Below are positions 1 to 64,000 of a DNA stretch of 64,000 bases, in pieces. The position numbers and the translations under genes were made by a program. The stretch lies in the IMG/VR virus record IMGVR_UViG_3300025598_000029, positions 23,044 to 87,043 of that record. The stretch is one strand, 5' to 3'. Position 1 is the stretch's first letter, and each line of letters begins with the position of its first letter. Source of the stretch: a virus. The notes under the pieces are model-generated. The model was not told the DNA's origin. It ran no database searches and worked only from the letters and a program-made list of their open reading frames with translations.

Positions 1-1464
1 CGTATGCTTATGCTGGAAGAGAGCCTCAACGCTGCTCAGGATGCTATTGCTGACAGACTCTATTCTCCTCTTATTCTTGCTACTCTTGGTCTCCCGGACG
101 TAGACCAAGATGGTCCATGGATCCCAGACGCTCAAGAACTTCAATCATTGCGTGATGACTTGTCTATGGCAATCAACTCAGACTTCCGTTTAATGACTTA
201 CCACCATGGACTAACGATCCAGAATGCATTTGGTCGTGAGAGCATGCCTCGACTTGACCAAGACTTTCTCCGTGTACAAACTAATGTTATGGGTGTATTC
301 GGAATTGGTAGTGACCTTATCCAAGGTGGTCAAGGTGGAACATATGCATCAGGTGCACTTAACCGAGAGTTAATTACTCAGATGCTCTCTACCTACCAGC
401 ACAAGATTGAACAATTTATTCGTAGTCGCATGGAACCAGTAGCAGAAAGACAAGGTCACTATGAAATGCGCAATGTCGGTGGTCAAATGGTTCCTGTTAT
501 GGAAACTGTTCTCATGGTTGATGAGGAAACAGGTGCTGAATACGTTGAAGAACGTCCAAAGCTAGCCATTCCAGAAGTTCGTTTCCGTAGTATGAACCTA
601 CGTGACGAGACAGTAGAACGTGGATTCCTACAGCAGTTGAGTGCTTCAGGATTCCCAATTTCCCTCAGCACTCTTGCAGTCAATATTCCAATTGACTTTG
701 ATGATGAAATTGAATCACGTAAAGAAGAAAAAATTAAGACGGTTGTTGCTGAGCAGCAGTTCAAGAAAGAACTGTTCAATCGTCTATATACGCTACAACT
801 ACCTATTCCACCGGAATATGTACAGGAATACCAGGCCTACCTTGCCATGTTGGAAGATCCATCACTAGGAGCACAATTAGCTCCTGGTGCTATGGCTGGT
901 CTTGTTACACCCCCAAGCGCACCTAATATGACTGGCAATACTGCTGGTAATAGCGATGCTGCTGCAGGAGCACAAGTCTACCCAAGTATCAACCAAGAGG
1001 CAGCACAAGAACGTCAACGTCCTGAAGAATCATACGAACAAAGAAAGTCTCAACCTAAGCCTTCTAAAAAAGGTCCAAAGAATGGTCCTAAAAAGAAGAC
1101 AGCGTCAGTCGCTGGTTGGGATGAATATGATGATGATTCATTCGAGACGGTTACTTATGGCGACCGTATGAAATTTGCTGTACCTTTTGAACAAAAAAAG
1201 CGCAAGCGTATGAAGCTTGCTAAAGGTATGAGAATTATCGCTGACGGTAGCTACGAAAAGTTTAACGAAGACGAATTTAAGCAACACCTTGCGAATGCAT
1301 TGAACGATGATGATTCAATGATACAAACACCAAGCAATCCAGCGCATTCAGGAAATCCTATTGCTGATTCAGCTGGTAAGAATTCTGCTGGCGGAGATAG
1401 TGGATTTGATGATCCAGCTATCATACAAACTGATCCAACAAAAGAAACAGGATCAGAACAATAA
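1..1464 (+). CDS. Portal protein, C-terminal part (5' end outside window)
   Basis: The frame is already open at base 1, so the gene starts upstream and the ATG at 4 is probably internal. The visible 487 residues begin with helical sequence followed by the strand-rich LGLPD/GPWIP region and a long helix around residues 115-150, then a charged, low-complexity Lys/Pro/Asp tail. This is the usual look of the C-terminal half of actinophage portal proteins, which form the dodecameric ring at the capsid vertex through which DNA is packaged. The call also rests on position: the prohead protease and major capsid protein follow on the same strand. The disordered tail (about 310-486) would face the capsid interior. 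No portal active-site motif exists to confirm it. Confidence 0.72.
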   Translation, partial: RMLMLEESLNAAQDAIADRLYSPLILATLGLPDVDQDGPWIPDAQELQSLRDDLSMAINSDFRLMTYHHGLTIQNAFGRESMPRLDQDFLRVQTNVMGVFGIGSDLIQGGQGGTYASGALNRELITQMLSTYQHKIEQFIRSRMEPVAERQGHYEMRNVGGQMVPVMETVLMVDEETGAEYVEERPKLAIPEVRFRSMNLRDETVERGFLQQLSASGFPISLSTLAVNIPIDFDDEIESRKEEKIKTVVAEQQFKKELFNRLYTLQLPIPPEYVQEYQAYLAMLEDPSLGAQLAPGAMAGLVTPPSAPNMTGNTAGNSDAAAGAQVYPSINQEAAQERQRPEESYEQRKSQPKPSKKGPKNGPKKKTASVAGWDEYDDDSFETVTYGDRMKFAVPFEQKKRKRMKLAKGMRIIADGSYEKFNEDEFKQHLANALNDDDSMIQTPSNPAHSGNPIADSAGKNSAGGDSGFDDPAIIQTDPTKETGSEQ

Positions 1465-1498
1465 GAAGATTTATAATCATTCTTATAACGCACTAATT

Positions 1499-1520
1499 AA
1501 TAGATATCATATTATCTATT
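1499..1520 (+). promoter_or_regulatory. AT-rich hairpin upstream of the next gene
   Basis: AATAGATA (1499-1506) and TATCTATT (1513-1520) are perfect inverted repeats around a 6-base loop, ending just before the GGAG ribosome site at 1523. The stem is nearly all A-T, so it would be weak. It could mark the end of the portal transcript or tune translation of the 62-residue protein. There is no long U-run. Confidence 0.25.
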
Positions 1521-1533
1521 TTGGAGAATATAT

Positions 1534-1722
1534 ATGAGCACGCTCTTTAATAATGAAACACCACGCATTCTTCCTAAGACAGCTTTTGATAAGAAAAGTT
1601 TTCTTGAGATCGTTAGTCCACTAGTAAAGCTAGACATTATTAAAGAAGGCGAAGGCCGTAAGTGCCGCAATGCTCACAAACTTGATCTTACTAATAGTAT
1701 TTACGAAAAAATTGATGAATAA
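1534..1722 (+). CDS. Hypothetical protein, 62 aa
   Basis: This is a small soluble protein that I do not recognise. It is mixed charge, with a basic GEGRKCRNAHK segment near the C-terminus containing a single Cys, and has no membrane segment. A GGAG ribosome site lies 8 bases before the ATG and the next gene starts two bases after the stop, so it is almost certainly translated as part of the head operon. Its place between portal and protease does not by itself reveal a role. Confidence 0.6.
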   Translation: MSTLFNNETPRILPKTAFDKKSFLEIVSPLVKLDIIKEGEGRKCRNAHKLDLTNSIYEKIDE

Positions 1723-1724
1723 GT

Positions 1725-2063
1725 ATGTTAGCATCCTCATTCTTCAATTCTTCAAATGTATGGTTTGGCTACATAGCTAATGCTTTCTTTACCGTAGGTG
1801 CTCTTGCAGCATTAGCTAAAGTTGTTCAAAAGTATTTTACTCATCACAGTTCTAAAGAGCTAAGCCGTATTGAAGAAGAACTTGCTGTTACTAAAGCAGA
1901 TATGGACGACAAGCTAGAACAGTTACTTTCTCAGCACCGCAATAATGGTGGATCTAGTTCTAAAGATCAGTGGGACCGTGTAGAGAAAAAGGTTGACGGC
2001 ATTGGCCGTGATTTGAACCGTCATCTAGGTTACCACGAAGGTTTACTAGATGCGGACGATTAA
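1725..2063 (+). CDS. Membrane-anchored coiled-coil protein, holin-like
   Basis: One hydrophobic segment (about residues 13-33, rich in Phe, Ala and Leu) is followed by a charged helix (about 42-75) with heptad-like spacing and a hydrophilic tail. This topology resembles the small membrane proteins that accompany holins in actinophages. The gene overlaps the following DUF1003-like membrane gene by 14 bases, so the two are probably translated together and may act together at the inner membrane during lysis. I cannot exclude a structural or signalling role. No lysis enzyme is adjacent; the nearest endolysin is about 23 kb away. Confidence 0.5.
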   Translation: MLASSFFNSSNVWFGYIANAFFTVGALAALAKVVQKYFTHHSSKELSRIEEELAVTKADMDDKLEQLLSQHRNNGGSSSKDQWDRVEKKVDGIGRDLNRHLGYHEGLLDADD

Positions 2064-2430
2064 GAAGGTAAGTCACTGGGACTTCCACCCAGAGGTAAGA
2101 TCTGGCAACGAAAGAACTTTAGGTGAAAAAGCTGCCGATGTTATGCGTCACGGCATGGGATCATGGCCTTTTGTTTTTTCATTTGTAATTATTATGGCAG
2201 CATGGATGTTTTATAACGGTATGTCAAAACATCCTTTTGATGTTTATCCGTTTATTCTTCTCAACCTTATGCTTTCAACATTGGCAGGATTGCAAGGAGC
2301 TATCCTTTTAATTGCTGCTAAAAGAGCAGATCGTATTGCTGCAGAATTAGCTGCGTATCATTTAAAGGTAAGTGAAGATCACCAAGATATGCTACAACAA
2401 TTGACTGAACTATTAAAAAATAAAATTTAA
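2050..2430 (+). CDS. DUF1003-family membrane protein, candidate holin
   Basis: The protein has two membrane segments (about residues 37-55 and 68-96) separated by a short loop containing PFDVYPFILLNL, then a C-terminal helical tail. The hairpin with a PFD-PFILLNL loop followed by an R-AD-R motif is the signature of DUF1003 proteins, which are common in bacteria and occur in actinophage lysis regions. In phages such two-helix proteins are often proposed as holins that let the endolysin reach the wall. The gene starts inside the end of the preceding membrane gene. Family assignment is fairly secure; the holin role is inference. Confidence 0.65.
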   Translation: MRTIKKVSHWDFHPEVRSGNERTLGEKAADVMRHGMGSWPFVFSFVIIMAAWMFYNGMSKHPFDVYPFILLNLMLSTLAGLQGAILLIAAKRADRIAAELAAYHLKVSEDHQDMLQQLTELLKNKI

Positions 2431-2489
2431 CACAACTTTAAACATTACAACGATGTAACGCAACTGTTAGCTTATCAAAGGCTTTGAAG

Positions 2490-3149
2490 ATGATAAAATT
2501 TGGTGCACCCACTGTAACCCTAATGGGAAGAGAGACTCTTGCTGGCCATAGCCAGTCTATTGAGCTGCACAACGTTACATTAGATGATTTTGATTTTACA
2601 CCAGAACCTGGTTATGTTTATGCGGTGTCTAGAGCTATTAGTTCTAGAGTAAATGCTAACTACGACGCTTGGCCTGTAGACCAGATCAAGAAAAGCTACC
2701 GCACTTTTGTTGGAAGACCAATCTATGTAGAACACAATAACAGTGATCCAGAGCGTGCTCGAGGAGTTATCCTCGATGCTGTTTATCGTGAATCTAAGCT
2801 AGCAAGTGGTATTACTGATGCTAGTGTTTATTGCTTGATGGAAGTTGATGCGCAATCATTTCCTAAATTAGCAAACGCAATTATGGAGGGACAGCTTAAT
2901 GCAGTAAGCATGGGAGCTGATGTAGAAGGCACACAATGCAGTGCCTGTGGTAAGTACGCTAGCAAGCCTGCTGAGTACTGCACCCACATCCCTCGTTTAA
3001 AAGGTCGCAATGTAACTGTTTACAAACAAGGGAAGCGTATTGACAGCCTTGTTTATGAAAGTTGCATTAAGCCAAATTTCTTCGAGCTTAGCTTTGTTTT
3101 TGAACCAGCTGATGAGAGTGCTTGGCTACTGCAGAAGAAACGTTATTAA
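2490..3149 (+). CDS. Prohead (capsid maturation) protease
   Basis: This is the likely serine protease that trims scaffold and capsid proteins during head maturation. The segment near residues 70-90 (GRPIYVEHNN) holds the conserved His region, and NAVSMGADVE near residue 140 supplies the candidate nucleophilic Ser, as in phage prohead proteases. A Cys cluster follows directly (CSAC then YCTH), a putative zinc site also seen in relatives from large actinophages. The frame extends to a TTG at 2484, but AAAGG at 2477-2481 is only 2 bases from it and 8 bases from the ATG at 2490, so I start at 2490. Position between portal and capsid genes supports the call. Confidence 0.72.
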   Translation: MIKFGAPTVTLMGRETLAGHSQSIELHNVTLDDFDFTPEPGYVYAVSRAISSRVNANYDAWPVDQIKKSYRTFVGRPIYVEHNNSDPERARGVILDAVYRESKLASGITDASVYCLMEVDAQSFPKLANAIMEGQLNAVSMGADVEGTQCSACGKYASKPAEYCTHIPRLKGRNVTVYKQGKRIDSLVYESCIKPNFFELSFVFEPADESAWLLQKKRY

Positions 3150-3151
3150 CA

Positions 3152-3796
3152 ATGCCAATCCTTAAAGTTTCTGAAACTCTAAGAAAAATGGCATTGGAAT
3201 TAGTTCGTGTACCTATTTCCATTCTTGGTGACTGCCCGCAGTGCCAAGGAAATGGTTACAGAGATGGTATTTGCCCGGATTGTAATTACATCGATCCTAG
3301 GGTTATGGATGCTATCAACGAGTGGCAACAGGCTCAAGGTATTCAACAAAAAGCTGCTTTTAGAAGTTTGTCTTTTGTAGATATGTTACCTGATGTTTCA
3401 AAAGCAAAGGTAAAATGCCCAAAATGTGGTGACCTTACATTTAACAATGATTCGCTTAAAAAAGGTGAATTATCAGGATCTTGCGAAAATCCTGGATGTG
3501 GTCATGAAATTGCTGGAGCTTTAGGATTTAAAAGACCTAAGTTTCTGGGTATAGATCCTAGGATGATGAAAAAAGTTCAACGTAACTTTTTGAGTCCTGC
3601 AGGAATAAAGATCGAAAAAAATAAAAACAAGCTAAAAGAAAGTTCCAAGGATGTTTCTGATCTTGGTGCTTTACAAGATGATTCAATGAACGCTAGCATG
3701 GATGCAACGACTCGCATGAAGAATATGCTCCAGCAAAGTGCTCAAATGGATGCACAAAATAAAAACGACGAAAACGCCGAAAGCAAGGAGCTATAA
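3152..3796 (+). CDS. Zinc-ribbon-like protein of the head operon
   Basis: I do not recognise a named family. Two sets of paired cysteines are visible: CPQC with CPDC in the first third, and CPKCGD with CENPGCGHE in the middle. This gives two probable zinc ribbons, followed by a Lys/Ser/Met-rich disordered tail. It lies between the protease and the probable scaffold, which suggests a role in head assembly or internal head content. A TTG at 3122 in the same frame would overlap the protease by 28 bases; the ATG at 3152, right after the protease stop, is the simpler start. The stop overlaps the next ATG. Confidence 0.6.
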   Translation: MPILKVSETLRKMALELVRVPISILGDCPQCQGNGYRDGICPDCNYIDPRVMDAINEWQQAQGIQQKAAFRSLSFVDMLPDVSKAKVKCPKCGDLTFNNDSLKKGELSGSCENPGCGHEIAGALGFKRPKFLGIDPRMMKKVQRNFLSPAGIKIEKNKNKLKESSKDVSDLGALQDDSMNASMDATTRMKNMLQQSAQMDAQNKNDENAESKEL

Positions 3797-5148
3797 TGAG
3801 CCGTTTCGATGATGAGCTGATCAAGCAGGCAGACAATGCCTACCAGCAACAGGTAGGAGAGGGTAAGACAACAACTCCTCGCCAAGAACCATACAACCAA
3901 GTTGACACTATCAATCTTGACAGTGGCTTTGGTGCTCCTGAAAAGGCACCAGCTCCTGTTGATGAAGTTGCTGACTGGATTGCTAACCAACCAATGATGC
4001 GTCAAATAGATGTTCGTGACCTTGACGCTGCCGACCAAGGTGAAATCATTGGTGGGCCTGGTTCAAGTGCTGTTTACGCAGAAGGAGGACCAGTGTATGC
4101 TGGAAAGAACCCAATCGATGAAAGTCTTTACAATGTTTACAAGTCTTCACGTGAAATCCGTGATGCAATTGAAGCACAAACTGATTTTGACTTCTCTAAC
4201 CTAATTACTGCTGCTAATGATGCAGCTACTGTTCTTCGTTTCGCTAGCGCCAACGATGAAGTTAATCAAGTTGTTGGTACTGTTGCTAGTATTGTTCTTG
4301 ACATTGAGAACGACCTTGCTACTACTGGTGACTACCGCCAAGCTTCATCTGATCTAACTCAGCTTGAGAGCCTTCTAGAAGACATCAACAAGTTTGCTAC
4401 CGCTGATGGTGATACTGACGACAAGAAGTCTGAAGGCGATGCAGTTGCTGATTCAGACGACAATAAGACTGCTAAGAAGAAGTCTGAAGACGAAGACGAA
4501 GACGAAGAAGAAGAATGCAAGAATTGCAAGGGCAAAGGTTGCGACAAGTGCAAGAAGTCAAAGAAGAAAGCTTCTAACGGTAACCAAGAATCACTTCAAG
4601 TTGTAGACGTTCGCGATCTAGATGATCAAGCTGGCGTTTGGGACCGTGATGAACTCATGGCTGCTGACCACAAAACTGATGTTCTTGTGCCTGAAGATGT
4701 AAACGGTGAAGACGCCGGTTACGTACCATTCTACAATGATGGTGCTGAAACTGGTCGCACACCACAAGAAGACGAAGATCGTACCCCATGGCCTTACGAT
4801 GGCACTAACCCTGCCCTCGCTCCATACGCCGGTACAGTCGCCGCGGTACAAGCCTCACGTGAGAAGATTTTTGAAAGTCTTCAAATCGTAGAGCGTCTTG
4901 AGAAGCTTGGAATGGTCCAACACGATGACCGTGCTAAGCACATCGCAAAGTTTGAGCAAATGTCGGATGCAAAGCTTGCTGGATTCAAAGCTAGCCTCGA
5001 CATGCTCGAAGAGTCTGGGGCCCGTCAACCCCGGAGCCAGAAAGTGGCAAGTGGAAGTAATCGCTTGCCAGAAATGGGTCGGTTGACAACGGCCTCAACA
5101 GTTACTCGTCAGGACATTCAGTCTGACGATTGGCTGATGACACTTTAA
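3796..5148 (+). CDS. Probable scaffolding/head assembly protein with a DnaJ-like Cys motif
   Basis: This is a highly charged protein. It has a predicted helical stretch around residues 110-200, an acidic run just before residue 241, and then Cys241, Cys244, Cys249 and Cys252 in a CxxCxGxGCxxC arrangement like DnaJ zinc modules. The phrase DVRDLD occurs twice (about residues 74 and 273) flanking the central region, which could be protease recognition or docking sites. Its place between protease and capsid genes and its acidic, low-complexity nature fit a scaffold that fills the prohead and is later cleaved. No scaffold family can be proved by eye, so the role is inferred from context. Confidence 0.5.
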   Translation: MSRFDDELIKQADNAYQQQVGEGKTTTPRQEPYNQVDTINLDSGFGAPEKAPAPVDEVADWIANQPMMRQIDVRDLDAADQGEIIGGPGSSAVYAEGGPVYAGKNPIDESLYNVYKSSREIRDAIEAQTDFDFSNLITAANDAATVLRFASANDEVNQVVGTVASIVLDIENDLATTGDYRQASSDLTQLESLLEDINKFATADGDTDDKKSEGDAVADSDDNKTAKKKSEDEDEDEEEECKNCKGKGCDKCKKSKKKASNGNQESLQVVDVRDLDDQAGVWDRDELMAADHKTDVLVPEDVNGEDAGYVPFYNDGAETGRTPQEDEDRTPWPYDGTNPALAPYAGTVAAVQASREKIFESLQIVERLEKLGMVQHDDRAKHIAKFEQMSDAKLAGFKASLDMLEESGARQPRSQKVASGSNRLPEMGRLTTASTVTRQDIQSDDWLMTL

Positions 5149-5174
5149 TCATCCCTAACTAAGGAGAAAGAAAA

Positions 5175-5693
5175 ATGCTGCAACTAAATAGCGTAGCTAA
5201 CGTTGGGGTTCACCGTACGTGTACTCCATTGTACGAAAAGTACGAGGCTACTCCATACAACACGTTCCTGGACCCATCAGACACAACCAATATCTACTCA
5301 GGTATGGTTATGTACCGTACCGGACCTGACACAGTAGCCAATGCTGGTACTGCTGTTACCGTTACTGGTGCAAAGCCTTTCGGTTTGTCTGCCCTTGACC
5401 GTAACCCAAACATTGATGACGTAACTCAGGTTGGAATTAACGCATGGGCTGTATGGCTCGGCGGTTCTAACGCCTTCTTTACGCTCACTGCTCCGGCTTT
5501 TGACACAACTCAAGCTTACAACGTTCTTACTACTGGTGTGCGTACACTTCTGTACACTAACGCCAATGGTCAGATCACTTCAGCTTCAGGTACTGCAAGT
5601 ACTCTTGGTGCTGTTCCAGTAGCTGAGTTGATTGATGTAATCAGCCCAACGCAGATCACTGTTCGTCTAATCCCATTCGGCGCTACCGCCTAA
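5175..5693 (+). CDS. Capsid decoration/stabilisation protein (probable)
   Basis: This 172-residue protein is rich in Thr, Ala, Gly and Val with alternating hydrophobic residues, typical of a small beta-rich virion protein. It sits directly before the major capsid gene with a strong AAGGAG ribosome site, the usual place for decoration proteins that bind the capsid surface at high copy. Codon choice is similar to the capsid gene, suggesting high expression. I see no conserved motif that proves the family, so this could instead be another minor head protein. Confidence 0.5.
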   Translation: MLQLNSVANVGVHRTCTPLYEKYEATPYNTFLDPSDTTNIYSGMVMYRTGPDTVANAGTAVTVTGAKPFGLSALDRNPNIDDVTQVGINAWAVWLGGSNAFFTLTAPAFDTTQAYNVLTTGVRTLLYTNANGQITSASGTASTLGAVPVAELIDVISPTQITVRLIPFGATA

Positions 5694-5717
5694 GGGTTTT
5701 TGAAAGGAAATATAATA

Positions 5718-6731
5718 ATGAGTTCAATTACTCCTAATGGTGCTGTAGCCGATCACTTGGCTCCACGTACTGCTAAGAAGTCTGACGATTATGTTGCAAG
5801 CATTGTAGAGGCTCAAGAGCGTCTCGCTTCAGCAACTGGTCGTAAGACAGCTACTCGTGAAGAGAAGCAACGCCGTCTTGCAGGAATCCTTGCAGACAAG
5901 GACAACTACATGGTCCGTCTCGGACAGGGTATGATTGGTCCTATCCAGCTTAAGCTTCGTTACCAGGGTATGACCCGTAACGTTCTTCTGGAAGATCCAC
6001 TAACACCTGGTGTCCCAGTTATGTACGATGTACTTGACGAATACGGTCAGGCTTACATTCTTTCTGGTAATGAAGGTGAAGTTCGCGTCACCCCATTCGA
6101 AGGTAAGAAAGTTCCAGTCCGTTTGTTCCGTATTGCTACATTCCCTCAAATTAAGAAGGAAGACCTCTGGTACCTACGTGTTAACATCGTTGAATACGCT
6201 CAGGACATGTCAAAGCAAGCTATCATGATGCAGGAAGACGCACGTCTTATCACTGTTCTTGAAGCTGCTATTAACAACTACGCAGTTGACCCTAACCACA
6301 CTGTTTCACCTAACCACATCGTTAACGAGCTTTCAGGATACATTACTCCTGACTCACTCTACGACCTCGTGGCTTTGATTGAAGTTCACCAGTTGGAGGC
6401 TTCACGTCTATTGTTCAACCCAATTGACTACCGTGACCTCTACAAGTGGGACATCAACCAAACAGGTTGGGCATTCAAGGACCGCGTTGTTGCCGGTGAG
6501 CGTATCGTTCAATTCGGTGGCTTCCAAGTACAACGTTCAATCGAAGTACCACAGGGTACAGTTTACATGACACCATCACCAGAATTCCTCGGTGTGTTCC
6601 CAGTTATGTACTCACTCGATGTTGAAGAGAACCACACACCTGAGAAGTTCCACAAGGGATGGGTAATGGACGAGCTCGTTTCAGAGATCGTACTCAACCC
6701 ACGTGGTCTTGGTAAGATCGTTAAGGCTTAG
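5718..6731 (+). CDS. Major capsid protein (HK97-like)
   Basis: The protein has 337 residues from the chosen start. It has an N-terminal charged helical arm (about 20-60), then a mixed alpha/beta body with the E-loop-like region GNEGEVRVTPFEGKK and a C-terminal segment beginning ASRLLFNPIDYRDLYKW that resembles the P-domain and axial domain of HK97-fold capsids in large actinophages. The frame extends to a TTG at 5700, but AAAGGA (5703-5708) lies inside that extension and is well placed 9 bases before the ATG at 5718, which fixes the start. The gene is comparatively GC-rich and is followed by a strong stem-loop, as expected for the most abundant virion protein. Confidence 0.82.
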   Translation: MSSITPNGAVADHLAPRTAKKSDDYVASIVEAQERLASATGRKTATREEKQRRLAGILADKDNYMVRLGQGMIGPIQLKLRYQGMTRNVLLEDPLTPGVPVMYDVLDEYGQAYILSGNEGEVRVTPFEGKKVPVRLFRIATFPQIKKEDLWYLRVNIVEYAQDMSKQAIMMQEDARLITVLEAAINNYAVDPNHTVSPNHIVNELSGYITPDSLYDLVALIEVHQLEASRLLFNPIDYRDLYKWDINQTGWAFKDRVVAGERIVQFGGFQVQRSIEVPQGTVYMTPSPEFLGVFPVMYSLDVEENHTPEKFHKGWVMDELVSEIVLNPRGLGKIVKA

Positions 6732-6745
6732 TCTTAACACATCTA

Positions 6746-6782
6746 GGTGGGGTATAGGTTATATAATAGCTTATACCTCACC
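6746..6782 (+). terminator. 16-bp stem-loop after the capsid gene
   Basis: Bases 6746-6761 pair completely with 6767-6782 (three G-U pairs) around a 5-base loop. It starts 15 bases after the capsid stop. There is no U-run after it, so it is either a terminator of the U-poor type seen in actinobacteria or an RNA-stabilising or processing hairpin that keeps the capsid message abundant. A TATAAT string at 6762-6767 lies in the loop region without a matching -35 box. Confidence 0.55.
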
Positions 6783-6828
6783 AGGATGTAAAACTCGCAT
6801 TAAAGAAATACCCTCGAAGTTGCAATAA

Positions 6829-6859
6829 CTAGGTATCGAAAATCTCTTTACCTACCTAG
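6829..6859 (+). promoter_or_regulatory. Hairpin in the leader of the following gene
   Basis: CTAGGTA (6829-6835) and TACCTAG (6853-6859) are perfect inverted repeats separated by 17 bases. Together with the stem-loop at 6746 they fill the 160-base gap after the capsid gene, the longest gap in this part of the window. No convincing -35/-10 pair was found here. It may help insulate or regulate the next gene, whose ribosome site (AGGAG) follows 20 bases later. Confidence 0.3.
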
Positions 6860-6891
6860 GGAGAAATCCCCTTGAAGATAGGAGCATTAAA

Positions 6892-7458
6892 ATGGCAAGA
6901 ACAGTATCACGTAGTGGTGACAATGGCGAATCAACTCCAGTTCCAGTAGTGGACTTGGGTGGATATGTTGAAGATCACCGTCCGGATCCTGCTGATCTAA
7001 GCAAGGCTCGTGCAGCTGCACCAGTCGCTTTCACCGGTATGCAAGAAATTAACACTGCAGACTGGATTGAGAACTTGATGGACAGTGGAACGGTGTTTTC
7101 TAATCCTAAGGGTAGCTTTAAACTAGCTGGCCTTGGATACCACGGAAGCATCCAACCTATTCCAACTGAGATCCGCCAGGACCCATATGTACTGAGAGCC
7201 GTACAACGTGGCCGCATTGCTTTCCTCAGCGAAGAGCAGGCTATGAATAAGATCGCTGATTTGAAGGATGAAAACAGTACTAGTGAAAGTCACATGGATC
7301 ACCTCCGTGACAGTCTAGCTGCTGGTGCTAGTGACAACAATGGCATGTACAAGATTGACTTGCCAGATGAAGCTGAACCAAAGGGACCAAGCCAGTCTTG
7401 GGAACAGGTTTGGGACAATAGCACAAGCACTCCTACTAAGCCTAAGAAGAACGCATAA
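6892..7458 (+). CDS. Hypothetical virion-associated protein, 188 aa
   Basis: I do not recognise this protein. The N-terminal half has a Pro/Asp-rich segment followed by a compact region around residues 60-110 (GLGYHGSIQPIPTEIRQDP), and the C-terminus is acidic then Lys/Pro-rich and probably disordered. It is preceded by AGGAG and lies between the capsid protein and a run of small beta-rich virion proteins, so a minor head or head-vertex role is plausible but unproven. Confidence 0.5.
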   Translation: MARTVSRSGDNGESTPVPVVDLGGYVEDHRPDPADLSKARAAAPVAFTGMQEINTADWIENLMDSGTVFSNPKGSFKLAGLGYHGSIQPIPTEIRQDPYVLRAVQRGRIAFLSEEQAMNKIADLKDENSTSESHMDHLRDSLAAGASDNNGMYKIDLPDEAEPKGPSQSWEQVWDNSTSTPTKPKKNA

Positions 7459-7463
7459 CAACC

Positions 7464-7498
7464 GGTGGACTGCAAAGCTCCACCCTTATAAGGAGCTT
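7464..7498 (+). promoter_or_regulatory. Two mutually exclusive hairpins over a ribosome binding site
   Basis: GGTGGA (7464-7469) can pair with TCCACC (7479-7484). Alternatively AAGCTCC (7475-7481) pairs perfectly with GGAGCTT (7492-7498), which contains the Shine-Dalgarno bases of the gene starting at 7501. The two stems share bases 7479-7481, so only one can form at a time. This is the layout of a translational on/off leader, although it is short and could be chance. Confidence 0.35.
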
Positions 7499-7500
7499 AA

Positions 7501-7767
7501 ATGAGCGACGAAATTAAGAACACAGTTAAGCCTAGTAACGTTGGTGCTGAGCCTGTTGGCGCAGTAATCCCAAGCGGTACAGTGCTCAGCGGTACAACAA
7601 TCTATAATGAACCATGGTTCAGTGTTTGGTTGCCACAGACATTCCCTGGAACTGTTACTGGTGGTGTAGCACAACCTACCTTGAGCGGTACTGGTTACCA
7701 AGGTGCAAACAATGTCGGTCTGGTATTCCAGAACGATCAATACAACACAACCGTGAGAGGATTCTAA
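7501..7767 (+). CDS. Small beta-rich protein, 88 aa
   Basis: This is a short protein with a hydrophilic start, then Gly/Thr/Val-rich sequence with alternating hydrophobic residues, consistent with an all-beta virion component. The ribosome site AAGGAG is strong but lies in a potential hairpin (7464-7498). It is directly followed, after one base, by another beta-rich gene. I do not recognise the family. It may decorate the head or form part of a fibre complex. Confidence 0.5.
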   Translation: MSDEIKNTVKPSNVGAEPVGAVIPSGTVLSGTTIYNEPWFSVWLPQTFPGTVTGGVAQPTLSGTGYQGANNVGLVFQNDQYNTTVRGF

Positions 7768-7768
7768 C

Positions 7769-8473
7769 ATGGCTATTACACCAAACACAGCAATAGAACA
7801 GGCTAATAAGCAGGCGCTACGTGGAGTAGCACGCGGTGGTTTTAATTCATACGCACCTTCTGCTATTGACCCTACTGTTTACGTAAATGCTGCTGCTACT
7901 ACTAGTGGTATTCTTGAACTCGTAGTTCCTGCAACTGGTGCTACTACTTTCACAATCAGTGGCCCTAATGGAACTACTGCTACCCTTACTGGTACTGCTA
8001 CTGGTACCCAGGTTAGCGGTTTGGTTTCTGCTCTTGCTGCTGGTCCACTTTCTGGTTACACATTTTATGTAAACGCCGGTGGTGCTAACTACATCAATGG
8101 TACTACTACAACAATCATCGTTCCTTCCGGAGCTGCATTGCTTGTTGTATCTGGTACTGGTGGTGCTGTTCCTACCATTACTGCACTTGCATTCAGTGGT
8201 TCAAACGCTGAAGCTGTTACTTACCCTAACTATGTTGGTACTCCTAATTCTGCACCTACTTGGGTAGATGATGCTACTGTTCACGCTTACCAAGTTGGTA
8301 TTGGTGGAGCACAGAACACACAAATCATTGAACAAAAGCAAGTTCGTCAGATTCTTACCGGTAACGGTCCTGATGGTGGTTCACAAACTGAACAATACAA
8401 TGGTTACTTTGCTTCTTACAGCGGAAACCTTTACCAGACCGTACAGAAGAACACCAAGCGCCAGCAGTGCTAA
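7769..8473 (+). CDS. Beta-rich virion structural protein, 234 aa
   Basis: The protein is dominated by Thr, Gly, Ala and Val (about residues 45-160) with repeated TGTATGT-like segments, followed by a C-terminal region rich in Gln, Tyr and Asn. Such composition is typical of phage head fibres or tail-associated beta sandwiches. The stop at 8471-8473 abuts the ATG of a 49-residue gene, so the two are probably coupled. The specific family is not recognised. Confidence 0.5.
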   Translation: MAITPNTAIEQANKQALRGVARGGFNSYAPSAIDPTVYVNAAATTSGILELVVPATGATTFTISGPNGTTATLTGTATGTQVSGLVSALAAGPLSGYTFYVNAGGANYINGTTTTIIVPSGAALLVVSGTGGAVPTITALAFSGSNAEAVTYPNYVGTPNSAPTWVDDATVHAYQVGIGGAQNTQIIEQKQVRQILTGNGPDGGSQTEQYNGYFASYSGNLYQTVQKNTKRQQC

Positions 8474-8623
8474 ATGGAACACGTACCTTTTAGAATAAAG
8501 GTAGATGCGGTTATAACTAGAGCGGATGGTGTCCAGGAAAACCTGGGCACCATTAGTTCTAATACGACAGAAAATAAAAATGATCACTCTACTGACGAAC
8601 AAGACCAGAAACAGTTTAGTTAA
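8474..8623 (+). CDS. Small conserved-looking protein, 49 aa
   Basis: The ATG follows the preceding stop codon without a gap. The product starts with an amphipathic strand pair (RIKVDAVITRADG then NLGTIS), a look shared by short leader proteins next to fibre genes in other actinophages, and ends in a polar Asp/Gln-rich tail. It overlaps the next gene (start 8580) by 44 bases in another frame. Its own frame carries a 12-bp perfect hairpin at 8526-8553. It is short, so I rely on position, coupling and sequence pattern; function is unknown. Confidence 0.5.
   Translation: MEHVPFRIKVDAVITRADGVQENLGTISSNTTENKNDHSTDEQDQKQFS
8526..8553 (+). promoter_or_regulatory. 12-bp hairpin with AAAA loop inside a coding overlap
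   Basis: ATGGTGTCCAGG (8526-8537) pairs with CCTGGGCACCAT (8542-8553) through 12 pairs including one G-U, around AAAA. The left arm holds an ATG that could start a longer form of the next gene but would be buried in the stem, which favours the ATG at 8580. It could act as a translational pause or an RNA processing site between the two overlapping genes. Confidence 0.4.
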
Positions 8624-9185
8624 TGCAATAACAGGCTCTGGGTACTCATTAGCCATTCCACAATTTATTGCATGGGGTACTGGGTCAGGAACCGTTCAAG
8701 CGACCGATATAACCCTATTTAACCCCGTTCAGGTGCCTGTTAGTGGTACAGTAAGCACTCTTACAACGTCAACATCTGGCGACACATATCTTTGCAGTGC
8801 AACATTAACTGCAAGTGGACATTACAACATAACAAATATTGGTTTGTTTACCACTGGTGCAACACCTGCAATGGGTACATTAACAAGCCAAGTCAACCCT
8901 GGAGCAACCACTATACAAATAAGTGGTTACAATGCATTCCCAAACACTTTTCCATTCAACATACAGGTACTATCAGAAGTAATGACAGTAATTTCTGGAA
9001 ATGGTACCAATACTTATAATGTAATTAGGGGCGTAAATGGCTCTAGTATGATGACAACGATAATTCCTTCTCTTACTACTGTAGTGGGTCAAGCTGGTTT
9101 TATGTTTTTAAAAAGCAGTTTTCCAGGTATTGGTTTGCAGTACGGAGACAGCATCAAATTTAATATTAGCATTCAATTTATATAG
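8580..9185 (+). CDS. Tail fibre/virion surface protein, 201 aa
   Basis: The N-terminus (LLTNKTRNSLVNAI, then FIAWGTGSGT) matches the common beginning of phage fibre-associated proteins that present a WGTG turn. The middle contains a VIRGVNGSS segment and the end a GDSIKFNISIQF strand. The next protein (9194-9733) has a comparable order (LGLTATTW, IFLTITG, GDSLTVTPTWQ), so the two look like diverged paralogues. An in-frame ATG at 8526 lies in a strong hairpin and would overlap the 49-residue gene further, so 8580 is preferred although its ribosome site is weak. It probably builds or anchors fibres. Confidence 0.55.
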   Translation: MITLLTNKTRNSLVNAITGSGYSLAIPQFIAWGTGSGTVQATDITLFNPVQVPVSGTVSTLTTSTSGDTYLCSATLTASGHYNITNIGLFTTGATPAMGTLTSQVNPGATTIQISGYNAFPNTFPFNIQVLSEVMTVISGNGTNTYNVIRGVNGSSMMTTIIPSLTTVVGQAGFMFLKSSFPGIGLQYGDSIKFNISIQFI

Positions 9186-9193
9186 GAGCAACT

Positions 9194-9733
9194 ATGGCTA
9201 GTTTTAACTCTAATTTTTATTTTCCTCAGGAAGGTCTTAACTACCTTTTGAACGCAATTCCAAGAGGAACACAGGCCGTTCCTTCTACACTTTATCTAGG
9301 TCTTACAGCCACTACTTGGTCAACCATTAGTGGATACGCTGCTGCAGGTGATGTTCCTCTTACCCTCAATGGTGGTACTTACCCAATTCTTGAAGCTAGT
9401 GGTCTCAGTGGTTATTCACGTCTAACTCTTTCTGGATCTGGTTGGCAAGCACCACAGACTAACACAATTACAATTGGTACAAGCACAGGAATTCCTGTAC
9501 AATACTGTACTTACTCAGGAACTAACCCTCTTACATTCACAAACACTGGTGCTACATACACTACTATCAACGGTATCTTCCTTACCATCACTGGTACTGT
9601 AGGATCAAGTAGCTCAGGCGGAAGTACAGTTCTATGGTACGCACCATTCTCTGATCTTTCAACCGTAACTCTAGCTTCAGGCGACTCACTAACTGTTACT
9701 CCTACTTGGCAATCTGCTTCTTACCCATACTAA
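9194..9733 (+). CDS. Tail fibre/virion surface protein, 179 aa
   Basis: This is a beta-rich protein beginning FNSNFYFPQEGLNYLLNA and ending in a GDSLTVTPTWQSASYPY strand. Its architecture parallels the 201-residue protein just upstream: N-terminal helix, LGLTATTW strand, Gly/Thr-rich core, IFLTITG strand and LWYAPF..GDSL end. It is placed immediately before the giant fibre gene with AGGAG at the start, so it is probably a fibre connector or a small fibre subunit. The identification is by pattern and context, not by a named family. Confidence 0.5.
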   Translation: MASFNSNFYFPQEGLNYLLNAIPRGTQAVPSTLYLGLTATTWSTISGYAAAGDVPLTLNGGTYPILEASGLSGYSRLTLSGSGWQAPQTNTITIGTSTGIPVQYCTYSGTNPLTFTNTGATYTTINGIFLTITGTVGSSSSGGSTVLWYAPFSDLSTVTLASGDSLTVTPTWQSASYPY

Positions 9734-9781
9734 TTAGTAATCAGTAACAGGTAGATAAACAATTAATAGGAGTATTATTTA

Positions 9782-12700
9782 ATGGCCCTCCCAGATTCCA
9801 GTGTAATACGATCATACCCTGGTGGTGCTGCACCTACGTATCTTTCAGCATCGCTTGACTATGCATTCGCAAGCGGACAAACAATAACTGTAGCTAATAC
9901 CACGGGATGGTATGAAGTTAGCGCAGGCGGATATAATACCACTAATCCACTAGGAACTAGTGGACCTTTTACGCTTGTTGTAGATTACGGTCTAGGCAGC
10001 GAAGAAAAGATACTGTGTGCTAGCGGTGCCATCTCACTTGGTGTTAATACCACTATTTTTGTTTATAACGTTAGTGGTACCAATGGCCGTGGCTATGACG
10101 GAACAACTGCAACTTCGCACTCAGTAGGAACTTCTAGCGATTATAACGTATTCCCTGTTGCTACAGCTATTGAACAAGCTCAATTTAATCTTGCAGCAAG
10201 CAAATTAGGCAATTCAACTTTAGTAGTATCAGGCACAACTGCTGGTGGAGATCTTGCTGGGACTTATCCTAATCCAACACTTAAAGCAATATACACTGGC
10301 GACACATTCTCTGGTGGTGGCGGAAGCTTCTTGCCAACATTTTCATGGGATAATGCTGGTCGTATAACTAATGTTTCAGGTATAAATATATTTATTCCAA
10401 CAAGTGCAGTAAGTGGATTGAATACGACTATTAGTGGTTTACAGACCCAAATTAACACTAATGGTACAAACATTAGTACACAGAGTGGGCAAATAAATAC
10501 ATTATTTGCAACAACTAGCGGTCAAGCTTCAAGCATAGCTACACAAAGTGGACAAATTAATTCATTGTTTATAACAACTAGTGGTAACTCTACAGACATT
10601 AACAATCAAGCTGCAGCCATTAGCGGTTTAAATACACAAGTAAGCGATTTAAACAATTCTACTACCTCAGGATTTGCTAGTGTAAATACACAAATATCAG
10701 GACTCAATGTAGTAGTTAGTGGTCAAGCCAATACTCTTGCTACTGAAGCAAACAACATTGCTGTCCTTAGTGGTCAATACGTAACTCTTTCAGGTAACTT
10801 AGTTACTACTAACTCTAATGTTGCCAACCTCAGTGGCCAATTCGCATCACTTTCTGGTTCATATAATACCACGTCAGGAATCGTAACTAACCAAACTGGA
10901 TACATTGCCACACTTAGTGGTCAAATGATCACTGCTAATAACGGTATATCAACTAACGCTGCAAACCTTGCCACGTTATCTGGTCAATATACTACTACTA
11001 GTGGAATTGTTACCAACCACACTTCATACATTGCAACAATTTCTGGTAAACAAATTACTGATGAAAACAACATAGCAACACTTTCAGGAAACATTGTTAC
11101 CATTAGTGGAAAGCAAGTAACTGACGAAGCTAATATTGCTTCTCTTTCAGGGTCTCTTGTTACCCTAAGTGGTCAATTTGTAACTACTTCAGGAAGAACA
11201 ATCTTCTCTGGCACTAATGCCGGTGGAGATTTAACTGGTACATACCCTAACCCAACTCTTAGAACAATTAGTGGTGTTAGTGGTACCTATGGATCTGCTA
11301 CACAAACTCCATTGCTTTCTATCGATTCAAATGGTCGTGTTACTAATGCACAACTTTACACAATCCAGATTGCTGAAAACCAAGTAAACAACCTAACAAC
11401 AGATATGACTAGCATATCTGGAAACATTGCTAGTGTATCTGGTAAACAAGCTACAGATGCTTCTAATATTGCATCGTTGTCAGGTAGTCTTGCTACTCTT
11501 TCAGGCCAGTATGTATCAACGAGTGGAATCGTCACTAATAACACTAGCTACATTGCTACCATATCGGGTAAGCAAATTACCGATGAGGCAAACATTGCAT
11601 CATTGAGTGGTTCTCTTGCAACGCTCAGTGGCCAATATGTTACCACTTCAGGTCTTGTTACAAATCAGGCTGGATACATATCTACAATATCTGGCAAACA
11701 GATTGCTGATGAAGCTAATCTTGCCACACTATCTGGTCAATATGCTACAACTAGTGGCATTGTTACCAATAACACTGGTTATATTGCTACTATTTCAGGT
11801 AAGCAAGTCACCGACGAAGCTAATATTGCTTCATTGAGTGGCAGCCTTGCTACAGTTAGTGGAGTTGCTTATGCTGCCCTTCCTAGAACTGGTGGAACAA
11901 TCAGTGGCAACCTTACAGTAACTGGAACACTAACTGCTGGTTCTTTAACTGTTAGTGGTGGTAATGTTCTAATTAGCGGTTCAACTGCCAATGGCGACCT
12001 TTCAGGCACCTATCCAGCCCCTACAGTGGCAAAGATCCAAGGAGTTGCTGTAAGCCCAACAACTCCAACTAATAACCAAGTTCTACGCTACAGCACTACA
12101 TCTGGCACTTGGTATGCTGGTACGGGTAATGCTCTATTCCCAACTACTACTCAGAGTGGTAACTACACAGCAGTTCCCAATGATTATGTAGTATGTAATG
12201 CAACTGCTGGTGCAATGACAGTCACTCTAACTAATGCTCCTGCAAACGGTTCAATAATTGCAGTTGCTAGCCAAGCTACAAGCACTTACAACGTTACTGT
12301 TGTAGCTAGCGGTAGCGACACGATTCCTGGTGGTTCTTTTGTCTTGGCAGGCAACGGAGTGTTTAACTCTGTTGAATTCTACTACGATGCTGGATTAGCT
12401 GAATGGTTGATTGTAAGTAACCAATTCGGTGATGTTGCTGGTGGAGATCTTACCGGAACTTATCCTAACCCAACAGTTTCTTATCTTAATGGTGTCCCTG
12501 TAAGCCCTACACCTCCAAATACTGGTCAAGTTCTTGCATCAGTTGGTGGAGTGTGGACTCCAATCACGTCAAGTGGAATTGGAACACCTGGTCCTGGTGG
12601 AGCTAATGGTTACTATGGTGCCTTCTATGACACCACTAATCAAACTGCTACAAGCACTACAAGTGGAAACGTTCTAGCAATTGGTAGTACATTCTCTGCC

Positions 12701-15700
12701 AATGGTATAACTAGATCGGCTAGTGGAACAATTACATTTGGTTATGCTGGTACTTATCTTATTGCTTATACAGTTCAACTAATTACATCTTCCAGTGCTT
12801 CTAGAAACGTAGATATTTGGTTCCGTAAAAATGGTGTTAATGTTCCAAATACGAATGCAACATTTGCAGTGCCAGCATCACCAACGCCAGGTGGCGGAAA
12901 TGCTGTAACTGCTGCTGTAACACATATAATCGTTGCAAGTGGTAATGACAACTTCCAAATTATGTGGATGCCAACCAACACTGATACTACTGTTGAAACT
13001 ATTGCCTCTGGCGCTAACTACCCAACTGCTCCTGGAGTATTTGTATCTGTTTCTCAAATCATGTACAACCAAACAGGTACATACACAGTTAACGCAGTCG
13101 CTGCTAGTGGTACTAATGCTACTACTGCAACTCCACTTACACTTAGTACATATGCTCCAATAACTGGTGCTACTGCTTCAGGTAACACAGCATCTGGTAC
13201 AGGAGTTATTCTTCCTACGCCAACATATAACGGTCAATGGATGCAGATCCACAATGAAGACCTAACTCACTGGCTCCTTGTCTATCCACAACCAACAGCG
13301 TATATTGATAATGGTTCAACTGGTGCTCCTATTTGGTTACCACCAACTAGTTATTGGGAAGGTGTAGCTACAACTACCACTTCCTGGGATACTGCTATCC
13401 AACCATTGACTAGTAACTCACTTGCTGTTAGTTACTTGGTTGTTCCTGGTCAAACAGACATTGAACTACAAACCTACGGTACTCCTGGTACATACGGTAC
13501 TACTAGTGGTATTCCAGTAATTACAACAGATACCTATGGTCGTTCGACTGTAACTGTAACTGGTGTACAAATTAACCAAAGTCAAGTAACTGGTCTTTCT
13601 GGAAACTTGTCAGCATTGAGTGGTTCAATAACTACAACCAGTAGCAACCTTGCAACGCTCAGTGGTCAATACGCCACAACATCAGGTATTGTTACAAACC
13701 AAACTGGTTACATTGCAACCCTATCGGGTCAAATGGTTACTGCTAATAGTAACATTGCCTCTACAAGTGGATCGCTTGCAACCCTTTCTGGACAGTTTGT
13801 AGCCCTCTCAGGATCATACAGCACAACTAGTGGTAACCTAAATACTACTAATACCAATGTTGCTAATCTTAGTGGTCAATACGCCACTCTTAGTGGTCAA
13901 TATGCAGCTACTTCAGGAATTGTTACCAACCACACAAGTTACATTGCCGCTACTAGCGGTTCTCTTGCCACTCTTAGTGGTCAATTCGTAGCTCTTTCTG
14001 GTTCATATAATACCACTTCAGGAATTGTTACAAGCCAAACAAGTTATATTTCAACTTTGTCAGGACAAGTAGTAACACTTTCTGGTAGTGATGCTAACAA
14101 GCTTCCACTTAGCGGAGGAACCGTTACCGGTACTTTGAATGTTAATAGCCCATTCAATGTTAATGGAAACGTTAGCATTACTGGTACAGAAACTATTTCT
14201 GGTGCTCTAAACGTTAACTACACGATCAATGCTACAACGCCGACTAACAACCCACCAATCAACTTTGGTGGTGGACTAAGCTATTCTGATGTTAACACAA
14301 TTGCTGGATTTAACACTAGCGTTAACAACTACAACCAGATTGTTCTACAAAATACTAACTCAGGTACTTCAGCTAGCACTAACTTAAACGTAAGTAACAA
14401 CTTGGGAACAAGTGGTACTAACTATGGTGAGTTTGGTATGAACTCCAGTAATTTTACTGGTACTGGTGCGTTTAATACTGCAGGAGCAGTTTACCTTGCT
14501 TCAGCCTCTACAGACCTAGCTATCGGTACTTATGGTAACAATGCTATTCACTTTGTAACTAATAGTGCAACAGCTGATGCAATGACAATTACCAGTGGTG
14601 GGAACGTCGTTGTCGGTAGTGGTTTGACTGTTAGTGGAACATTTACTCTTGCAACAGGTATCACTATATCAACTCCTATTGGTAACTATCCTATAGCAAT
14701 TGGTTACCAAGCTGGTCAAACTGATAATGGTAATGGTGGTGTAGCAGTTGGTTACCAAGCTGGTCAAAGTAACAATAATTATGGTGTATCTTTAGGTTAT
14801 CTTGCCGGACAAAATGGAAACAGCAAAGGTGTAGCAATTGGTGCTGCTGCTGGTCAAACAACTAACGCTTCAGGTATTGCAATTGGTTTCCAAGCTGCTG
14901 CACTTGGTAACAACAATAGCATTGCAATTGGTTTTAATTCTCAAACTGGATCTAGTGGGTACGCAATAGCACTAGGTACTAGCAGCACAGCAAGTGCTTC
15001 AGGTTCTGTAGCAATTGGTATGAATGCAACTGCAACTGGAACAAACCAATTTGTTCTTGGTACATCAAACCATAACGTTCAAGTACCTGGTACCTTTGCT
15101 GTAAGTGGTTCTTTGACCGTAAGTGGTACTGCTGTAATGACCAGTGGTTCTGCAGTCGGTGGAGATCTTACTGGTACAATAGGTAATGCAAAAGTAACTA
15201 AGTTACAAGGTTACACAGTATCAAGCGGTGCACCTACTGCCAATGCAATGCTTGTTTACAGTGGTTCTCAATGGACCTCAGGTCCTGCTGTAAGCGGTAC
15301 AACTGGTACAGGTGGAATAATCCCTTACGCTACCAACCCATTGCTCGTAGCACCTCTAGAACAGGTTGTAGTTAGCTCTGGTGTAGTATCTTCAAGCGCT
15401 GCTGCTGTTCTCAACACCGTTTCTGGTGGAGTCTATGTCTACACTGCTGCTCCAACATCAGCATGGCAAATCCAAATAACCAATGCTCCAACTACTGTTG
15501 GTCAAGCCGTTACTGTCACTGTTGGTACAAATAATGGTTCTACAGCCTACCTCCCATCAGGGTTTACGATCAATGGTTACACTGTTAACGGTGGTACTAC
15601 GCTACCTGCCCATGGAACAGCATATACTAACACTTATACCGTGACAGCGTACTACCAAGGTGGTTCAATATGGACTGCTGCAGATGCAACAGTAAACTAT

Positions 15701-15775
15701 GATTTCTATGCTATTACATTAATATGTACAGCAGCTAATACGTATGTTATGCTACTCGGACAGACTAAGTTCTAA
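9782..15775 (+). CDS. Giant multidomain tail fibre protein, 1,997 aa
   Basis: This is a likely receptor-binding fibre. The N-terminal anchor (1-150) is followed by five copies of a GDL-GTYPNPT-type motif (near residues 154, 480, 735, 885 and 1794) common in phage fibres. Two long arrays of about 22 residues based on LSGQ(Y/F) and TTSGIVTN-T-YIATISGKQ (about 210-700 and 1270-1440) probably form trimeric coiled coils. A C1q/TNF-like jelly roll fits residues 940-1098. YadA-head-like repeats of about 16 residues (A-IGYQAGQ type) lie at 1637-1766, and a C-terminal beta domain ends the protein. Trimerisation and receptor binding are inferred from these modules. The repeats make it prone to recombination. 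Confidence 0.75.
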   Translation: MALPDSSVIRSYPGGAAPTYLSASLDYAFASGQTITVANTTGWYEVSAGGYNTTNPLGTSGPFTLVVDYGLGSEEKILCASGAISLGVNTTIFVYNVSGTNGRGYDGTTATSHSVGTSSDYNVFPVATAIEQAQFNLAASKLGNSTLVVSGTTAGGDLAGTYPNPTLKAIYTGDTFSGGGGSFLPTFSWDNAGRITNVSGINIFIPTSAVSGLNTTISGLQTQINTNGTNISTQSGQINTLFATTSGQASSIATQSGQINSLFITTSGNSTDINNQAAAISGLNTQVSDLNNSTTSGFASVNTQISGLNVVVSGQANTLATEANNIAVLSGQYVTLSGNLVTTNSNVANLSGQFASLSGSYNTTSGIVTNQTGYIATLSGQMITANNGISTNAANLATLSGQYTTTSGIVTNHTSYIATISGKQITDENNIATLSGNIVTISGKQVTDEANIASLSGSLVTLSGQFVTTSGRTIFSGTNAGGDLTGTYPNPTLRTISGVSGTYGSATQTPLLSIDSNGRVTNAQLYTIQIAENQVNNLTTDMTSISGNIASVSGKQATDASNIASLSGSLATLSGQYVSTSGIVTNNTSYIATISGKQITDEANIASLSGSLATLSGQYVTTSGLVTNQAGYISTISGKQIADEANLATLSGQYATTSGIVTNNTGYIATISGKQVTDEANIASLSGSLATVSGVAYAALPRTGGTISGNLTVTGTLTAGSLTVSGGNVLISGSTANGDLSGTYPAPTVAKIQGVAVSPTTPTNNQVLRYSTTSGTWYAGTGNALFPTTTQSGNYTAVPNDYVVCNATAGAMTVTLTNAPANGSIIAVASQATSTYNVTVVASGSDTIPGGSFVLAGNGVFNSVEFYYDAGLAEWLIVSNQFGDVAGGDLTGTYPNPTVSYLNGVPVSPTPPNTGQVLASVGGVWTPITSSGIGTPGPGGANGYYGAFYDTTNQTATSTTSGNVLAIGSTFSANGITRSASGTITFGYAGTYLIAYTVQLITSSSASRNVDIWFRKNGVNVPNTNATFAVPASPTPGGGNAVTAAVTHIIVASGNDNFQIMWMPTNTDTTVETIASGANYPTAPGVFVSVSQIMYNQTGTYTVNAVAASGTNATTATPLTLSTYAPITGATASGNTASGTGVILPTPTYNGQWMQIHNEDLTHWLLVYPQPTAYIDNGSTGAPIWLPPTSYWEGVATTTTSWDTAIQPLTSNSLAVSYLVVPGQTDIELQTYGTPGTYGTTSGIPVITTDTYGRSTVTVTGVQINQSQVTGLSGNLSALSGSITTTSSNLATLSGQYATTSGIVTNQTGYIATLSGQMVTANSNIASTSGSLATLSGQFVALSGSYSTTSGNLNTTNTNVANLSGQYATLSGQYAATSGIVTNHTSYIAATSGSLATLSGQFVALSGSYNTTSGIVTSQTSYISTLSGQVVTLSGSDANKLPLSGGTVTGTLNVNSPFNVNGNVSITGTETISGALNVNYTINATTPTNNPPINFGGGLSYSDVNTIAGFNTSVNNYNQIVLQNTNSGTSASTNLNVSNNLGTSGTNYGEFGMNSSNFTGTGAFNTAGAVYLASASTDLAIGTYGNNAIHFVTNSATADAMTITSGGNVVVGSGLTVSGTFTLATGITISTPIGNYPIAIGYQAGQTDNGNGGVAVGYQAGQSNNNYGVSLGYLAGQNGNSKGVAIGAAAGQTTNASGIAIGFQAAALGNNNSIAIGFNSQTGSSGYAIALGTSSTASASGSVAIGMNATATGTNQFVLGTSNHNVQVPGTFAVSGSLTVSGTAVMTSGSAVGGDLTGTIGNAKVTKLQGYTVSSGAPTANAMLVYSGSQWTSGPAVSGTTGTGGIIPYATNPLLVAPLEQVVVSSGVVSSSAAAVLNTVSGGVYVYTAAPTSAWQIQITNAPTTVGQAVTVTVGTNNGSTAYLPSGFTINGYTVNGGTTLPAHGTAYTNTYTVTAYYQGGSIWTAADATVNYDFYAITLICTAANTYVMLLGQTKF
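10411..11880 (+). repeat. LSGQ-type coding repeats in the giant fibre, first array
   Basis: About twenty imperfect units of roughly 22 codons share the patterns ATLSGQ(Y/F)xTTSGIVTN and YIATISGKQ-TDEANIASLSG. Neighbouring units match at DNA level for short stretches only, so these are old, diverged protein repeats and not a fresh tandem array. A second array of the same type lies at about 13,590-14,100, and some DNA words (for example the segment starting near 10,853 and near 13,997) are shared almost exactly. Confidence 0.7.
14692..15080 (+). repeat. YadA-head-like coding repeats
   Basis: Repeated units of about 16 codons with the pattern (A/V)IG-xxAGQ and AIA(I/L)G. The word GGTTACCAAGCTGGTCAAA occurs at 14,702 and again about 48 bases later. 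This pattern is that of left-handed beta-roll heads in trimeric autotransporter adhesins and some phage fibres. Confidence 0.6.
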
Positions 15776-15800
15776 TGTTATTATTGGAGATTAATTTCTA

Positions 15801-16928
15801 ATGCCATTATTCTCATCGTTAAGTGACCTTGCCGCTCGTGCTTATGGACTCCTATCAGGATCTTTAGCACCTATTAGCGACCTGTTTGCAAGAACAACAT
15901 CAGGATCATTAGGAACAGCAACATCAGGACAACTTTGGGTTGCACAAACTGGTGTATGGTATGCAACGAGCGGATCAGCTACCACATCAACAGCAGCTAG
16001 TTCTTACCCATTAGCTACAATACCTTACAAAGCTAGTGCAACAATGACGTTGAAGAGTGCTTCAAACGGTACTGGAATTGCTTTTTGGTGGACAAGTACT
16101 GGTAACTGGTGGGCAGTTGTTAACAATGCTTACTCACAAAATAACATAACAAGCTATACCTGTACTGGTGGATATCCTTGCACAGGTTATACATGCGCAG
16201 GCTATGGACCAGTGTGTCAAAGCTATTACACTGTTTGTACAGGTTATGGTTACAGCAGTGCTTATGGTGATCCAAATGCTAAGGGAGCAACTACAACGTT
16301 GCCTAAGCGAAAGCGTCGTACAAAAGAAGATTCACCAAATACTCGACCCATTGATGTTCCAAAGCCGCAAAACCTTAGTTACGCACCAATTCCACCACCA
16401 TTCTTCCCACCCTTCTTTCCGCCTTTCTTCCCACCCTTTTTCCCACCATTCTTTCCACCTTTCTTTCCTCCATTCTTTCCACCGTTCTTTCCTCCGTTCT
16501 TTCCACCGTATTTCCCACCGTGCATAAGTTATGGATTAGCTTGTGGAGGATACGCTACAGGATGTACATCATATTCTTGCTCTTCTTATGGTGCTTGCGC
16601 TGGATACACAGCCAACTACACAACACAGTACTATAACCAGCTAAGCTTGCTACAATCTGTAGGTGGTACAATCACTACAATTGCAACAGGAGTTCTACAA
16701 GGGCCTTCAAATAGCACAACAGCTCAGATTAACTCTATCCAAATCGTTACCACTAATAGCAACATTACAGCAACTGCCTTTAGTGATTCTGCATTGGTAA
16801 CATCTCTGGGAACTTTGTCTAGCAATCAGACTGCTCCAACTGGTAATGTTAGTGTTGGTATTATTGATTCACCGGTTGGCGGAAGTGCCACCCAAGGTAG
16901 TACTGTAGGACCATTTACAGCGTTATAA
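15801..16928 (+). CDS. Tail protein with FFPP rod flanked by mirror-image cysteine ladders
   Basis: Residues 1-118 and 270-375 read like two halves of one beta-sandwich (LamG-like) domain, interrupted by an insert. The insert holds Cys121, 127, 132, 139 and 146, a Lys/Arg-rich patch (169-175), a rod of nine FFPP units plus YFPP (201-240), then Cys241, 248, 255, 260 and 266. The Cys spacing is 6,5,7,7 before the rod and 7,7,5,6 after it, an exact mirror, so five disulfides pairing 146-241 out to 121-266 would zip two antiparallel Tyr-rich strands. It lies directly after the giant fibre and is probably part of the adsorption apparatus. I recognise no family; function is inferred. Confidence 0.6.
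   Translation: MPLFSSLSDLAARAYGLLSGSLAPISDLFARTTSGSLGTATSGQLWVAQTGVWYATSGSATTSTAASSYPLATIPYKASATMTLKSASNGTGIAFWWTSTGNWWAVVNNAYSQNNITSYTCTGGYPCTGYTCAGYGPVCQSYYTVCTGYGYSSAYGDPNAKGATTTLPKRKRRTKEDSPNTRPIDVPKPQNLSYAPIPPPFFPPFFPPFFPPFFPPFFPPFFPPFFPPFFPPFFPPYFPPCISYGLACGGYATGCTSYSCSSYGACAGYTANYTTQYYNQLSLLQSVGGTITTIATGVLQGPSNSTTAQINSIQIVTTNSNITATAFSDSALVTSLGTLSSNQTAPTGNVSVGIIDSPVGGSATQGSTVGPFTAL
16401..16520 (+). repeat. 12-base FFPP codon repeat (10 units)
   Basis: Ten consecutive 12-base units encode nine FFPP and one YFPP. Codons vary between units (TTC/TTT and CCA/CCC/CCG/CCT mixed), so the protein pattern is conserved while the DNA has diverged. This argues for selection on the amino-acid sequence over recent slippage. 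Confidence 0.85.
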
Positions 16929-16944
16929 TTAATAGAAAGAGACC

Positions 16945-17184
16945 ATGACAAACAAAGAAGAAAACCTAAATAATACGCCTCCTATGTATCGGATTGCTTT
17001 TATTCTTGATGGTTTTGTACAAGAAGTAATTGAATGCTCAGAGAGATTTGCAGCTTTATTACTAAGTAAGCCAATAGCAAGAAACATAACAGGACTTGAC
17101 ATACCGGTAGGATTTCAGTATGATGTAGCTACCGATACTTTCACTGATTTTGATGGTGAAAGCCTAGAAAATAATAGGAGTTAA
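16945..17184 (+). CDS. Small paralogous protein A, 79 aa
   Basis: The core RIAFILDGFVQEVIECSERFAALLLSKP-type segment is repeated in the next gene (RLAFILDGQVV...CSARNAAIMTSQP), so the two are tandem paralogues of about 35% visible identity. The core looks like a beta-hairpin plus helix. Small proteins of this type next to fibre genes often act as fibre chaperones or subunits, but I do not recognise the family. A GAAAGAGA ribosome site precedes the ATG. Confidence 0.55.
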   Translation: MTNKEENLNNTPPMYRIAFILDGFVQEVIECSERFAALLLSKPIARNITGLDIPVGFQYDVATDTFTDFDGESLENNRS

Positions 17185-17185
17185 T

Positions 17186-17419
17186 ATGGCAATTCCAATC
17201 CCAGAAGATCCAATGATAGCTATCAATACTACTAACCGTTTGGCATTTATCCTTGATGGTCAAGTAGTTCATGTTCAAAGTTGCAGTGCTAGAAATGCAG
17301 CAATTATGACAAGCCAACCAATAGTAATTGATATTACAGATCATGAACGCGGCGCTTTTATCCAAGTTGGTCTTGGTTACGATGAAGAAGCCGGTGAATT
17401 TGCGAGTGAATACCGTTAA
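17186..17419 (+). CDS. Small paralogous protein B, 77 aa
   Basis: This is a tandem paralogue of the preceding 79-residue protein, with the same AFILDG strand, central Cys and helix (ARNAAIMTSQPIVIDIT), and an acidic C-terminus. The strong ribosome site AGGAG overlaps the end of the upstream gene. The pair may form a heterodimer; function is unknown. Confidence 0.55.
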   Translation: MAIPIPEDPMIAINTTNRLAFILDGQVVHVQSCSARNAAIMTSQPIVIDITDHERGAFIQVGLGYDEEAGEFASEYR

Positions 17420-17421
17420 AA

Positions 17422-17742
17422 ATGAACGGACAACCAAAGCAAACGCCTTGGGAATTATATTTAGAAAATCTAAAGAATACTTCCGAAGAAACATCTGAAC
17501 AACGCCCAGCTAGACCATGGGATCTATTCAATAAAAAAATTGGTAGAGTAGAAGACGAATTAGCTAGTGAACGCCTTGCAATTTGCAAAGATTGTCCACG
17601 CATTCGTAAGTCATCCATGCTATGTAAAGAATGTGGTTGCTTTATGCCTGGAAAAGTAAAATTACCTAATGCATTCTGTCCAATAGGTAAATGGCAAGCC
17701 GTTGAACAAGAACTAGAGGTTAATGAGGAAGACGAAGAGTAA
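17422..17742 (+). CDS. Small four-cysteine zinc protein (DUF6171-like)
   Basis: The order CKDCP, then CKECGCFM, then FCPIGKW matches a small Cys-rich family that is widespread in Gram-positive bacteria and phages (often annotated DUF6171), with a probable zinc knuckle at about residues 55-90. The N-terminus is Pro/Glu-rich and the C-terminus strongly acidic. The ATG follows the upstream stop by two bases and the stop overlaps the next ATG, so it belongs to the accessory operon. No biochemical role is known to me. Confidence 0.55.
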   Translation: MNGQPKQTPWELYLENLKNTSEETSEQRPARPWDLFNKKIGRVEDELASERLAICKDCPRIRKSSMLCKECGCFMPGKVKLPNAFCPIGKWQAVEQELEVNEEDEE

Positions 17743-18422
17743 TGTCGCGTCAAATCATAAAATACGAAAGTCGTAATGGTTTTATAGATCACATGAGGCC
17801 TATGCTTTCCGTTGTACCTGATTGGTACAAAAAAACAAAAAGATGGGTAACTGACGAAAATGGTCAAGAATGGCCTGGAGTTAAACATTGCATCCCATTC
17901 CTTGAAAGCCTTACGCTCGGTTACACCATAGTTCTTGAAGAAAGTGTATATGTTCAAAGAACAGAAAACGGTGTAATTATACGTTATAATAATCCAAAAG
18001 AACCTGTCGTTAACAATAGGCCAAGTGCAGTAACTGATCCATCACCAGTCCCAGAGGGATATGAAGATGAACATTTTATTTGGTTTGCTAACATAACTGT
18101 AAGACCTCCTGATGGTTATTCATTACTTTACACACACCCATTGAATCGTTGGGATCTACCATTCTTAACAAGCAGTGCGGTGGTAGACGATTATGTAATG
18201 CCCGGTGCTAACATGTCTTTTTTTATTAAAAAAGGTTTTGAAGGTGAAATACCTAAAGGCACCCCTATAGCTCAAGTGATACCATTTAAAAGAGAAGAAT
18301 GGGTAGCTAAATCTACAAAAGGTCTTTGGGACATAGCTGATACTACTGTGAAAGCTCCTATATCTGAGTTGTTGAATGGTCATTATAGAAAAAACTTCTG
18401 GAAGAAGAAGGTGTATAAATAA
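17742..18422 (+). CDS. DUF6065-like protein, copy 1
   Basis: The sequence has PDWYKKT near the start, KHCIPFLESLTLGY, EHFIWF, the phrase PPDGYSLLYTHPLNRWDLPF, and GTPIAQVIPFKREEW. This chain of motifs is found in an uncharacterised family in T4-like cyanophages and marine bacteria (I believe DUF6065). The C-terminal half, with its GFEGEIPKGTPIAQV turn, resembles a jelly-roll of the dUTPase/cupin kind. It is a tandem paralogue of the next gene and overlaps it by one base. It may be a modification-related or surface protein; no enzyme activity can be assigned. Confidence 0.55.
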   Translation: MSRQIIKYESRNGFIDHMRPMLSVVPDWYKKTKRWVTDENGQEWPGVKHCIPFLESLTLGYTIVLEESVYVQRTENGVIIRYNNPKEPVVNNRPSAVTDPSPVPEGYEDEHFIWFANITVRPPDGYSLLYTHPLNRWDLPFLTSSAVVDDYVMPGANMSFFIKKGFEGEIPKGTPIAQVIPFKREEWVAKSTKGLWDIADTTVKAPISELLNGHYRKNFWKKKVYK

Positions 18423-19135
18423 TGTTTAAAAAGAATAATAAAAACGTACTTCATTATGAAGGCTCCCCAACCGTAGAAAAAAAGGGTATAGGAGCTATGG
18501 TTGAAATCGTACCTGATTGGTATAAAAAAACACCAAAGTTTTTAGATAATAAAGATCCAAATAACAATATGCCTGCTATGGGTCTTAAGATGTGTATACC
18601 ATTCTTAGATGCTATGACAACTGGATTTTATATGTCTTTGCCACAAGAAGTTTATGTAGAGCAAACAGAGAATGGACCATCTATCCGTTGCAAACAACAA
18701 CCAATGCCAATTAGCAATAGACCTCCAATGACTACAGACCCAATGCCATCGCCAGCTGGTCATGATGAAGAGCATTTTATTTGGCAAACTCAGTATGCTT
18801 TCCACCTTCCTGAAGGATATAGTGCAATTCTGACACACCCATTTAATAGGTTTGAACTACCATTTATAACATTTACTGGTATTGTAGACGGTGACTTTTT
18901 TATGCATGGCGGCAATATACCTTTTAGTATTAAAAAAGGCTTTGAAGGAGTTATCCCTAAAGGTACTCCAATACTGCAAATTATACCATTCAAAAGAGAA
19001 GACTGGGTAGCTAAAAAGAAAAAAGGAGTATGGAAAAGAAGCATGGAAAACCATCCCGAAAGAAGCTATGATTATCAAGTTGGTTGGTATAGAAAAAATA
19101 TATGGCGTAAAAAAACTTATAAGGTAGAAAGTTAA
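18422..19135 (+). CDS. DUF6065-like protein, copy 2
   Basis: This is a diverged paralogue of the upstream 226-residue protein, sharing PDWYKKTP, KMCIPFLDAMTTGFY, EEHFIW, PEGYSAILTHPFNRFELPF and GTPILQIIPFKREDW. The conserved phrases fall in the same order with the same spacing, so the duplication covered the whole gene. It is markedly AT-rich. Keeping two copies side by side suggests a heteromer or two related substrates. Function is unknown. Confidence 0.55.
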   Translation: MFKKNNKNVLHYEGSPTVEKKGIGAMVEIVPDWYKKTPKFLDNKDPNNNMPAMGLKMCIPFLDAMTTGFYMSLPQEVYVEQTENGPSIRCKQQPMPISNRPPMTTDPMPSPAGHDEEHFIWQTQYAFHLPEGYSAILTHPFNRFELPFITFTGIVDGDFFMHGGNIPFSIKKGFEGVIPKGTPILQIIPFKREDWVAKKKKGVWKRSMENHPERSYDYQVGWYRKNIWRKKTYKVES

Positions 19136-19407
19136 TGTTTAAGAAAAACAAAATATATAATGAAAAGCGTCGTTGGAAAACAATGGTAATCCCTAAGAAC
19201 GATGAGAACCAAACAAGGTACCTTCGTTTTACGGAATCACGCACTGCAACAAGACTGTTCATAGAAAAAGACAAGAATTACAAATTTTATGTTGTCTCTA
19301 GAGGAACTAACCCAGGTAAAGTAAAAGTAGTCGGAATTGCAACAGACATAAAGAGTGCTATCACATTATCTAACCTTGAATTGGAAAAAATCAATAAAGG
19401 TGAATAA
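19135..19407 (+). CDS. Hypothetical basic protein, 90 aa
   Basis: This is a small Lys/Arg-rich protein with alternating beta-like segments (FYVVSRGTNPGKVKVVGIATD) and a C-terminal helix. It overlaps both neighbours by one base, so it is translated within the accessory operon. I do not recognise it. It is AT-rich, like the enzyme genes that follow. Confidence 0.45.
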   Translation: MFKKNKIYNEKRRWKTMVIPKNDENQTRYLRFTESRTATRLFIEKDKNYKFYVVSRGTNPGKVKVVGIATDIKSAITLSNLELEKINKGE

Positions 19408-20111
19408 TGATTTATTCACCTGATAATAACTTTTTATTGTTAAAAAATTATAAAGTTGGTGGGAGCTCATTAGAAATAGCGTTGACCAATATAGTTCCAG
19501 AAAATGCTACTTGCACAGAACTTAAACCTTCAGAGTATGGTCATATGCCAAGAAACCATATATATGATAATATTGAACTAGAAAACCATGCTTCATATTA
19601 TGATATATGTGATATATTCGGTGAAGAAAAAATAAATAATACAATTTCTGTTGTCTTTGTAAGACACCCATATGAGATTGTAGCTTCATGGTATTTTCAT
19701 AAAATGAAAGAATATTGGGGAGAAAAAACCAATGATAATGCTGACCCATTTGAATATGGTGGCGGTTATGACTGGGATGCGTTATCTCTAAAACAAAAAG
19801 ATTATTTAAATAAAATGTTTTTCTATGGAAAAGAAACAGATTTTCGTTCTATTAATAGTACAAAATGGATATATGCACCAAATGGTGAAATACTAGTTGA
19901 TCATGTTCTACGATATGAGAATGGAATAGAAAACGAAATAAATAAAATTTTACCAATGGTTGGGCTGCCAAAGATTACAATACCTTACAAAGCAAAAAGC
20001 AAATACAAACCACAACATATTACCTATAAAAATATGTTTGGCAAACAAGAACTTGAAACTATACAAAAAGAATGGTCTTGGGAATTTGAAATCTTTGGTT
20101 ATGAGCCTTAA
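19407..20111 (+). CDS. Sulfotransferase-family enzyme
   Basis: KVGGSS at residues 16-21 corresponds to the 5'-phosphosulfate (PAPS) binding loop of sulfotransferases, and VRHPYEIVASW at 85-95 to the 3'-phosphate binding region with Arg86 and Ser94. The 234-residue length fits the family. Such enzymes move sulfate from PAPS to a hydroxyl on a sugar, lipid or tyrosine. An APS kinase-like gene, which would make PAPS, lies 1.9 kb downstream in the same operon, so the two probably form a pathway. The acceptor is unknown. The gene is strongly AT-rich (about 32% GC in one line counted), unlike the capsid genes, suggesting separate acquisition. Confidence 0.65.
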   Translation: MIYSPDNNFLLLKNYKVGGSSLEIALTNIVPENATCTELKPSEYGHMPRNHIYDNIELENHASYYDICDIFGEEKINNTISVVFVRHPYEIVASWYFHKMKEYWGEKTNDNADPFEYGGGYDWDALSLKQKDYLNKMFFYGKETDFRSINSTKWIYAPNGEILVDHVLRYENGIENEINKILPMVGLPKITIPYKAKSKYKPQHITYKNMFGKQELETIQKEWSWEFEIFGYEP

Positions 20112-20687
20112 ATGACACTAACTAAGGTTTGGAGCAAATACAATAATCCATTTAATTTTATTAACAAAGGCAACGTAGACGTTGGTAAAATTGCGGATTA
20201 TTTGTTGAGCAAGAATGAAGATAAATACTTTGATGAACGGTTAAATATAATCCACCATCAACATGGTAAAATTCTAATAGTGCAAGATTACCCCAGGAAT
20301 TGGTTCTATCCGGCACCTTTCACGCCAGAATTTGAATGTAAAGATAAAGAACTTTGGGCATTAACTAAACCAATAATCGATAAATTAGAAAAAGACTGCG
20401 ATGGTAAAGCAGCTAAAATATTTTATTTCTTATTGCCAGCTGGAACCAATATCTATATTCATATGGATCTTGGACAATATTTTAGTGCTGTACATAGACA
20501 TCAAATACCGATAATAACTAATCCTCAATGTGAAACATGGGTTGATGGCGAAACTATAAACATGAAGCCAGGGGAAATCTGGGAGATAAATAATGTTAAA
20601 CGCCATGCAGTTGATAACAATGGAACAACACCAAGGATTAATTTAGTTGTGGACATAATGCCTATGTGGGCTATAGAATCAAAATAG
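20112..20687 (+). CDS. Aspartyl/asparaginyl beta-hydroxylase-like 2OG oxygenase
   Basis: His117-x-Asp119 and His165 form a plausible Fe(II) triad, Arg175 can bind 2-oxoglutarate, and YFSAVHRHQIPI and MKPGEIWEINN match the Asp/Asn beta-hydroxylase domain (PF05118 type). These enzymes hydroxylate side chains using O2 and 2-oxoglutarate. The start directly follows the sulfotransferase stop. Relatives are common in cyanophages and freshwater phages, but substrates are unknown. Given its place among fibre genes, a virion protein is a possible target. Confidence 0.7.
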   Translation: MTLTKVWSKYNNPFNFINKGNVDVGKIADYLLSKNEDKYFDERLNIIHHQHGKILIVQDYPRNWFYPAPFTPEFECKDKELWALTKPIIDKLEKDCDGKAAKIFYFLLPAGTNIYIHMDLGQYFSAVHRHQIPIITNPQCETWVDGETINMKPGEIWEINNVKRHAVDNNGTTPRINLVVDIMPMWAIESK

Positions 20688-20697
20688 GAGACAAAAT

Positions 20698-21393
20698 ATG
20701 CTTAGAGAACAATTTGAATTGCCTTTAAATCAAAAAGCATATGATGACGGCTTTTACGAGTTTCGTGGATTGCAAATAGCCATTGGTGAGGGTGTTTATG
20801 CAGAGGCTTATGGAATTGATGTGTTTTTTGAGAACATGTTACTTTTTGTAAAAGAAAAGATTAATTCATTAGAAGGCCTTACCATAATAGACATGTGTGC
20901 TGGATCAGGCATGCTCGGCATAGCAATGGCAATAGAATTCCCCAATTCAGTAATTTATGGTGTAGAGAAATATGAAAAGCCATTTTTTTGGACTACAAAG
21001 AATGCAGATGGTTTTAAAGAGCAAATAAATAAAAGCAATTCTAAATTCATTCCAGTGATGTGTAGTGCTCTTGATTCAATTGATAATCTTAAACATCTTC
21101 ATGGTCAGGTCGATTTTATTCTTGCAGGTTATCCATGCATACCCATCCCAGATGACCTTTCAAAAGTGGATACTCTCCCTTACGATCTAACATCAGTAGC
21201 TGGTGGCGAAGACGGGTTAGATGTTATAAAAGAAATTTTAACCGCATCATCTATTCTTCTAAAAAAAGGTGGAATTTTAGTAACAACTACTCCAGTAAGA
21301 ATGTTTAAACATGTAGAACCATTGCTTGATGACTCAGTGTGGAGCGAAACATTTGAATCACCTCTTGAGTTCATGGTTACAGTTAAAAAATAA
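20698..21393 (+). CDS. HemK/PrmC-like class I methyltransferase
   Basis: Residues 65-71 (DMCAGSG) are the SAM-binding motif I, residue E90 (GVEKYEKP) ends strand 2, and GGEDGLDVIKEIL at 169-181 is a segment typical of PrmC/HemK enzymes, which methylate glutamine in GGQ of release factors. The catalytic NPPY of that family is replaced by AGYPCIP at 143-149, so the target may differ. The N-terminus (GEGVYAEAYGIDVFFENML) also follows the HemK pattern. AGGAG precedes the ATG. It could instead be a small-molecule or nucleic-acid methyltransferase. Confidence 0.6.
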   Translation: MLREQFELPLNQKAYDDGFYEFRGLQIAIGEGVYAEAYGIDVFFENMLLFVKEKINSLEGLTIIDMCAGSGMLGIAMAIEFPNSVIYGVEKYEKPFFWTTKNADGFKEQINKSNSKFIPVMCSALDSIDNLKHLHGQVDFILAGYPCIPIPDDLSKVDTLPYDLTSVAGGEDGLDVIKEILTASSILLKKGGILVTTTPVRMFKHVEPLLDDSVWSETFESPLEFMVTVKK

Positions 21394-21403
21394 AAGGTAA
21401 ATC

Positions 21404-21985
21404 ATGGATGAAATAAAAAGAGAAATATTAGCACCAGGCATCATAAGCTATAGCAATGTAGGAGCAAATATTTCTAATATGGTTCCTGAATGGGAAGAGC
21501 ATGTTAAAAATGGTTCTTTAAATTGGGCTCCACATTCTTATGTTGGAGAAAACATAAATGTTCCAGAAGTTAGAAAAGTAAAGCTTATGGGTATTTCCAA
21601 TGATGGTATAAACGAAATAATAGATAGTATAAGAGAACATTTTGATAATGCTTATAAAGCATACGTAGACGATTATTGTGAAAGGTATCGTACCAATACT
21701 ATTGGATCTGATGCATACCAAATTCTAAAGTATGAAATAGGTCATCATTATAAAGCACATACTGATTGGGATCGTGGTGAGTGGTTTGAAAAAAGAACTT
21801 TTTCTTTAACACATTATCTTAACGATGATTACGAGGGTGGAGAAATTAATTATGTTGAATTTGGTTTAAAAATTAAACCAAAGAAGGGGCAATTGATTAT
21901 TTTCCCTGCACACTTCCCTTATGCACACCAAGTAGAACCAGTTATCAGTGGAGTGCGCTGGGCAATAACAAAATTCTACCACTAA
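21404..21985 (+). CDS. Prolyl-hydroxylase-like 2OG-Fe(II) oxygenase
   Basis: His119-x-Asp121 and His175 are the expected iron ligands and Arg185 the 2-oxoglutarate ligand, in the order and spacing of P4Hc-type oxygenases (YKAHTDWDRG ... THYLNDDYEGGEINY ... GQLIIFP ... YAHQVEPVISGVRW). The THYLND and EGGE phrases are characteristic of the prolyl 4-hydroxylase superfamily. Proteins of this kind hydroxylate proline or lysine in proteins. A Pro-rich FFPP protein is encoded 5 kb upstream on the same strand, which makes a substrate guess possible but unproven. The stop overlaps the APS kinase start. Confidence 0.72.
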   Translation: MDEIKREILAPGIISYSNVGANISNMVPEWEEHVKNGSLNWAPHSYVGENINVPEVRKVKLMGISNDGINEIIDSIREHFDNAYKAYVDDYCERYRTNTIGSDAYQILKYEIGHHYKAHTDWDRGEWFEKRTFSLTHYLNDDYEGGEINYVEFGLKIKPKKGQLIIFPAHFPYAHQVEPVISGVRWAITKFYH

Positions 21986-22404
21986 TGATTATCCAGATTA
22001 TTGGGCTTCCTGGATCAGGTAAGACCGCCCTAGCAAATGGTTTAAAAGAAAAAATACCTGTAATTCATTTAAATGCTGATGAGGTTAGGGCAACAATCAA
22101 TTCAGATCTTGGGTTCTCAAACGATGACAGGGTTGAACAAGCACGCAGGCTTGGTGAGATGGCAAGACTTTTAGAACGCCAAGGTCATAACATAATTGTG
22201 GATTTTGTTTGCCCTACGGAAGAGGCAAGAGAGGCTTTTGGCAAACCAGACATTCTTATCTGGATGGACCGTATCAAAAAAAGCCGTTTTGAGGACACCA
22301 ATACCCTTTGGCAAGACCCAATAAATTACGTTGATTTTATAATCAAAAATGGCTTAACCGTTGAACAAGAAGTAGATTGCATCATTAGTAAATACGGCCT
22401 TTAG
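21985..22404 (+). CDS. APS kinase-like P-loop enzyme
   Basis: GLPGSGKT (7-14) is the P-loop. LNADEVR (29-35) and LGFSNDDRVEQARRLGEMARLL (starting at 42) are the substrate-binding segments of adenylylsulfate kinases, followed by IIVDFVCPTEEAR. With 139 residues it is somewhat shorter than bacterial CysC (about 180-200) but keeps the core. It would phosphorylate APS to PAPS, the donor for the sulfotransferase encoded upstream; ATP sulfurylase would have to come from the host. It is the last gene of the operon and is followed by a hairpin. Confidence 0.65.
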   Translation: MIIQIIGLPGSGKTALANGLKEKIPVIHLNADEVRATINSDLGFSNDDRVEQARRLGEMARLLERQGHNIIVDFVCPTEEAREAFGKPDILIWMDRIKKSRFEDTNTLWQDPINYVDFIIKNGLTVEQEVDCIISKYGL

Positions 22405-22423
22405 ATCCTTACAATGTAAGACC

Positions 22424-22448
22424 CTCTATAACTCAACAGAGTATATAG
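22424..22448 (+). terminator. Hairpin after the accessory operon
   Basis: CTCTATAACTC pairs imperfectly with GAGTATATAG across an AACA loop, 20 bases after the APS kinase stop. There is no U-tract. Together with the -10-like box at 22501 it suggests a transcript boundary between the accessory enzymes and the repeat-protein gene. Confidence 0.35.
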
Positions 22449-22500
22449 TAATCCCTTTCTAGCTTGCTCTTCCCCAAGAATCTAACCATCAAAGATTGCG

Positions 22501-22506
22501 TAATAT
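22501..22506 (+). promoter_or_regulatory. -10 box for a probable leaderless transcript
   Basis: TAATAT ends 6 bases before the ATG at 22513 and no Shine-Dalgarno is present. The helicase promoter at 50380-50408 has the same TAATAT at the same distance from its ATG. The -35 position here (22478-22483) does not match TTGATT, so this promoter is less certain. Confidence 0.35.
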
Positions 22507-22512
22507 AGCATA

Positions 22513-24732
22513 ATGGCCAATAAAAAACCCAAGAATAATATTACTAGAGGGTACCGTTCAACCAATAATAAGGTCATTGAAGGTTGGACTGGTGGTGAGG
22601 GTGGACCACACCCGCCAGAATATAGTAGTAATTATAAGACTATTCTATTTAGTTATTTTGCCACGAACAAAAATGGTAAAGTACCAGAAGGTTGGAGAGG
22701 TGGTCAAGGTCCACATGTCCCACCACCTTATGTAGGACCTAAGAGTAGCTTTACTAGAGCATTCTATTCACCCAATACTGAAGCGTATGAGCTTGGTTGG
22801 AGAGGTGGCTATGGATTCCAAAAACACCTTGATTACTTTAAGAATGCCATCGCTTTGGCCACAATATTGGTTAATAACCAGTCAAAAATCGGTAGAATTA
22901 AACAAGCTTCATCTACGTCTACAAATTTAGCAAAAACCTCAAAAAGTTATATCCAATTAAGATTTGCCATTGCTCTACAAACCTCAGCAATTGTTACTAG
23001 ATACATTAAGTCAAAACTTAAATCTGCAATAGTTAATTATGTTGGTGTTATAAAGAATAGCAAGCGTTTTACAGGTATTCGTCGTGCTACCGCTAATAGC
23101 ATTGGTTACGCAAAAGTTACTAAAATCACAAGACATTTTAGAGTTTCTATAGTTAATCTTGTAAACTTTGCATTCGAAGGCCGCATCGATCGATTCTTTA
23201 GAAAAGCGATTGCTGCCTATACACAATCAGTAATTATTGTCAAACGATCTAGATTCACCCGTACTGCTAAGGCATTGCAAACCTATTTAGCAACTAGTTT
23301 AAAGCCATTTGATCAATATTACAGAAGTGCGATCGCTACTTCAACCAGACTAGTAAATTCTAGTAAAACTTTTAATAGGTTTAGAAAAAGCACTATAACA
23401 AGTATAAACATAGCAAATAGCTATAAAACAATCAAACGTATAAAACAAGCATTAGCTGAATCCACGTTCTTGGTTCGTAATATAAAATCCTACAATAATT
23501 TTAAAAGAGCGTTTGCCACCAGAGTTTCGCTTATTACATCTAAAAATTCTAACATTAGAAGCAAATTAGTTACCGTTACTAGGGTATCTCTTGTAAAGAG
23601 TAGCAGGACATATAATGCCAGAGTCCGTGCTATAGCTATCAATATTGTCAAAACTATTAAAATTGGTAGGTTTATAAGAACCGGTTCAGCTAATGCTATC
23701 AACATAGCAAATTCTTATAGAATTAATGTTCTTTTTAAAAAAGCCATTTCTATGGTTATCAACATAGCACGAGATGGAAAGATCGATCGATTCTACCGTT
23801 ATGCCATAGCTAGAACAACCAATTTGGTTACCACTACTAAACAATCTAGATTTATTAGAGTAGCTAAATCAACCCAAGTAGGCATTACCATTGCAACAAG
23901 AATTGTCGTAGCTAGACGCCTCGCAACAGCTAACCGTGCAATGCTCGTTAAAGTCAGCAAAAACTATGGCAAGAACATAAAAGTTATATTCACAGGGTTA
24001 ACCAAAAATAACAAATTATTTAGATTCACAAGAAGAGCAACGGCAGCAGTCATTAATCTTGCTACTACCAGGAAATTTTCTAGGTTCATTAGAGTTGCTA
24101 AAGTAACTGCAACTAATATTGCATTCGATGGAAAAATTGATCAATTCTATCGTTATGCGATTGCTAGAACTACAGGGCTTATTAAAACCACTAAATTATC
24201 TAGGTTCAATAGGAATGCCAACGCTAATAGAATAAACCTTGCTAGAACCAATAAACGCCGTGCTACCTATATCAAGACTCTATCCACTAATTTGAGTTTT
24301 AATATCAAATCCCATGCATACCGTAAAATTGCCAAGAATATTGTTATATTCATTGGTAAAGTTGTAAGTGGTGGAAAAGTTACACATAAGAATGCTTCAG
24401 TATTGCAGAGCGTATCAGCTACTGTAACCAAGGCAAACAACCGTAAAAAATACGCCACTGCCACGGTTAGCTATGAAATTGGTACTACCAAGGGTAGAAC
24501 TTATCTTAGAAGAGCAATTGCCACAACAGTCGGATTGGTTCGCTATGGACTCAGCCTAGTAATGAATGTAAGATCTATAGAATCTGCCAAGGTTGAGCCA
24601 GTCAACGAGGTCAATTTCTATGTTACACCTAACAACCCAGACGTTGTTGGGGAGTACACATCTGAAAATGACCAGCCTGGTGACTATTCAGAGCCTGTGA
24701 ATAACCTTGGTGAAGATGTAGTACCTACTTAA
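22513..24732 (+). CDS. Very basic 20-residue-repeat protein, 739 aa
   Basis: The N-terminal part has three copies of a GW-GG-GPH-type motif (residues 24-33, 60-69, 95-102). Residues 111 to about 620 are near-perfect 20-residue repeats, about 25 in number, with consensus x-A-I/T-A-x-S/T-x-N-I/L-A/V-x-S/T-x-K-x-x-R-F-x-R. The first eight units keep exactly 20 residues each. Small and hydrophobic residues alternate in the first half and each unit ends in Lys/Arg, giving a very high pI. This suggests a solenoid or fibrous shaft with stacked basic ladders, or a protein that binds nucleic acid or anionic cell-wall polymers. The C-terminus is acidic and Pro-rich. I recognise no named family; position argues for a fibre. 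Confidence 0.55.
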   Translation: MANKKPKNNITRGYRSTNNKVIEGWTGGEGGPHPPEYSSNYKTILFSYFATNKNGKVPEGWRGGQGPHVPPPYVGPKSSFTRAFYSPNTEAYELGWRGGYGFQKHLDYFKNAIALATILVNNQSKIGRIKQASSTSTNLAKTSKSYIQLRFAIALQTSAIVTRYIKSKLKSAIVNYVGVIKNSKRFTGIRRATANSIGYAKVTKITRHFRVSIVNLVNFAFEGRIDRFFRKAIAAYTQSVIIVKRSRFTRTAKALQTYLATSLKPFDQYYRSAIATSTRLVNSSKTFNRFRKSTITSINIANSYKTIKRIKQALAESTFLVRNIKSYNNFKRAFATRVSLITSKNSNIRSKLVTVTRVSLVKSSRTYNARVRAIAINIVKTIKIGRFIRTGSANAINIANSYRINVLFKKAISMVINIARDGKIDRFYRYAIARTTNLVTTTKQSRFIRVAKSTQVGITIATRIVVARRLATANRAMLVKVSKNYGKNIKVIFTGLTKNNKLFRFTRRATAAVINLATTRKFSRFIRVAKVTATNIAFDGKIDQFYRYAIARTTGLIKTTKLSRFNRNANANRINLARTNKRRATYIKTLSTNLSFNIKSHAYRKIAKNIVIFIGKVVSGGKVTHKNASVLQSVSATVTKANNRKKYATATVSYEIGTTKGRTYLRRAIATTVGLVRYGLSLVMNVRSIESAKVEPVNEVNFYVTPNNPDVVGEYTSENDQPGDYSEPVNNLGEDVVPT
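22843..24400 (+). repeat. 60-base coding repeats in the basic repeat protein
   Basis: About 25 units of 60 bases encode the 20-residue repeat. Some units are close copies: those containing GKIDRFYRYAIARTT (near 23,780) and GKIDQFYRYAIARTT (near 24,130), and the related GRIDRFFRKAIA unit (near 23,180), share the word GATCGATTC or a near match. Most others are diverged at DNA level. A few units are one or two residues longer or shorter. Confidence 0.7.
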
Positions 24733-24766
24733 AAACACCATAGATTATAGGATAATTGAGGAAAAT

Positions 24767-24946
24767 ATGTTAACTTTTGCAGTTCTTGATGCTAATAACA
24801 TAGTGGAGAACATCATAGTAGCCGATTCCCTTGAGACAGCAGAATCTGTTACTAGAACAACTTGTATCCAATATGACGAAACAAACCCAGCATATATTGG
24901 CTGGCAATATAACGGAACTACTTTTGTAGATCCAAATGCACAATAA
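24767..24946 (+). CDS. Small fibre-associated protein, 59 aa
   Basis: The pattern FAVLDANNIVENIIVADSLETAE, then a central CIQYDETNPAYIGW and GTTFVDP, is that of a small family found beside fibre genes in many phages. It has an N-terminal beta-alpha unit and a C-terminal Trp-Gly turn and may be a fibre assembly chaperone or cap. GAGGAAAAT precedes the ATG. It is too short to be noticed by length alone, but the motif chain is convincing. The role is inference. Confidence 0.6.
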   Translation: MLTFAVLDANNIVENIIVADSLETAESVTRTTCIQYDETNPAYIGWQYNGTTFVDPNAQ

Positions 24947-24960
24947 GATAAGGAAAAATA

Positions 24961-25452
24961 ATGACTGACGTAAGACAAACAATTGTTGACTGGGCTAAGT
25001 GGTGCGCTGCTAATCACGACAAATTCACATACTCAGAAGGACCACAACGCATGTCCAGCATTGGACACCCAGGCAAACTGCCAGTTATCGCTGACTGCTC
25101 AGCCTTTGTGACATTGATGTACAACTGGGCTGGCGCTCCTGACCCAAATGCTCAGAGCTACAACCACACCGGCTACACCGGCACACTGCTTTCACATGGG
25201 ACTAAGATTGCCCTCAAGGATGTTCTGCCAGGCGATGTAATTGTCTATGGCCCAGGAACCGGTTGGCACACAGCACTTGTAGTTGACGTTACCGGCGCTA
25301 ACGCAAAGAACCCCCTCACGGTGTCCCATGGACAGGCCGGAGATCCGAGTTATTGCCACGTCAATCAAGATGGTCGTTTGCCACAAACCTACCTACGCTT
25401 CAACACTTCTGCAATTAACGCTCAGTCAATCCACACACCACCTGCAAAGTAG
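24961..25452 (+). CDS. Endolysin, NlpC/P60-type peptidase
   Basis: Cys46 in ADCSAFVTLMYNWAG, His103 in GTGWHTALVVD and His123 in VSHGQAG form the Cys-His-His triad of NlpC/P60 peptidases, which cut peptidoglycan stem peptides. The whole protein (163 residues) is just the catalytic domain, with no signal peptide or wall-binding domain visible, so it would need a holin; the candidates are at 1725-2430. Its GC content is high (about 52% in one line counted against 32-45% around it), suggesting recent acquisition from a more GC-rich host or phage. It lies among fibre genes with a good AAGGAAA ribosome site. Confidence 0.72.
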   Translation: MTDVRQTIVDWAKWCAANHDKFTYSEGPQRMSSIGHPGKLPVIADCSAFVTLMYNWAGAPDPNAQSYNHTGYTGTLLSHGTKIALKDVLPGDVIVYGPGTGWHTALVVDVTGANAKNPLTVSHGQAGDPSYCHVNQDGRLPQTYLRFNTSAINAQSIHTPPAK

Positions 25453-25457
25453 GATAA

Positions 25458-26204
25458 ATGGCACGTTATCGTCAAGACTTTGTTTATGGTGTGGCATCGG
25501 GTGTTCTTGCTAGTTCTGCACAAACTACTATTACCGGTACCAACTGGCCAACCACTATCCCAAGTGGTTCATACATGCCTATTGTGCTTAACCCAGGTTA
25601 CTATGGTGCTAGTGGTTCACCAGAAATTGTTTATATAACATCTGCTACAAGCACTGTTGCTACGGTAGTTAGAAACCAAGAAGGCACATCACCTACTAGC
25701 ACGCCTAGCGGTGGAGTAACTCCATGGATTGCTGGACCACTTATTACTGATTTTGGTGTTGTTAACCAAATCGCCAATGGTGATTTCCCATCGCCGACTG
25801 CAAGTGGACAATTCTTTGTTTCAAGCGCATCAGGAAGCAATTCACCTTATTGGTCAAACGTTATCCCTGCTGGTGTAATTCAATATGTATATGATAGTAA
25901 TGGTGGATCAGCTACATACATTGCAAACACCACAGACATTAATAACATTGTACAAATTAGTGGTAACTGCGTAATTCAATTACCTTCTGGTGGTATTACT
26001 TATGGTCAACAGATCACGTTCATTCAACTTACTAGTGGCACCGTAACAGCATTCTCCGGTGGTGCAACCCTTATTTCTACGGGTGCTTTGAACGGTGGCG
26101 CCAACCCACAACTTAGAGCACAATATAGTGCTGCTACTGCTATCTACTTGGGTACCACAATGAGTGCAAGCCCAACATGGATCATCACTGGAGACGTAAT
26201 CTAA
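25458..26204 (+). CDS. Virion fibre/adhesin subunit, 248 aa
   Basis: The N-terminal half (TTITGTNWPTTIPSGSY ... VVRNQEGTSP ... ITDFGVVNQ) follows the pattern of virion-anchoring domains of phage fibres, and parallels the N-terminus of the giant fibre at 9782. The C-terminal half (about 140-248) is a beta-rich domain with QLPSGGITYGQQITFIQ, common at fibre tips. AGGATAA precedes the start, six bases after the endolysin stop. A fibre or tail-tip role is likely; receptor binding is inference. Confidence 0.55.
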   Translation: MARYRQDFVYGVASGVLASSAQTTITGTNWPTTIPSGSYMPIVLNPGYYGASGSPEIVYITSATSTVATVVRNQEGTSPTSTPSGGVTPWIAGPLITDFGVVNQIANGDFPSPTASGQFFVSSASGSNSPYWSNVIPAGVIQYVYDSNGGSATYIANTTDINNIVQISGNCVIQLPSGGITYGQQITFIQLTSGTVTAFSGGATLISTGALNGGANPQLRAQYSAATAIYLGTTMSASPTWIITGDVI

Positions 26205-26206
26205 CA

Positions 26207-28462
26207 ATGCCTATCATCTTCGGTGTTATTGCTTCGGAGGAGTCTGGCCACTTACAGCCACAACCTCCATTTATCGATACCACCTCAGGTGCCGTAGTTA
26301 TTTCAGGCGGAACAACTTCTGGTAGTAGTTCCACAGTCCAAGTCTATTTTACACCAAACCCTTATGGTCAAAGAGCAACTAATTATGCTATTACTGCTTT
26401 TAGTGGATCACCAATCGTTGCAGTTACCGGTACGACTGTTACCGGCACTACAAGCCCAATAACAATTACTTACCCATTTGCTCCTAATGGCCTTTATGAA
26501 TTTAAAGGTTATGCACTTAATGCCAAAGGTGCTAGTTCTTATGGCAATCAGAGTAATCAAGTAGAACCTTTTGTTGCTACAGCTACGCCGTCTGGTTTAT
26601 CTGTAAACACTTTATCTACATCTGGAGTACAATTCACATTCCTACCAGTATCTGGTTCTACAAGTTATTTGCTTTCTGCATATGGTTCGTACACAGACCC
26701 TAATACACAAATAACAACTACCGATAGTGCTTCATTCACTCTTTCAGGGTCAGCAATGACATATCCAACGGTTACTGGTATTCTTAACCATGGTTATTTT
26801 GTAGGTATGACCTACGAATTTTATGTCCAATCACAAAACTTCGCTGGTACAAGTGCTAGTGGAGCAAACATACCTTTAACACCAAACCCATTTGGCTCAC
26901 CAAAGGTGCCAGTATTTACTGCTACATTATCTGGATCTGTTAATGCTGGTATCAACATTGTTGTAACACCAGACACCAATACATTAGACAATTTGCCTAC
27001 GGGTTACAATTATGCTGATAGCACTGGTGGTTTTAACAATAGCGTAAGTTATTCTGGAACAACATGGACATTGATCAATTCATCTAATCCAATTCTTCCA
27101 GTTAGTACAGTCAACGTTACTGCTAAAGCAAGATCACCATACCCAGATACTCCAGGTACCCCAGTGGTGTTTAAATTCCCACCACAGGCTTCTCCATCCG
27201 TTATTTCAACAGTTACCGCATCTGGATCTGGATTTAATTCTTCAACTGCCAATGCAACAATTACAGTTAACTGGACACAACCAACTTTTAATACGCAATA
27301 CAGTCAACCAACTAACTATAACGTAGTTCTTTCTGGTACAAATGGTGATGTTTATTCTGGTACAACTTCTTATGGCCTTAATAGCCTTGCTTTTAATAAT
27401 AACTATTATGTAAATACAAATTTCACTGCTACTGTTGTAGCTACTAACTCTGGTGGTAAAAGTCCTGTTGCAACTGCAGGCAGTGCTGTTCAACCTTACA
27501 TAGTTGCTGTTCCAGGCGCTGTAACTGGAGTGACAGGCGGAGCAGCTGGAACCGCAGAGTTCGATTACCAATGGACTCCTCCAACCAGTGGTGGTCCATA
27601 TTCAAATATACTTCTATACACTTCACCAGCAACTACTACTCAAACAGTACCTTCTGGTACAAGCCAAGCTTACTTTACTTATAATTTTGCACAAGGAACA
27701 TCCTACACATTCTATGCTGCTCCATATAATGGAGCTGGTTACTCAGCACCAGTATCTTCAGTGACTGCAACACCTTATCCAGGCTTTGTACCAATAACAG
27801 TTTACACTATTGGAGCTGGTGGTGGAGGTGGATGGTACACCGGAGGTGCTGCAGGAAACTTAGTTAATGGTGGATCAGCACAAGCAACAAAAGGACAAAC
27901 TATATCATGCGTTATAGGAGCAGGTGGTAGTGCAACTGCTGTTTCAACTGCTACTGCTGGAACCGGTGGTAATAGTGGTGCAACTGATTACGGAGTTACT
28001 GTATCCGTAATTGGCTTCGGTGGTAACGGTGGAGGACCTGGAACCACTAGCAATAGAGGAACTGGTGGTAGTAACAACTCATGGTCTGGTGGAACAGGTG
28101 TTGCTGGTGCTGGTGGTGGTGGTGCAGGATCTAATGGCAATGGTAGCGCAGGAGCTGGTACCACTGGTGGTAATGGTGGACCATCTACCCCTATTGGACC
28201 ATTTGGAACTATGGGACCATATAACGTCGGTGGTGGTGGTGGTGGTCGAGGTACAGTTACTCAAGGTAATACTCCATCACAATATCTACCAGGAACTGGT
28301 GGTTTCTCAGAAAACGTTGGACAATCTGGTTATGTAGCCATACGATGGGCAATTGCTGATTACCCAGGCACTCCAACCATCGTAGGAAGCCACGCACAGT
28401 CTACTGATGGAGTATACAACTATGCAGAATGGACCAGCACTGGTTCAATTACTTTTAACTAA
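26207..28462 (+). CDS. Adhesin with FN3-like domains and a glycine-rich tip, 751 aa
   Basis: The first 530 residues consist of several fibronectin-III-like domains separated by PxxP linkers, for example the unit containing GVTGGAAGTAEFDYQWTPP and SYTFYAAPYNGAGYS. Residues about 545-715 are extremely Gly-rich with runs such as GAGGGGG and NVGGGGGGRG, resembling the polyglycine sandwich of receptor-binding adhesins like gp38 of T-even-like phages. The frame opens at an ATG at 26177 inside the upstream gene, but MPIIFGV at 26207 directly after the stop is the simpler start. Likely a host-recognition protein. Confidence 0.58.
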   Translation: MPIIFGVIASEESGHLQPQPPFIDTTSGAVVISGGTTSGSSSTVQVYFTPNPYGQRATNYAITAFSGSPIVAVTGTTVTGTTSPITITYPFAPNGLYEFKGYALNAKGASSYGNQSNQVEPFVATATPSGLSVNTLSTSGVQFTFLPVSGSTSYLLSAYGSYTDPNTQITTTDSASFTLSGSAMTYPTVTGILNHGYFVGMTYEFYVQSQNFAGTSASGANIPLTPNPFGSPKVPVFTATLSGSVNAGINIVVTPDTNTLDNLPTGYNYADSTGGFNNSVSYSGTTWTLINSSNPILPVSTVNVTAKARSPYPDTPGTPVVFKFPPQASPSVISTVTASGSGFNSSTANATITVNWTQPTFNTQYSQPTNYNVVLSGTNGDVYSGTTSYGLNSLAFNNNYYVNTNFTATVVATNSGGKSPVATAGSAVQPYIVAVPGAVTGVTGGAAGTAEFDYQWTPPTSGGPYSNILLYTSPATTTQTVPSGTSQAYFTYNFAQGTSYTFYAAPYNGAGYSAPVSSVTATPYPGFVPITVYTIGAGGGGGWYTGGAAGNLVNGGSAQATKGQTISCVIGAGGSATAVSTATAGTGGNSGATDYGVTVSVIGFGGNGGGPGTTSNRGTGGSNNSWSGGTGVAGAGGGGAGSNGNGSAGAGTTGGNGGPSTPIGPFGTMGPYNVGGGGGGRGTVTQGNTPSQYLPGTGGFSENVGQSGYVAIRWAIADYPGTPTIVGSHAQSTDGVYNYAEWTSTGSITFN

Positions 28463-28470
28463 GGAAAAAT

Positions 28471-29337
28471 ATGAGAGTACGCCCCTTTCCACAATATGCA
28501 GTAGAGCCAGTAGGCATTATGACCTACTCACAAGGTGTTCTTACTGACCCTGACAATCAAAACGTTACGCTTAGCATTGTCAATTCTGATAACGGTACGG
28601 TTATTGTTCCTGCAGGAACTACTGCTACATACGAAAGCACAGGAACTTACCAATATACGTTGACTGCTAATCAATCATCAATCCAAGGCAATTACAATGT
28701 TACTTGGAATTACACAATTAGTGGATCACCAAGAGTATATACAGATAGTATTGTTATTACTGATCAGATGCCATATTGGAGCAACCTTAGCTACGATGAA
28801 CGTCAAATGGTTACTGGGATTGTTCATAGGTTAGACAAGAGTTTTGACTCCACTGCTGGCGGACCTTACTTACAAGAACTTAATCAAAGTGGTTTTATCA
28901 TGTATGAAGAAGTTGCAATGATCATGCAAGATGAAGCAATTGACTACATTAACTACGAGTTTCAACCTATCTTTAGCCCAGCTTATGAAATTGGTTTAAA
29001 TGCTCAAGTCCCATTCCCAAGCACTTATTACGGTGTACTAGCTAGCCAGACTTATGCTCACTTCTTAAAGCACATTGCTCGTAACTATATTGAACAACCT
29101 TCACCACAAGGTATGAACGCTGCTTGGATGGATCGTAGAGATTACTACCAGAGATGGTGGCAATTGTACTTATTTGATAAAGAAATTGCTGACAAGCAAC
29201 TACGTCAAATGAAGCGTCAGTTCATGGTTGGTTCACGCAGAAGTCTCTTGGTTGCTGGTGGTCTTATCCCACGAATGTTTGTCAACCCAGCACGTCCTCA
29301 CTTCCAATACGCTGCAGCTAACATGGGTGGAGCATAA
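28471..29337 (+). CDS. Head-tail connector/neck protein with Ig-like N-terminus
   Basis: Residues 1-100 form an Ig-like beta domain (TATYESTGTYQYTLTANQ ... VTWNYTISG). The rest is helical, with DERQMVTGIVHRLDKSF and an aromatic-rich segment (DRRDYYQRWWQLYLFDKEIADKQLRQMKR). The helical half resembles head-completion adaptor proteins that sit under the portal. The next three genes look like stopper, tail-completion and terminator proteins, which supports a neck role. AAGGAAA precedes the ATG. Confidence 0.5.
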   Translation: MRVRPFPQYAVEPVGIMTYSQGVLTDPDNQNVTLSIVNSDNGTVIVPAGTTATYESTGTYQYTLTANQSSIQGNYNVTWNYTISGSPRVYTDSIVITDQMPYWSNLSYDERQMVTGIVHRLDKSFDSTAGGPYLQELNQSGFIMYEEVAMIMQDEAIDYINYEFQPIFSPAYEIGLNAQVPFPSTYYGVLASQTYAHFLKHIARNYIEQPSPQGMNAAWMDRRDYYQRWWQLYLFDKEIADKQLRQMKRQFMVGSRRSLLVAGGLIPRMFVNPARPHFQYAAANMGGA

Positions 29338-29340
29338 TAA

Positions 29341-30027
29341 ATGTCTGGTATTGATCCACAGCCAGGGCCGGTTGTACCCGGTGCCGGTGGACTATCCACC
29401 CAGCAAGAAAGCCCTCTTCTCGTTGTAAAACAACGTGAAATATGGGCTCAGACTGACCAGCAACGTTTCCACGATGAAGCTTTGCAATGGTATGGAGAAG
29501 AAGTTATTGTACGTCAACTTTGGCGTGCAGAAGATGCTGCTCTTGGACTTGTAGGATACTGTCAACAATGCCAAGATAGCCCAAACCCATCACAACCTAA
29601 TGCTGCTGTCCAATCACGAGTTAGCAAAGTATACCGTCAAACGGGTAATAGTTACTGTGGGACTTGTTATGGAACAACATTCAGTGGTGGATTTAAACCA
29701 ACTTGTTATCACTTATATATGCTAGCTGCTGACACACCTCAAATTCGTATGAATCTAAGCACTGGTCAATTTTGGAAAGATAATCCAACTGTTCAGTTCA
29801 GCTGGTATCCAGAAATTAGAACTGGTGACTTAGTTGTTCGTGTAAACGAATGGTACGAAGAAACGCCAACATCGCTTGGAGATAGATTTCAAGTTAGTGC
29901 CGTAAGCCCACAAAGCATCCGCACTGGCCCAGGAACAAGTTATAGCCCAAGTGTTTATGTTAACCAAACTTGTACTTTAGAAAACGTATTCCCAAGTGCT
30001 CCATACTACAATGTACCGGTGATTTAA
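29341..30027 (+). CDS. Head-tail stopper-like protein with four-Cys motif
   Basis: The order is a Pro/Gly-rich N-terminus, a helix, then CQQC and CGTC about 35 residues apart (a likely zinc site), followed by a beta barrel (WYPEIRTGDLVVRVNEW ... GDRFQVSAVSPQSIRTGPG) typical of head-closure/stopper proteins. A zinc site is unusual for stoppers but matches the Cys-rich style of other head proteins here. The stop overlaps the next ATG, so translation is coupled to the tail-completion gene. Confidence 0.5.
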   Translation: MSGIDPQPGPVVPGAGGLSTQQESPLLVVKQREIWAQTDQQRFHDEALQWYGEEVIVRQLWRAEDAALGLVGYCQQCQDSPNPSQPNAAVQSRVSKVYRQTGNSYCGTCYGTTFSGGFKPTCYHLYMLAADTPQIRMNLSTGQFWKDNPTVQFSWYPEIRTGDLVVRVNEWYEETPTSLGDRFQVSAVSPQSIRTGPGTSYSPSVYVNQTCTLENVFPSAPYYNVPVI

Positions 30028-30548
30028 TGTACGAAGGAATAGCAGCACCAGATGCATTGACACAACGTTTAGCTAGACGTGCAGTCGAGATTGCTCAAGT
30101 CATTGGACCACGTAAAAGTGGTAAAGCACTAAACAGTTTGATCCCTTTTTATCAAACTGGTGTAATAGGTATTGAAGTTCCTGATGAAGTAGCTTATCTA
30201 ATGGATCTAGACCAAGGTATTAAAGCTCACGCAATGGTTGATTTATCAGGAAGAGTTATACCAATTAGGAACACAGACGGAACTATTTCTTTTAGACGAG
30301 CTGGCGCTAACCAAATTGGCAATATCCCTATTATTACTAGATTAGCTAAAGATGGAAGAATTAAAGAAAGCAAGCCTGAATGGGTATATCCTAAGAAGCC
30401 TGCATTGAAGGTATTAGAAAATTCATTAAACGCAAGCGTTGAAGAATGGAAAAGAACTGTTACTTCTAAAGAAGTATTAAATCTTTTGATGCAGACTGAT
30501 GCAAAAGACGATTTAGGAGAAATCTTTTACGGAAAGAATATGATATAA
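30027..30548 (+). CDS. Tail completion protein (HK97 gp10-like)
   Basis: The segment ALTQRLARRAVEIAQVIGPRKSGKALNS followed by strands (GVIGIEVPDEVAYLMDLDQGIKAHAM) and a C-terminal helix is the pattern of the small gp10-like tail completion family, which joins tail tube to neck. The ATG at 30027 overlaps the upstream stop. An ATG at 29970 is in the same frame but lies inside the stopper gene and would add a basic, Cys-containing segment unlike the family, so I use 30027. Confidence 0.58.
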   Translation: MYEGIAAPDALTQRLARRAVEIAQVIGPRKSGKALNSLIPFYQTGVIGIEVPDEVAYLMDLDQGIKAHAMVDLSGRVIPIRNTDGTISFRRAGANQIGNIPIITRLAKDGRIKESKPEWVYPKKPALKVLENSLNASVEEWKRTVTSKEVLNLLMQTDAKDDLGEIFYGKNMI

Positions 30549-30549
30549 A

Positions 30550-31212
30550 ATGTTTACTACAGCCGTAAAAACCGCAATCGTTGAAGCACTTCAAGCCGGG
30601 TTCTCAGCTCTAGCATCTGCTCCAATTGATACTAGCCTCGATCTGGTTCCAAACAGCGTAACAATTGAGTATCCACTCGAACTAGTTGCATGGCCAGCAG
30701 TCTTTGTGCAGTTCAGACCAAGTAAAATTCAATGGTCAGGTCTTAACCCAGACATTTATACAGCTGCTTCAGGCGGTATAGTTATTAGTGGTACAACTTA
30801 TTCTGGAACTCAAAGTTCAAGAACAGGCTACTTTGAAGGTAGCATAGATTTACAAATTATGGCTATGCACAGCGAAGAGCGAGACCGCCTATACGATAGC
30901 GTTGCTAATTTGATCCTTATGGGTCAGGGTAGCCCAGCTAGCACAGCGTTTTTTAATAGCATTGTTAACAACAATTTGCTGGGTATGACCTTACTTTTGG
31001 ATACTTTTACCCCATTAGGTGACAGCGTTAGCGTTGGGACCCCATGGAGTCCAGAAGAATTGACTTATGAGGCTAGCATAAGAGTCCAATGTATAGGTGA
31101 CTTTTATGAGAATAAGTACAACTACGTACTACCTGAATTCACAATTGTTACCGCTAGCGGAACTATGGTTGCTAACCCTTATTCTACACCAAATGAAACA
31201 AATACCTTATAA
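30550..31212 (+). CDS. Tail terminator protein
   Basis: This 220-residue protein has an N-terminal helix (TAVKTAIVEALQAGFSAL), strands with VAWPAVFVQF, a central long helix (EERDRLYDSVANLILMG) and a C-terminal strand region (TYEASIRVQCIGDFYENK). This is the layout of tail terminator proteins, which cap the tail at its head-proximal end. It sits directly before the sheath gene, where terminators usually are. Confidence 0.58.
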   Translation: MFTTAVKTAIVEALQAGFSALASAPIDTSLDLVPNSVTIEYPLELVAWPAVFVQFRPSKIQWSGLNPDIYTAASGGIVISGTTYSGTQSSRTGYFEGSIDLQIMAMHSEERDRLYDSVANLILMGQGSPASTAFFNSIVNNNLLGMTLLLDTFTPLGDSVSVGTPWSPEELTYEASIRVQCIGDFYENKYNYVLPEFTIVTASGTMVANPYSTPNETNTL

Positions 31213-31241
31213 TAAAACTGGTAAAAGAAATACTGTAAAAC

Positions 31242-31251
31242 AATCGCGATT
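31242..31251 (+). promoter_or_regulatory. Perfect 10-base palindrome in the sheath leader
   Basis: AATCGCGATT lies in the 65-base gap before the sheath gene, 26 bases before its ATG. A dyad of this kind could be a site for a dimeric regulator, or it may be chance. No clear -35/-10 pair was seen around it. Confidence 0.25.
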
Positions 31252-31277
31252 ATGCATAAGGCATTGAAGGAGAATGT

Positions 31278-32825
31278 ATGCCCATTTCCAACTATCAGAT
31301 TCCAGGTGTTTATGTCACGCAGTCTGGCACATCGCTGACAGCTATAAACCCTACAAATCTTAATATTCTATTGCTTGCTGACCAGCCTGTCGCTGGTAGC
31401 AATACTGACACGTTCTATAACATCACTGCTACATCCGGTGTAACAATCGGTCAACTTACTACCCCTATGGTCAACACGACTTCAACGGGTACTTACACTT
31501 CTTTCTCTGGTTACACTGTAACTTGGGTTAGTGGTAGCACAACTGTTACTGGTACTTACGGTGTTAACTTTACTGTCAGCACCGCCAGTGGTCAGCCTTT
31601 TAGTGCTATAACTACAGTTGGAACCACAACTGGCGTTGGACTTCCAAGTGGAACTGTTTCTGTTACATACGGTCACAACTGGGCAGCATACGGAACTTAT
31701 TACGATTTTAATACACTCACCAACACAATTGGTGCTGCTATCAGTGGAACAACAATTAATAATCCAGCTGTGCTTGCTGCACAATTTGCATTCCAAAATG
31801 GTGCAAATGTTGTACAAGTTCTTCCTGTAGCTCGTATTTCATCAAGCGGACAAAGTGCTGCTACTACTACCGACTGGAACCGTGCACTTGCAACTAACGG
31901 TACAGGTAGTGACCCAACATACCTTTCATCATTCGCTGGCGTAGACGTAATTGTCCCACTCTATGGTTTTGTTACCAATGGGCAAGTTACTGCTTACGCA
32001 AACGGTACGGTTGCTAGCACATTGGCTGCGTACCTTACTAGCCAAAATAGCAATGGTAATTACCAGCGTGCCTTCCTTGGTTTTGATGGAACCTCTAACC
32101 AGATCACTACTTCAGGTGTGCAATCATTTGTTGGTGGAATTGGTGCAAGCAATGCAGGTACACGAGTCAGTGTTGTATTCCCAGGTTCTATTAACTACAA
32201 CCCAGGATTGAATACTAATACTGGACTTACCAACGTTAACTTCAATATCCCTGGTTACTACCTTGCTGCTGCAATCGCTGGTACTTTTGTAGGACAGACT
32301 CAAGTTAGCACCCCTATTACAAATAAGATTGTTTATGGATTTAATTACATCCCTAACCAAATTAGCCTTACGGACGCAGCTACCAACTATCTACCTTATG
32401 GTGTTACTACAGTTTACCAAAAGCGTGACGGTAACCTCTGGATTCTACAGGGTCTTACAACTAATGTAAATAACTGGTTGACACAAGAAATATCAATCAA
32501 TGCTGTTGGTGACCGCTTAGCTAACAACGTTCGACGTGACTTGGTCAATAGTGCACTTATTGGTGGTCCTTTGACACAGATTACTACTGGTGCTGCGCTT
32601 TCAACAGTGCAAGGTACTTTGATCAATGCAAAGGCATCTGGACTTATCCAAAGTTACCAGAATATTAATTACACAGTTAACCCATCTAACCCAACGACTG
32701 TAAATATTACTTTCCAATATTCTCCGACGTATCCGATTAATTACATCCAGACTACTTTGAGCCTAAATACTCAAACTGGTACCGTAATTACGAATAATAC
32801 TCAGAGCAATCTTGTAGTCTACTAG
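31278..32825 (+). CDS. Tail sheath protein
   Basis: The N-terminus ISNYQIPGVYVTQSGTS is the classic sheath start, and residues about 100-330 carry the central domain. The C-terminal third (TTVYQKRDGNLWILQGLTTNVNNWLTQEISINAVGDRLANNVRRDL) matches the conserved sheath domain that packs around the tube and slides during contraction. The 515-residue length is typical. It has a strong AAGGAG site and is followed by the tube gene, the normal order in contractile phages. Confidence 0.85.
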   Translation: MPISNYQIPGVYVTQSGTSLTAINPTNLNILLLADQPVAGSNTDTFYNITATSGVTIGQLTTPMVNTTSTGTYTSFSGYTVTWVSGSTTVTGTYGVNFTVSTASGQPFSAITTVGTTTGVGLPSGTVSVTYGHNWAAYGTYYDFNTLTNTIGAAISGTTINNPAVLAAQFAFQNGANVVQVLPVARISSSGQSAATTTDWNRALATNGTGSDPTYLSSFAGVDVIVPLYGFVTNGQVTAYANGTVASTLAAYLTSQNSNGNYQRAFLGFDGTSNQITTSGVQSFVGGIGASNAGTRVSVVFPGSINYNPGLNTNTGLTNVNFNIPGYYLAAAIAGTFVGQTQVSTPITNKIVYGFNYIPNQISLTDAATNYLPYGVTTVYQKRDGNLWILQGLTTNVNNWLTQEISINAVGDRLANNVRRDLVNSALIGGPLTQITTGAALSTVQGTLINAKASGLIQSYQNINYTVNPSNPTTVNITFQYSPTYPINYIQTTLSLNTQTGTVITNNTQSNLVVY

Positions 32826-32837
32826 GAGCAATAAAAA

Positions 32838-33314
32838 ATGGCAACTTCACTATTTCGCGTAGGTGGACACTATACTGCGTTCACCTACAATGGACAGGCA
32901 CTAGCCTATGCTCAGGTTATCAATGAGCGAGGCCCACAGCCTGTAGCACAACCACAGCCTATCCAACCTTTGGATAACGCTTACCCAATTGAGATTGCTT
33001 TGCCTGCTGCTTTGAATGCAGGATATCTCGAAATCACATTCCTAGAACAATGGAATGCTGAAGTATGGGCACAATTGGGTGCAAACTTTGCTAATGCAGC
33101 TGACCTCCTTGACGTGTTCAAGGCTCAACTTGCTCAAGGCGAAGTCCAGTGCATAAAAGTCATCAATAAGCCAGACGGTACCCAGCGTAGAATTACTTAC
33201 ACTGGTTGTGTCGTAGTTAACGTCACAGTTGATGAATTAATCCAAATTGGAACAATGACTATTCCCAAGACGATTACAATCATGTACCGTCAAAGAACCG
33301 AAACTCTAAATTAA
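32838..33314 (+). CDS. Tail tube protein
   Basis: This 158-residue protein has the right size for a T4 gp19-like tube subunit and lies directly after the sheath. The core shows paired strands (YLEITFLEQWNAEVWAQL ... IKVINKPDGTQRRITYTGCVVVNVT) and a C-terminal strand ending ITIMYRQRTE, typical of the barrel that stacks into hexameric rings. TAGGAGC precedes the start. Confidence comes mainly from size and gene order. Confidence 0.65.
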   Translation: MATSLFRVGGHYTAFTYNGQALAYAQVINERGPQPVAQPQPIQPLDNAYPIEIALPAALNAGYLEITFLEQWNAEVWAQLGANFANAADLLDVFKAQLAQGEVQCIKVINKPDGTQRRITYTGCVVVNVTVDELIQIGTMTIPKTITIMYRQRTETLN

Positions 33315-33331
33315 GAAAGGCATGAAATAAA

Positions 33332-34315
33332 ATGTCCGTACGTTCATATGTAATTCAATTGCAGGCAGGAGTGGGTCAAGCCATTCTTCCTGATCACCGT
33401 AAGATGGTCCCAGGTGTACAATACGTGGTAGATGCTGATACGTTCTCAAAGATTAGCCTAGGTGCTCGTCAGAATGTTATCAAAGTTGTCACTGTTAACA
33501 CTGACCTTACCACTGCTAGTGGTGGTTTTGTACCTGCCCAAGTATCAAATGGTGTAAATACCCAGTTGTTTGGTGGAAATGGTCCACTCAGCCTCCTCGG
33601 TACTGTAAGCAACACTCTTAGCACATTCAGCATTGCTGGTTTTGCTGCTCAAGGAGCTGCTGCTGGTGGAACCACTGGTGCTGGTGCTGGTATTGGAACA
33701 CCACAAGACACACTACTAGGATCTTTCCAACCTTACTCACTAACTGGTCCTGATGGTGCTCGTTACCAACTCGTTTATAATGGAACTGCTACTACCATTT
33801 CAGGTGGTTGGGCAACGGTATGGCAAGACGAAAGCAATGGTTACGTATCAACTGCTTCTGGTATCACATACCAAGTCAAGCAAGATGGTCAAGGCGTTTC
33901 ATATGTTATTAGCGCCAATACAACTCTTAGCGGTGTAAACGGAAACGTTACTACTGTTGGTACTAAGCAAGGTGCTTTCTCAGGTGTTGCACTTGTTAAC
34001 ATTCCTGCTGGTTACTTTGGTTTCACTCAAATCGAAGGTATTTGCCCATCAGTTGCTGTCGTTAGCGGTACTGCCGTTGGAACTGCAGTTGGTGTTGTAG
34101 CAACTAGCAACGCTGGTTACCTTGGAGTTCCTGCTTCAACTACCACAGCTGTTAGCTCACTTGGTGTTGTAACTGGTAGCCCACTTGCTAATAACATTGC
34201 TGGTACAACGCTTACTACTCCTGCTTCAGGTACTAACGGTCAGTTTTTTGCTCAAGTTGAACTCCGTAGCCGCAGAAGCAAGAAGCCTTACAACCGCTTC
34301 CTTAACAAAAACTAA
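33332..34315 (+). CDS. Virion structural protein between tube and chaperones, 327 aa
   Basis: The N-terminal 70 residues (YVIQLQAGVGQAILPDHRKMVPGVQYVVD) look like a small folded domain, followed by Gly/Ala/Thr/Val-rich sequence and a basic end (LRSRRSKKPYNRFLNKN). Its place between tube and tail assembly chaperones suggests a second tube-associated or tail-surface protein. No family recognised. A small hairpin (34332-34348) follows it. Confidence 0.45.
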   Translation: MSVRSYVIQLQAGVGQAILPDHRKMVPGVQYVVDADTFSKISLGARQNVIKVVTVNTDLTTASGGFVPAQVSNGVNTQLFGGNGPLSLLGTVSNTLSTFSIAGFAAQGAAAGGTTGAGAGIGTPQDTLLGSFQPYSLTGPDGARYQLVYNGTATTISGGWATVWQDESNGYVSTASGITYQVKQDGQGVSYVISANTTLSGVNGNVTTVGTKQGAFSGVALVNIPAGYFGFTQIEGICPSVAVVSGTAVGTAVGVVATSNAGYLGVPASTTTAVSSLGVVTGSPLANNIAGTTLTTPASGTNGQFFAQVELRSRRSKKPYNRFLNKN

Positions 34316-34331
34316 TTAAGCTAATGTGGTA

Positions 34332-34348
34332 GGCTTTGAATAGAAGCC
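34332..34348 (+). terminator. Small hairpin before the chaperone genes
   Basis: GGCTTT pairs with GAAGCC across GAATA, 17 bases after the upstream stop, without a U-tract. It may reduce read-through so that chaperones are made less than the tube and sheath, or be incidental. Confidence 0.3.
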
Positions 34349-34365
34349 CTAGATCCAAAGGAAAC

Positions 34366-34893
34366 ATGACAACGAAGAATGGAATCGGATGGGGGAGTGA
34401 AGACCTCCCCCAGACCGAAACAAGTAAGAACATCGATAGCTTTCCAGAAGAATGGAAAGATGATTTCGAAGGCCTGCTCTTTTTAGGTTATTTACAACGT
34501 GAAGTCACAAAAGTGCCTTTCCACAAGTTTGTGGTTAGAACATTGACTATTAACGAAAAGCTAGAAATTAGTCTATTGACAAAGCCGTACCTAGATACTG
34601 TTGGGTACGCTCGTTCTTACAAATCTGCTATCGTTGCTGCCGGATTGGTTAGTGTTGATGGTAGGGATCTAATCCCTGGTAATAAAAATATTAACGTAGT
34701 TAGACAAAAGTATGATTACGTAGTCAATAATTGGTATGATACTATTATTGATATTCTTTACGAAGAAATTGATTCTCTTGAAAACCGTGTAATTATGGTA
34801 TTGCAAGAACTCGGTATTATTGAACCAGTTGTCCCTTTTGATATCTTTGAAAAGGTAGAAGAGGAACTGGATATCCCAAAAGATGGGAAGTAG
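34366..34893 (+). CDS. Tail assembly chaperone, short form
   Basis: This 175-residue, mostly helical protein lies just before the tape measure gene, with a -1 slippery heptamer four codons before its stop. It matches the G part of the G/GT tail assembly chaperone pair that coats the tape measure during tail building. The start at ATG 34366 follows AAAGGA closely; an in-frame TTG at 34336 lacks a ribosome site and lies in a hairpin. The segment VPFHKFVVRTLTINEKLEISLLTKPYLD is typical of these chaperones in large actinophages. Confidence 0.72.
   Translation: MTTKNGIGWGSEDLPQTETSKNIDSFPEEWKDDFEGLLFLGYLQREVTKVPFHKFVVRTLTINEKLEISLLTKPYLDTVGYARSYKSAIVAAGLVSVDGRDLIPGNKNINVVRQKYDYVVNNWYDTIIDILYEEIDSLENRVIMVLQELGIIEPVVPFDIFEKVEEELDIPKDGK
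34875..34881 (+). promoter_or_regulatory. Programmed -1 frameshift site
   Basis: CCCAAAA lies in the reading frame as C CCA AAA, a perfect X XXY YYZ heptamer, 12 bases before the stop of the short chaperone. Slipping back one base gives PKRWEVDPYV and joins the next frame without any stop. The fusion would be about 312 residues. CCC (34875) and GGG (34885) could also pair. Confidence 0.75.
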
Positions 34894-34901
34894 ATCCGTA
34901 T

Positions 34902-35303
34902 GTGATCGAGAATAGTGAGATTGCCAATCTTACTGGTGTTTTTACCAGAGGCAACCTCAATGTAGTACAACAACAAATCCTTGTAACGCATACTATCCGT
35001 AAACGTAGACAAGAAAATGAGTTAGAAGAACTTCGTTTTGAACAGAATCTGTTTATAAACAACCCAGAGTTCCATAGCATTTACATGAAGAAAAAACAAG
35101 AAGAGGAAGAGATGGGCGATGTCGTCTGGCTTACTCCTCAAAGTATTGAAGAACAACGTGAGCTCGATAAGGTATTCGCAGAAATGGCAAAACCTCAACA
35201 AAGAACACCTGAAGAAATCGCCGCTGACGCAGCTTTTGTCGAACAAATGACTTTAAACAACCCATTTGATGGCATAGATATAGACGAGATAGGAGGTGAT
35301 TAA
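34902..35303 (+). CDS. Tail assembly chaperone, frameshift extension
   Basis: The downstream frame is open from before 34875 to 35303, so it is most likely read as the C-terminal 140 residues of a -1 frameshift fusion joined at 34881. A GTG at 34902 with a poor upstream site could allow independent translation but is the weaker explanation. The product is helical and acidic, with an IRKRRQENELEELRFEQ helix and an NNPEFHSIYMKKKQEEEEMG segment. As in lambda GT, this part would recruit tube subunits to the tape measure. The stop overlaps the tape measure ATG. Confidence 0.7.
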   Translation: MIENSEIANLTGVFTRGNLNVVQQQILVTHTIRKRRQENELEELRFEQNLFINNPEFHSIYMKKKQEEEEMGDVVWLTPQSIEEQRELDKVFAEMAKPQQRTPEEIAADAAFVEQMTLNNPFDGIDIDEIGGD

Positions 35304-37720
35304 TGGCTACAGGTGATCCACTTGAGATACCGGTAAATTTTCAAGATAATACCGGTTCTACAGTACAAGGTTTTCAACAACTCGCTTCTGTAACAAAACA
35401 AATACGTGACGACGTAGAAGCCATTGATACCGCTATTTCTGGCGTTACTGATCGTGCAGACAAACTAAGAGGTTATTTCCAAGAAAACTTAGATGTTGTT
35501 ACTGGAATTAAATCTATTTTAGAGATTGTATCAACACAAGCACAAGCTAACCAAGCTACATTTAGCAACCTTGTAATGCAATTGCAAGAAATGATGAATA
35601 GCGCAAGAGGCCTCGGCGGCAATGCCAATATGGGTCAAGCTATGCAGATGCTTGGTTTTGGTGGTAACACTGGTGCTGGTTACTTTGGTAACACTGGTTC
35701 TGGTGGATATAGTCAAAGCATCACTTCATCCGTAGACTTTTCTACTGACCCTAACGTACAAAGAACTTCCATTAATAACAGATTCGCTGGTAAGTCTAGA
35801 GACTTTAGCGATCTTATGTCAGGAATATCTGGTGGCAATGGCAATAATATAGTACCACCAAACGCACCTCCATCTGGTGGATATGACGAAGAAGACGATG
35901 GTAGAAAAAGAGTCTTTGGCAATGCTCTAAGCCAAATAATTTCACCTACAGTTAATAATCAAGTGCCTAACGATTCTTTGCAAACAAGGCTTCAAGCGCA
36001 ACTTAAAAATAATTATTCAAATATTGCTGATAGCATTATTGCTCAAAAAAAAGAAGGCAGAGCAGCAGAAGTTGCCTACAGACAATCTACTAATTTAATT
36101 ACTAGAACACTTGGAAATAGAGCTGGTAGCTTTTACAAAAGTGTTCTTGGTAATCTTGGTATTGATAGAGAAACACTTAGACAAGCTCAAGCTGAAGCTA
36201 AATATGAAAATGTTCTTGATGCAAATGGTAACCCAACGTATTATCCTGGTAGTACCATACCAATTCAACAACGCACAAGCGAAATCGTTTCCGGTGGCAC
36301 TGAAGATAAAATGCTTAAAATTGCTGACCACATTACAAGCATATTTGGATCTAAACTATTAACAAAATTTACTGAATTTGCTGGCTATGCAAATATTGCA
36401 TCCGGAATTTACGGGGGTGCCGTTGCTATTGCTAACCAAGCACGACAAATTACTGGTTTTGCCCAAGCACAAGGACAAAACGTTGGTCAAGTAGATTATG
36501 GACGTAGCGCTGGACAAGCCCTTAGTGCTTTTGTACAATCTGGATTTAATCTTAATCCATCTTTCAGTATGGCCGATGTTATGCAAGCTCAAAACAATGC
36601 TCAAGCTCTTGGTCTAAGAGGCGGAAACATACAACAATATGTTAATAATGCTTTGCAATTTAAGACACAATATGGTTTAAATGCACAACAAACTCAACAA
36701 ATCATTGGTGGTGGTTTAGCTGCCGGTGTAAACATGGGCGATACTGCTAACGCTTTTGCTTATGTACGTCAACTTGAAAATAATACTCAAACAAGTACAG
36801 CATATGGTAATCAAGCTTTTATGACTGGAATGTCTCAATATGCTGCTGGAGGAGCTACCGGCGTTGTAGCTGCGCAACTAGGTGCACAAGCTGCTCAATT
36901 TGGTGCAGGAAACTTTGTTTTGCAAGCACAAGGTGCAACTGGTACAGAGTTGTTAGGAACACAATTAGGCAATGCTTTGATGGCGCAAGCTCTTGGTACA
37001 AGTTACATGGGTCTATATGCAACAGAACGTAAATCTACTTCAGCACAATTGCAGACTGCTACATATACTTCTGATGAACAAATCCTACATTGGGCACAAA
37101 TTGATACAACAACTGATTATCAAGGTAGCCAAAAAAAGTTTGATGATAAAAACGCTGGTCAATATATGATCTTATCTGCTATCATGAGTCAACCTTCAAT
37201 GGGTTCTGCTATAAATAAACAAGGTGACACACCACAACACGCAGGTAATTGGGCATGGGGCGTTGTAAAACAAGTACAAACTGCAAAAAAATATGGTGCA
37301 CCTGTCGCATTCACTGATGCTACTGCTAGCGGTAATGTAAAGAAAATAGTTGATCAGACAAATCAAGCTGCTCCAGGCGGACAGCTTCGTATTAGAGGTG
37401 CTAGTTCAGAATATGTTTTTAAACAAGAACAAGAACATGCTCTAGAAGCACTTAATAAAGTAACTCAAGGTACAATCAATGTGCCAAAATCTGTTTACCA
37501 AGAAGCTTATAATGCCTATCAATCAGGAGATTATACGACTGCTACACAAGATATTTATGGATATAAAGCACCAAGCAATAACAATAATGCATCAACATCA
37601 CATGTTAGCCTTAGTTTTAATCCATCTACTGCACAAGCTCTTAGCTTTTCTATGCAAAACAATGCAGCTGGTTATACTACTGGCACTATACCACTTACTA
37701 AAATACCAAAACATTTATGA
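35303..37720 (+). CDS. Tape measure protein
   Basis: It follows the frameshifted chaperones, the fixed position of tape measures. Residues 1-115 are helical with coiled-coil character. The middle (about 370-600) is rich in Ala, Gln and Gly with small-residue helices such as QARQITGFAQAQGQNVGQ and segments able to insert in a membrane. At 805 residues, and the usual 0.15 nm per residue, the tail would be roughly 120 nm long. GGAGGTGATT is an excellent ribosome site. No lytic domain is visible, unlike many tape measures. Confidence 0.75.
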   Translation: MATGDPLEIPVNFQDNTGSTVQGFQQLASVTKQIRDDVEAIDTAISGVTDRADKLRGYFQENLDVVTGIKSILEIVSTQAQANQATFSNLVMQLQEMMNSARGLGGNANMGQAMQMLGFGGNTGAGYFGNTGSGGYSQSITSSVDFSTDPNVQRTSINNRFAGKSRDFSDLMSGISGGNGNNIVPPNAPPSGGYDEEDDGRKRVFGNALSQIISPTVNNQVPNDSLQTRLQAQLKNNYSNIADSIIAQKKEGRAAEVAYRQSTNLITRTLGNRAGSFYKSVLGNLGIDRETLRQAQAEAKYENVLDANGNPTYYPGSTIPIQQRTSEIVSGGTEDKMLKIADHITSIFGSKLLTKFTEFAGYANIASGIYGGAVAIANQARQITGFAQAQGQNVGQVDYGRSAGQALSAFVQSGFNLNPSFSMADVMQAQNNAQALGLRGGNIQQYVNNALQFKTQYGLNAQQTQQIIGGGLAAGVNMGDTANAFAYVRQLENNTQTSTAYGNQAFMTGMSQYAAGGATGVVAAQLGAQAAQFGAGNFVLQAQGATGTELLGTQLGNALMAQALGTSYMGLYATERKSTSAQLQTATYTSDEQILHWAQIDTTTDYQGSQKKFDDKNAGQYMILSAIMSQPSMGSAINKQGDTPQHAGNWAWGVVKQVQTAKKYGAPVAFTDATASGNVKKIVDQTNQAAPGGQLRIRGASSEYVFKQEQEHALEALNKVTQGTINVPKSVYQEAYNAYQSGDYTTATQDIYGYKAPSNNNNASTSHVSLSFNPSTAQALSFSMQNNAAGYTTGTIPLTKIPKHL

Positions 37721-37726
37721 TAAATT

Positions 37727-38347
37727 ATGGCAGTTAATATCGTAGGAGGCAGTCAAAACTCATTAGACCAACCATTGTTGGTTAGTTCTGCCACGATCAA
37801 AGACAATTATACTGGTAAAACTTATACTTTCCCTTTTAATGTTAATTCGTTAAATTGGTCGTACCAAGTAAACTCACAAAGCTACGATACTATTGGTGGC
37901 CGTGTAACTCAAATATTATCTGTAAGAATTAATACTATGCAAGTGCAAGGTGATGCTGGCAGTAGAGGCACTCTTATGGAATTATATGAAATCTTTAAAA
38001 CTGTACAAGATAGCCAAAACCAGTCTAAAAAACCTATGACTTTTAGTATTCCTAGTAGAAATTTATCTTTTATGGTATTTTTACAAAACTTTCAAATGGG
38101 TTGGGATATCACTACAGTAACTTACCCATACTATCTTACTTTTGAAGTGCAACAAGATCTTACAAAAGTTGTTACGCAAAGCGCCACTTTAAAAGCTCTC
38201 AATAGTTATTCAGCAACCGCTGGTGGCATTGGGTTTAATGAATTATGGACTGGTCTTAGCACAATTTCTCAAAGTACAAAAACCGCAAATATTCTTCAAG
38301 CATTGGAAAACTCTAATGCTTCTCAACTTTTTACAACTGGTAGTTAA
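37727..38347 (+). CDS. Baseplate/tail-tip protein, 206 aa
   Basis: The protein has a beta-rich N-terminal domain (YTGKTYTFPFNVNSLNWSYQVNSQSYDTIGGRVTQILSV) and a C-terminal helical part. It follows the tape measure, where contractile phages encode small proteins that close the tube at the baseplate hub. I do not see a LysM motif. Assigned by position and fold-like pattern only. Confidence 0.5.
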   Translation: MAVNIVGGSQNSLDQPLLVSSATIKDNYTGKTYTFPFNVNSLNWSYQVNSQSYDTIGGRVTQILSVRINTMQVQGDAGSRGTLMELYEIFKTVQDSQNQSKKPMTFSIPSRNLSFMVFLQNFQMGWDITTVTYPYYLTFEVQQDLTKVVTQSATLKALNSYSATAGGIGFNELWTGLSTISQSTKTANILQALENSNASQLFTTGS

Positions 38348-38349
38348 TT

Positions 38350-38547
38350 ATGGATAATAATACAAACATAAACAATGTTGAAGGTATGTATTCTGCTAAT
38401 TGTAGGATATCAACACCTATTCTTTATCCACAAGCTAACGTAAAAAGTTTTAATGGATTTGCATGGAGTAATAGTATGGGGATGATACACGAAACATCTC
38501 CTATAGTAGATGAAGGTTGGCAGCAATGGCTGGGAACGCAACAATAA
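38350..38547 (+). CDS. Small tail protein, 65 aa
   Basis: This is a polar, Asn-rich N-terminus and a Trp-rich C-terminus (GFAWSNSMGMIHET ... GWQQWLGTQQ). It overlaps the next gene by 22 bases in another frame. It could be a separate small baseplate protein or the front part of a gene joined to the next by frameshifting, since the two together would give a more usual size. I cannot decide from sequence. Confidence 0.45.
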   Translation: MDNNTNINNVEGMYSANCRISTPILYPQANVKSFNGFAWSNSMGMIHETSPIVDEGWQQWLGTQQ

Positions 38548-39221
38548 CATTATTTGATGGTAAAAAATTAACTACATTTGAAGTATGGTTGCAAAGCATT
38601 AGTACTAGTTCAACTAATCAATTTTTAACACAACAAACACGAGACGGGATATCTTGGCTCCCTATTAGACGTGCTGAAATGTTTGCTAATTTTACAATTG
38701 TTTGGTCATTGGTTAGTCTTAAGCCAAAAGGTACCGAACCAGATCTTGGTTTTGAAGATATTGATCCTACTGATGGTTTTTCAAAATTAAACAAATTTCA
38801 AGATGCTATCAATGCTCATCAAATAGCTTATGTTAATGGTACGACTGCAGCAACAATGGAATTAAATTATTACAATAATTCTGATCCAACTTTACCTACA
38901 TATAATACTATTATTAGCAAGAACCCTTTACAACCGCTAAAATATAATGGTTGGATACAAATTGTAGAAAAACAATTTGTACGTTTTAAAAGTTATTTTG
39001 TTACTAATTATACTATGAATATCTTAACAAAAAATATTGCAAACACCCCTTCATCTTCTTTGGAAGCTGGTTCTAAGATTACATATGCACCTTCTGCTTA
39101 TGATCAAGAAGCATACGGTGCTAGTTGGGTCGATCTTTATGCTACTGGCATTGTACAAGGAGCAATTAATACAAAAGCAAGTAGCATTAATAGTCAAAAC
39201 GGTGGAGTGCCAAGCGCATGA
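38526..39221 (+). CDS. Baseplate/tail protein, 231 aa
   Basis: This is a mixed alpha/beta protein with LFDGKKLTTFEVWLQSIS near the start and a C-terminal NNGWIQIVEKQFVRFKSYFVTNYTMN-like strand region. GAAGG 9 bases before the ATG at 38526 decides the start over an in-frame TTG at 38517. The stop overlaps the start of the hub gene. The position between tape measure and hub makes a baseplate role likely, but the family is not recognised. Confidence 0.48.
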   Translation: MAGNATITLFDGKKLTTFEVWLQSISTSSTNQFLTQQTRDGISWLPIRRAEMFANFTIVWSLVSLKPKGTEPDLGFEDIDPTDGFSKLNKFQDAINAHQIAYVNGTTAATMELNYYNNSDPTLPTYNTIISKNPLQPLKYNGWIQIVEKQFVRFKSYFVTNYTMNILTKNIANTPSSSLEAGSKITYAPSAYDQEAYGASWVDLYATGIVQGAINTKASSINSQNGGVPSA

Positions 39222-42004
39222 GTATTGAAACTGGTCAATCCGGAACTTTCTTTTATACTCCTGATATTAGTGTTGTTGTTAATACTAGTTCAGGGCCTGT
39301 AGATATATCAGCAGATGTTGTTGACTTTAATTTACAAAGACAAATTAATGCCGTAAGTACTTTTACTTGTACCCTTAATAACCCAGGGTTTAAATATAAC
39401 TATGATGGTGGTTCTACACCTATATCAACCATGGATCGTATTGTAGTGTTCTTAAAAAGAACTAGTTACGTACAAGTATTTACTGGTTTTGTAACATATG
39501 CACCCCTTGTAACTTTAATTCCTACTCCAATCCAGATCCAAGCTACTTGTACGCTTAGAATATTGCAATCAACTTACTGGGATGACACGCTTATCCAATT
39601 TCAAAATCTTCTTCTTAACTATATGGACTCTGCTGCTCAAAGCAGCAACAGCACACTTAATGACGGTGGTATTGCGCAAGCAGTCGTCAATGTCCTTTAT
39701 AACGTATGCAACTGGAATCCAAATAATATCCACATCCAAGGTATTCCAAATAGCTTTATTAATTTTACAGCGCAAGTATATAGTAATTTGATTAGTTCAG
39801 CAAATGGACTAGACCAGAACTCTGTGCAAGAATTAAGTAAAATTATTAGTGCTGCTGGTGTTTCTAGTGGGCAAAATGCAGTAACAACTAATTCTGCAGG
39901 CGTTGAAACACTTACAAACAACCAAGCACCTGATGGTGGTATTGGTACTAAAATTTCTGTTAGCCAAGCAAAACCATTTATTACAACAGGAATTGGTGGG
40001 AATCCAGCTTATTTCCCAGGGCCTAACTCAATGAACCCAGTTAATTCTTCATTGATTACTGAAGACATTTATTATTGTTCAGCCCCATTTTCTTATTTAA
40101 ATCTACAAAACCAAACTGAAATTAATAATGCCAAAACTTGGTTGGCACAAAACCACGTTACGGGTAAAAACGATGGAAGACTTTTACTATTAATCAATCA
40201 AAGATATAATAAAGTTGTTGCTGTAAGAACAACTAGTGTTCCACAAAAAACTACAGGAAAAAACAACCAAGCAATTGTTGATAAAAGTGTTGATTATTTT
40301 CAAGTACACCCTGGTGTAATAGCATATCTTACAAATAACGCAAACGATCCTAAATCGTATGACCCTAAAAATGCTACAAGCAGTATGTACTCAGAAGTTA
40401 CTTACTTATGGGCAGATCAAACTGTAGTTAACGTTGGTCCACAGAATGGTCTTAATTCAAATCTTATTCAAACAAATGCTAGTGTTAATTCTCAAGATGT
40501 ATTAAACAATACAGCAATCGTTAATTCAGTTATTAGTAATATGAGAACTCAAGTTGGTCATACTAAATATGTTTATGGTGGCAGAACTCCAGGGGTTGGT
40601 TTTGATTGTTCTGGTCTGGTTCAATGGGCATGGAATACAGAATTTAAAAAAAGAAACGTCAATGCTTCATTGAATGCTAATACAAATTCTCAATTTGGTT
40701 CTCTTGCGCCGAGTGACAAACAAATGGTCAACGGTCCAGTTCCTTTAAACAACCAAATTTTAGGAACATATTTTGGTGTGAATGCGCAACCACAAGCTGG
40801 TGATGCTTTGTATTTTTATAATATGCCAAAAGCAGGTGGAGATAATACACCACCACCGAACCACGTGGCAACATTAAGCATTGACTTTGGTCAACCTGGA
40901 CCAAATGGTGAAAAAGCTAACCCCGATCAAGGTTGGTACATTGCAGCACAAACAAGCTCAGGGCCATTAAAAGATCAAATTGTTGAACAACCAATATATT
41001 GGAGCCAAATTGTTGGCGGTTATAATAATAAAAAAGCTCAAAGCAATGGTTCTATTTATTTAGGAGCTAGACGACCTTTGTCATTGTTTGGTGGCGCTAC
41101 TACAACTTTAAATTCAAATAGTTCAAACAATGGTAGTTATTATAATGCTAATGACCCATCACAAAGGTCTGCTTTAAACCTTACCAACGCTTTTAATACT
41201 CTTTTTCAAGCTCCACAATTTGACGTAAGAGCAAGTGTTATCCAAGGTTCACCAAGAGCGTTTTTACTTGATAACCCAGTAATGCAAGACATTACACAAA
41301 TTATGGGTGCTGGTCTTCGTCTATACCAAAGTGCGCCAAATGGTGACTTTGTTGCCTGGTTCCCTGATTACTATGGTATTTATGGCACTGATCCAGTTAT
41401 GGATATTAGCCCAGTAGAAATTATGGATTTCCAAATTTATCATGATGACAACCAATTAGCTACTCACGTAGGTGTCATCGGTGATACTACCGGTATTGGT
41501 CAACAAGTTAGTTTCCAAGATTATATTACAACAAATGGTATTGTTAGCATCCAAGATACAAGCACTATGGAAATTTTGTTTGGTACTTATTTGGTTCAAA
41601 ACAATACTAATAACAATACTACAGGAAATACTCCAACATCTACTAACTTAAAAAATGTCCTTACATTTTTGAATAGATATGGTATGCGACCAATGGTCCA
41701 AGAGCAAAGTGTTATTCACAGTCATGCTATTGAATATTTATATGCTTTACAACAATTTATGCTTCAATGGGTTAACCAATTTGTTAGCACTGTCCAACTT
41801 ACATTTATGCCTGAACTTTATCCAGGTATGAGAATAAAGATAAACATGGATCAAAATAACGTTTATCATTTTTATGTAATGGGTGTTACTCACCAGGGTA
41901 GCCGTTCTGGTGGATTTACTACACAAGTACAATTAACTGCTCCTATGAAGGGTAATAAGATTCTTCACTATGGGCTTGATCTAGTGCCGAATGTAATATC
42001 ATGA
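39218..42004 (+). CDS. Baseplate hub protein with NlpC/P60 tail lysin domain
   Basis: Residues 1-150 and about 650-928 read as the two halves of a gp27/gpD-like hub. In between, Cys464 (FDCSGLVQWAW) and His549 (PPPNHVATLSID) mark an NlpC/P60 peptidase that would cut wall peptides during DNA entry. The protein (928 residues) is thus both a structural ring and an ectolysin. A YVYGGRTPG segment precedes the Cys, as in this family. A separate free NlpC/P60 endolysin is encoded at 24961. The stop overlaps the next ATG. Confidence 0.7.
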   Translation: MSIETGQSGTFFYTPDISVVVNTSSGPVDISADVVDFNLQRQINAVSTFTCTLNNPGFKYNYDGGSTPISTMDRIVVFLKRTSYVQVFTGFVTYAPLVTLIPTPIQIQATCTLRILQSTYWDDTLIQFQNLLLNYMDSAAQSSNSTLNDGGIAQAVVNVLYNVCNWNPNNIHIQGIPNSFINFTAQVYSNLISSANGLDQNSVQELSKIISAAGVSSGQNAVTTNSAGVETLTNNQAPDGGIGTKISVSQAKPFITTGIGGNPAYFPGPNSMNPVNSSLITEDIYYCSAPFSYLNLQNQTEINNAKTWLAQNHVTGKNDGRLLLLINQRYNKVVAVRTTSVPQKTTGKNNQAIVDKSVDYFQVHPGVIAYLTNNANDPKSYDPKNATSSMYSEVTYLWADQTVVNVGPQNGLNSNLIQTNASVNSQDVLNNTAIVNSVISNMRTQVGHTKYVYGGRTPGVGFDCSGLVQWAWNTEFKKRNVNASLNANTNSQFGSLAPSDKQMVNGPVPLNNQILGTYFGVNAQPQAGDALYFYNMPKAGGDNTPPPNHVATLSIDFGQPGPNGEKANPDQGWYIAAQTSSGPLKDQIVEQPIYWSQIVGGYNNKKAQSNGSIYLGARRPLSLFGGATTTLNSNSSNNGSYYNANDPSQRSALNLTNAFNTLFQAPQFDVRASVIQGSPRAFLLDNPVMQDITQIMGAGLRLYQSAPNGDFVAWFPDYYGIYGTDPVMDISPVEIMDFQIYHDDNQLATHVGVIGDTTGIGQQVSFQDYITTNGIVSIQDTSTMEILFGTYLVQNNTNNNTTGNTPTSTNLKNVLTFLNRYGMRPMVQEQSVIHSHAIEYLYALQQFMLQWVNQFVSTVQLTFMPELYPGMRIKINMDQNNVYHFYVMGVTHQGSRSGGFTTQVQLTAPMKGNKILHYGLDLVPNVIS

Positions 42005-43269
42005 GTGTTACAGGAAATCCATATGATAAAAAAATGGGCGTTATTAAAGTACGCCTTACATCACTTCCACAACTTCATCCTTTTAGCCTAGCAAACAATG
42101 CTGCACAAAATTATTATTGTCTAGCTTTAGACACAAAAGGTTTTCAAGTTGAAATCGATCTCCAAGCTATGCCACCAGGAGTTACACTTGCTCAATTACA
42201 ACCTAACCAAGTTTGGTGGGTAGAAAAAAGAACAACATTATATAGGTTATATCTATACGGTGGCATATTTGATAGCACAAAAAATCAAGTAGTTAGTACA
42301 ACACCTCTACCGAGCAGTGCAGCAACAGGAGGAGTACCTGCAGGAACGCTTCTTGATTTTGCTGGCCCTGTTGCACCATCTGGGTATCTTCTATGTGATG
42401 GATCTAGTTATTCTACAACTACATATAGTGGTCTATTCAATGCCATTAGTTATACATGGGGTGGAACTGGATCTAGTTTTAACGTACCTGATCTTAGAGG
42501 TCGTACAACGATTGGTGCAGGCAGTGGTACAGGGCTTACCCTTAGAGCTTTAGCTACTTATAGCGGTGAAGAAACTCACGTATTGGTATCTGGAGAAACT
42601 CCTTTAGTAGCTCACTCCCATGGATTCTCAGTGCCTGCACAAACAGGCCTTACAACTAGTACAGGAACTAGCAATACTGTCAGTTTGAATACAGCCGGTG
42701 GATCTACTGGTTCAGGATCTACAGGAACTGGTACTACCAATTCAACTACTACTGTGGCAGGTAGTGCTAGTATTAGTTCTGGTACTACAGGAACCGGTAC
42801 TGCTAATATTAGTGCTAGTACAAGTGTAAGTATAACAGATCCTGGTCACACACATAGTGCTGGATCTTATGCTTTTATGGTATACAACACTACTGGTGGT
42901 GGAAACCTTTATGGTACCGGAACCCCTAGTAACCACTTTGGTACTGCTAACCCAACTCAATCTGCAACAACAGGTATTACTTCTAGTGCTACTACTTCTG
43001 GTAGTGACTCTGGTCACACTCACAGTCTATCTGGTGTTAGTGTTAGCATCCCTTCACTCACCGTTAATGGTGCTACTATACCTGCACTTTCGATTCCATC
43101 TCTTTCTATTGCTTCTCAAGCAGTTACCGGTAGCGTATCTATTCCTGGTCTTGCTTTTACAGTGCCTGCCCAAACGGGGCTTACAACCAGCGGAAACACC
43201 GCTACAACAGCTTCTGGCCACAATAATATGCAGCCATATGCCGTAGTTACCAAGATCATCAAGTATTGA
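42001..43269 (+). CDS. Collar-domain short tail fibre/baseplate protein
   Basis: The N-terminal 100 residues are beta-rich and may dock on the hub. Residues about 115-175 (GTLLDFAGPVAPSGYLLCDG ... FNVPDLRGRT) are a phage tail collar domain, as in T4 gp12 and microcystin-dependent proteins. The tail is Ser/Thr/Gly-rich with H-x-H motifs (AHSHGF near 207, GHTHS at 282 and 338) that in gp12 bind metal inside the trimer needle. It probably forms a short fibre or baseplate spike attached to the hub, with which its start codon overlaps. Confidence 0.65.
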   Translation: MSVTGNPYDKKMGVIKVRLTSLPQLHPFSLANNAAQNYYCLALDTKGFQVEIDLQAMPPGVTLAQLQPNQVWWVEKRTTLYRLYLYGGIFDSTKNQVVSTTPLPSSAATGGVPAGTLLDFAGPVAPSGYLLCDGSSYSTTTYSGLFNAISYTWGGTGSSFNVPDLRGRTTIGAGSGTGLTLRALATYSGEETHVLVSGETPLVAHSHGFSVPAQTGLTTSTGTSNTVSLNTAGGSTGSGSTGTGTTNSTTTVAGSASISSGTTGTGTANISASTSVSITDPGHTHSAGSYAFMVYNTTGGGNLYGTGTPSNHFGTANPTQSATTGITSSATTSGSDSGHTHSLSGVSVSIPSLTVNGATIPALSIPSLSIASQAVTGSVSIPGLAFTVPAQTGLTTSGNTATTASGHNNMQPYAVVTKIIKY

Positions 43270-43301
43270 TGTATAAAAAGCCCTATTTTGCCTAAGATAC
43301 T

Positions 43302-43754
43302 ATGAAGACTATAACAGTTAGCAACGGTGATATTAAACTTAGTACAGGAAAAATACAGTTTTCCACAGGTAATGCTAAGTTAGTACAAGACATATCTTTA
43401 TGGCTAAAAGAACCCATTGGCACTGGATTCACCACGCCTAACTTTGGTAGCCTATTGCCACAATTGGTTGGTGGGACACAATCTGCATCAACCATTAGTA
43501 CAGTAACAAACGAAATCATTCGCGTATTACAACTATACCAGGGTCAACAAGCATTATATCTACAACAAGCACAAAATACAGCACAGCTTGCCAACTGGAA
43601 TAAAAGTGAAATTATACAAAACATTGTATCGGTAAATGTATCGATACAGAATACAACAATATTTGCCGCTATTGCTTTAAACACTTTGAATAACAATACG
43701 GTAAATCTTAATCTGACGATCAATAGCAACGGAGTGAATATAACTAATGGCTGA
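43302..43754 (+). CDS. Baseplate wedge protein, gp25-like
   Basis: The sequence SNGDIKLSTGKIQFSTGNAKLVQDISLWLKEPIG followed by FGSLLPQLVGG matches the GPW/gp25 family that links wedge and hub and starts sheath assembly. The 150-residue length and the position just before a J-like gene agree. No Shine-Dalgarno is visible before the ATG; the end of the protein overlaps the next gene by 8 bases. Confidence 0.72.
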   Translation: MKTITVSNGDIKLSTGKIQFSTGNAKLVQDISLWLKEPIGTGFTTPNFGSLLPQLVGGTQSASTISTVTNEIIRVLQLYQGQQALYLQQAQNTAQLANWNKSEIIQNIVSVNVSIQNTTIFAAIALNTLNNNTVNLNLTINSNGVNITNG

Positions 43755-46215
43755 TACCTCAGGAGTTCTCGCTAGGCTACAAGCCGCCCTTTCAGTATAC
43801 GACCCCACCTGGGACGTCAGCGTTGGTACAGCCACGTATAAAATCCTAGAATCTGTTGCAAAAGAAATTGCTCTTGCTAACAATAACTCTGTTCTTCAAA
43901 CATATAGTTATGATGTTAACACAAAGAATGGTATTGAATTAGATACATTTTGTAACTTGTTTGGTGTTTATCGCCAATTTGGTAAAAGAGCTTCTGGGCT
44001 TGCAACTTTTTCTGTTAATACTCCATCAACTAACATTATTGATATCCCACTAGGTACACAAATTGCTGTACCAATTGGCACTAATTATACGTCTGCAATT
44101 TACTACGCAACTTCTGCACCAGCAATTATTGGCGTTGGTAGCACATCCGTTGACGTTCCAATCATTGCAACACTACCTGGAGCTTATGGCAATGTACCAA
44201 CTGGTGCAATTACTACAAAAGTTAGTTCACTTGTTGGTATTACATCAGTAGTTAACAATAGTGCAATAACTGGTGGTCTTGACCCAGAAAGTGATGCTTC
44301 TTTACGAGCTAGATGGCAAAGCACAGCTTTTAACAACAACATTGGTACACAAGGTAAGTATATTCTTACTGCTCTTCAAGATCCAAACGTAACTCTTGCT
44401 AACACAGTTAGTCAACAGACTTTCTATAGCGAACAACTACAAATTAATTCATCAATCAGTGGAACAGGCAATGCATTTACCATGCTGCTTGTAGCTTATT
44501 CTGGTATGACTAGCGTAATTAGTGGTACTACTTTTAGTGGGACCACAGTCGTTGCAAGCAGTGGATTTACCGGTTCAGTTACTGGTAGTGCGTTAGCTTC
44601 TGGAATAACTGCAATGATCAGTGGTGTTGCACCAAACTATCAAATTGTTGCATCACCTAACTCAAATACTAATACAGTCAATGGAACAGGTGTTTTAATT
44701 AATTATAGCGCAGGTTTACCATATCGTATAATGATTGGTAGCGGTACTTCTATCCCAGGTGCAAGCGTTACTACCAGTGGCGTTACCACTGTAAGTGGTG
44801 TTAGTTACTATAGTTATATTCAAAGTGCAAACCCTGACATTGGTACTAGCGGTACATTGTCATATAATGGTACTTTTGGTGGATATGTCTACCCGCAGGG
44901 TAATGAATTAATTGGTTCAAACCTTAATACGCCTTCACAAATAGTATACGCAAACAACACTGATTATTACTATCCTACAAACCCAACTGCCCCTCTAGTA
45001 GTAACTATTGCAAACAATGCCAACCAAACTGCACTATTTGCTGGCAACCAAATACAATTAATTTCAGAATATTGCCCAGCATCAAGTAGGTCTATAACAC
45101 TTGCTAGTGGTAATTTTATTGATATCTTTATTAATGGTACGTCAGCTTCTTCAGCAACTGAACAAGTTGTTTTTAATCCATCATTTACTTTAAGTTCAGG
45201 CAACGCGATTGCTAGTCTAAACACTGTTAACTACACATTGGCTAGTGGTGCTGTAGCAACTACAAACTCAACAATTGCTAATGATATTTATATCCCATTA
45301 AACCAACAACCTGTTATCAACTTCCCATCTCAGTTGTCTACATCAACTAGTGGAATAGCAGACAATATTTATCTTTACAATGTTGGCACAAGTAGTGGTA
45401 CTACTTACCCAATTGCTTTAAATAAATATCCATGGGTAACGTTTACAGGTACGGTTGTATCAGGAGCAACTACGAATGGAACAACATTTATTCCAGTAAC
45501 AAATGCCAATGGTCTATCACAGTTATACCCAGGTTTAGCACTCGCTAATAGTGCAATTGCATCAGGATCTGGTTACTATATTACACAAGTAACATCCAGT
45601 GGTGTTTATGTAAATCAAAATATTACTGCACCATCAGGTACTGCAACTACAGCAGCAATTAGCGGTAAAACTTTAGTTTACCCAATTTATGACACAACAG
45701 ACAATAAAAATAGTGTACTACAAACAACTGGCCTTGCATTTGATGTAACAACGCCACCAAGTGGTTGGCCTGCATTGCCAACACTTATGTCATGGTTGAA
45801 ATACAACCATAATTATAATAGCGATGTAGTTTCTGTAGAAACGTTGGTACAACAAAGTAGACCATTAGGAACAAACACTCTTGTTCACCAAGCAAACTAT
45901 ATCAACCTGGTTCTTAACCTTAGAATTGTGTTCTCATCTGGGTTTACTCCAACTTCAGTTGAAACAAATATTGCTAATAACCTTGCTACTTATTTTAGTA
46001 GTTTTTATTATCTTGGAAGTATTTCTTTCTCGACTCTTGCAGCTCAAATCCTATCAGTGCCAGGGGTATCAAACGTTAAAGTAACAAGTATTAATACTGT
46101 TGCTTTAGATGGAACAATACTCACTACACAATCTAGTGATTTTAACCTTGCAAGCAACCAATTACCATTGCTTAACGCAATTAACTTTACAGTTAAGGGA
46201 AATAGTAATTTCTAA
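43747..46215 (+). CDS. Baseplate J-like protein (wedge, gp6-like)
   Basis: The N-terminus (LARLQAALSVYDPTWDVSVGTATYKILESVAKEIA) and the central GALPGAYGNVPTGAIT- and GGLDPESDASLRARW-type segments are signatures of the gpJ/gp6 family that forms the ring of the baseplate wedges. At 822 residues it is larger than P2 gpJ because of Ser/Thr/Gly-rich inserted beta domains (about 230-600). The last 100 residues return to the family pattern (VSVETLVQQSRPLG ... VPGVSNVKV). Confidence 0.75.
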   Translation: MADTSGVLARLQAALSVYDPTWDVSVGTATYKILESVAKEIALANNNSVLQTYSYDVNTKNGIELDTFCNLFGVYRQFGKRASGLATFSVNTPSTNIIDIPLGTQIAVPIGTNYTSAIYYATSAPAIIGVGSTSVDVPIIATLPGAYGNVPTGAITTKVSSLVGITSVVNNSAITGGLDPESDASLRARWQSTAFNNNIGTQGKYILTALQDPNVTLANTVSQQTFYSEQLQINSSISGTGNAFTMLLVAYSGMTSVISGTTFSGTTVVASSGFTGSVTGSALASGITAMISGVAPNYQIVASPNSNTNTVNGTGVLINYSAGLPYRIMIGSGTSIPGASVTTSGVTTVSGVSYYSYIQSANPDIGTSGTLSYNGTFGGYVYPQGNELIGSNLNTPSQIVYANNTDYYYPTNPTAPLVVTIANNANQTALFAGNQIQLISEYCPASSRSITLASGNFIDIFINGTSASSATEQVVFNPSFTLSSGNAIASLNTVNYTLASGAVATTNSTIANDIYIPLNQQPVINFPSQLSTSTSGIADNIYLYNVGTSSGTTYPIALNKYPWVTFTGTVVSGATTNGTTFIPVTNANGLSQLYPGLALANSAIASGSGYYITQVTSSGVYVNQNITAPSGTATTAAISGKTLVYPIYDTTDNKNSVLQTTGLAFDVTTPPSGWPALPTLMSWLKYNHNYNSDVVSVETLVQQSRPLGTNTLVHQANYINLVLNLRIVFSSGFTPTSVETNIANNLATYFSSFYYLGSISFSTLAAQILSVPGVSNVKVTSINTVALDGTILTTQSSDFNLASNQLPLLNAINFTVKGNSNF

Positions 46216-47171
46216 TGGCTGGTAATCTTTTCCCCACTGCTTTGCACTCTACCTTTATACAAAAGGTAAGTAATTTTCCAGATGATATTTATGATTTTAA
46301 TAGTGGTGATGACCTCACCACGTTAATGAATATTTTGCTTGGCAACAGTGGTACTGGACAACTTAACAACCTACAGCTTGCTGCAAGGCTTGGTCAGCAA
46401 AATATAGAATTTAATAATTTAGATACAATACTTGGATTAATTCTTAATGTAAAAAGAACTGCTCCTGAAATCTATAGTTTTGCTACAAATCCTTTTATTG
46501 ATCAATTGACTGATGCTCAATGGCAAGAAATCAGTACAAAAGATGCAAGTTATCGTGAAAGACTTATGGGAGCTGCAGAAGCTTTTCAAATAGGTTCAAC
46601 GCTGTGGGGCGTTCTCACTATGTGTGAAGCATTAACACAAACAAAGTTTTATGTTGTAGAAAGTTGGAGAACACCCGGTTATGGAAGATCGGGCGTTAAC
46701 CCAGCCCAAGAAATAGTTCTTATTCCTTTAATGGATTCTACTAACAATAGTGGTTTCTTTACTTGGGATCAAAGCAAAGTTAATACAATTTTGAATACTA
46801 TAAAGTATTTTACATTTAATAATTTTGTAATTAGCTTTGGTTCGCCTATTAATACACTTACTCAAATTTCTGGAAACTACGTAGCAACTAACGGTGGTTA
46901 TTCAGAATACTTTCATTTGCAAACATCTGTGAATGCAAACGGTTTGAACTCACCTGGAAATATACAACCAGGTGCTAACACAAGATATTGGGTAAAGAAT
47001 AATACAAGCAGCGTAGCTCCACATTTTGCTCACTTGCAAACACAAGAAATAATTATTGACTTAACAGGGAATATTAATTTTGTTAGCAGTACTGATCCAA
47101 CTGGTTTCCCAGAAAACAGCGTTGCTCTTCCTTCTATCCAAGTTACATCAACAGTCTATGGTGCACAATAA
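46215..47171 (+). CDS. Baseplate-associated protein, gpI-position, 318 aa
   Basis: It directly follows the J-like gene, the slot of gpI/gp7-like wedge proteins. The N-terminal 130 residues are helical (DDLTTLMNILLGNSGTGQLNNLQLAARLGQ), the rest is mixed with a beta-rich end. No named family is clear. Its start overlaps the J stop and its stop overlaps the next start, consistent with a complex made in fixed ratio. Confidence 0.5.
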   Translation: MAGNLFPTALHSTFIQKVSNFPDDIYDFNSGDDLTTLMNILLGNSGTGQLNNLQLAARLGQQNIEFNNLDTILGLILNVKRTAPEIYSFATNPFIDQLTDAQWQEISTKDASYRERLMGAAEAFQIGSTLWGVLTMCEALTQTKFYVVESWRTPGYGRSGVNPAQEIVLIPLMDSTNNSGFFTWDQSKVNTILNTIKYFTFNNFVISFGSPINTLTQISGNYVATNGGYSEYFHLQTSVNANGLNSPGNIQPGANTRYWVKNNTSSVAPHFAHLQTQEIIIDLTGNINFVSSTDPTGFPENSVALPSIQVTSTVYGAQ

Positions 47172-50100
47172 TGCCAATTTTACCAAACAATACAGACCCC
47201 TCAAAAGAATACGTAACGCAATCGGTTAATCCGCCTTTAACTATTGACGGTGTTGTCTATAATAAAATTTATTCACACACTGGTGTAATTGATACTTTAT
47301 CAAATATTCAAAGCACTGGATATTCAGATCCCAATGTAAACATTTTTAATCAATCAAATAGTATTATTAGTTTTGATCCACAACTACAAAAATCATGGAT
47401 CTCAAGTACTGATTTTGGTGGACCTACAAGTAATCCTGTAGTAATTACTTACGATATTGTAAATACTACTTATTACAACAATATTGTTTTTGATGTGCTT
47501 AACGTACCTTGTTTTGTTGAGATACTAGACGAGAATGATAATCCATTGCCCGGTTCCTCAACATTCTCAATTGCCGGTGGTGGAGACATTTACACAACTA
47601 CTAATTGGTTGCGTTTAGAATACAATGCACCAACTAACCCAACACCAGCTACAGTATCAGGTACAAATGGAACAAGTAATTTTACTTATCCATTAACTGG
47701 TGTAAGCGAAATATCTATTCGCATTACAAGGAATAAAACTGTTCAATCTAACTCGGGTAATGGAAATACTTTAACAAATATTGCTTATTCAGTAGGTGTA
47801 CAAAACTTTAGTATCAAATTAATTGTTAAAAATAATTCTGATATTCCTGCCGCGGTTGTTAGTGGTTCTAATTCTATTATTACACAAAATCGTTTTAATT
47901 TTGTAGAAACATATTCTTATTCAGTTAATAGTGTTTCTAATATGTTTGTTAATGATTCAACATATTGGAAATGTGCTCCACAACCTGTAAAAGACTCAAT
48001 CGTATATTTTTATATGAAAGTTAGCGATCCAACGCCAAAAACAATTAATAGACTATACATTGATCCATTGTACAGTGGTTGCAAATTTAATGTCTATTAC
48101 ACTATTCAATCAACAATTAGTGGTACAGTAGATCCAAGCACTTTCTCTTGGACGCCTATTCAAAGAGATTTTTCTTTAAGAAAAGGTTTATACGATTTAC
48201 CAACCGTAAGCTGCACGTATTTAAAAATTGAATTTATAAAACTTATACCAGAAGTATATGACCTGCCATTGGATTCAATTAATAAAACTATTAATGTTTT
48301 TCCTTATGATGTTGAAAATTACTTCTCTCAACTAGAAGCAAATATTATTGACGGTAATGCAGTAAAATATGCAATTACTAACCCAGGTGCTATTGGTGTT
48401 TCAACTATCTTAAACCAACAGATTAGTAACTCAACTATCCTGGGTAATGCAACTGCAAATATTGGTAATAATTCTACTTTTCCAAGTCTTGCAAATCTTA
48501 ACTCAACACAGATTAATAATCCTACTACACAATCTATAAATACAAGTTCATATATCATTGACCCAAGTATTAGTTACAAACTATTAGATTCTAATGGTAA
48601 TTATAACTATAGTTCATATAATGAATTCCTTCAAAGAAGATTTCCAGACAATCGTGTCCATGTTTATAATCAAGTAAACATTAATCAAACTTGGCACCAA
48701 GCCTACTTTACTGGTATTAGATACATTACTTCATTTTTTGAAAATAATTTTGATGATCTACGTGGAACACCACAAAATTTTATTTCAAGCAATGGATCAA
48801 ACACAGGATTCTCTAGCCAAGGTGTTGATTACATTAACCTTAATGTTGACGAAATTGCAGTAACACCATGGTTCTCTACCATTGATAGTTTTAACGCATT
48901 TAATATTGGTGGTTTAACTACTGACTGGCAAAGTTTTTTAACTCAAGGCAATACAATTAGCAATGATAATACATTGATGAATAACATTAGTGCTGCAACT
49001 TTAAGCACCATGCTCATTAATGCTAGCGGTACAAAAATAGGTACGCTTGGTACAAGTACTATTTATGCAATATCTGGTCAACCTAATACTCAATATGGTA
49101 TCCAATCAGCAGCGTATTCTTTTGGCAATAATATTCTTAATTACTACAACGCTAATTTCCTACCATACTCTGGATCAATTTTAAATTGGTCAGGTCTTGG
49201 TGGTACTACAATAACTGGTACATCTGTAAATTATTATAATCCATCAACGGGTCTTAGTGGCACTGCTAGCGGACTAAGTGTTAGCGGTGGGAACTATACA
49301 GCAGCATTTAACTTTACTATACCAAACGTCAATGCAAGTGGTATCCAAACTTGGCAATTGCAATTTGGTGCACCATCGTTTGGTGTAGTTGGTTATGCAA
49401 GCTATACACAAGCCGGTGGGTTTAATTACTACTTTTTAACCAATGTCCAAGCTTCTGGTTCTACTAATATTAGTCTAAAAACTAGATTTATTAATCCAAC
49501 AACTAATAATGTAATCTCTGGAACTACTGTGAGTGGTAGTACAGTTGCTGTAACTTCTGGATTTAATATAGCTACTGTTACTGGAACTAATTATAGCACT
49601 TCAATACCATCAAATACAATTCAATTAGTGATTAGTGGTAGCGCAAGCGTACCATATTCACTATATCAATTAGGTGTTTTCACTCAACCAACTAATAAAT
49701 GGATTGGGCCATCCGACCATAGCAATATGAGAGTTAGTGGAACAGTACGTGTACTATTGCCAAAAAATAATGCAGGAACTTATAGAGCAAGTCTTATTGG
49801 CACTGATGTATTAGGTAACTTATCTGAACTAGCTTATAAAATTTATACACCAGGAACTATGCCAATAAATACTTGGTTCGATGTAGAACTAGAAGGATTT
49901 ACCGGTAGCAATTACGTATCATTCGTAATGGTTATAAGGCAGATTGTACCAACAATTAACGAAATTTTTTATGTAAGTATGCTTGCACCATTCTATCACC
50001 CAGTGCGTTATGAATTTACTAATACACAAAACAACAATATTACTGGAAAAACAGGTTGGTATCCAATCACTCTTGGTGTAAATGATGCAAATAGTTTTAT

Positions 50101-50383
50101 AAGTACTGCATCTGGATTACCAGCCAGTGGAATACAAATACGTATGACAGCTCTAGACCCTAATGTTTATGTAACTGGAGTAAGTATTATTCCACAATAT
50201 AAACAAAACTCATATTACTCTAATCTTGATATAAATTACATTGGAGTGAGTAAAACCAATGAAATTAGTTCACGACGTAGTATTAGTAGTAAACCTTATT
50301 TTCAGTTGAATTCTGAATATCATCCAGCTATTTTTAATATAAATAGGATCTCAAGCAATGTAAATCTTTACAACGTAGATTGA
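47171..50383 (+). CDS. Large baseplate/tail fibre protein, 1,070 aa
   Basis: This is a long, Asn/Ser/Thr-rich, mostly beta protein and the last of the structural operon. Residues 1-400 contain discoidin- or jelly-roll-like segments (YYNNIVFDVLNVPCFVEILD ... GISEISIRIT-type strands). The second half has repeated carbohydrate-binding-like beta sandwiches around 640-900. It probably forms the outer wedge or a long fibre. I see no definite family motif, so the role rests on size, composition and position. A promoter for the next gene overlaps its end. Confidence 0.5.
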   Translation: MPILPNNTDPSKEYVTQSVNPPLTIDGVVYNKIYSHTGVIDTLSNIQSTGYSDPNVNIFNQSNSIISFDPQLQKSWISSTDFGGPTSNPVVITYDIVNTTYYNNIVFDVLNVPCFVEILDENDNPLPGSSTFSIAGGGDIYTTTNWLRLEYNAPTNPTPATVSGTNGTSNFTYPLTGVSEISIRITRNKTVQSNSGNGNTLTNIAYSVGVQNFSIKLIVKNNSDIPAAVVSGSNSIITQNRFNFVETYSYSVNSVSNMFVNDSTYWKCAPQPVKDSIVYFYMKVSDPTPKTINRLYIDPLYSGCKFNVYYTIQSTISGTVDPSTFSWTPIQRDFSLRKGLYDLPTVSCTYLKIEFIKLIPEVYDLPLDSINKTINVFPYDVENYFSQLEANIIDGNAVKYAITNPGAIGVSTILNQQISNSTILGNATANIGNNSTFPSLANLNSTQINNPTTQSINTSSYIIDPSISYKLLDSNGNYNYSSYNEFLQRRFPDNRVHVYNQVNINQTWHQAYFTGIRYITSFFENNFDDLRGTPQNFISSNGSNTGFSSQGVDYINLNVDEIAVTPWFSTIDSFNAFNIGGLTTDWQSFLTQGNTISNDNTLMNNISAATLSTMLINASGTKIGTLGTSTIYAISGQPNTQYGIQSAAYSFGNNILNYYNANFLPYSGSILNWSGLGGTTITGTSVNYYNPSTGLSGTASGLSVSGGNYTAAFNFTIPNVNASGIQTWQLQFGAPSFGVVGYASYTQAGGFNYYFLTNVQASGSTNISLKTRFINPTTNNVISGTTVSGSTVAVTSGFNIATVTGTNYSTSIPSNTIQLVISGSASVPYSLYQLGVFTQPTNKWIGPSDHSNMRVSGTVRVLLPKNNAGTYRASLIGTDVLGNLSELAYKIYTPGTMPINTWFDVELEGFTGSNYVSFVMVIRQIVPTINEIFYVSMLAPFYHPVRYEFTNTQNNNITGKTGWYPITLGVNDANSFISTASGLPASGIQIRMTALDPNVYVTGVSIIPQYKQNSYYSNLDINYIGVSKTNEISSRRSISSKPYFQLNSEYHPAIFNINRISSNVNLYNVD

Positions 50384-50408
50384 TTTTTTCTGTTGTTTAT
50401 GGTAATAT
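50380..50408 (+). promoter_or_regulatory. Sigma70-like promoter, probably leaderless
   Basis: TTGATT (50380-50385), a 17-base spacer and TAATAT (50403-50408) with an upstream TGG (extended -10). The expected start of transcription falls at about 50415, which is the A of the helicase ATG, and there is no Shine-Dalgarno. This implies a leaderless mRNA, common in actinobacteria. Confidence 0.65.
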
Positions 50409-50414
50409 TTACTC

Positions 50415-52274
50415 ATGCCTTCAGAGAAGACTATATATGTTCAAAAGAGTAAATTACTCAATGGAGTACTAAGATACAGCTCCTTGGACCCTGAAGTCAA
50501 GAAAAAACTTTTGATGCTTGATAATTACGGTACTTTAAAAAACCGTGACAGGATTGATGAGTTTGCTCAGCTTGTAGAAAATAATGATTATTCTTTAATT
50601 TTTGAGGATAAAGAAGCTGAAAACGATTTTATAGATTTACAGATGTGCAGTTCTGAACCATATGAAGTTAATAGCCCTTTTTTGGTTGAGAACCATTTAT
50701 TCCCTTTTCAGCATGTTGGACTTAATTATGTCTGGAAGCAAATGCTCTCAGAAAACCCACAAGTATTAGTCCAGTGGGATACAGGTGCAGGCAAAACTTT
50801 ATTGAGTTGCCTCACTAGCCAGAAACTGTTTGATCATGGTGCCATTGACAAGGTGCTGGTCTTTTCAAAGAAGATCAAACAATACGACTGGGAACAGGAG
50901 TTTAAGCGGATGACACACTTAACTGTTGAACGTGTAACAGAAAAGATGACTCGCAAAGCTCGCCACGCCATGTACGAAAAAAACACTAACCAAGTATTAG
51001 TTCTTAACTACGAAAAAGTACGTGAAGGCAATATGGCTAAAGTGCCAGGCCAGAGAAAGAAAGTTAAGTCCTACGACCGTACAGATTTATTGCAAATCCT
51101 GAACATGATCAAGGGGCAACGTGTACTTATCATTATTGATGAAGCACAAAAAATCAACAGCGGAGAAAGTCTGTTGGGAGAAGGTTTTCATACTCTTATT
51201 AACACACCGGATAGCGAAACAAAAGCTCTAGCATTAACGGCTACACCATATACGACTAGCCCATTGAACATCCGTAATATTTTTTCTGTAGTAGCCCCTG
51301 GTATTCCTGACGTTAGTGACATGAAACGTGATGTTTTTAAACGTTTTTACGGTAAAGAGTTCAGCATGTATAGCAATGGTTTTGTACAAGAACTATATGT
51401 AAAAGAATGGGATCGTGCAAAACTTTCTTTATTAGGTAAGAAACACGAAAATTGGACTCACATTGCAATGAAAAGCGATCCCATTATTGCTGCACAGTTC
51501 CCTGAAAGCACTCCAAAAAAGCTTGTATATGAACTTTCTGATATTGACCGTGCTATTTATGATTGGGCTGAAGAACAAGCTCGTGAACGTTATAATCCAG
51601 ATAACCAAGTTGCTAACTGGAGCTATATTGACGTACTCCGTATGATTTGCAATACCACTGAAGGTCTTAAAAACAGTAATGGTAAGTTTGCTAAAGAAAT
51701 TGTTGCAGAGTTTGGTAATGACATCAGCATCCAGAATAGTGCAAAATATCAGTTGATTATAAATAATCTTGACGTTTATTTTGAAAAAAATGAAAAAGTT
51801 GTTTTGTTTACATATTGGACAAACGGCACTCTATTTCCATATTACGAAGCGTTAAAAGCACAATACCCAGATGTTCTTATTTTGCCTATCTGGGGAGTTG
51901 GAATGAGCACTGATCAGTCAGCAGAAAACATGAAACTATTTAATGCTGCTAAAGGTCCAGCTGTATTAATTACAAGTGATGTACTCCAAGAAGGTGCAAA
52001 CCTTTATGCACCATACCTTTGGAACATTGAAGTACCACGTACATATGCAGATTACAAACAACGTAAAGATCGTATCAATCGTGCCGATTCTCGCTCAAAA
52101 GGAGTTGACAAAACATGGGTATATCGTCCAGTAGCTGTAAATACTATTGAAGAAAGAGTAGATGCAAAAGTTTTGAGACGGAGAGCGGAAGCAGAAGCAA
52201 TTCGTGGTATTATAGACGAGCATGCTGACATGGAAGACACTATTGATGTAACACCGTTTGGATTTTTGTTTTAA
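50415..52274 (+). CDS. SNF2/DEAH-type superfamily 2 helicase
   Basis: TGAGKT (123-128) is Walker A, DEAQ (242-245) motif II, LTATP (about 274-278) motif III. The C-terminal lobe has a VLFTYWTNGT-like strand, ITSDVLQEGANL (motif V) and QRKDRINRADS (motif VI). The protein thus has both RecA-like lobes of an SF2 translocase, 619 residues long. Phage proteins of this type act in replication, recombination or transcription. It opens the non-structural region behind its own promoter. No nuclease domain is visible. Confidence 0.75.
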   Translation: MPSEKTIYVQKSKLLNGVLRYSSLDPEVKKKLLMLDNYGTLKNRDRIDEFAQLVENNDYSLIFEDKEAENDFIDLQMCSSEPYEVNSPFLVENHLFPFQHVGLNYVWKQMLSENPQVLVQWDTGAGKTLLSCLTSQKLFDHGAIDKVLVFSKKIKQYDWEQEFKRMTHLTVERVTEKMTRKARHAMYEKNTNQVLVLNYEKVREGNMAKVPGQRKKVKSYDRTDLLQILNMIKGQRVLIIIDEAQKINSGESLLGEGFHTLINTPDSETKALALTATPYTTSPLNIRNIFSVVAPGIPDVSDMKRDVFKRFYGKEFSMYSNGFVQELYVKEWDRAKLSLLGKKHENWTHIAMKSDPIIAAQFPESTPKKLVYELSDIDRAIYDWAEEQARERYNPDNQVANWSYIDVLRMICNTTEGLKNSNGKFAKEIVAEFGNDISIQNSAKYQLIINNLDVYFEKNEKVVLFTYWTNGTLFPYYEALKAQYPDVLILPIWGVGMSTDQSAENMKLFNAAKGPAVLITSDVLQEGANLYAPYLWNIEVPRTYADYKQRKDRINRADSRSKGVDKTWVYRPVAVNTIEERVDAKVLRRRAEAEAIRGIIDEHADMEDTIDVTPFGFLF

Positions 52275-52275
52275 T

Positions 52276-52304
52276 TTGACTCTGGTCCCATATCGTGATA
52301 TGTT
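52276..52304 (+). promoter_or_regulatory. Sigma70-like promoter for the Rpf-like gene
   Basis: TTGACT (52276-52281), 17-base spacer and TATGTT (52299-52304), directly after the helicase stop. Transcription would begin near 52311 and give a leader of about 60 bases before the TTG start. Confidence 0.55.
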
Positions 52305-52372
52305 TTATAAACTTAAAGAAGGGAGATCTATTGAAAACTAACTGACCTTATTGTTAGAGAGATAGGATAATC

Positions 52373-52765
52373 TTGAGACGTTTAATTACAATCTCAGTAT
52401 TAGCTGTCAGTATGGTTATTAATCATGTTGGAGCTAGCACCCCAAAAGTATTAACAAACAAAGAAACACCAAAAGTGGTTCAAAAGATTAAAAAAGTAGT
52501 ATATCCAGTGATATTGTTTTCTAGGCCAATTATGTTGGCTTGGGAAAAAGTTAACATCTGTGAAATGGGTGGTAACTGGCATTACATAGGCCCCTACTAC
52601 AGTGGTGGACTAGGAATGACTAATATTAACTGGATTAAATTTGGCGGTTTAAAATTTGCCAAGAATGCAGGATTAGCAACACCAGAAGAGCAGGTAACAA
52701 TTGCTCGTGAGATCGAAAAAAGTGGCTACGTTCCTGACCAATATGGTTGCGGACAAGGCTGGTAG
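52373..52765 (+). CDS. Secreted Rpf/transglycosylase-like protein
   Basis: The TTG start is supported by AGGAT 6 bases upstream and because it gives a signal peptide (residues 1-21, ending HVGA). Residues 57-130 fit the Rpf/transglycosylase-like fold (PF06737 type): the W-K-N-CEMGGNWH segment holds the catalytic Glu64, YSGGLGMTNINWIKFGG follows, then ATPEEQVTIAREI and the final Cys126, which would bond Cys63. Such proteins cleave the glycan strands of actinobacterial walls and wake dormant cells. In a phage it could aid lysis, entry or superinfection exclusion. It has its own promoter. Confidence 0.68.
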   Translation: MRRLITISVLAVSMVINHVGASTPKVLTNKETPKVVQKIKKVVYPVILFSRPIMLAWEKVNICEMGGNWHYIGPYYSGGLGMTNINWIKFGGLKFAKNAGLATPEEQVTIAREIEKSGYVPDQYGCGQGW

Positions 52766-52780
52766 AGGAGAAAATAATAA

Positions 52781-52996
52781 ATGGCAATTAATAAGTATGA
52801 TCAGATCCAACGAGACATGATGGACATGATCACCAGTGGTCAGATGCATAGTACCTTGATTGGTAAGACCATTGCTGTGGGCGGAAATAGCCCACGATCA
52901 CTCCAAGAAATTGAAGATTTTGTAGAATATATCATAAATTTGCTTAAAAAAGCAGAGCAATTCCGAAAGGATAATGTAAAAAAGAGCAAAAGATAG
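52781..52996 (+). CDS. Hypothetical helical protein, 71 aa
   Basis: This is a small, probably helical, basic-tailed protein (two helices around residues 5-22 and 43-65). GAGGAGAAAATA is a strong ribosome site, 15 bases after the Rpf-like gene. Not recognised. It is followed by a structured intergenic region. Confidence 0.55.
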   Translation: MAINKYDQIQRDMMDMITSGQMHSTLIGKTIAVGGNSPRSLQEIEDFVEYIINLLKKAEQFRKDNVKKSKR

Positions 52997-53103
52997 CTAA
53001 TGAAGTGAGAGAGCTTTACAGCCTCTCCAGAAGGGCCTGGTCTTCCTCGGGAGTTGCAGTCGGTGTTCATACCTTGACTCCTCCCGAGGCCCTTCCAGCT
53101 ATC
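52992..53103 (+). ncRNA. Structured intergenic RNA or complex terminator
   Basis: An outer helix, GATAGCT (52992-52998) with AGCTATC (53097-53103), encloses a main hairpin in which AAGGGC (53031-53036) pairs with GCCCTT (53089-53094) and CTCGGGAG (53046-53053) with CTCCCGAG (53081-53088), the left arm having a 9-base internal bulge. The stretch is clearly GC-richer than its surroundings. It could be a terminator, a small RNA or a regulatory leader for the WhiB gene; no known class is recognised. Confidence 0.4.
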
Positions 53104-53119
53104 AATCTTTCCAATAATT

Positions 53120-53605
53120 ATGGATACTAAAATTGATTATAAATGGCAAAAAGAGTCTGCCTGTAAAGGAATGGATATTGAGTTGTTCTATCCATCGCAT
53201 GGTAAAGCTCCATCAAAACAACTATCAGACAAATGCGATGGTTGTCCAGTATCCACACAATGCCTTGATCATGCACTCAAATATGAAGAATATGGGCATT
53301 GGGCTAATACAGGACCAACTGAACGTAGAGAATTACGTAATAAACTTGGCATAGAATTGGTTAATATTAATATTGCGTTTCTAAATAATCAATATATTGA
53401 AGAAGAAGAAAAAGTTGAATCTACTTCTATAAAAATTAAAGGACGTGGTCGTAGACCAGCAGATTGTGGGACACGTTCTGGTTATGGTGCACACAGGCGA
53501 AAAAAAGAAATCCCATGCGAAGCATGCCGTGCTGCACAGAATGCAAGCGTTAAAGAGTTTAATAAAAATAAAAAAGACAAAGAAAGTGATCCATTTTATC
53601 AATGA
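53120..53605 (+). CDS. WhiB-like iron-sulfur transcription factor with extra Cys module
   Basis: Cys15, Cys39, Cys42 and Cys48 have the WhiB spacing (C-x23-C-x2-C-x5-C) that binds a [4Fe-4S] cluster. The usual GVWGG turn is degraded to GHWANTG. After a Glu-rich linker the C-terminus has a second motif, CGTRSGYGAHRRKKEIPCEAC, seen in other actinophage proteins. WhiB proteins bind the principal sigma factor, and phage versions can repress host genes or superinfecting phages. The family is essentially limited to actinobacteria and their phages, so it is the best host marker here. No Shine-Dalgarno precedes the ATG. Confidence 0.78.
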   Translation: MDTKIDYKWQKESACKGMDIELFYPSHGKAPSKQLSDKCDGCPVSTQCLDHALKYEEYGHWANTGPTERRELRNKLGIELVNINIAFLNNQYIEEEEKVESTSIKIKGRGRRPADCGTRSGYGAHRRKKEIPCEACRAAQNASVKEFNKNKKDKESDPFYQ

Positions 53606-54297
53606 AAATTGGCTTAGTAATTCCTGTTCTTAATAATTTTGATCAAGCAATAGATATGATCTATAGTGCTAATAGTGAGCATAATGTAAAGTTTTATATC
53701 CAACCACAATACCGTTATCAAGTTCCATTAGCTAAAGCATGGAATACTGGTATCAAGAATGCAATTACTGATGGGTGTGATGTAATCATTGTAAGCAATG
53801 ATGATGTTCTATTTTCTGAAAAGACTATAGATTATTTAGCTCGTGAAACTAAAGCAATGCCCGATGATTATGTAATGGCATTCCCAGTAGACATGTTTGA
53901 TGCTTTAAGTGACCCATCACAAATCTTATGGGATGATGAAATAGTTGGCGATGTTTCATACGCTGTTGAAGATCAAAGTTACGCTTGTTTTGCAATACGA
54001 CCAGACTTTTTTGAAAAGTGTGGAACGTTTGATGAGAATTTTGATCCAGCTTGGTGGGAAGATACTGATATGAAATATCGTATCAAGTTGCTTGGATACA
54101 AAACTATACAAACAAGCATCCCTTACGTGCATATTAGACACCAGACTACAAAAAAACTCACTCAACCTCTTAATTCGTTGAAGAGCGGTCAGTATTATGA
54201 AAAAAAGTGGGGAAGTACTCGTAAAGACTTGAAAGAGGTCTATGCTAAGCCCTATAATGATCCTAATATGAGTCCAAGAGAATGGAAGAATTCATGA
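53602..54297 (+). CDS. Family 2-type glycosyltransferase (GT-A)
   Basis: IGLVIPVLNNFDQAIDMIYS opens a GT-A Rossmann fold, VIIVSNDDVLFSE at about 60-73 carries the Asp pair that binds metal and sugar nucleotide, and FDENFDPAWWEDTDMKYRIKLLGYK is the acceptor-side helix typical of GT2 enzymes. It is the first of three glycosyltransferase genes that overlap one another, so a multi-sugar modification is likely. The acceptor may be phage DNA bases, a virion protein or host wall polymers; sequence does not say. Confidence 0.7.
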   Translation: MKIGLVIPVLNNFDQAIDMIYSANSEHNVKFYIQPQYRYQVPLAKAWNTGIKNAITDGCDVIIVSNDDVLFSEKTIDYLARETKAMPDDYVMAFPVDMFDALSDPSQILWDDEIVGDVSYAVEDQSYACFAIRPDFFEKCGTFDENFDPAWWEDTDMKYRIKLLGYKTIQTSIPYVHIRHQTTKKLTQPLNSLKSGQYYEKKWGSTRKDLKEVYAKPYNDPNMSPREWKNS

Positions 54298-55568
54298 GCA
54301 AGATTAAGGTACTAGCGTGGGGTGACTATGCTTGTAGCACAGGGTTTGGTACCGTGATGAAAAATATCATGGGAGAACTGTACAAGACTGGCAGCTATGA
54401 CATTGACGTAGTTGGTGTTAATTATGATGGTGGGCCTTACGATACAACTCTTTGGCCTGGTCGCCTATGGCCTGCTATTAGTGCTTTACGTACACAAGGA
54501 CCATACGGAGATGTTTTTGGTCGTCAAGTGTTCCTAGACCTCCTTGCTCAAGGCGATTATGACATCGTATTTATTGTTCAAGATACGTTTATTGTATTGG
54601 ATATTGTTCCTCAAATTCTTGAATTGCAACGTACTAAGCCAAATACGTTCTCGACTATTTACTACTATCCATTCGATTGTGCTCCACGTGAAGAATGGGT
54701 CAACCAATGTGTATCTAGTTTTGACTTCCCTGTTGCTTATACTGAGTACGCAAAGAACGAAAGCCGTAAAGTAATTGGTAACATTGCTGATAAGCAAGAT
54801 GTTATTTACCATGGAACCAATACTAAAGACTTCTTTCCACTATCACCAGAAGAAAAGAAACAAGCTAAAAGCATGATCTTCCCTATGCTTCAAGATAAAT
54901 TTTTGATTACGAATGTTAATCGTAACCAAGGTCGCAAAGATGTTTCAAGAAGTCTTATGATCCTTAAAGAATTACGCAATATGGGAGTAGAGGATGCGTT
55001 CCTTTACATGCATATGCAAGAAAAAGACTTTGGTGGAAGTATTCTTGAAATGGCTCGTGCACTTGGGCTAGATCCAAATAAAGATTTTACTGTACCAGAC
55101 CCAAGGCAATTTGGTGCACACAGCGGATTCCCAATTGAATTCCTTAACCAAATCTACAACGCTAGCGATGTTTACCTTACCACTACTCACGGTGAAGGTT
55201 GGGGCCTAAGTATCACAGAAGCAATGTCTACTAAGACACCTGTTGTTGCTCCTGATAATACATCAGTCCCTGAAATTCTTGGCGATGACCGTGGTTGGAG
55301 AATCCCTAGTGGGCACACCCCATCTCATTGGATTATTAAAGATAATGATAATGAACGTATGCGTCCATTAATGAGCGTTGAAGATGCTGCTAAGACTATT
55401 AAGCACATTATGGATAATCCAAAGGAAGCTGCAGAACGTGCAGAGAAAGCCTATGAATGGGCATCTACAAACACTTGGGAAGCCATTGGTAAGCAATGGA
55501 TGAATGTATTTAATCGTGCTACCAATAAAGCTAAGATGGCACGAAAACTTAAGGAACAGGCAAAGTGA
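54294..55568 (+). CDS. Family 4-type glycosyltransferase (GT-B)
   Basis: This 424-residue protein has two Rossmann lobes. The C-terminal lobe shows FLITNVNRNQGRKDVSRSLMILKEL, then YNASDVYLTTTHGEGWGLSITEAMSTKTPVVAP with the conserved E-x7-E region (GEGWGLSITEAM) of GT4 retaining enzymes. GGAAG 7 bases before the ATG at 54294 fixes the start, overlapping the upstream gene by 4 bases. It acts with its two glycosyltransferase neighbours. Confidence 0.75.
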   Translation: MSKIKVLAWGDYACSTGFGTVMKNIMGELYKTGSYDIDVVGVNYDGGPYDTTLWPGRLWPAISALRTQGPYGDVFGRQVFLDLLAQGDYDIVFIVQDTFIVLDIVPQILELQRTKPNTFSTIYYYPFDCAPREEWVNQCVSSFDFPVAYTEYAKNESRKVIGNIADKQDVIYHGTNTKDFFPLSPEEKKQAKSMIFPMLQDKFLITNVNRNQGRKDVSRSLMILKELRNMGVEDAFLYMHMQEKDFGGSILEMARALGLDPNKDFTVPDPRQFGAHSGFPIEFLNQIYNASDVYLTTTHGEGWGLSITEAMSTKTPVVAPDNTSVPEILGDDRGWRIPSGHTPSHWIIKDNDNERMRPLMSVEDAAKTIKHIMDNPKEAAERAEKAYEWASTNTWEAIGKQWMNVFNRATNKAKMARKLKEQAK

Positions 55569-56329
55569 CTCGACGTGTAGTTAGCATTACCCCATTTTAT
55601 AACGAGACGCATATCCTTGAATTGCGGCTTGGCATTTTAGAAAATGTGGTTGATCGCTTCTACACGATTGAAGCTAACAAAACTTTTACTGGTCTTGATA
55701 AACCAATGCTTGCTAATACCATCAAGCACCCAAAACACACAGTTGTAGAGATTGAGTTTCCTGAGGGCCTTAGTGAGTGGGGCAAAGAAAATTATCAACG
55801 GGATGTTATTCTAGATTTATCAGAATATAATGATGATGATATTGTTCTTATTAATGACTTAGATGAAATTCCTAACCCTAAAACTATTGAATTTCTTATT
55901 GAGAACTTTGATCCTGATTTCACATATTCATTTGAAATGGTTATTCATCAATATTATTTAAATAACCAAAACCTTGGTGAAGGTATATGGTGGAAGGCTA
56001 AGGCTTGCAGCGTAGGCGAATACCGTCGAGCTGGGTTTAATGCTACTCAACTTAGGTTAGGTGTAAACTCTTTAAATATCCCCAATGGTGGATGGCACTG
56101 GACTTTTTGTGGAGATACTACATTCATTAAAAACAAGATTGAAGCTTTTGCTCATACAGAATGTAATACTGACCAAATTAAATCAAACCTTGATTTGAAT
56201 TTTGAGAACAATGCTGATACACTTGGTCGTGGATACGAACTAAAACTAGTAGATATAGATTCAGATTTTTATCCAGATTATCTAAAAGATAACAAGAAAA
56301 AATACAGTAAGTATATCAAGGAGCTATAA
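55565..56329 (+). CDS. GT17-like glycosyltransferase
   Basis: The start RRVVSITPFYNETHILELRLGIL and the LINDLDEIPNPKTIEFL segment match glycosyltransferase family 17 (beta-1,4-N-acetylglucosaminyltransferase type), in which DLDE carries the metal-binding acids. The GTG start overlaps the stop of the GT4 gene. GT17 members are frequent in large phages and viruses without known acceptors. The stop overlaps the next ATG. Confidence 0.68.
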   Translation: MTRRVVSITPFYNETHILELRLGILENVVDRFYTIEANKTFTGLDKPMLANTIKHPKHTVVEIEFPEGLSEWGKENYQRDVILDLSEYNDDDIVLINDLDEIPNPKTIEFLIENFDPDFTYSFEMVIHQYYLNNQNLGEGIWWKAKACSVGEYRRAGFNATQLRLGVNSLNIPNGGWHWTFCGDTTFIKNKIEAFAHTECNTDQIKSNLDLNFENNADTLGRGYELKLVDIDSDFYPDYLKDNKKKYSKYIKEL

Positions 56330-56511
56330 TGGATTTTGATGAGTGGTTAAAATATGGAGTAGATAATGGTTTCTGCTCAGAACAGTTCTGCAGTACCCAT
56401 GATGGTTTTCCTATGCATGATAGCGAAGAAAAGTCATGGGAAGACGGTGGAGACCCTTGTGCACATGTTGTGCGCTTGGGATCATATAATGATTGGAACA
56501 TAGGAGAATAA
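56329..56511 (+). CDS. Small Cys/His-containing protein, 60 aa
   Basis: The pattern CSEQFCSTHDGFPMHDSEE, then DGGDPCAHVVRLG, is a motif I recognise from short actinophage proteins of unknown function; the Cys and His residues could bind zinc. AAGGAG just before the ATG, overlapping the end of the GT17 gene, shows it is translated. Confidence 0.6.
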   Translation: MDFDEWLKYGVDNGFCSEQFCSTHDGFPMHDSEEKSWEDGGDPCAHVVRLGSYNDWNIGE

Positions 56512-56513
56512 TA

Positions 56514-56699
56514 ATGGGTGCAGGACAAAACTTTTTGAATTGGTTGCAAGGAACTTTTGGTGGTAATAATGGACCCGGCATTCCAGACCTTCCACTTCCA
56601 ATGGGAGATAAAGCTCCAACAGCAAAGCCAAAGAAAGATAAACCAGCAGTGAAGAAAGCAGCACCTAAGAAGGCTGCACCAAAGAAAAAGGAACAATAA
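56514..56699 (+). CDS. Small Lys/Ala/Pro-tailed protein, 61 aa
   Basis: A short Gly/Trp-containing N-terminus is followed by a tail of KKAAPKK-type repeats like histone H1 tails, strongly basic. AGGAGA 6 bases before ATG 56514 decides the start over an upstream in-frame ATG at 56493. It may bind nucleic acid. The stop overlaps the start of the next membrane protein. Confidence 0.55.
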   Translation: MGAGQNFLNWLQGTFGGNNGPGIPDLPLPMGDKAPTAKPKKDKPAVKKAAPKKAAPKKKEQ

Positions 56700-56866
56700 T
56701 GCACGTAATGTTAGTACTAATTTTACCAGCATTGTTTTTTATGGGTGTTGGCGCTTTTATTCATATGTTTAGCCAAGGTGTAAAGAATGGTATTTATCAA
56801 AAGACCAAAGCACCTGAGAAGAAAAACTCATGTGGTGGCAACTGTAATTGTAAATGTAAGAAGTAA
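56699..56866 (+). CDS. Small membrane protein with Cys-rich tail, 55 aa
   Basis: The ATG overlaps the previous stop and the stop overlaps the next ATG, a tightly coupled trio. One membrane segment (residues 3-25, rich in Leu, Phe, Gly) is followed by a polar stretch and the C-terminal CGGNCNCKCKK, four cysteines in nine residues able to bind a metal. Not recognised. Such a tail on an inner-membrane anchor could be cytoplasmic and metal-sensing; this is inference. Confidence 0.55.
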   Translation: MHVMLVLILPALFFMGVGAFIHMFSQGVKNGIYQKTKAPEKKNSCGGNCNCKCKK

Positions 56867-57102
56867 TGGCTAAAGATTTAAATTGGGCAGCAAAGACTAT
56901 GCTAGAATTAGCACAGATCCCAGCTCAGCCAAAACTTATTGCTGCGTTTAGTAATTATAGTGCTAATACAATGTGGGTTAAAGGTGTTATCAAGTCTGCA
57001 TCGCGTAGGGTTGTTAATGATATGAGCAACCCTTATTTTGAACAAGCAATGGATATTTTACGTGAAAATGGCATAGACGTAAATATCTATGATACTAATT
57101 AA
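56866..57102 (+). CDS. Hypothetical protein, 78 aa
   Basis: This is a compact alpha-rich protein (LNWAAKTMLELAQIPAQPKLIAAFSNY ... YFEQAMDILRENGIDVN) that ends in a beta-like GIDVNIYDT. It is the last of four coupled small genes before the tRNA gene. Not recognised. Confidence 0.5.
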   Translation: MAKDLNWAAKTMLELAQIPAQPKLIAAFSNYSANTMWVKGVIKSASRRVVNDMSNPYFEQAMDILRENGIDVNIYDTN

Positions 57103-57108
57103 AGTATT

Positions 57109-57184
57109 GCCCTAGTAGCTCAACGGATAGAGCATCGGAGTTCTAACCCGCAGGTTGCAAGTTCGAGTCTTGCCTGGGGCACCA
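57109..57184 (+). tRNA. tRNA-Arg (anticodon UCU)
   Basis: The 76-base cloverleaf has acceptor stem GCCCTAG with CTGGGGC, D-stem GCTC/GAGC with an 8-base loop, anticodon TCT at 57142-57144 with U33 before and AA after, a 5-base variable loop, T-stem GCAAG/CTTGC with loop TTCGAGT, and an encoded 3' CCA. The anticodon stem has only three pairs (C28-G42, G29-C41, G30-C40) with mismatches at both ends. It reads AGA, frequent in the AT-rich genes here. The weak stem may come from decay or from escape of host anticodon nucleases. Confidence 0.85.
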
Positions 57185-57186
57185 AT

Positions 57187-57215
57187 TTGACTTTTATAGT
57201 AGTCAACAGTAAAGT
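57187..57215 (+). promoter_or_regulatory. Sigma70-like promoter after the tRNA
   Basis: TTGACT (57187-57192), 17-base spacer and TAAAGT (57210-57215), with transcription expected near 57222, 14 bases before the next ATG, leaving room for its AAGGAG site. It matches the other promoters of the region in -35 box and spacing, though the -10 is weaker. Confidence 0.5.
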
Positions 57216-57235
57216 ATTAAAAAGTAAGGAGTTAT

Positions 57236-57589
57236 ATGAGAACCAAAACAAGGTTGCTTAGAAGTGGTTTACAAATAGCACTAGGTGCTGAGCTTGTTTC
57301 AGTTAGTAAAAGGATGAAACAATATCAGAATGAGACTCAGCTTGCAAAAGCTACTCCCATAGAAGTGCCTGTAGCACCGCCAGTAAATAAAGAGTATCAG
57401 TATGTCATGCGTGAAAAAGCAATTAAGCAAATTAATACTGTACTTAATGAACTAATTAATGCTACTATGATGAATGATATTTATATTGAACCAAACATCT
57501 TAAACCAGGCAAAAGAACTTATGGACTTGTTTGCTTGGATTATTGAAAGTAGTCCCGAAGAAAAGGAAGCATATGGAACTCAAGCTTAG
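57236..57589 (+). CDS. Hypothetical helical protein, 117 aa
   Basis: This is an all-helical, basic N-terminus then acidic protein, with a probable coiled coil around residues 55-85 (MREKAIKQINTVLNELINATMM). AAGGAG precedes the ATG, just downstream of the promoter at 57187. Not recognised. Confidence 0.5.
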   Translation: MRTKTRLLRSGLQIALGAELVSVSKRMKQYQNETQLAKATPIEVPVAPPVNKEYQYVMREKAIKQINTVLNELINATMMNDIYIEPNILNQAKELMDLFAWIIESSPEEKEAYGTQA

Positions 57590-57878
57590 TGTAAGCATTG
57601 GAGGCACTCTCCAAGTAAAGAACGCCAAAGGCGAATGGGATTGGATCAAGCCAGAAGTTGGTTGTGAGATTATACTTCATCATGGTGAGATCACAGAACA
57701 ATTGCAAGAGCAATTTGCTGCTATGTGGGATCAAGTCGTTGGTCCTCAATTTAAGAATGTAGTCAGCGAACTTATTGCTGAACCAGTCGCTGTTGTAGAA
57801 GAAACTACAGAAGAAGAATCTACAGAAACGTCAGAGGAGAACGAAAAGCCTAATGTAGATGAGGATGATTACTACTAA
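57573..57878 (+). CDS. Hypothetical acidic-tailed protein, 101 aa
   Basis: The N-terminal 60 residues look beta-rich (LKLSVSIGGTLQVKNAKGEWDWIKPEVGCEI) and the C-terminus is a strongly acidic Glu/Thr tail. AAAAGGA just before the ATG at 57573 fixes the start inside the upstream gene, which it overlaps by 17 bases. The tail could mimic DNA or bind basic partners. Not recognised. Confidence 0.55.
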   Translation: MELKLSVSIGGTLQVKNAKGEWDWIKPEVGCEIILHHGEITEQLQEQFAAMWDQVVGPQFKNVVSELIAEPVAVVEETTEEESTETSEENEKPNVDEDDYY

Positions 57879-58033
57879 TGACTGAATGTAAACATTGTGG
57901 CATGCCAATCGTTAAGTATCTAAACCCAGGTAGCTGGGACATTATTGGCGAAGACGACAATTGGGTCCACTTAGAAGATCAAAATACTATAACTAAACAT
58001 ACTGCTAAACCTGATTGGGATACTAAGTCATGA
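57878..58033 (+). CDS. Small CxxC protein, 51 aa
   Basis: It begins TECKHCGMPIV with a C-x2-C-G turn, followed by GSWDIIGEDDNWVHLED, and has a His near the C-terminus, like a degenerate zinc ribbon. It overlaps the preceding stop by one base and the next start by four bases (ATGA), which supports that it is real although very short. Confidence 0.55.
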   Translation: MTECKHCGMPIVKYLNPGSWDIIGEDDNWVHLEDQNTITKHTAKPDWDTKS

Positions 58034-58596
58034 CCGTGCTATCTGCAGCTATTACAAAAATGGATGGCATTGTCATCGCTGCTGACTCTCAAATCTCCTT
58101 TGATTATTCTAAGAGCGATGAAGGCCCAGGTAAATTATGGATGGACAAAGACCGTAGGTATATATTCGGTGGCTGTGGAAGCATTAGAGCTATGCAAGTT
58201 ATACAATATTGGACTGAATGGCCCGAGTTCCGTGAATTTCATGAAGTAGATAAATTTGCTGTAAAAGATATTGTTCCTGCTATGCGTGAAGCTTTGAATG
58301 AACACGGTGCTCTTGAAAGCTCAAAAAAAGTAGAGACTTTTGGTGCTGGCATTATTATGGCATGGGATAGCAATCTTTTAATTATTGATGAAGATTTCAG
58401 CGTTACTATTCCAGTTAGTGGAAGATGGGCAATGGGATCAGGAGCAAGCGAAGCATTTGGCAGTTTGGGTGATCAAGGCCCATGGACTAAAACAGATGTT
58501 ATTAAAGCAGCACGCACTGCAGCAAAAACAGCTCAAGGTGTTGGTGGAGATATTTACTACATCACAACAAAGAGCATGGAAATCAGAAAGGCTTAA
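58030..58596 (+). CDS. HslV/proteasome beta-like Ntn hydrolase
   Basis: After loss of Met1 the protein starts with Thr, followed by VLSAAITKMDGIVIAADSQIS and GPGKLW. In mature numbering Thr1, Asp18 and Lys34 fall almost exactly where HslV has Thr1, Asp17 and Lys33. IFGGCGSIRAMQ continues the pattern. The 188-residue length fits a self-contained HslV-type subunit. It could be a protease or a decoy that inserts into the host proteasome; no ATPase partner is encoded nearby. The start overlaps the preceding gene by four bases. Confidence 0.65.
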   Translation: MTVLSAAITKMDGIVIAADSQISFDYSKSDEGPGKLWMDKDRRYIFGGCGSIRAMQVIQYWTEWPEFREFHEVDKFAVKDIVPAMREALNEHGALESSKKVETFGAGIIMAWDSNLLIIDEDFSVTIPVSGRWAMGSGASEAFGSLGDQGPWTKTDVIKAARTAAKTAQGVGGDIYYITTKSMEIRKA

Positions 58597-58602
58597 GCCA
58601 GT

Positions 58603-58631
58603 TTGATTCCTTTCAACTATTATGTTAATAT
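58603..58631 (+). promoter_or_regulatory. Sigma70-like promoter before the replication genes
   Basis: TTGATT (58603-58608), 17-base spacer and TAATAT (58626-58631): the same two hexamers and spacing as the helicase promoter at 50380. Transcription would start near 58638 and give a short leader with AAGGAG before the ATG at 58661. Confidence 0.65.
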
Positions 58632-58660
58632 AAATACAAACACAAGTAAGGAGAATAATA

Positions 58661-59350
58661 ATGGGTCAACCAATCATGCCAAAGCGCAAGGGACTATCAA
58701 CTGGGAACCTACAGGAGGTTACAGAACCTTTGTATGGAGAATCACCCAAAGCTGCTACCCGAGCTGAAGTCCGTAGAAATAGTGCAACCGATGTTAACTT
58801 AGTTAACCTTGATGAAGTTATGGGTTCTGTGTTGGAAGAGCTAGGCAAAACAGACATTAGTCAACCACACCCTGAAATCACACCTTTTCAAATTGATACA
58901 CTTGCTACAGAGCTTGTAGCTGTACGCAATGCTAAAGACGTTATTGAAGGCCGTGAGAGTGCTCTTAAAGCATACGCAACAGAAGTAATTAATATGCGCA
59001 TTGCATCTACAGGTAAAGATTACGCCACAGAAAGTGGTTACCTTGTAAGCCCTGAGAATGGCGTTAAATTATCCAAAGAAGTATCTGGTGGCAAACTTAA
59101 TATTGATGTTGATCTTTTGTTTGATGTATTAGACCACGATCAATTTATTTCAGTCGTTAACATTGTTGAGACAATTACAAAAACTCAAAAGCCTGATGGT
59201 GGTGTAAGCACAGTCGAGTCACGTGTCTATGAACTCAATGAAGAGTGTTTAGAAAAACAACTCAAGCTTGGCAATATTGGCATGGAGCAAATTGTAAAGG
59301 CAACAACCCCAGGCAAGGTGCGTTCAGCCTTTTATGTCAGAAGCATCTAA
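58661..59350 (+). CDS. Hypothetical replication-region protein, 229 aa
   Basis: The protein has a disordered basic N-terminus (1-45), then a helical middle (DEVMGSVLEELGKT ... VAVRNAKDVIEGRESALKAYATEVINMRIAS) with coiled-coil character, and a compact alpha/beta C-terminus. It is the first gene behind the promoter at 58603 and overlaps a MerR-like gene. The AAGGAG start is clear. No family recognised; nearby exonuclease and loader genes suggest a link with DNA metabolism. Confidence 0.5.
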   Translation: MGQPIMPKRKGLSTGNLQEVTEPLYGESPKAATRAEVRRNSATDVNLVNLDEVMGSVLEELGKTDISQPHPEITPFQIDTLATELVAVRNAKDVIEGRESALKAYATEVINMRIASTGKDYATESGYLVSPENGVKLSKEVSGGKLNIDVDLLFDVLDHDQFISVVNIVETITKTQKPDGGVSTVESRVYELNEECLEKQLKLGNIGMEQIVKATTPGKVRSAFYVRSI

Positions 59351-59681
59351 TAAACCAAAAAGATTAATAAAACTACGTGACGATGATCAAATCTACACGC
59401 AGACTATGGCTGCAGCATTTTTTGATTTAACTCCAAGAGCTTTTAAGAAAAAAGAAAAATATTTTATTGATTCAATGGGCAACCCTATTGAGATCGCTAG
59501 AACACCTGGTGGTTATCGTCATTACAGTCTAAATGACATTCTTAAAATTGCTCATTCATTGCGTAGGGCAAATAAGATGACAGATAGGCAACTACGTTTA
59601 ATAGTATTAAGAGTAGACGCTTTTAAAGAACCAATAAAGAAACATCGTCTAAGATATCGAAAAGGCAACAATCCAACATGA
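59334..59681 (+). CDS. MerR-like helix-turn-helix protein
   Basis: YTQTMAAAFFDLTPRAFKKKEK is a helix-turn-helix, followed by IARTPGGYRHYSLNDILKIAHSL, the wing with the R-x-P-G-G-x-R-x-Y signature of MerR/excisionase-type DNA-binding domains. The C-terminal basic helix (DRQLRLIVLRVDAFKEPIKKHR) may form a dimer. It lacks an effector domain, so it resembles small phage MerR-like or Xis-like regulators. It could regulate the promoter at 58603, but that is a guess. It overlaps both neighbours. Confidence 0.65.
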   Translation: MSEASNKPKRLIKLRDDDQIYTQTMAAAFFDLTPRAFKKKEKYFIDSMGNPIEIARTPGGYRHYSLNDILKIAHSLRRANKMTDRQLRLIVLRVDAFKEPIKKHRLRYRKGNNPT

Positions 59682-60625
59682 ACAAGAAAACATTATTACT
59701 GTTTGATGGGCATAATGTGTTCATTAGATCATTTAGTGGTTTGATGAGGCAGGGGCTGAGCGCTCCAGATGGTTCAGGCACTTGGGGAATCTATGGTGCT
59801 TTTAATGTAATTGCTAGTATGGTTAGAAAACATAAACCTACGCATGTTCTTATTGCTTTTGATAAAGGCCGTAGTGCCAAACGTTTAGCCATTGATCCTG
59901 AATACAAAGCTAATCGTGATAAGAAACGTGATCCAAAAAACACAATGGATAACGCATTCTCTTTAGAGTTTAAACCGCAATTAGAAACATTTAAATTTCT
60001 TTGTTCTAAAAGCGGCATACCTTTTATGAGCATAGAAGACGTAGAAGCAGACGATATTATTTCTACTGCGGCATTGGGTAATGCTGGTATTTTTGATAAG
60101 ATTGTAATCGTCAGTGCAGACCATGATTTACATCAATTGATACGACCAAATATAACTGTTATAAAACCTAGCATTAGCTACAAAGATATTGATGAAGAAG
60201 TCAATGACATGGAATCTATCATGTTAGAGTGGGGCGTAGAACCTTGGAGGCTTCCTGAGATCTGGGCTTTGATGGGTGACAAGGGTGACAATGTTAAAGG
60301 TATTCCTGGCATTGGACCTAAGAAGGCTACAAAACTTATTGCTGATTATGGCAATTTAGAAGAAGTTCTTGAAAAAGAATCTAAAGTTAAAGATCATATA
60401 AATATAGTGCGCAAAGCAAAATCATTGATTGAGCTTAGCCATGATGAAGATTTACCATTCCCACCATTGGGGGATCTACAGTTTACGCCTGTACAACCTA
60501 AAACTGAAAACGCTGATGAATTAGAACAATTGTTTGATGAACTTGGGTTTATTCAGGTAAAAGATAGATGGAGACATTTCACTTTATGGAATGATGTGAT
60601 CCCTTTTGGTAGGAAACTGCGATGA
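59678..60625 (+). CDS. 5'-3' exonuclease (FEN/T4 RNase H-like)
   Basis: LLFDGHNVFIRSF gives the first metal-binding Asp, AFDKGRSAKRLAIDPEYKANR the helical arch region, VEADDIISTAAL the acidic cluster, VIVSADHDLHQLI the next Asp pair, and GDKGDNVKGIPGIGPKKATKLI the helix-hairpin-helix with its Asp. All key acids of the flap endonuclease/Pol I exonuclease family are present in order. It would remove RNA primers during lagging-strand synthesis. It overlaps both neighbours by four bases. Confidence 0.82.
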   Translation: MNKKTLLLFDGHNVFIRSFSGLMRQGLSAPDGSGTWGIYGAFNVIASMVRKHKPTHVLIAFDKGRSAKRLAIDPEYKANRDKKRDPKNTMDNAFSLEFKPQLETFKFLCSKSGIPFMSIEDVEADDIISTAALGNAGIFDKIVIVSADHDLHQLIRPNITVIKPSISYKDIDEEVNDMESIMLEWGVEPWRLPEIWALMGDKGDNVKGIPGIGPKKATKLIADYGNLEEVLEKESKVKDHINIVRKAKSLIELSHDEDLPFPPLGDLQFTPVQPKTENADELEQLFDELGFIQVKDRWRHFTLWNDVIPFGRKLR

Positions 60626-61686
60626 TTAATGAATGGATTATTAATCCATCGGTGGATATGGTTGCTGTTTTAGCACAATATGGCAGGTTTCTAGAAACTG
60701 ACTATCGTATGCTAATCGAAAGTATGGGAGTACCTTCTACTTTTGAAGAATATACAGAAAAGACAGGTAGGCGGTTTCTTATTGTTGGCGCCAAAGAAAC
60801 ACCAGGTCTAATAGCAAAAAGTGCATACTTATGCCTCAAGCTAGCTGGTCCTGATAGTGTTGTCGTAAAAGTACCAACACTTGATGAAAGTTTTTTGTTG
60901 CAAAATGTATTTGAGCATCACGCTGGTGATGTACGAAATAAGATATTTGTATCGCATGGTGATGAATTAAAGCTTAGTAGCGAATGGCGAGATGAGATTG
61001 AAAATGCAACTGATATAATTGTATTTGGTAGCCAAAACGCTATGGAAGCATTTCGTGAGTACGAGACAGTTGATCGACGTGTATGGGAACATGGTTTTAA
61101 ATTTAGTTTTGGTTTAGTGCGTGCTGAGTATTTGACTCCAAGCATTATTAACGAAATATGTTTTGATTTTTTCAGTTACTACGGTGAAGGTTGTTTAGCA
61201 CCAAAATTCTATTTTATTGTTGGTAAGCTAAGCAAAAAAATTGCTAAACAATTTAGTGAAAACATGTCTTCATTCTATGGAGAGTACATCGAAGAATATA
61301 GAGAAAAGCTACCTTTAACAAGAAAAAGCGAACTCGTACAGGTAACTCTTGATTCAAAGTATGCATATGATTATGTTCGCCTTGGCGACTTGAATTCTGA
61401 TGATATCTTTGATACTCTTTATGGTGATGTAAGATTAATTGTAGTAGATGATTTAGATGAAGTCAGTTATTTCATTCATGAATGGAGTGACAATATCAGT
61501 ACTGTTGCTATAAATATGCAAGATGATCCAGCTATGATGGATTTATTGGATGACCATATGGTTATCCGTATTTGTAATATTGGTGAGATGCAGTTCCCTG
61601 AATTCTTTGAACAATATGACAGCGTAGATGACTTTAATATTTATGTTGGTGACGAGATCGAAAATGATCCCTACGACAGTCTTTAG
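60622..61686 (+). CDS. LuxC-like acyl-CoA reductase (aldehyde dehydrogenase fold)
   Basis: DIIVFGSQNAMEAFREY (131-147) resembles the cofactor-side segment and FDFFSYYGEGCLAPKFYFIVG (starting at 181) the catalytic-Cys segment of LuxC acyl-CoA reductases, with Cys191 as the acyl-accepting residue in a GxGCLxP motif. The overall 354 residues are a little short of LuxC (about 400-480), mostly in the C-terminus, which is acidic here. LuxC makes fatty aldehydes from acyl-CoA or acyl-ACP. Such an enzyme is unexpected between an exonuclease and a helicase loader. It could also be a catalytically changed relative. Confidence 0.5.
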   Translation: MINEWIINPSVDMVAVLAQYGRFLETDYRMLIESMGVPSTFEEYTEKTGRRFLIVGAKETPGLIAKSAYLCLKLAGPDSVVVKVPTLDESFLLQNVFEHHAGDVRNKIFVSHGDELKLSSEWRDEIENATDIIVFGSQNAMEAFREYETVDRRVWEHGFKFSFGLVRAEYLTPSIINEICFDFFSYYGEGCLAPKFYFIVGKLSKKIAKQFSENMSSFYGEYIEEYREKLPLTRKSELVQVTLDSKYAYDYVRLGDLNSDDIFDTLYGDVRLIVVDDLDEVSYFIHEWSDNISTVAINMQDDPAMMDLLDDHMVIRICNIGEMQFPEFFEQYDSVDDFNIYVGDEIENDPYDSL

Positions 61687-61720
61687 AACTTACAAAAGTA
61701 AGAAATAAAAGGAAGGTAAT

Positions 61721-61996
61721 ATGACAGTTTCTTCAAAACGAAGAAAAAAGATTAGAGTAATAATTAATAGTTATTCTCAATCAAAATTATTTAAAACAAT
61801 GTTAACTATTGGTTTTGGCATTGCAACGATTATAATGCTACCATTGTTTATTGTTGCTATACCATTCATATTTGCATGGGATGTAGCAGGTATTTTTATG
61901 GAAAATAATATTATTAAGGAAGAAAGCATGGATGCTGTTAAAAGTAAGTGGGGAGAATTTTCTCTTGATTTCGATAGCTGGAAGAAGAACGTTTAA
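61721..61996 (+). CDS. Small membrane protein, 91 aa
   Basis: A basic N-terminus (1-20) precedes one long or two closely packed hydrophobic segments (about 26-58), then an acidic amphipathic C-terminus. AAGGAAGG is the ribosome site. Not recognised; it may be an inner-membrane protein for host takeover or replication-complex attachment. The stop overlaps the next ATG. Confidence 0.5.
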   Translation: MTVSSKRRKKIRVIINSYSQSKLFKTMLTIGFGIATIIMLPLFIVAIPFIFAWDVAGIFMENNIIKEESMDAVKSKWGEFSLDFDSWKKNV

Positions 61997-62373
61997 TGGA
62001 AAATTTAGCTCAGCAAACTGAAACAATGTTTGAACGCAACATAGCTATTATTGCAAGTAGAAAACAAGAAGTTCAGGTCTTTAGTGATGGTTTCGTTTAT
62101 GTCGGGTATCTATGTGGGCTTGATGAAAAATGGGTACAATTATATGGCCACGAAGAGAATGACAAGAATAATGTTGATACCATGTGGCGTTTCCTGTTAA
62201 TCAATAAGAATAATATCTCAGCAATTGGACCGAATGGTAATGGGCTATACGACATTGATCAAGTGACACGCGAATGGATTAGCAAGAAGATTCAGATGTT
62301 TTCAGATGTATGTGATAAGTTTCTATCAGTTAGAGGAATAAAGAAAAATGACGATCGAAAAGAAAAGTTTTGA
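61996..62373 (+). CDS. Small protein with an LSm-like segment, 125 aa
   Basis: Residues 25-85 (VQVFSDGFVYVGYLCGLDEKWVQLYG ... FLLINKNNISAIG) follow the Sm-type order of strands: V-x-V-x-x-x-D-G, a G-x-L-x-x-D turn, and a final I-x-x-I-G strand as in Hfq and other LSm proteins. The rest is helical. If correct it could bind RNA; sequence resemblance is short, so this is tentative. It overlaps the next gene by 26 bases. Confidence 0.45.
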   Translation: MENLAQQTETMFERNIAIIASRKQEVQVFSDGFVYVGYLCGLDEKWVQLYGHEENDKNNVDTMWRFLLINKNNISAIGPNGNGLYDIDQVTREWISKKIQMFSDVCDKFLSVRGIKKNDDRKEKF

Positions 62374-62815
62374 TGGGCCTTTGGCCAATTACGACGACAA
62401 TAGCTACGACGATGTTGTAGAAGTAGTCCCAGTAGAAAGCAAGAATGAGCTTGTAAAAGAGATTGATCTTGCTAATGCAGAACCACGTGAGCTTTTGATA
62501 TATTTTGCATCCCGTTATAAAGAAGTGCATGGCTACGAATATGTGGTTGAATGGATTAAGGAAGTTGCTATTTTTAAAAGCTTTAAAGAGCGTTACAAAG
62601 TTGATGCAGGCCCTATGGTTGCTTTGCTATTTGATAAGCACAAAGGCAAAATCAACGACATGGTGATGACCGTAACAGCCTTTAGTAAAGGCAGTAAATG
62701 GATTCAGGACACCTTATACATTCAGTTACAACAAGATAAGATAAAAGAAGAAAACCGACCAAGTTCAGAAGGGTTAATGAATACAGATGACTTCCTTAAA
62801 CGATTCGCTGTTTGA
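62348..62815 (+). CDS. Hypothetical protein upstream of helicase loader, 155 aa
   Basis: An acidic disordered N-terminus (1-50) is followed by a helical domain (LLIYFASRYKEVHGYEYVVEWIKEV ...) ending in a flexible tail (LMNTDDFLKRFAV). A helical domain with a short C-terminal motif next to a DnaC-like loader suggests a helicase-loading accessory or ssDNA-binding partner, which remains inference. It overlaps the loader gene by 29 bases. Confidence 0.5.
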   Translation: MTIEKKSFDGPLANYDDNSYDDVVEVVPVESKNELVKEIDLANAEPRELLIYFASRYKEVHGYEYVVEWIKEVAIFKSFKERYKVDAGPMVALLFDKHKGKINDMVMTVTAFSKGSKWIQDTLYIQLQQDKIKEENRPSSEGLMNTDDFLKRFAV

Positions 62816-63587
62816 TTGGCAAAACGACTACGTAAATATTAAGTTTGATTTCTTGTCAGACGATGAGATTGATTATTTAGAGCTTAAGTATCCTCAGTTT
62901 GAAACGTTTAATAAACGAGGCTGCCCAACGTGTGAAGGCCATAATTGTGGTGACTGTAAAGCGCAGTTGCAACTTTATAAGCATTACCTACGTGCAGGCA
63001 TTGGACTAAATTATCAACGACTTGGTTTTGAAGACTTCCATGGCGATGCTAAAGCATTAGACCTTGCTAACGTTTATCTAAGCCAACACAAACAGTTTGT
63101 TAAGGGTGGCATGGGTCTGATGTACCACGGCTCATGGGGTACTGGTAAGACTCTTCTTACTAGCCTTATTGCTAAAGAACTAGTAAAGCTTGGCTACACA
63201 GTTTACTTTGCTACGTTTACCCAAATGGTTGATGAATTTACCCGAGGGTGGGGTAGTAATGAAGACAAGGCACGATTCGAGAGCAAGGTTGTTAAGAGCG
63301 ATGTGTTCTTTTTAGATGACATCGGTAAAGAGTTTCGTACCAAGAATAACTTGAGTGAAGCTACATTTGACCACGTGCTCCGTCAACGTGCATTGGACAA
63401 TCGTCCTACTTTTATCACCACGAACATGACAATTGAGGAATTGAATGAGGGTTACGGTAGTGCTATATTTTCTCTCCTAAAGGAAAGAATGATTGTCCAC
63501 AACATGGAGGGCGTTGATTACCGAGAGTTTGCTCGTAACCGTACGCTTGATGAAATTAAGAACGACACAGTACGCAAAATTATCTAA
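62787..63587 (+). CDS. DnaC-like AAA+ helicase loader with zinc motif
   Basis: Cys46, Cys49, Cys54 and Cys57 (CPTC then CGDC) form a probable N-terminal zinc finger like that of DnaC/DnaI. GSWGTGKT (115-122) is Walker A, VFFLDDIGKE (about 172-181) Walker B and TFITTNM a sensor 1 strand. The C-terminal ERMIVHNMEGVDYREFARNR fits the arginine-finger region. It would load the replicative helicase, whose gene appears to follow directly. Confidence 0.78.
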   Translation: MTSLNDSLFDWQNDYVNIKFDFLSDDEIDYLELKYPQFETFNKRGCPTCEGHNCGDCKAQLQLYKHYLRAGIGLNYQRLGFEDFHGDAKALDLANVYLSQHKQFVKGGMGLMYHGSWGTGKTLLTSLIAKELVKLGYTVYFATFTQMVDEFTRGWGSNEDKARFESKVVKSDVFFLDDIGKEFRTKNNLSEATFDHVLRQRALDNRPTFITTNMTIEELNEGYGSAIFSLLKERMIVHNMEGVDYREFARNRTLDEIKNDTVRKII

Positions 63588-63601
63588 TAGAAAGTAAGAA
63601 G

Positions 63602-64000
63602 ATGGACATTGAAAAGTCGATAGTAAAGCATTTTGACAAGTTAGAAAGTTTCAACACAATTTGGGATAAGGGGGTACGTAGCGAACACTTCTTTGATGAT
63701 GGTGTACGTGAACTGTTTGATTACAGCCTTGACTATTACGTTCGTAGTGAGTTCAAGAGTACAGTAACTCGTGACTTCCTAGAGACTAAATTTGAAGACT
63801 ATTTTGTTCGTAATGAGTGGCCAGAAGAAGAATACTTAGTTGGTGTTCTTATCGAGGAACTTATGACTAAGTACCGCAAGGCAACCACCCAGAGCGCACT
63901 GCTTAAGGCAGCTAATGCGCTTGAGGAAGATCCTGAAGTCGGTATTAGTATGGCACTTAATAGCCTTACACGTATTCAAAGCGACACAAGTACACGTGAG
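63602..64000 (+). CDS. Probable DnaB-like replicative helicase, N-terminal part (runs off the window)
   Basis: The frame is open from ATG 63602 to the end of the window (133 codons). The visible part is helical (SIVKHFDKLESFNTIWDKGVRSEHFFDDGVRELFDYSLDYYV ...) and resembles the N-terminal domain of phage DnaB-type helicases, which bind the loader and primase. Directly following the DnaC-like loader supports this. The ATPase domain lies outside the window, so the call is provisional. Confidence 0.55.
   Translation, partial: MDIEKSIVKHFDKLESFNTIWDKGVRSEHFFDDGVRELFDYSLDYYVRSEFKSTVTRDFLETKFEDYFVRNEWPEEEYLVGVLIEELMTKYRKATTQSALLKAANALEEDPEVGISMALNSLTRIQSDTSTRE

Follow-up and report, generated by a model that had tools for sequence, protein, structure and literature searches.

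The window, the whole stretch of 64,000 nucleotides that was analysed, belongs to an IMG/VR virus record of 87,043 bases and contains genes for a portal, a head protease, a major head protein, a tail sheath and a baseplate. The capsid protein is 62–65% identical to its counterparts in Rhodococcus phage E3 and in Mycobacterium phages (Phabba and Myrna, for example), the records at the head of the match list, and 196 of the 216 capsid-matching records are Mycobacterium phages. The tail sheath matches the same phage groups weakly (27% identity for the best-listed match). Together, these matches point to a host that is likely actinobacterial. The interval between the head and sheath genes holds a gene for a fibre-like protein of 1997 residues, followed 25 bases on by the gene of the putative adhesin P0001 (Table 1). 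In E3, tail-fibre, structural, head-decoration and Hep_Hag genes lie between the head protein and the sheath; in Myrna, the corresponding interval contains unnamed genes and, among them, a head-decoration gene noted as a putative tail fibre. Not far past the adhesin gene, two adjacent genes (17742–18422 and 18422–19135) both match phrog_7084, a family of unknown function, and are likely a tandem duplication. The window also encodes matches to a galactose-3-O-sulfotransferase PHROG (19407–20111, E 4.5e-6) and to a glycosyltransferase PHROG (54282–55568, E 1.7e-45).

Table 1. Positions in the window of the putative adhesin gene, its parts and the adjacent upstream gene.
Feature	Position	Strand	Basis
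Adjacent upstream gene, 1997 aa, repetitive fibre-like protein	9782..15775	+	weak matches: tail-needle E 0.016, YadA-head E 0.0086 (below cut-off)
Whole gene (P0001)	15801..16928	+	375 aa ORF
N-half of predicted lectin-like beta-sandwich scaffold, residues 22–118, motif GIAFWWTSTGNWWA	15864..16154	+	family conservation; AlphaFold block means 82–96
N-side cysteine ladder, residues 121–146, Cys 121, 127, 132, 139, 146, Tyr/Gly-rich	16161..16238	+	sequence
Tip loop, residues 147–200: Tyr/Gly start, basic KRKRR stretch, proline-rich linker	16239..16400	+	fastest-changing part
FFPP rod, residues 201–240, nine FFPP and one YFPP, end adjoining Cys241	16401..16520	+	sequence
C-side cysteine ladder, residues 241–266, Cys 241, 248, 255, 260, 266	16521..16598	+	sequence
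C-half of scaffold, residues 268–375; strand 268–287 is the partner end of the insert	16602..16925	+	family alignments and AlphaFold

The ten cysteines of the window protein are arranged five and five around a central gap of 95 residues, with gaps of 6, 5, 7 and 7 on the N-terminal side and 7, 7, 5 and 6 on the C-terminal side, and the nine FFPP units begin within residues 201–233, followed by the YFPP at 237; an earlier sequence-only reading had described exactly this arrangement. The mirror in the window protein is by itself only mildly surprising and proves little, since the eight side gaps can be ordered in 420 distinct ways, 12 of which are mirror-symmetric (p = 0.029); its weight comes from a wider family that repeatedly shows even cysteine counts and mirrored gaps. 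A DNA palindrome was ruled out as the origin of the mirror, as the gene contains no inverted repeats (none of at least 14 bases was found under the mirror); the only DNA repeat family detected in the gene is the 12-nt rod unit.

An identical protein is encoded at six loci (L132–L137). The exact mirror claimed for the window protein is kept in the close relative L138, but in L139 (the same as L003) it is shifted by one residue, the C-side gaps being 7, 8, 5 and 6. All ten cysteines are retained among the near relatives, and their scaffolds are 91–94% identical, while residues 148–200 of the tip share 87% amino acid identity with L138 and 51% with L139. Judged against these two near relatives, the tip changes faster than the scaffold.

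A predicted lectin-like scaffold with variable inserts

The window protein matched no Pfam family, no PHROGs family and no PDB sequence at E≤1, in agreement with the statement of the sequence-only reading that it knew of no described fold of this kind, and its PDB profile matches were non-significant (best E 0.062). The AlphaFold model of the window protein, predicted together with 26 aligned relatives, contains a sandwich, with block means of 69–96, mostly above 80, for residues 21–120 and 271–375. In the window protein, the blocks between residues 121 and 270 score 31–56, and the pairing of the two cysteine segments anticipated by the sequence-only reading was not seen in the model. Two long strands (103–122 and 268–287) run into the insert, as do strands 102–116 and 187–201 of L157, whose sandwich is also confidently predicted; most of the cysteine arms are under pLDDT 50 in both models. 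Each insert has few relatives, which leaves the alignments very shallow there. The two long base strands in the models agree with a two-armed start of the insert, and the rung-by-rung pairing suggested below is drawn from statistics.

When VIA-align was used as a second look over Foldseek's list for the predicted model of the window protein, the top match was the carbohydrate-binding module CBM66 (4b1l, Z 16.3, 149 aligned residues, rmsd 2.7), and the list also included chain 8zdo_a of the phage Douge baseplate (Z 14.2, 169 aligned, rmsd 3.7) and galactocerebrosidase, GH43 and legume lectin domains. The 50 best rows were lectin-like and glycosidase domains. Foldseek alone, run with the whole model of the window protein, gave no match at E≤0.001 (best E 0.12), possibly an effect of the insert, which interrupts the domain. 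Residues ~22–118 and ~268–375 are predicted to form one lectin-like (CBM66/concanavalin A-like) beta-sandwich, the two halves of which had been overlooked in the sequence-only reading, and positions 16158–16604 would be almost exactly one loop insertion in this domain. Since the two sandwich halves flank the insert, the domain alone would bring the ends of both cysteine segments together.

Among the first relatives were proteins that matched P0001 only in parts outside the rod and whose middles were cysteine-rich and quite different. IMG/VR was scanned with N-half alignments (best 80 of 106 and best 80 of 118 relatives) and later with subfamily alignments (21 of 21 and best 80 of 83 relatives). 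N-half and C-half HMMs were built once (from A3 and A6), and proteins were clustered at 60% identity. The first set consisted of 65 distinct proteins in 34 clusters with both halves present; the hold-out, defined with the same HMMs, added 50 distinct new proteins, of which 45 fall into 20 clusters absent from the first set. Seventeen frames with the N-half only were dropped from the first set (contig ends, the short ORF L164/L236, and L160/L163/L228/L230), as were the N-half-only loci L292, L310, L311, L321, L327 and L358 and, with neither half, L364 from the hold-out.

Altogether, 115 distinct proteins in 54 clusters, all on viral contigs, share the scaffold and carry very variable inserts. 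The N-half is recognizable around G.A[FL]W[VW]T...NWW and the C-half ends in GII..P / QG.T.DNF-like sequences, and the same two halves flank very different inserts of 64 to 400 residues. Of the 1918 cysteines in the 115 proteins, 1900 lie within the inserts, with up to 42 per insert, equal to up to 21 pairs, and the composition of the inserts is led by S, T, G, C, Y and N. The 261-residue insert of L312, rich in Tyr, Asn, Thr and Gly, has no cysteine at all, so the scaffold also carries non-disulfide inserts. On two contigs (L160 and L163, also L228 and L230), the scaffold halves lie in different overlapping frames near 4413–4471 of L160/L163, which may reflect sequencing error, decay or a programmed frameshift.

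Five family members scanned against Pfam gave no significant match. Their best PHROGs match was to phrog_36019, of unknown function (E 3.6e-4, L009 residues 6–52, outside the scaffold), and a weak match to phrog_2645 (major tail protein) was found at L008 residues 318–359 (E 0.031). Neither tblastn searches of 50,697 phage records with P0001, L009, L008, L157, L185 and L162 nor a blastn search of phage records with 1000 bases of L388 returned a match. Two genome-contig scans gave 55 and 6 pattern matches with no relative among them, and the scaffold HMMs had no significant match in the structural regions of E3 and Myrna.

The FFPP rod is a module separate from the scaffold family. At least 120 viral stretches contain (FFPP)n, yet only three of the 115 scaffold proteins do, all of the window lineage, and it was rejected as the defining feature. 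In the 121 rod-bearing frames inspected by eye, the matching five-and-five cysteine gaps were present only in the window lineage. The rod had been proposed to form the aromatic-proline tip of a hairpin; its rarity in the family and its location in the window protein, on one side of the tip loop and directly before Cys241, do not bear this out. Elsewhere, (FFPP)n is found in L004–L129 (e.g. L008:2115-3353, L053:2140-3858 and L078:3560-6478), and in the proteins that were read the rods join fn3-like or PASTA-like parts to small cysteine-rich tails or to Hint/intein-like C-terminal parts. Pfam searches with six FFPP proteins placed fn3 above the cut-off in two, with fn3, PASTA and Hint/intein-like matches below the cut-off in the others.

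Number and order of the insert cysteines

Intrachain disulfides between the insert cysteines would lead one to expect an even number of them. Insert boundaries, cysteine numbers and spacings were computed directly from sequence. A first count over whole proteins gave an even number in 48 of 52; in the four odd proteins (L153, L208, L209 and L211), the additional cysteines lie outside the insert. Parity was limited to the insert only after this result was known, which then gave 48 of 48, with L146, L160, L163 and L164 left out as they have no full C-half. The insert was afterwards redefined by HMM and parity was recounted on new loci. With this definition, every insert has an even count: 65 of 65 proteins and 34 of 34 clusters in the first set, and 50 of 50 new proteins and 20 of 20 new clusters in the hold-out, or 115 of 115 proteins overall, one of which (L312, with zero) is uninformative. 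As a control, each of ten other residues was even in 14 to 19 of the 34 representatives. First-set inserts grouped by their own similarity (40% identity over half the length) were even in 27 of 27 groups; looser grouping merged them into four or three groups, a number too small to be informative. The cysteine number varies within 13 of the 27 multi-member clusters, always in even steps (for example 4/6, 22/24, 30/34 and 38/42). Outside the family, 21 of 26 FFPP proteins that lack the scaffold and have at least four cysteines are also even, and paired cysteines may therefore be common in such proteins.

The order of the gaps was examined with a strict mirror test, in which the centre gap was fixed and the other gaps were shuffled. 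The test covers 52 of the 54 clusters, including that of the window; the clusters of L006 and L312 had too few gaps. Excess mirror order was found in the 32 first-set clusters other than the window's (Fisher p 1.6e-5, direct-order control 1) and again in the 19 hold-out clusters (Fisher p 2.8e-7, direct-order control 0.18). Over all 51 clusters the Fisher value is 9e-11, these values being nominal because the clusters are related; direct-repeat order, considered as the alternative, gave 0.98 and was rejected. An earlier version of the test, in which the centre gap was also shuffled, was more favourable (Fisher 4e-11), and the stricter version was used. Individually, mirror order reaches p<0.05 in 15 of the 51 clusters and direct order in two, and 36 of the 51 have no detectable mirror.

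The mirror is clear by eye in L153 (7,7,6,5,7,5 / 16 / 5,7,5,5,7,7), in L388 (2,4,5,5,5,7,5,5 / 11 / 5,5,7,5,5,5,7,3) and in L195 (12,12,11 / 20 / 11,12,12), where too few gaps are available and the strict p is 0.20. The insert of L388 is almost palindromic, with nine cysteines on each side in CTGYGC-type sequence and a tip of VFYNRYPPYA. The inserts of L162, L172 and L170 have no detectable mirror, resemble tandem local units and may use local cysteine pairs.

In L184, a strand with a nine-residue NPYNPC unit lies opposite one with a seven-residue GGNC unit. Counted inwards from both ends, this insert has left gaps of 9 9 9 7 7 7 7 7 7 12 7 7 7 10 7 7 8 6 and right gaps of 7 7 7 6 9 9 9 9 9 14 9 9 9 12 9 9 9 1, such that the block types swap sides no more than one rung apart and the irregular gaps (12/14 and 10/12) are opposite each other. 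L270 also has nine-residue against seven-residue repeats, with an irregular 14/15 pair at another mirrored rung. A modal-sum test, which is post hoc as it was designed after L184 was seen, gave p 0.0001 for L184 and 0.0002 for L270; over 16 inserts, three reach p<0.05 (L184, L270 and L157), and L283, a relative of L184, gave 0.06 (0.30 in a second control). The cysteine counts either side of the shared tip are 19/19 in L184, 15/15 in L270 and 22/20 in L283. Additionally, L157, L188 and L289 have a CYQT strand on the N-terminal side and a CNPY strand on the C-terminal side, with the sides swapped in L140. Unequal facing repeats, swapped sides and near-equal cysteine counts are all expected if a ladder adds one cysteine per arm. 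Many gaps are odd or unequal between the sides and some arms are rich in Pro and Gly, so the arms are not a textbook beta-ribbon. The pairing of each cysteine i with n+1–i in the sequence-only reading is thus supported statistically and family-wide, by parity, excess mirror order and near-equal tip-flanking counts, but not by the AlphaFold models, in which the arms are mostly below pLDDT 50.

Proposed architecture and alternatives

With a probability of about 0.68, we interpret P0001 as a virion-surface adhesin of an actinobacteriophage-like, contractile-tailed phage, in which a lectin scaffold displays a disulfide-laddered hairpin with a variable tip. The constant scaffold would be the CBM66/concanavalin A-like beta-sandwich, located on a tail or fibre, and one of its loops, between the two long strands, would carry the insertion with its two arms. 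In the window protein, the arms would be zipped by disulfides 146–241, 139–248, 132–255, 127–260 and 121–266, pairs whose residue numbers each sum to 387 and which are in perfect antiparallel register. The resulting stiff hairpin stalk would hold out a variable tip, in this protein the basic, proline-rich loop plus the FFPP rod, and the tip would contact the host. In relatives, the stalk would be swapped, or lengthened or shortened by cysteine pairs. The location in the virion and the role in host binding are suggested by the predicted fold and by neighbouring genes: seven of ten upstream neighbours of relatives, which were hand-picked from the 34 clusters with an eye to fibre-like sequences, match tail-category PHROGs, two match other virion-structure families and one matches nothing. 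At L162, L169, L180 and L290, the longest nearby upstream ORF presumably resembles a glycosyltransferase and not a fibre. Virions assemble in the reducing cytoplasm, which counts against oxidized cysteines; disulfide formation would have to follow lysis. A search of the virus record, which is itself possibly a fragment, returned no thioredoxin or glutaredoxin.

Local pairing of neighbouring cysteines into small disulfide knots, with the window mirror a coincidence of a CxxY-type repeat, would predict even parity equally well, and it agrees with the modest p of 0.029 for the window alone, with the regular local repeats of several members (C-(11)-C, for example) and with the 36 of 51 other clusters that have no individual mirror signal. 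We nevertheless consider it unlikely, as it does not lead one to expect the recurrence of mirror excess in the hold-out (Fisher 2.8e-7 against 0.18 for direct order), the rung-by-rung match of unequal repeats in L184 and L270, or the equal cysteine numbers around the tip. The low AlphaFold confidence and the S, T, G, C, Y and N bias of the inserts would also suit a disordered Tyr/Gly/Ser/Cys-rich spacer that cross-links subunits, through intermolecular disulfides or other cross-links, and so hardens the fibre. Pairing between chains needs no even number per chain, yet parity holds in 115 of 115 proteins (one with zero), and mirror order is left without an explanation; such a spacer is very improbable. 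Least probable of all is the binding of metal (zinc, iron-sulfur or copper) in sites stacked along the insert. Short CxxC and CxC spacings do occur, and L008 has one chance-level Fer4_2 match (E 0.26), but there is no significant metal-domain match in the five family proteins scanned and His makes up 0.3% of insert residues in the cluster representatives. Moreover, the cysteine number is a multiple of four in only 16 of 34 representatives (18 are not) and is ten in the window protein, which disfavours Cys4 sites.

If the laddered-hairpin interpretation is true, uncultured phages own an evolvable, disulfide-armoured reach module that Pfam and PHROGs do not name in the members scanned. Its disulfide map would be predictable from sequence alone and testable on one purified protein, the scaffold could serve for the display of stiff variable loops, and membership in the family would flag likely host-recognition genes of metagenomic phages. 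How and where such a protein becomes oxidized would be a further question.

Comparison with known systems

The predicted model of the window protein has the same lectin-like sandwich as CBM66 (4B1L) and the carbohydrate-binding module of phage Douge BppU (PDB 8ZDO), and the proposed adhesin would have a phage baseplate setting in common with BppU. The portion of the Douge report available (PMC13033339) describes the module as residues 116–311 and the domain as binding the host surface and host glycan fragments; the same portion mentions no long cysteine insert, and the window protein has no sequence match in Pfam, PHROGs or the PDB. Chain 8zdo_a is probably BppU, judging from its length of 311 residues and from an aligned range (110–308) that fits the module.

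The antibodies with a bovine ultralong CDR-H3 are built on an immunoglobulin fold, whereas the phage scaffold is predicted to be lectin-like. As described in the accessible part of PMC7366855, the ultralong CDR-H3 is a Tyr/Gly/Ser/Cys-rich loop with a bias to even cysteine numbers, as in the phage inserts; accessible parts of PMC5994613, PMC8602281 and PMC7498065 served for further comparison. In contrast to the bovine loops, the phage inserts have their cysteines, which number up to 42, placed along the arms, and they vary between lineages rather than by somatic mutation. The bovine ultralong CDR-H3, likewise a loop borne by a sandwich fold, is the closest working analogue, and homology is not claimed.

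Theta-defensins and related cystine-ladder beta-hairpin peptides have cross-strand disulfides that join two antiparallel strands like rungs, but they are short peptides with few rungs. By comparison, five rungs are predicted in the window protein and up to 21 pairs in the family, all inside a large protein loop. To our knowledge, these putative phage ladders would be longer than any known cystine ladder. No description of 2 to 21 mirror-spaced cysteine pairs in a swapped loop was found among the titles and abstract openings listed for the open-access literature, and the part of a pelagimyophage paper at hand (PMC7029224) does not mention cysteines. A lectin-fold phage adhesin is already known; the variable, mirror-laddered insert appears to be new, and the ladder stands a fair chance of representing a new class of structure. 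We would put even odds on an undescribed phage display architecture, in which a constant lectin scaffold carries a variable hairpin that grows by one cysteine rung per arm, with a lineage-specific zipped arm and tip that grip the host, as the phage counterpart of the stalk-and-knob antibody loop.
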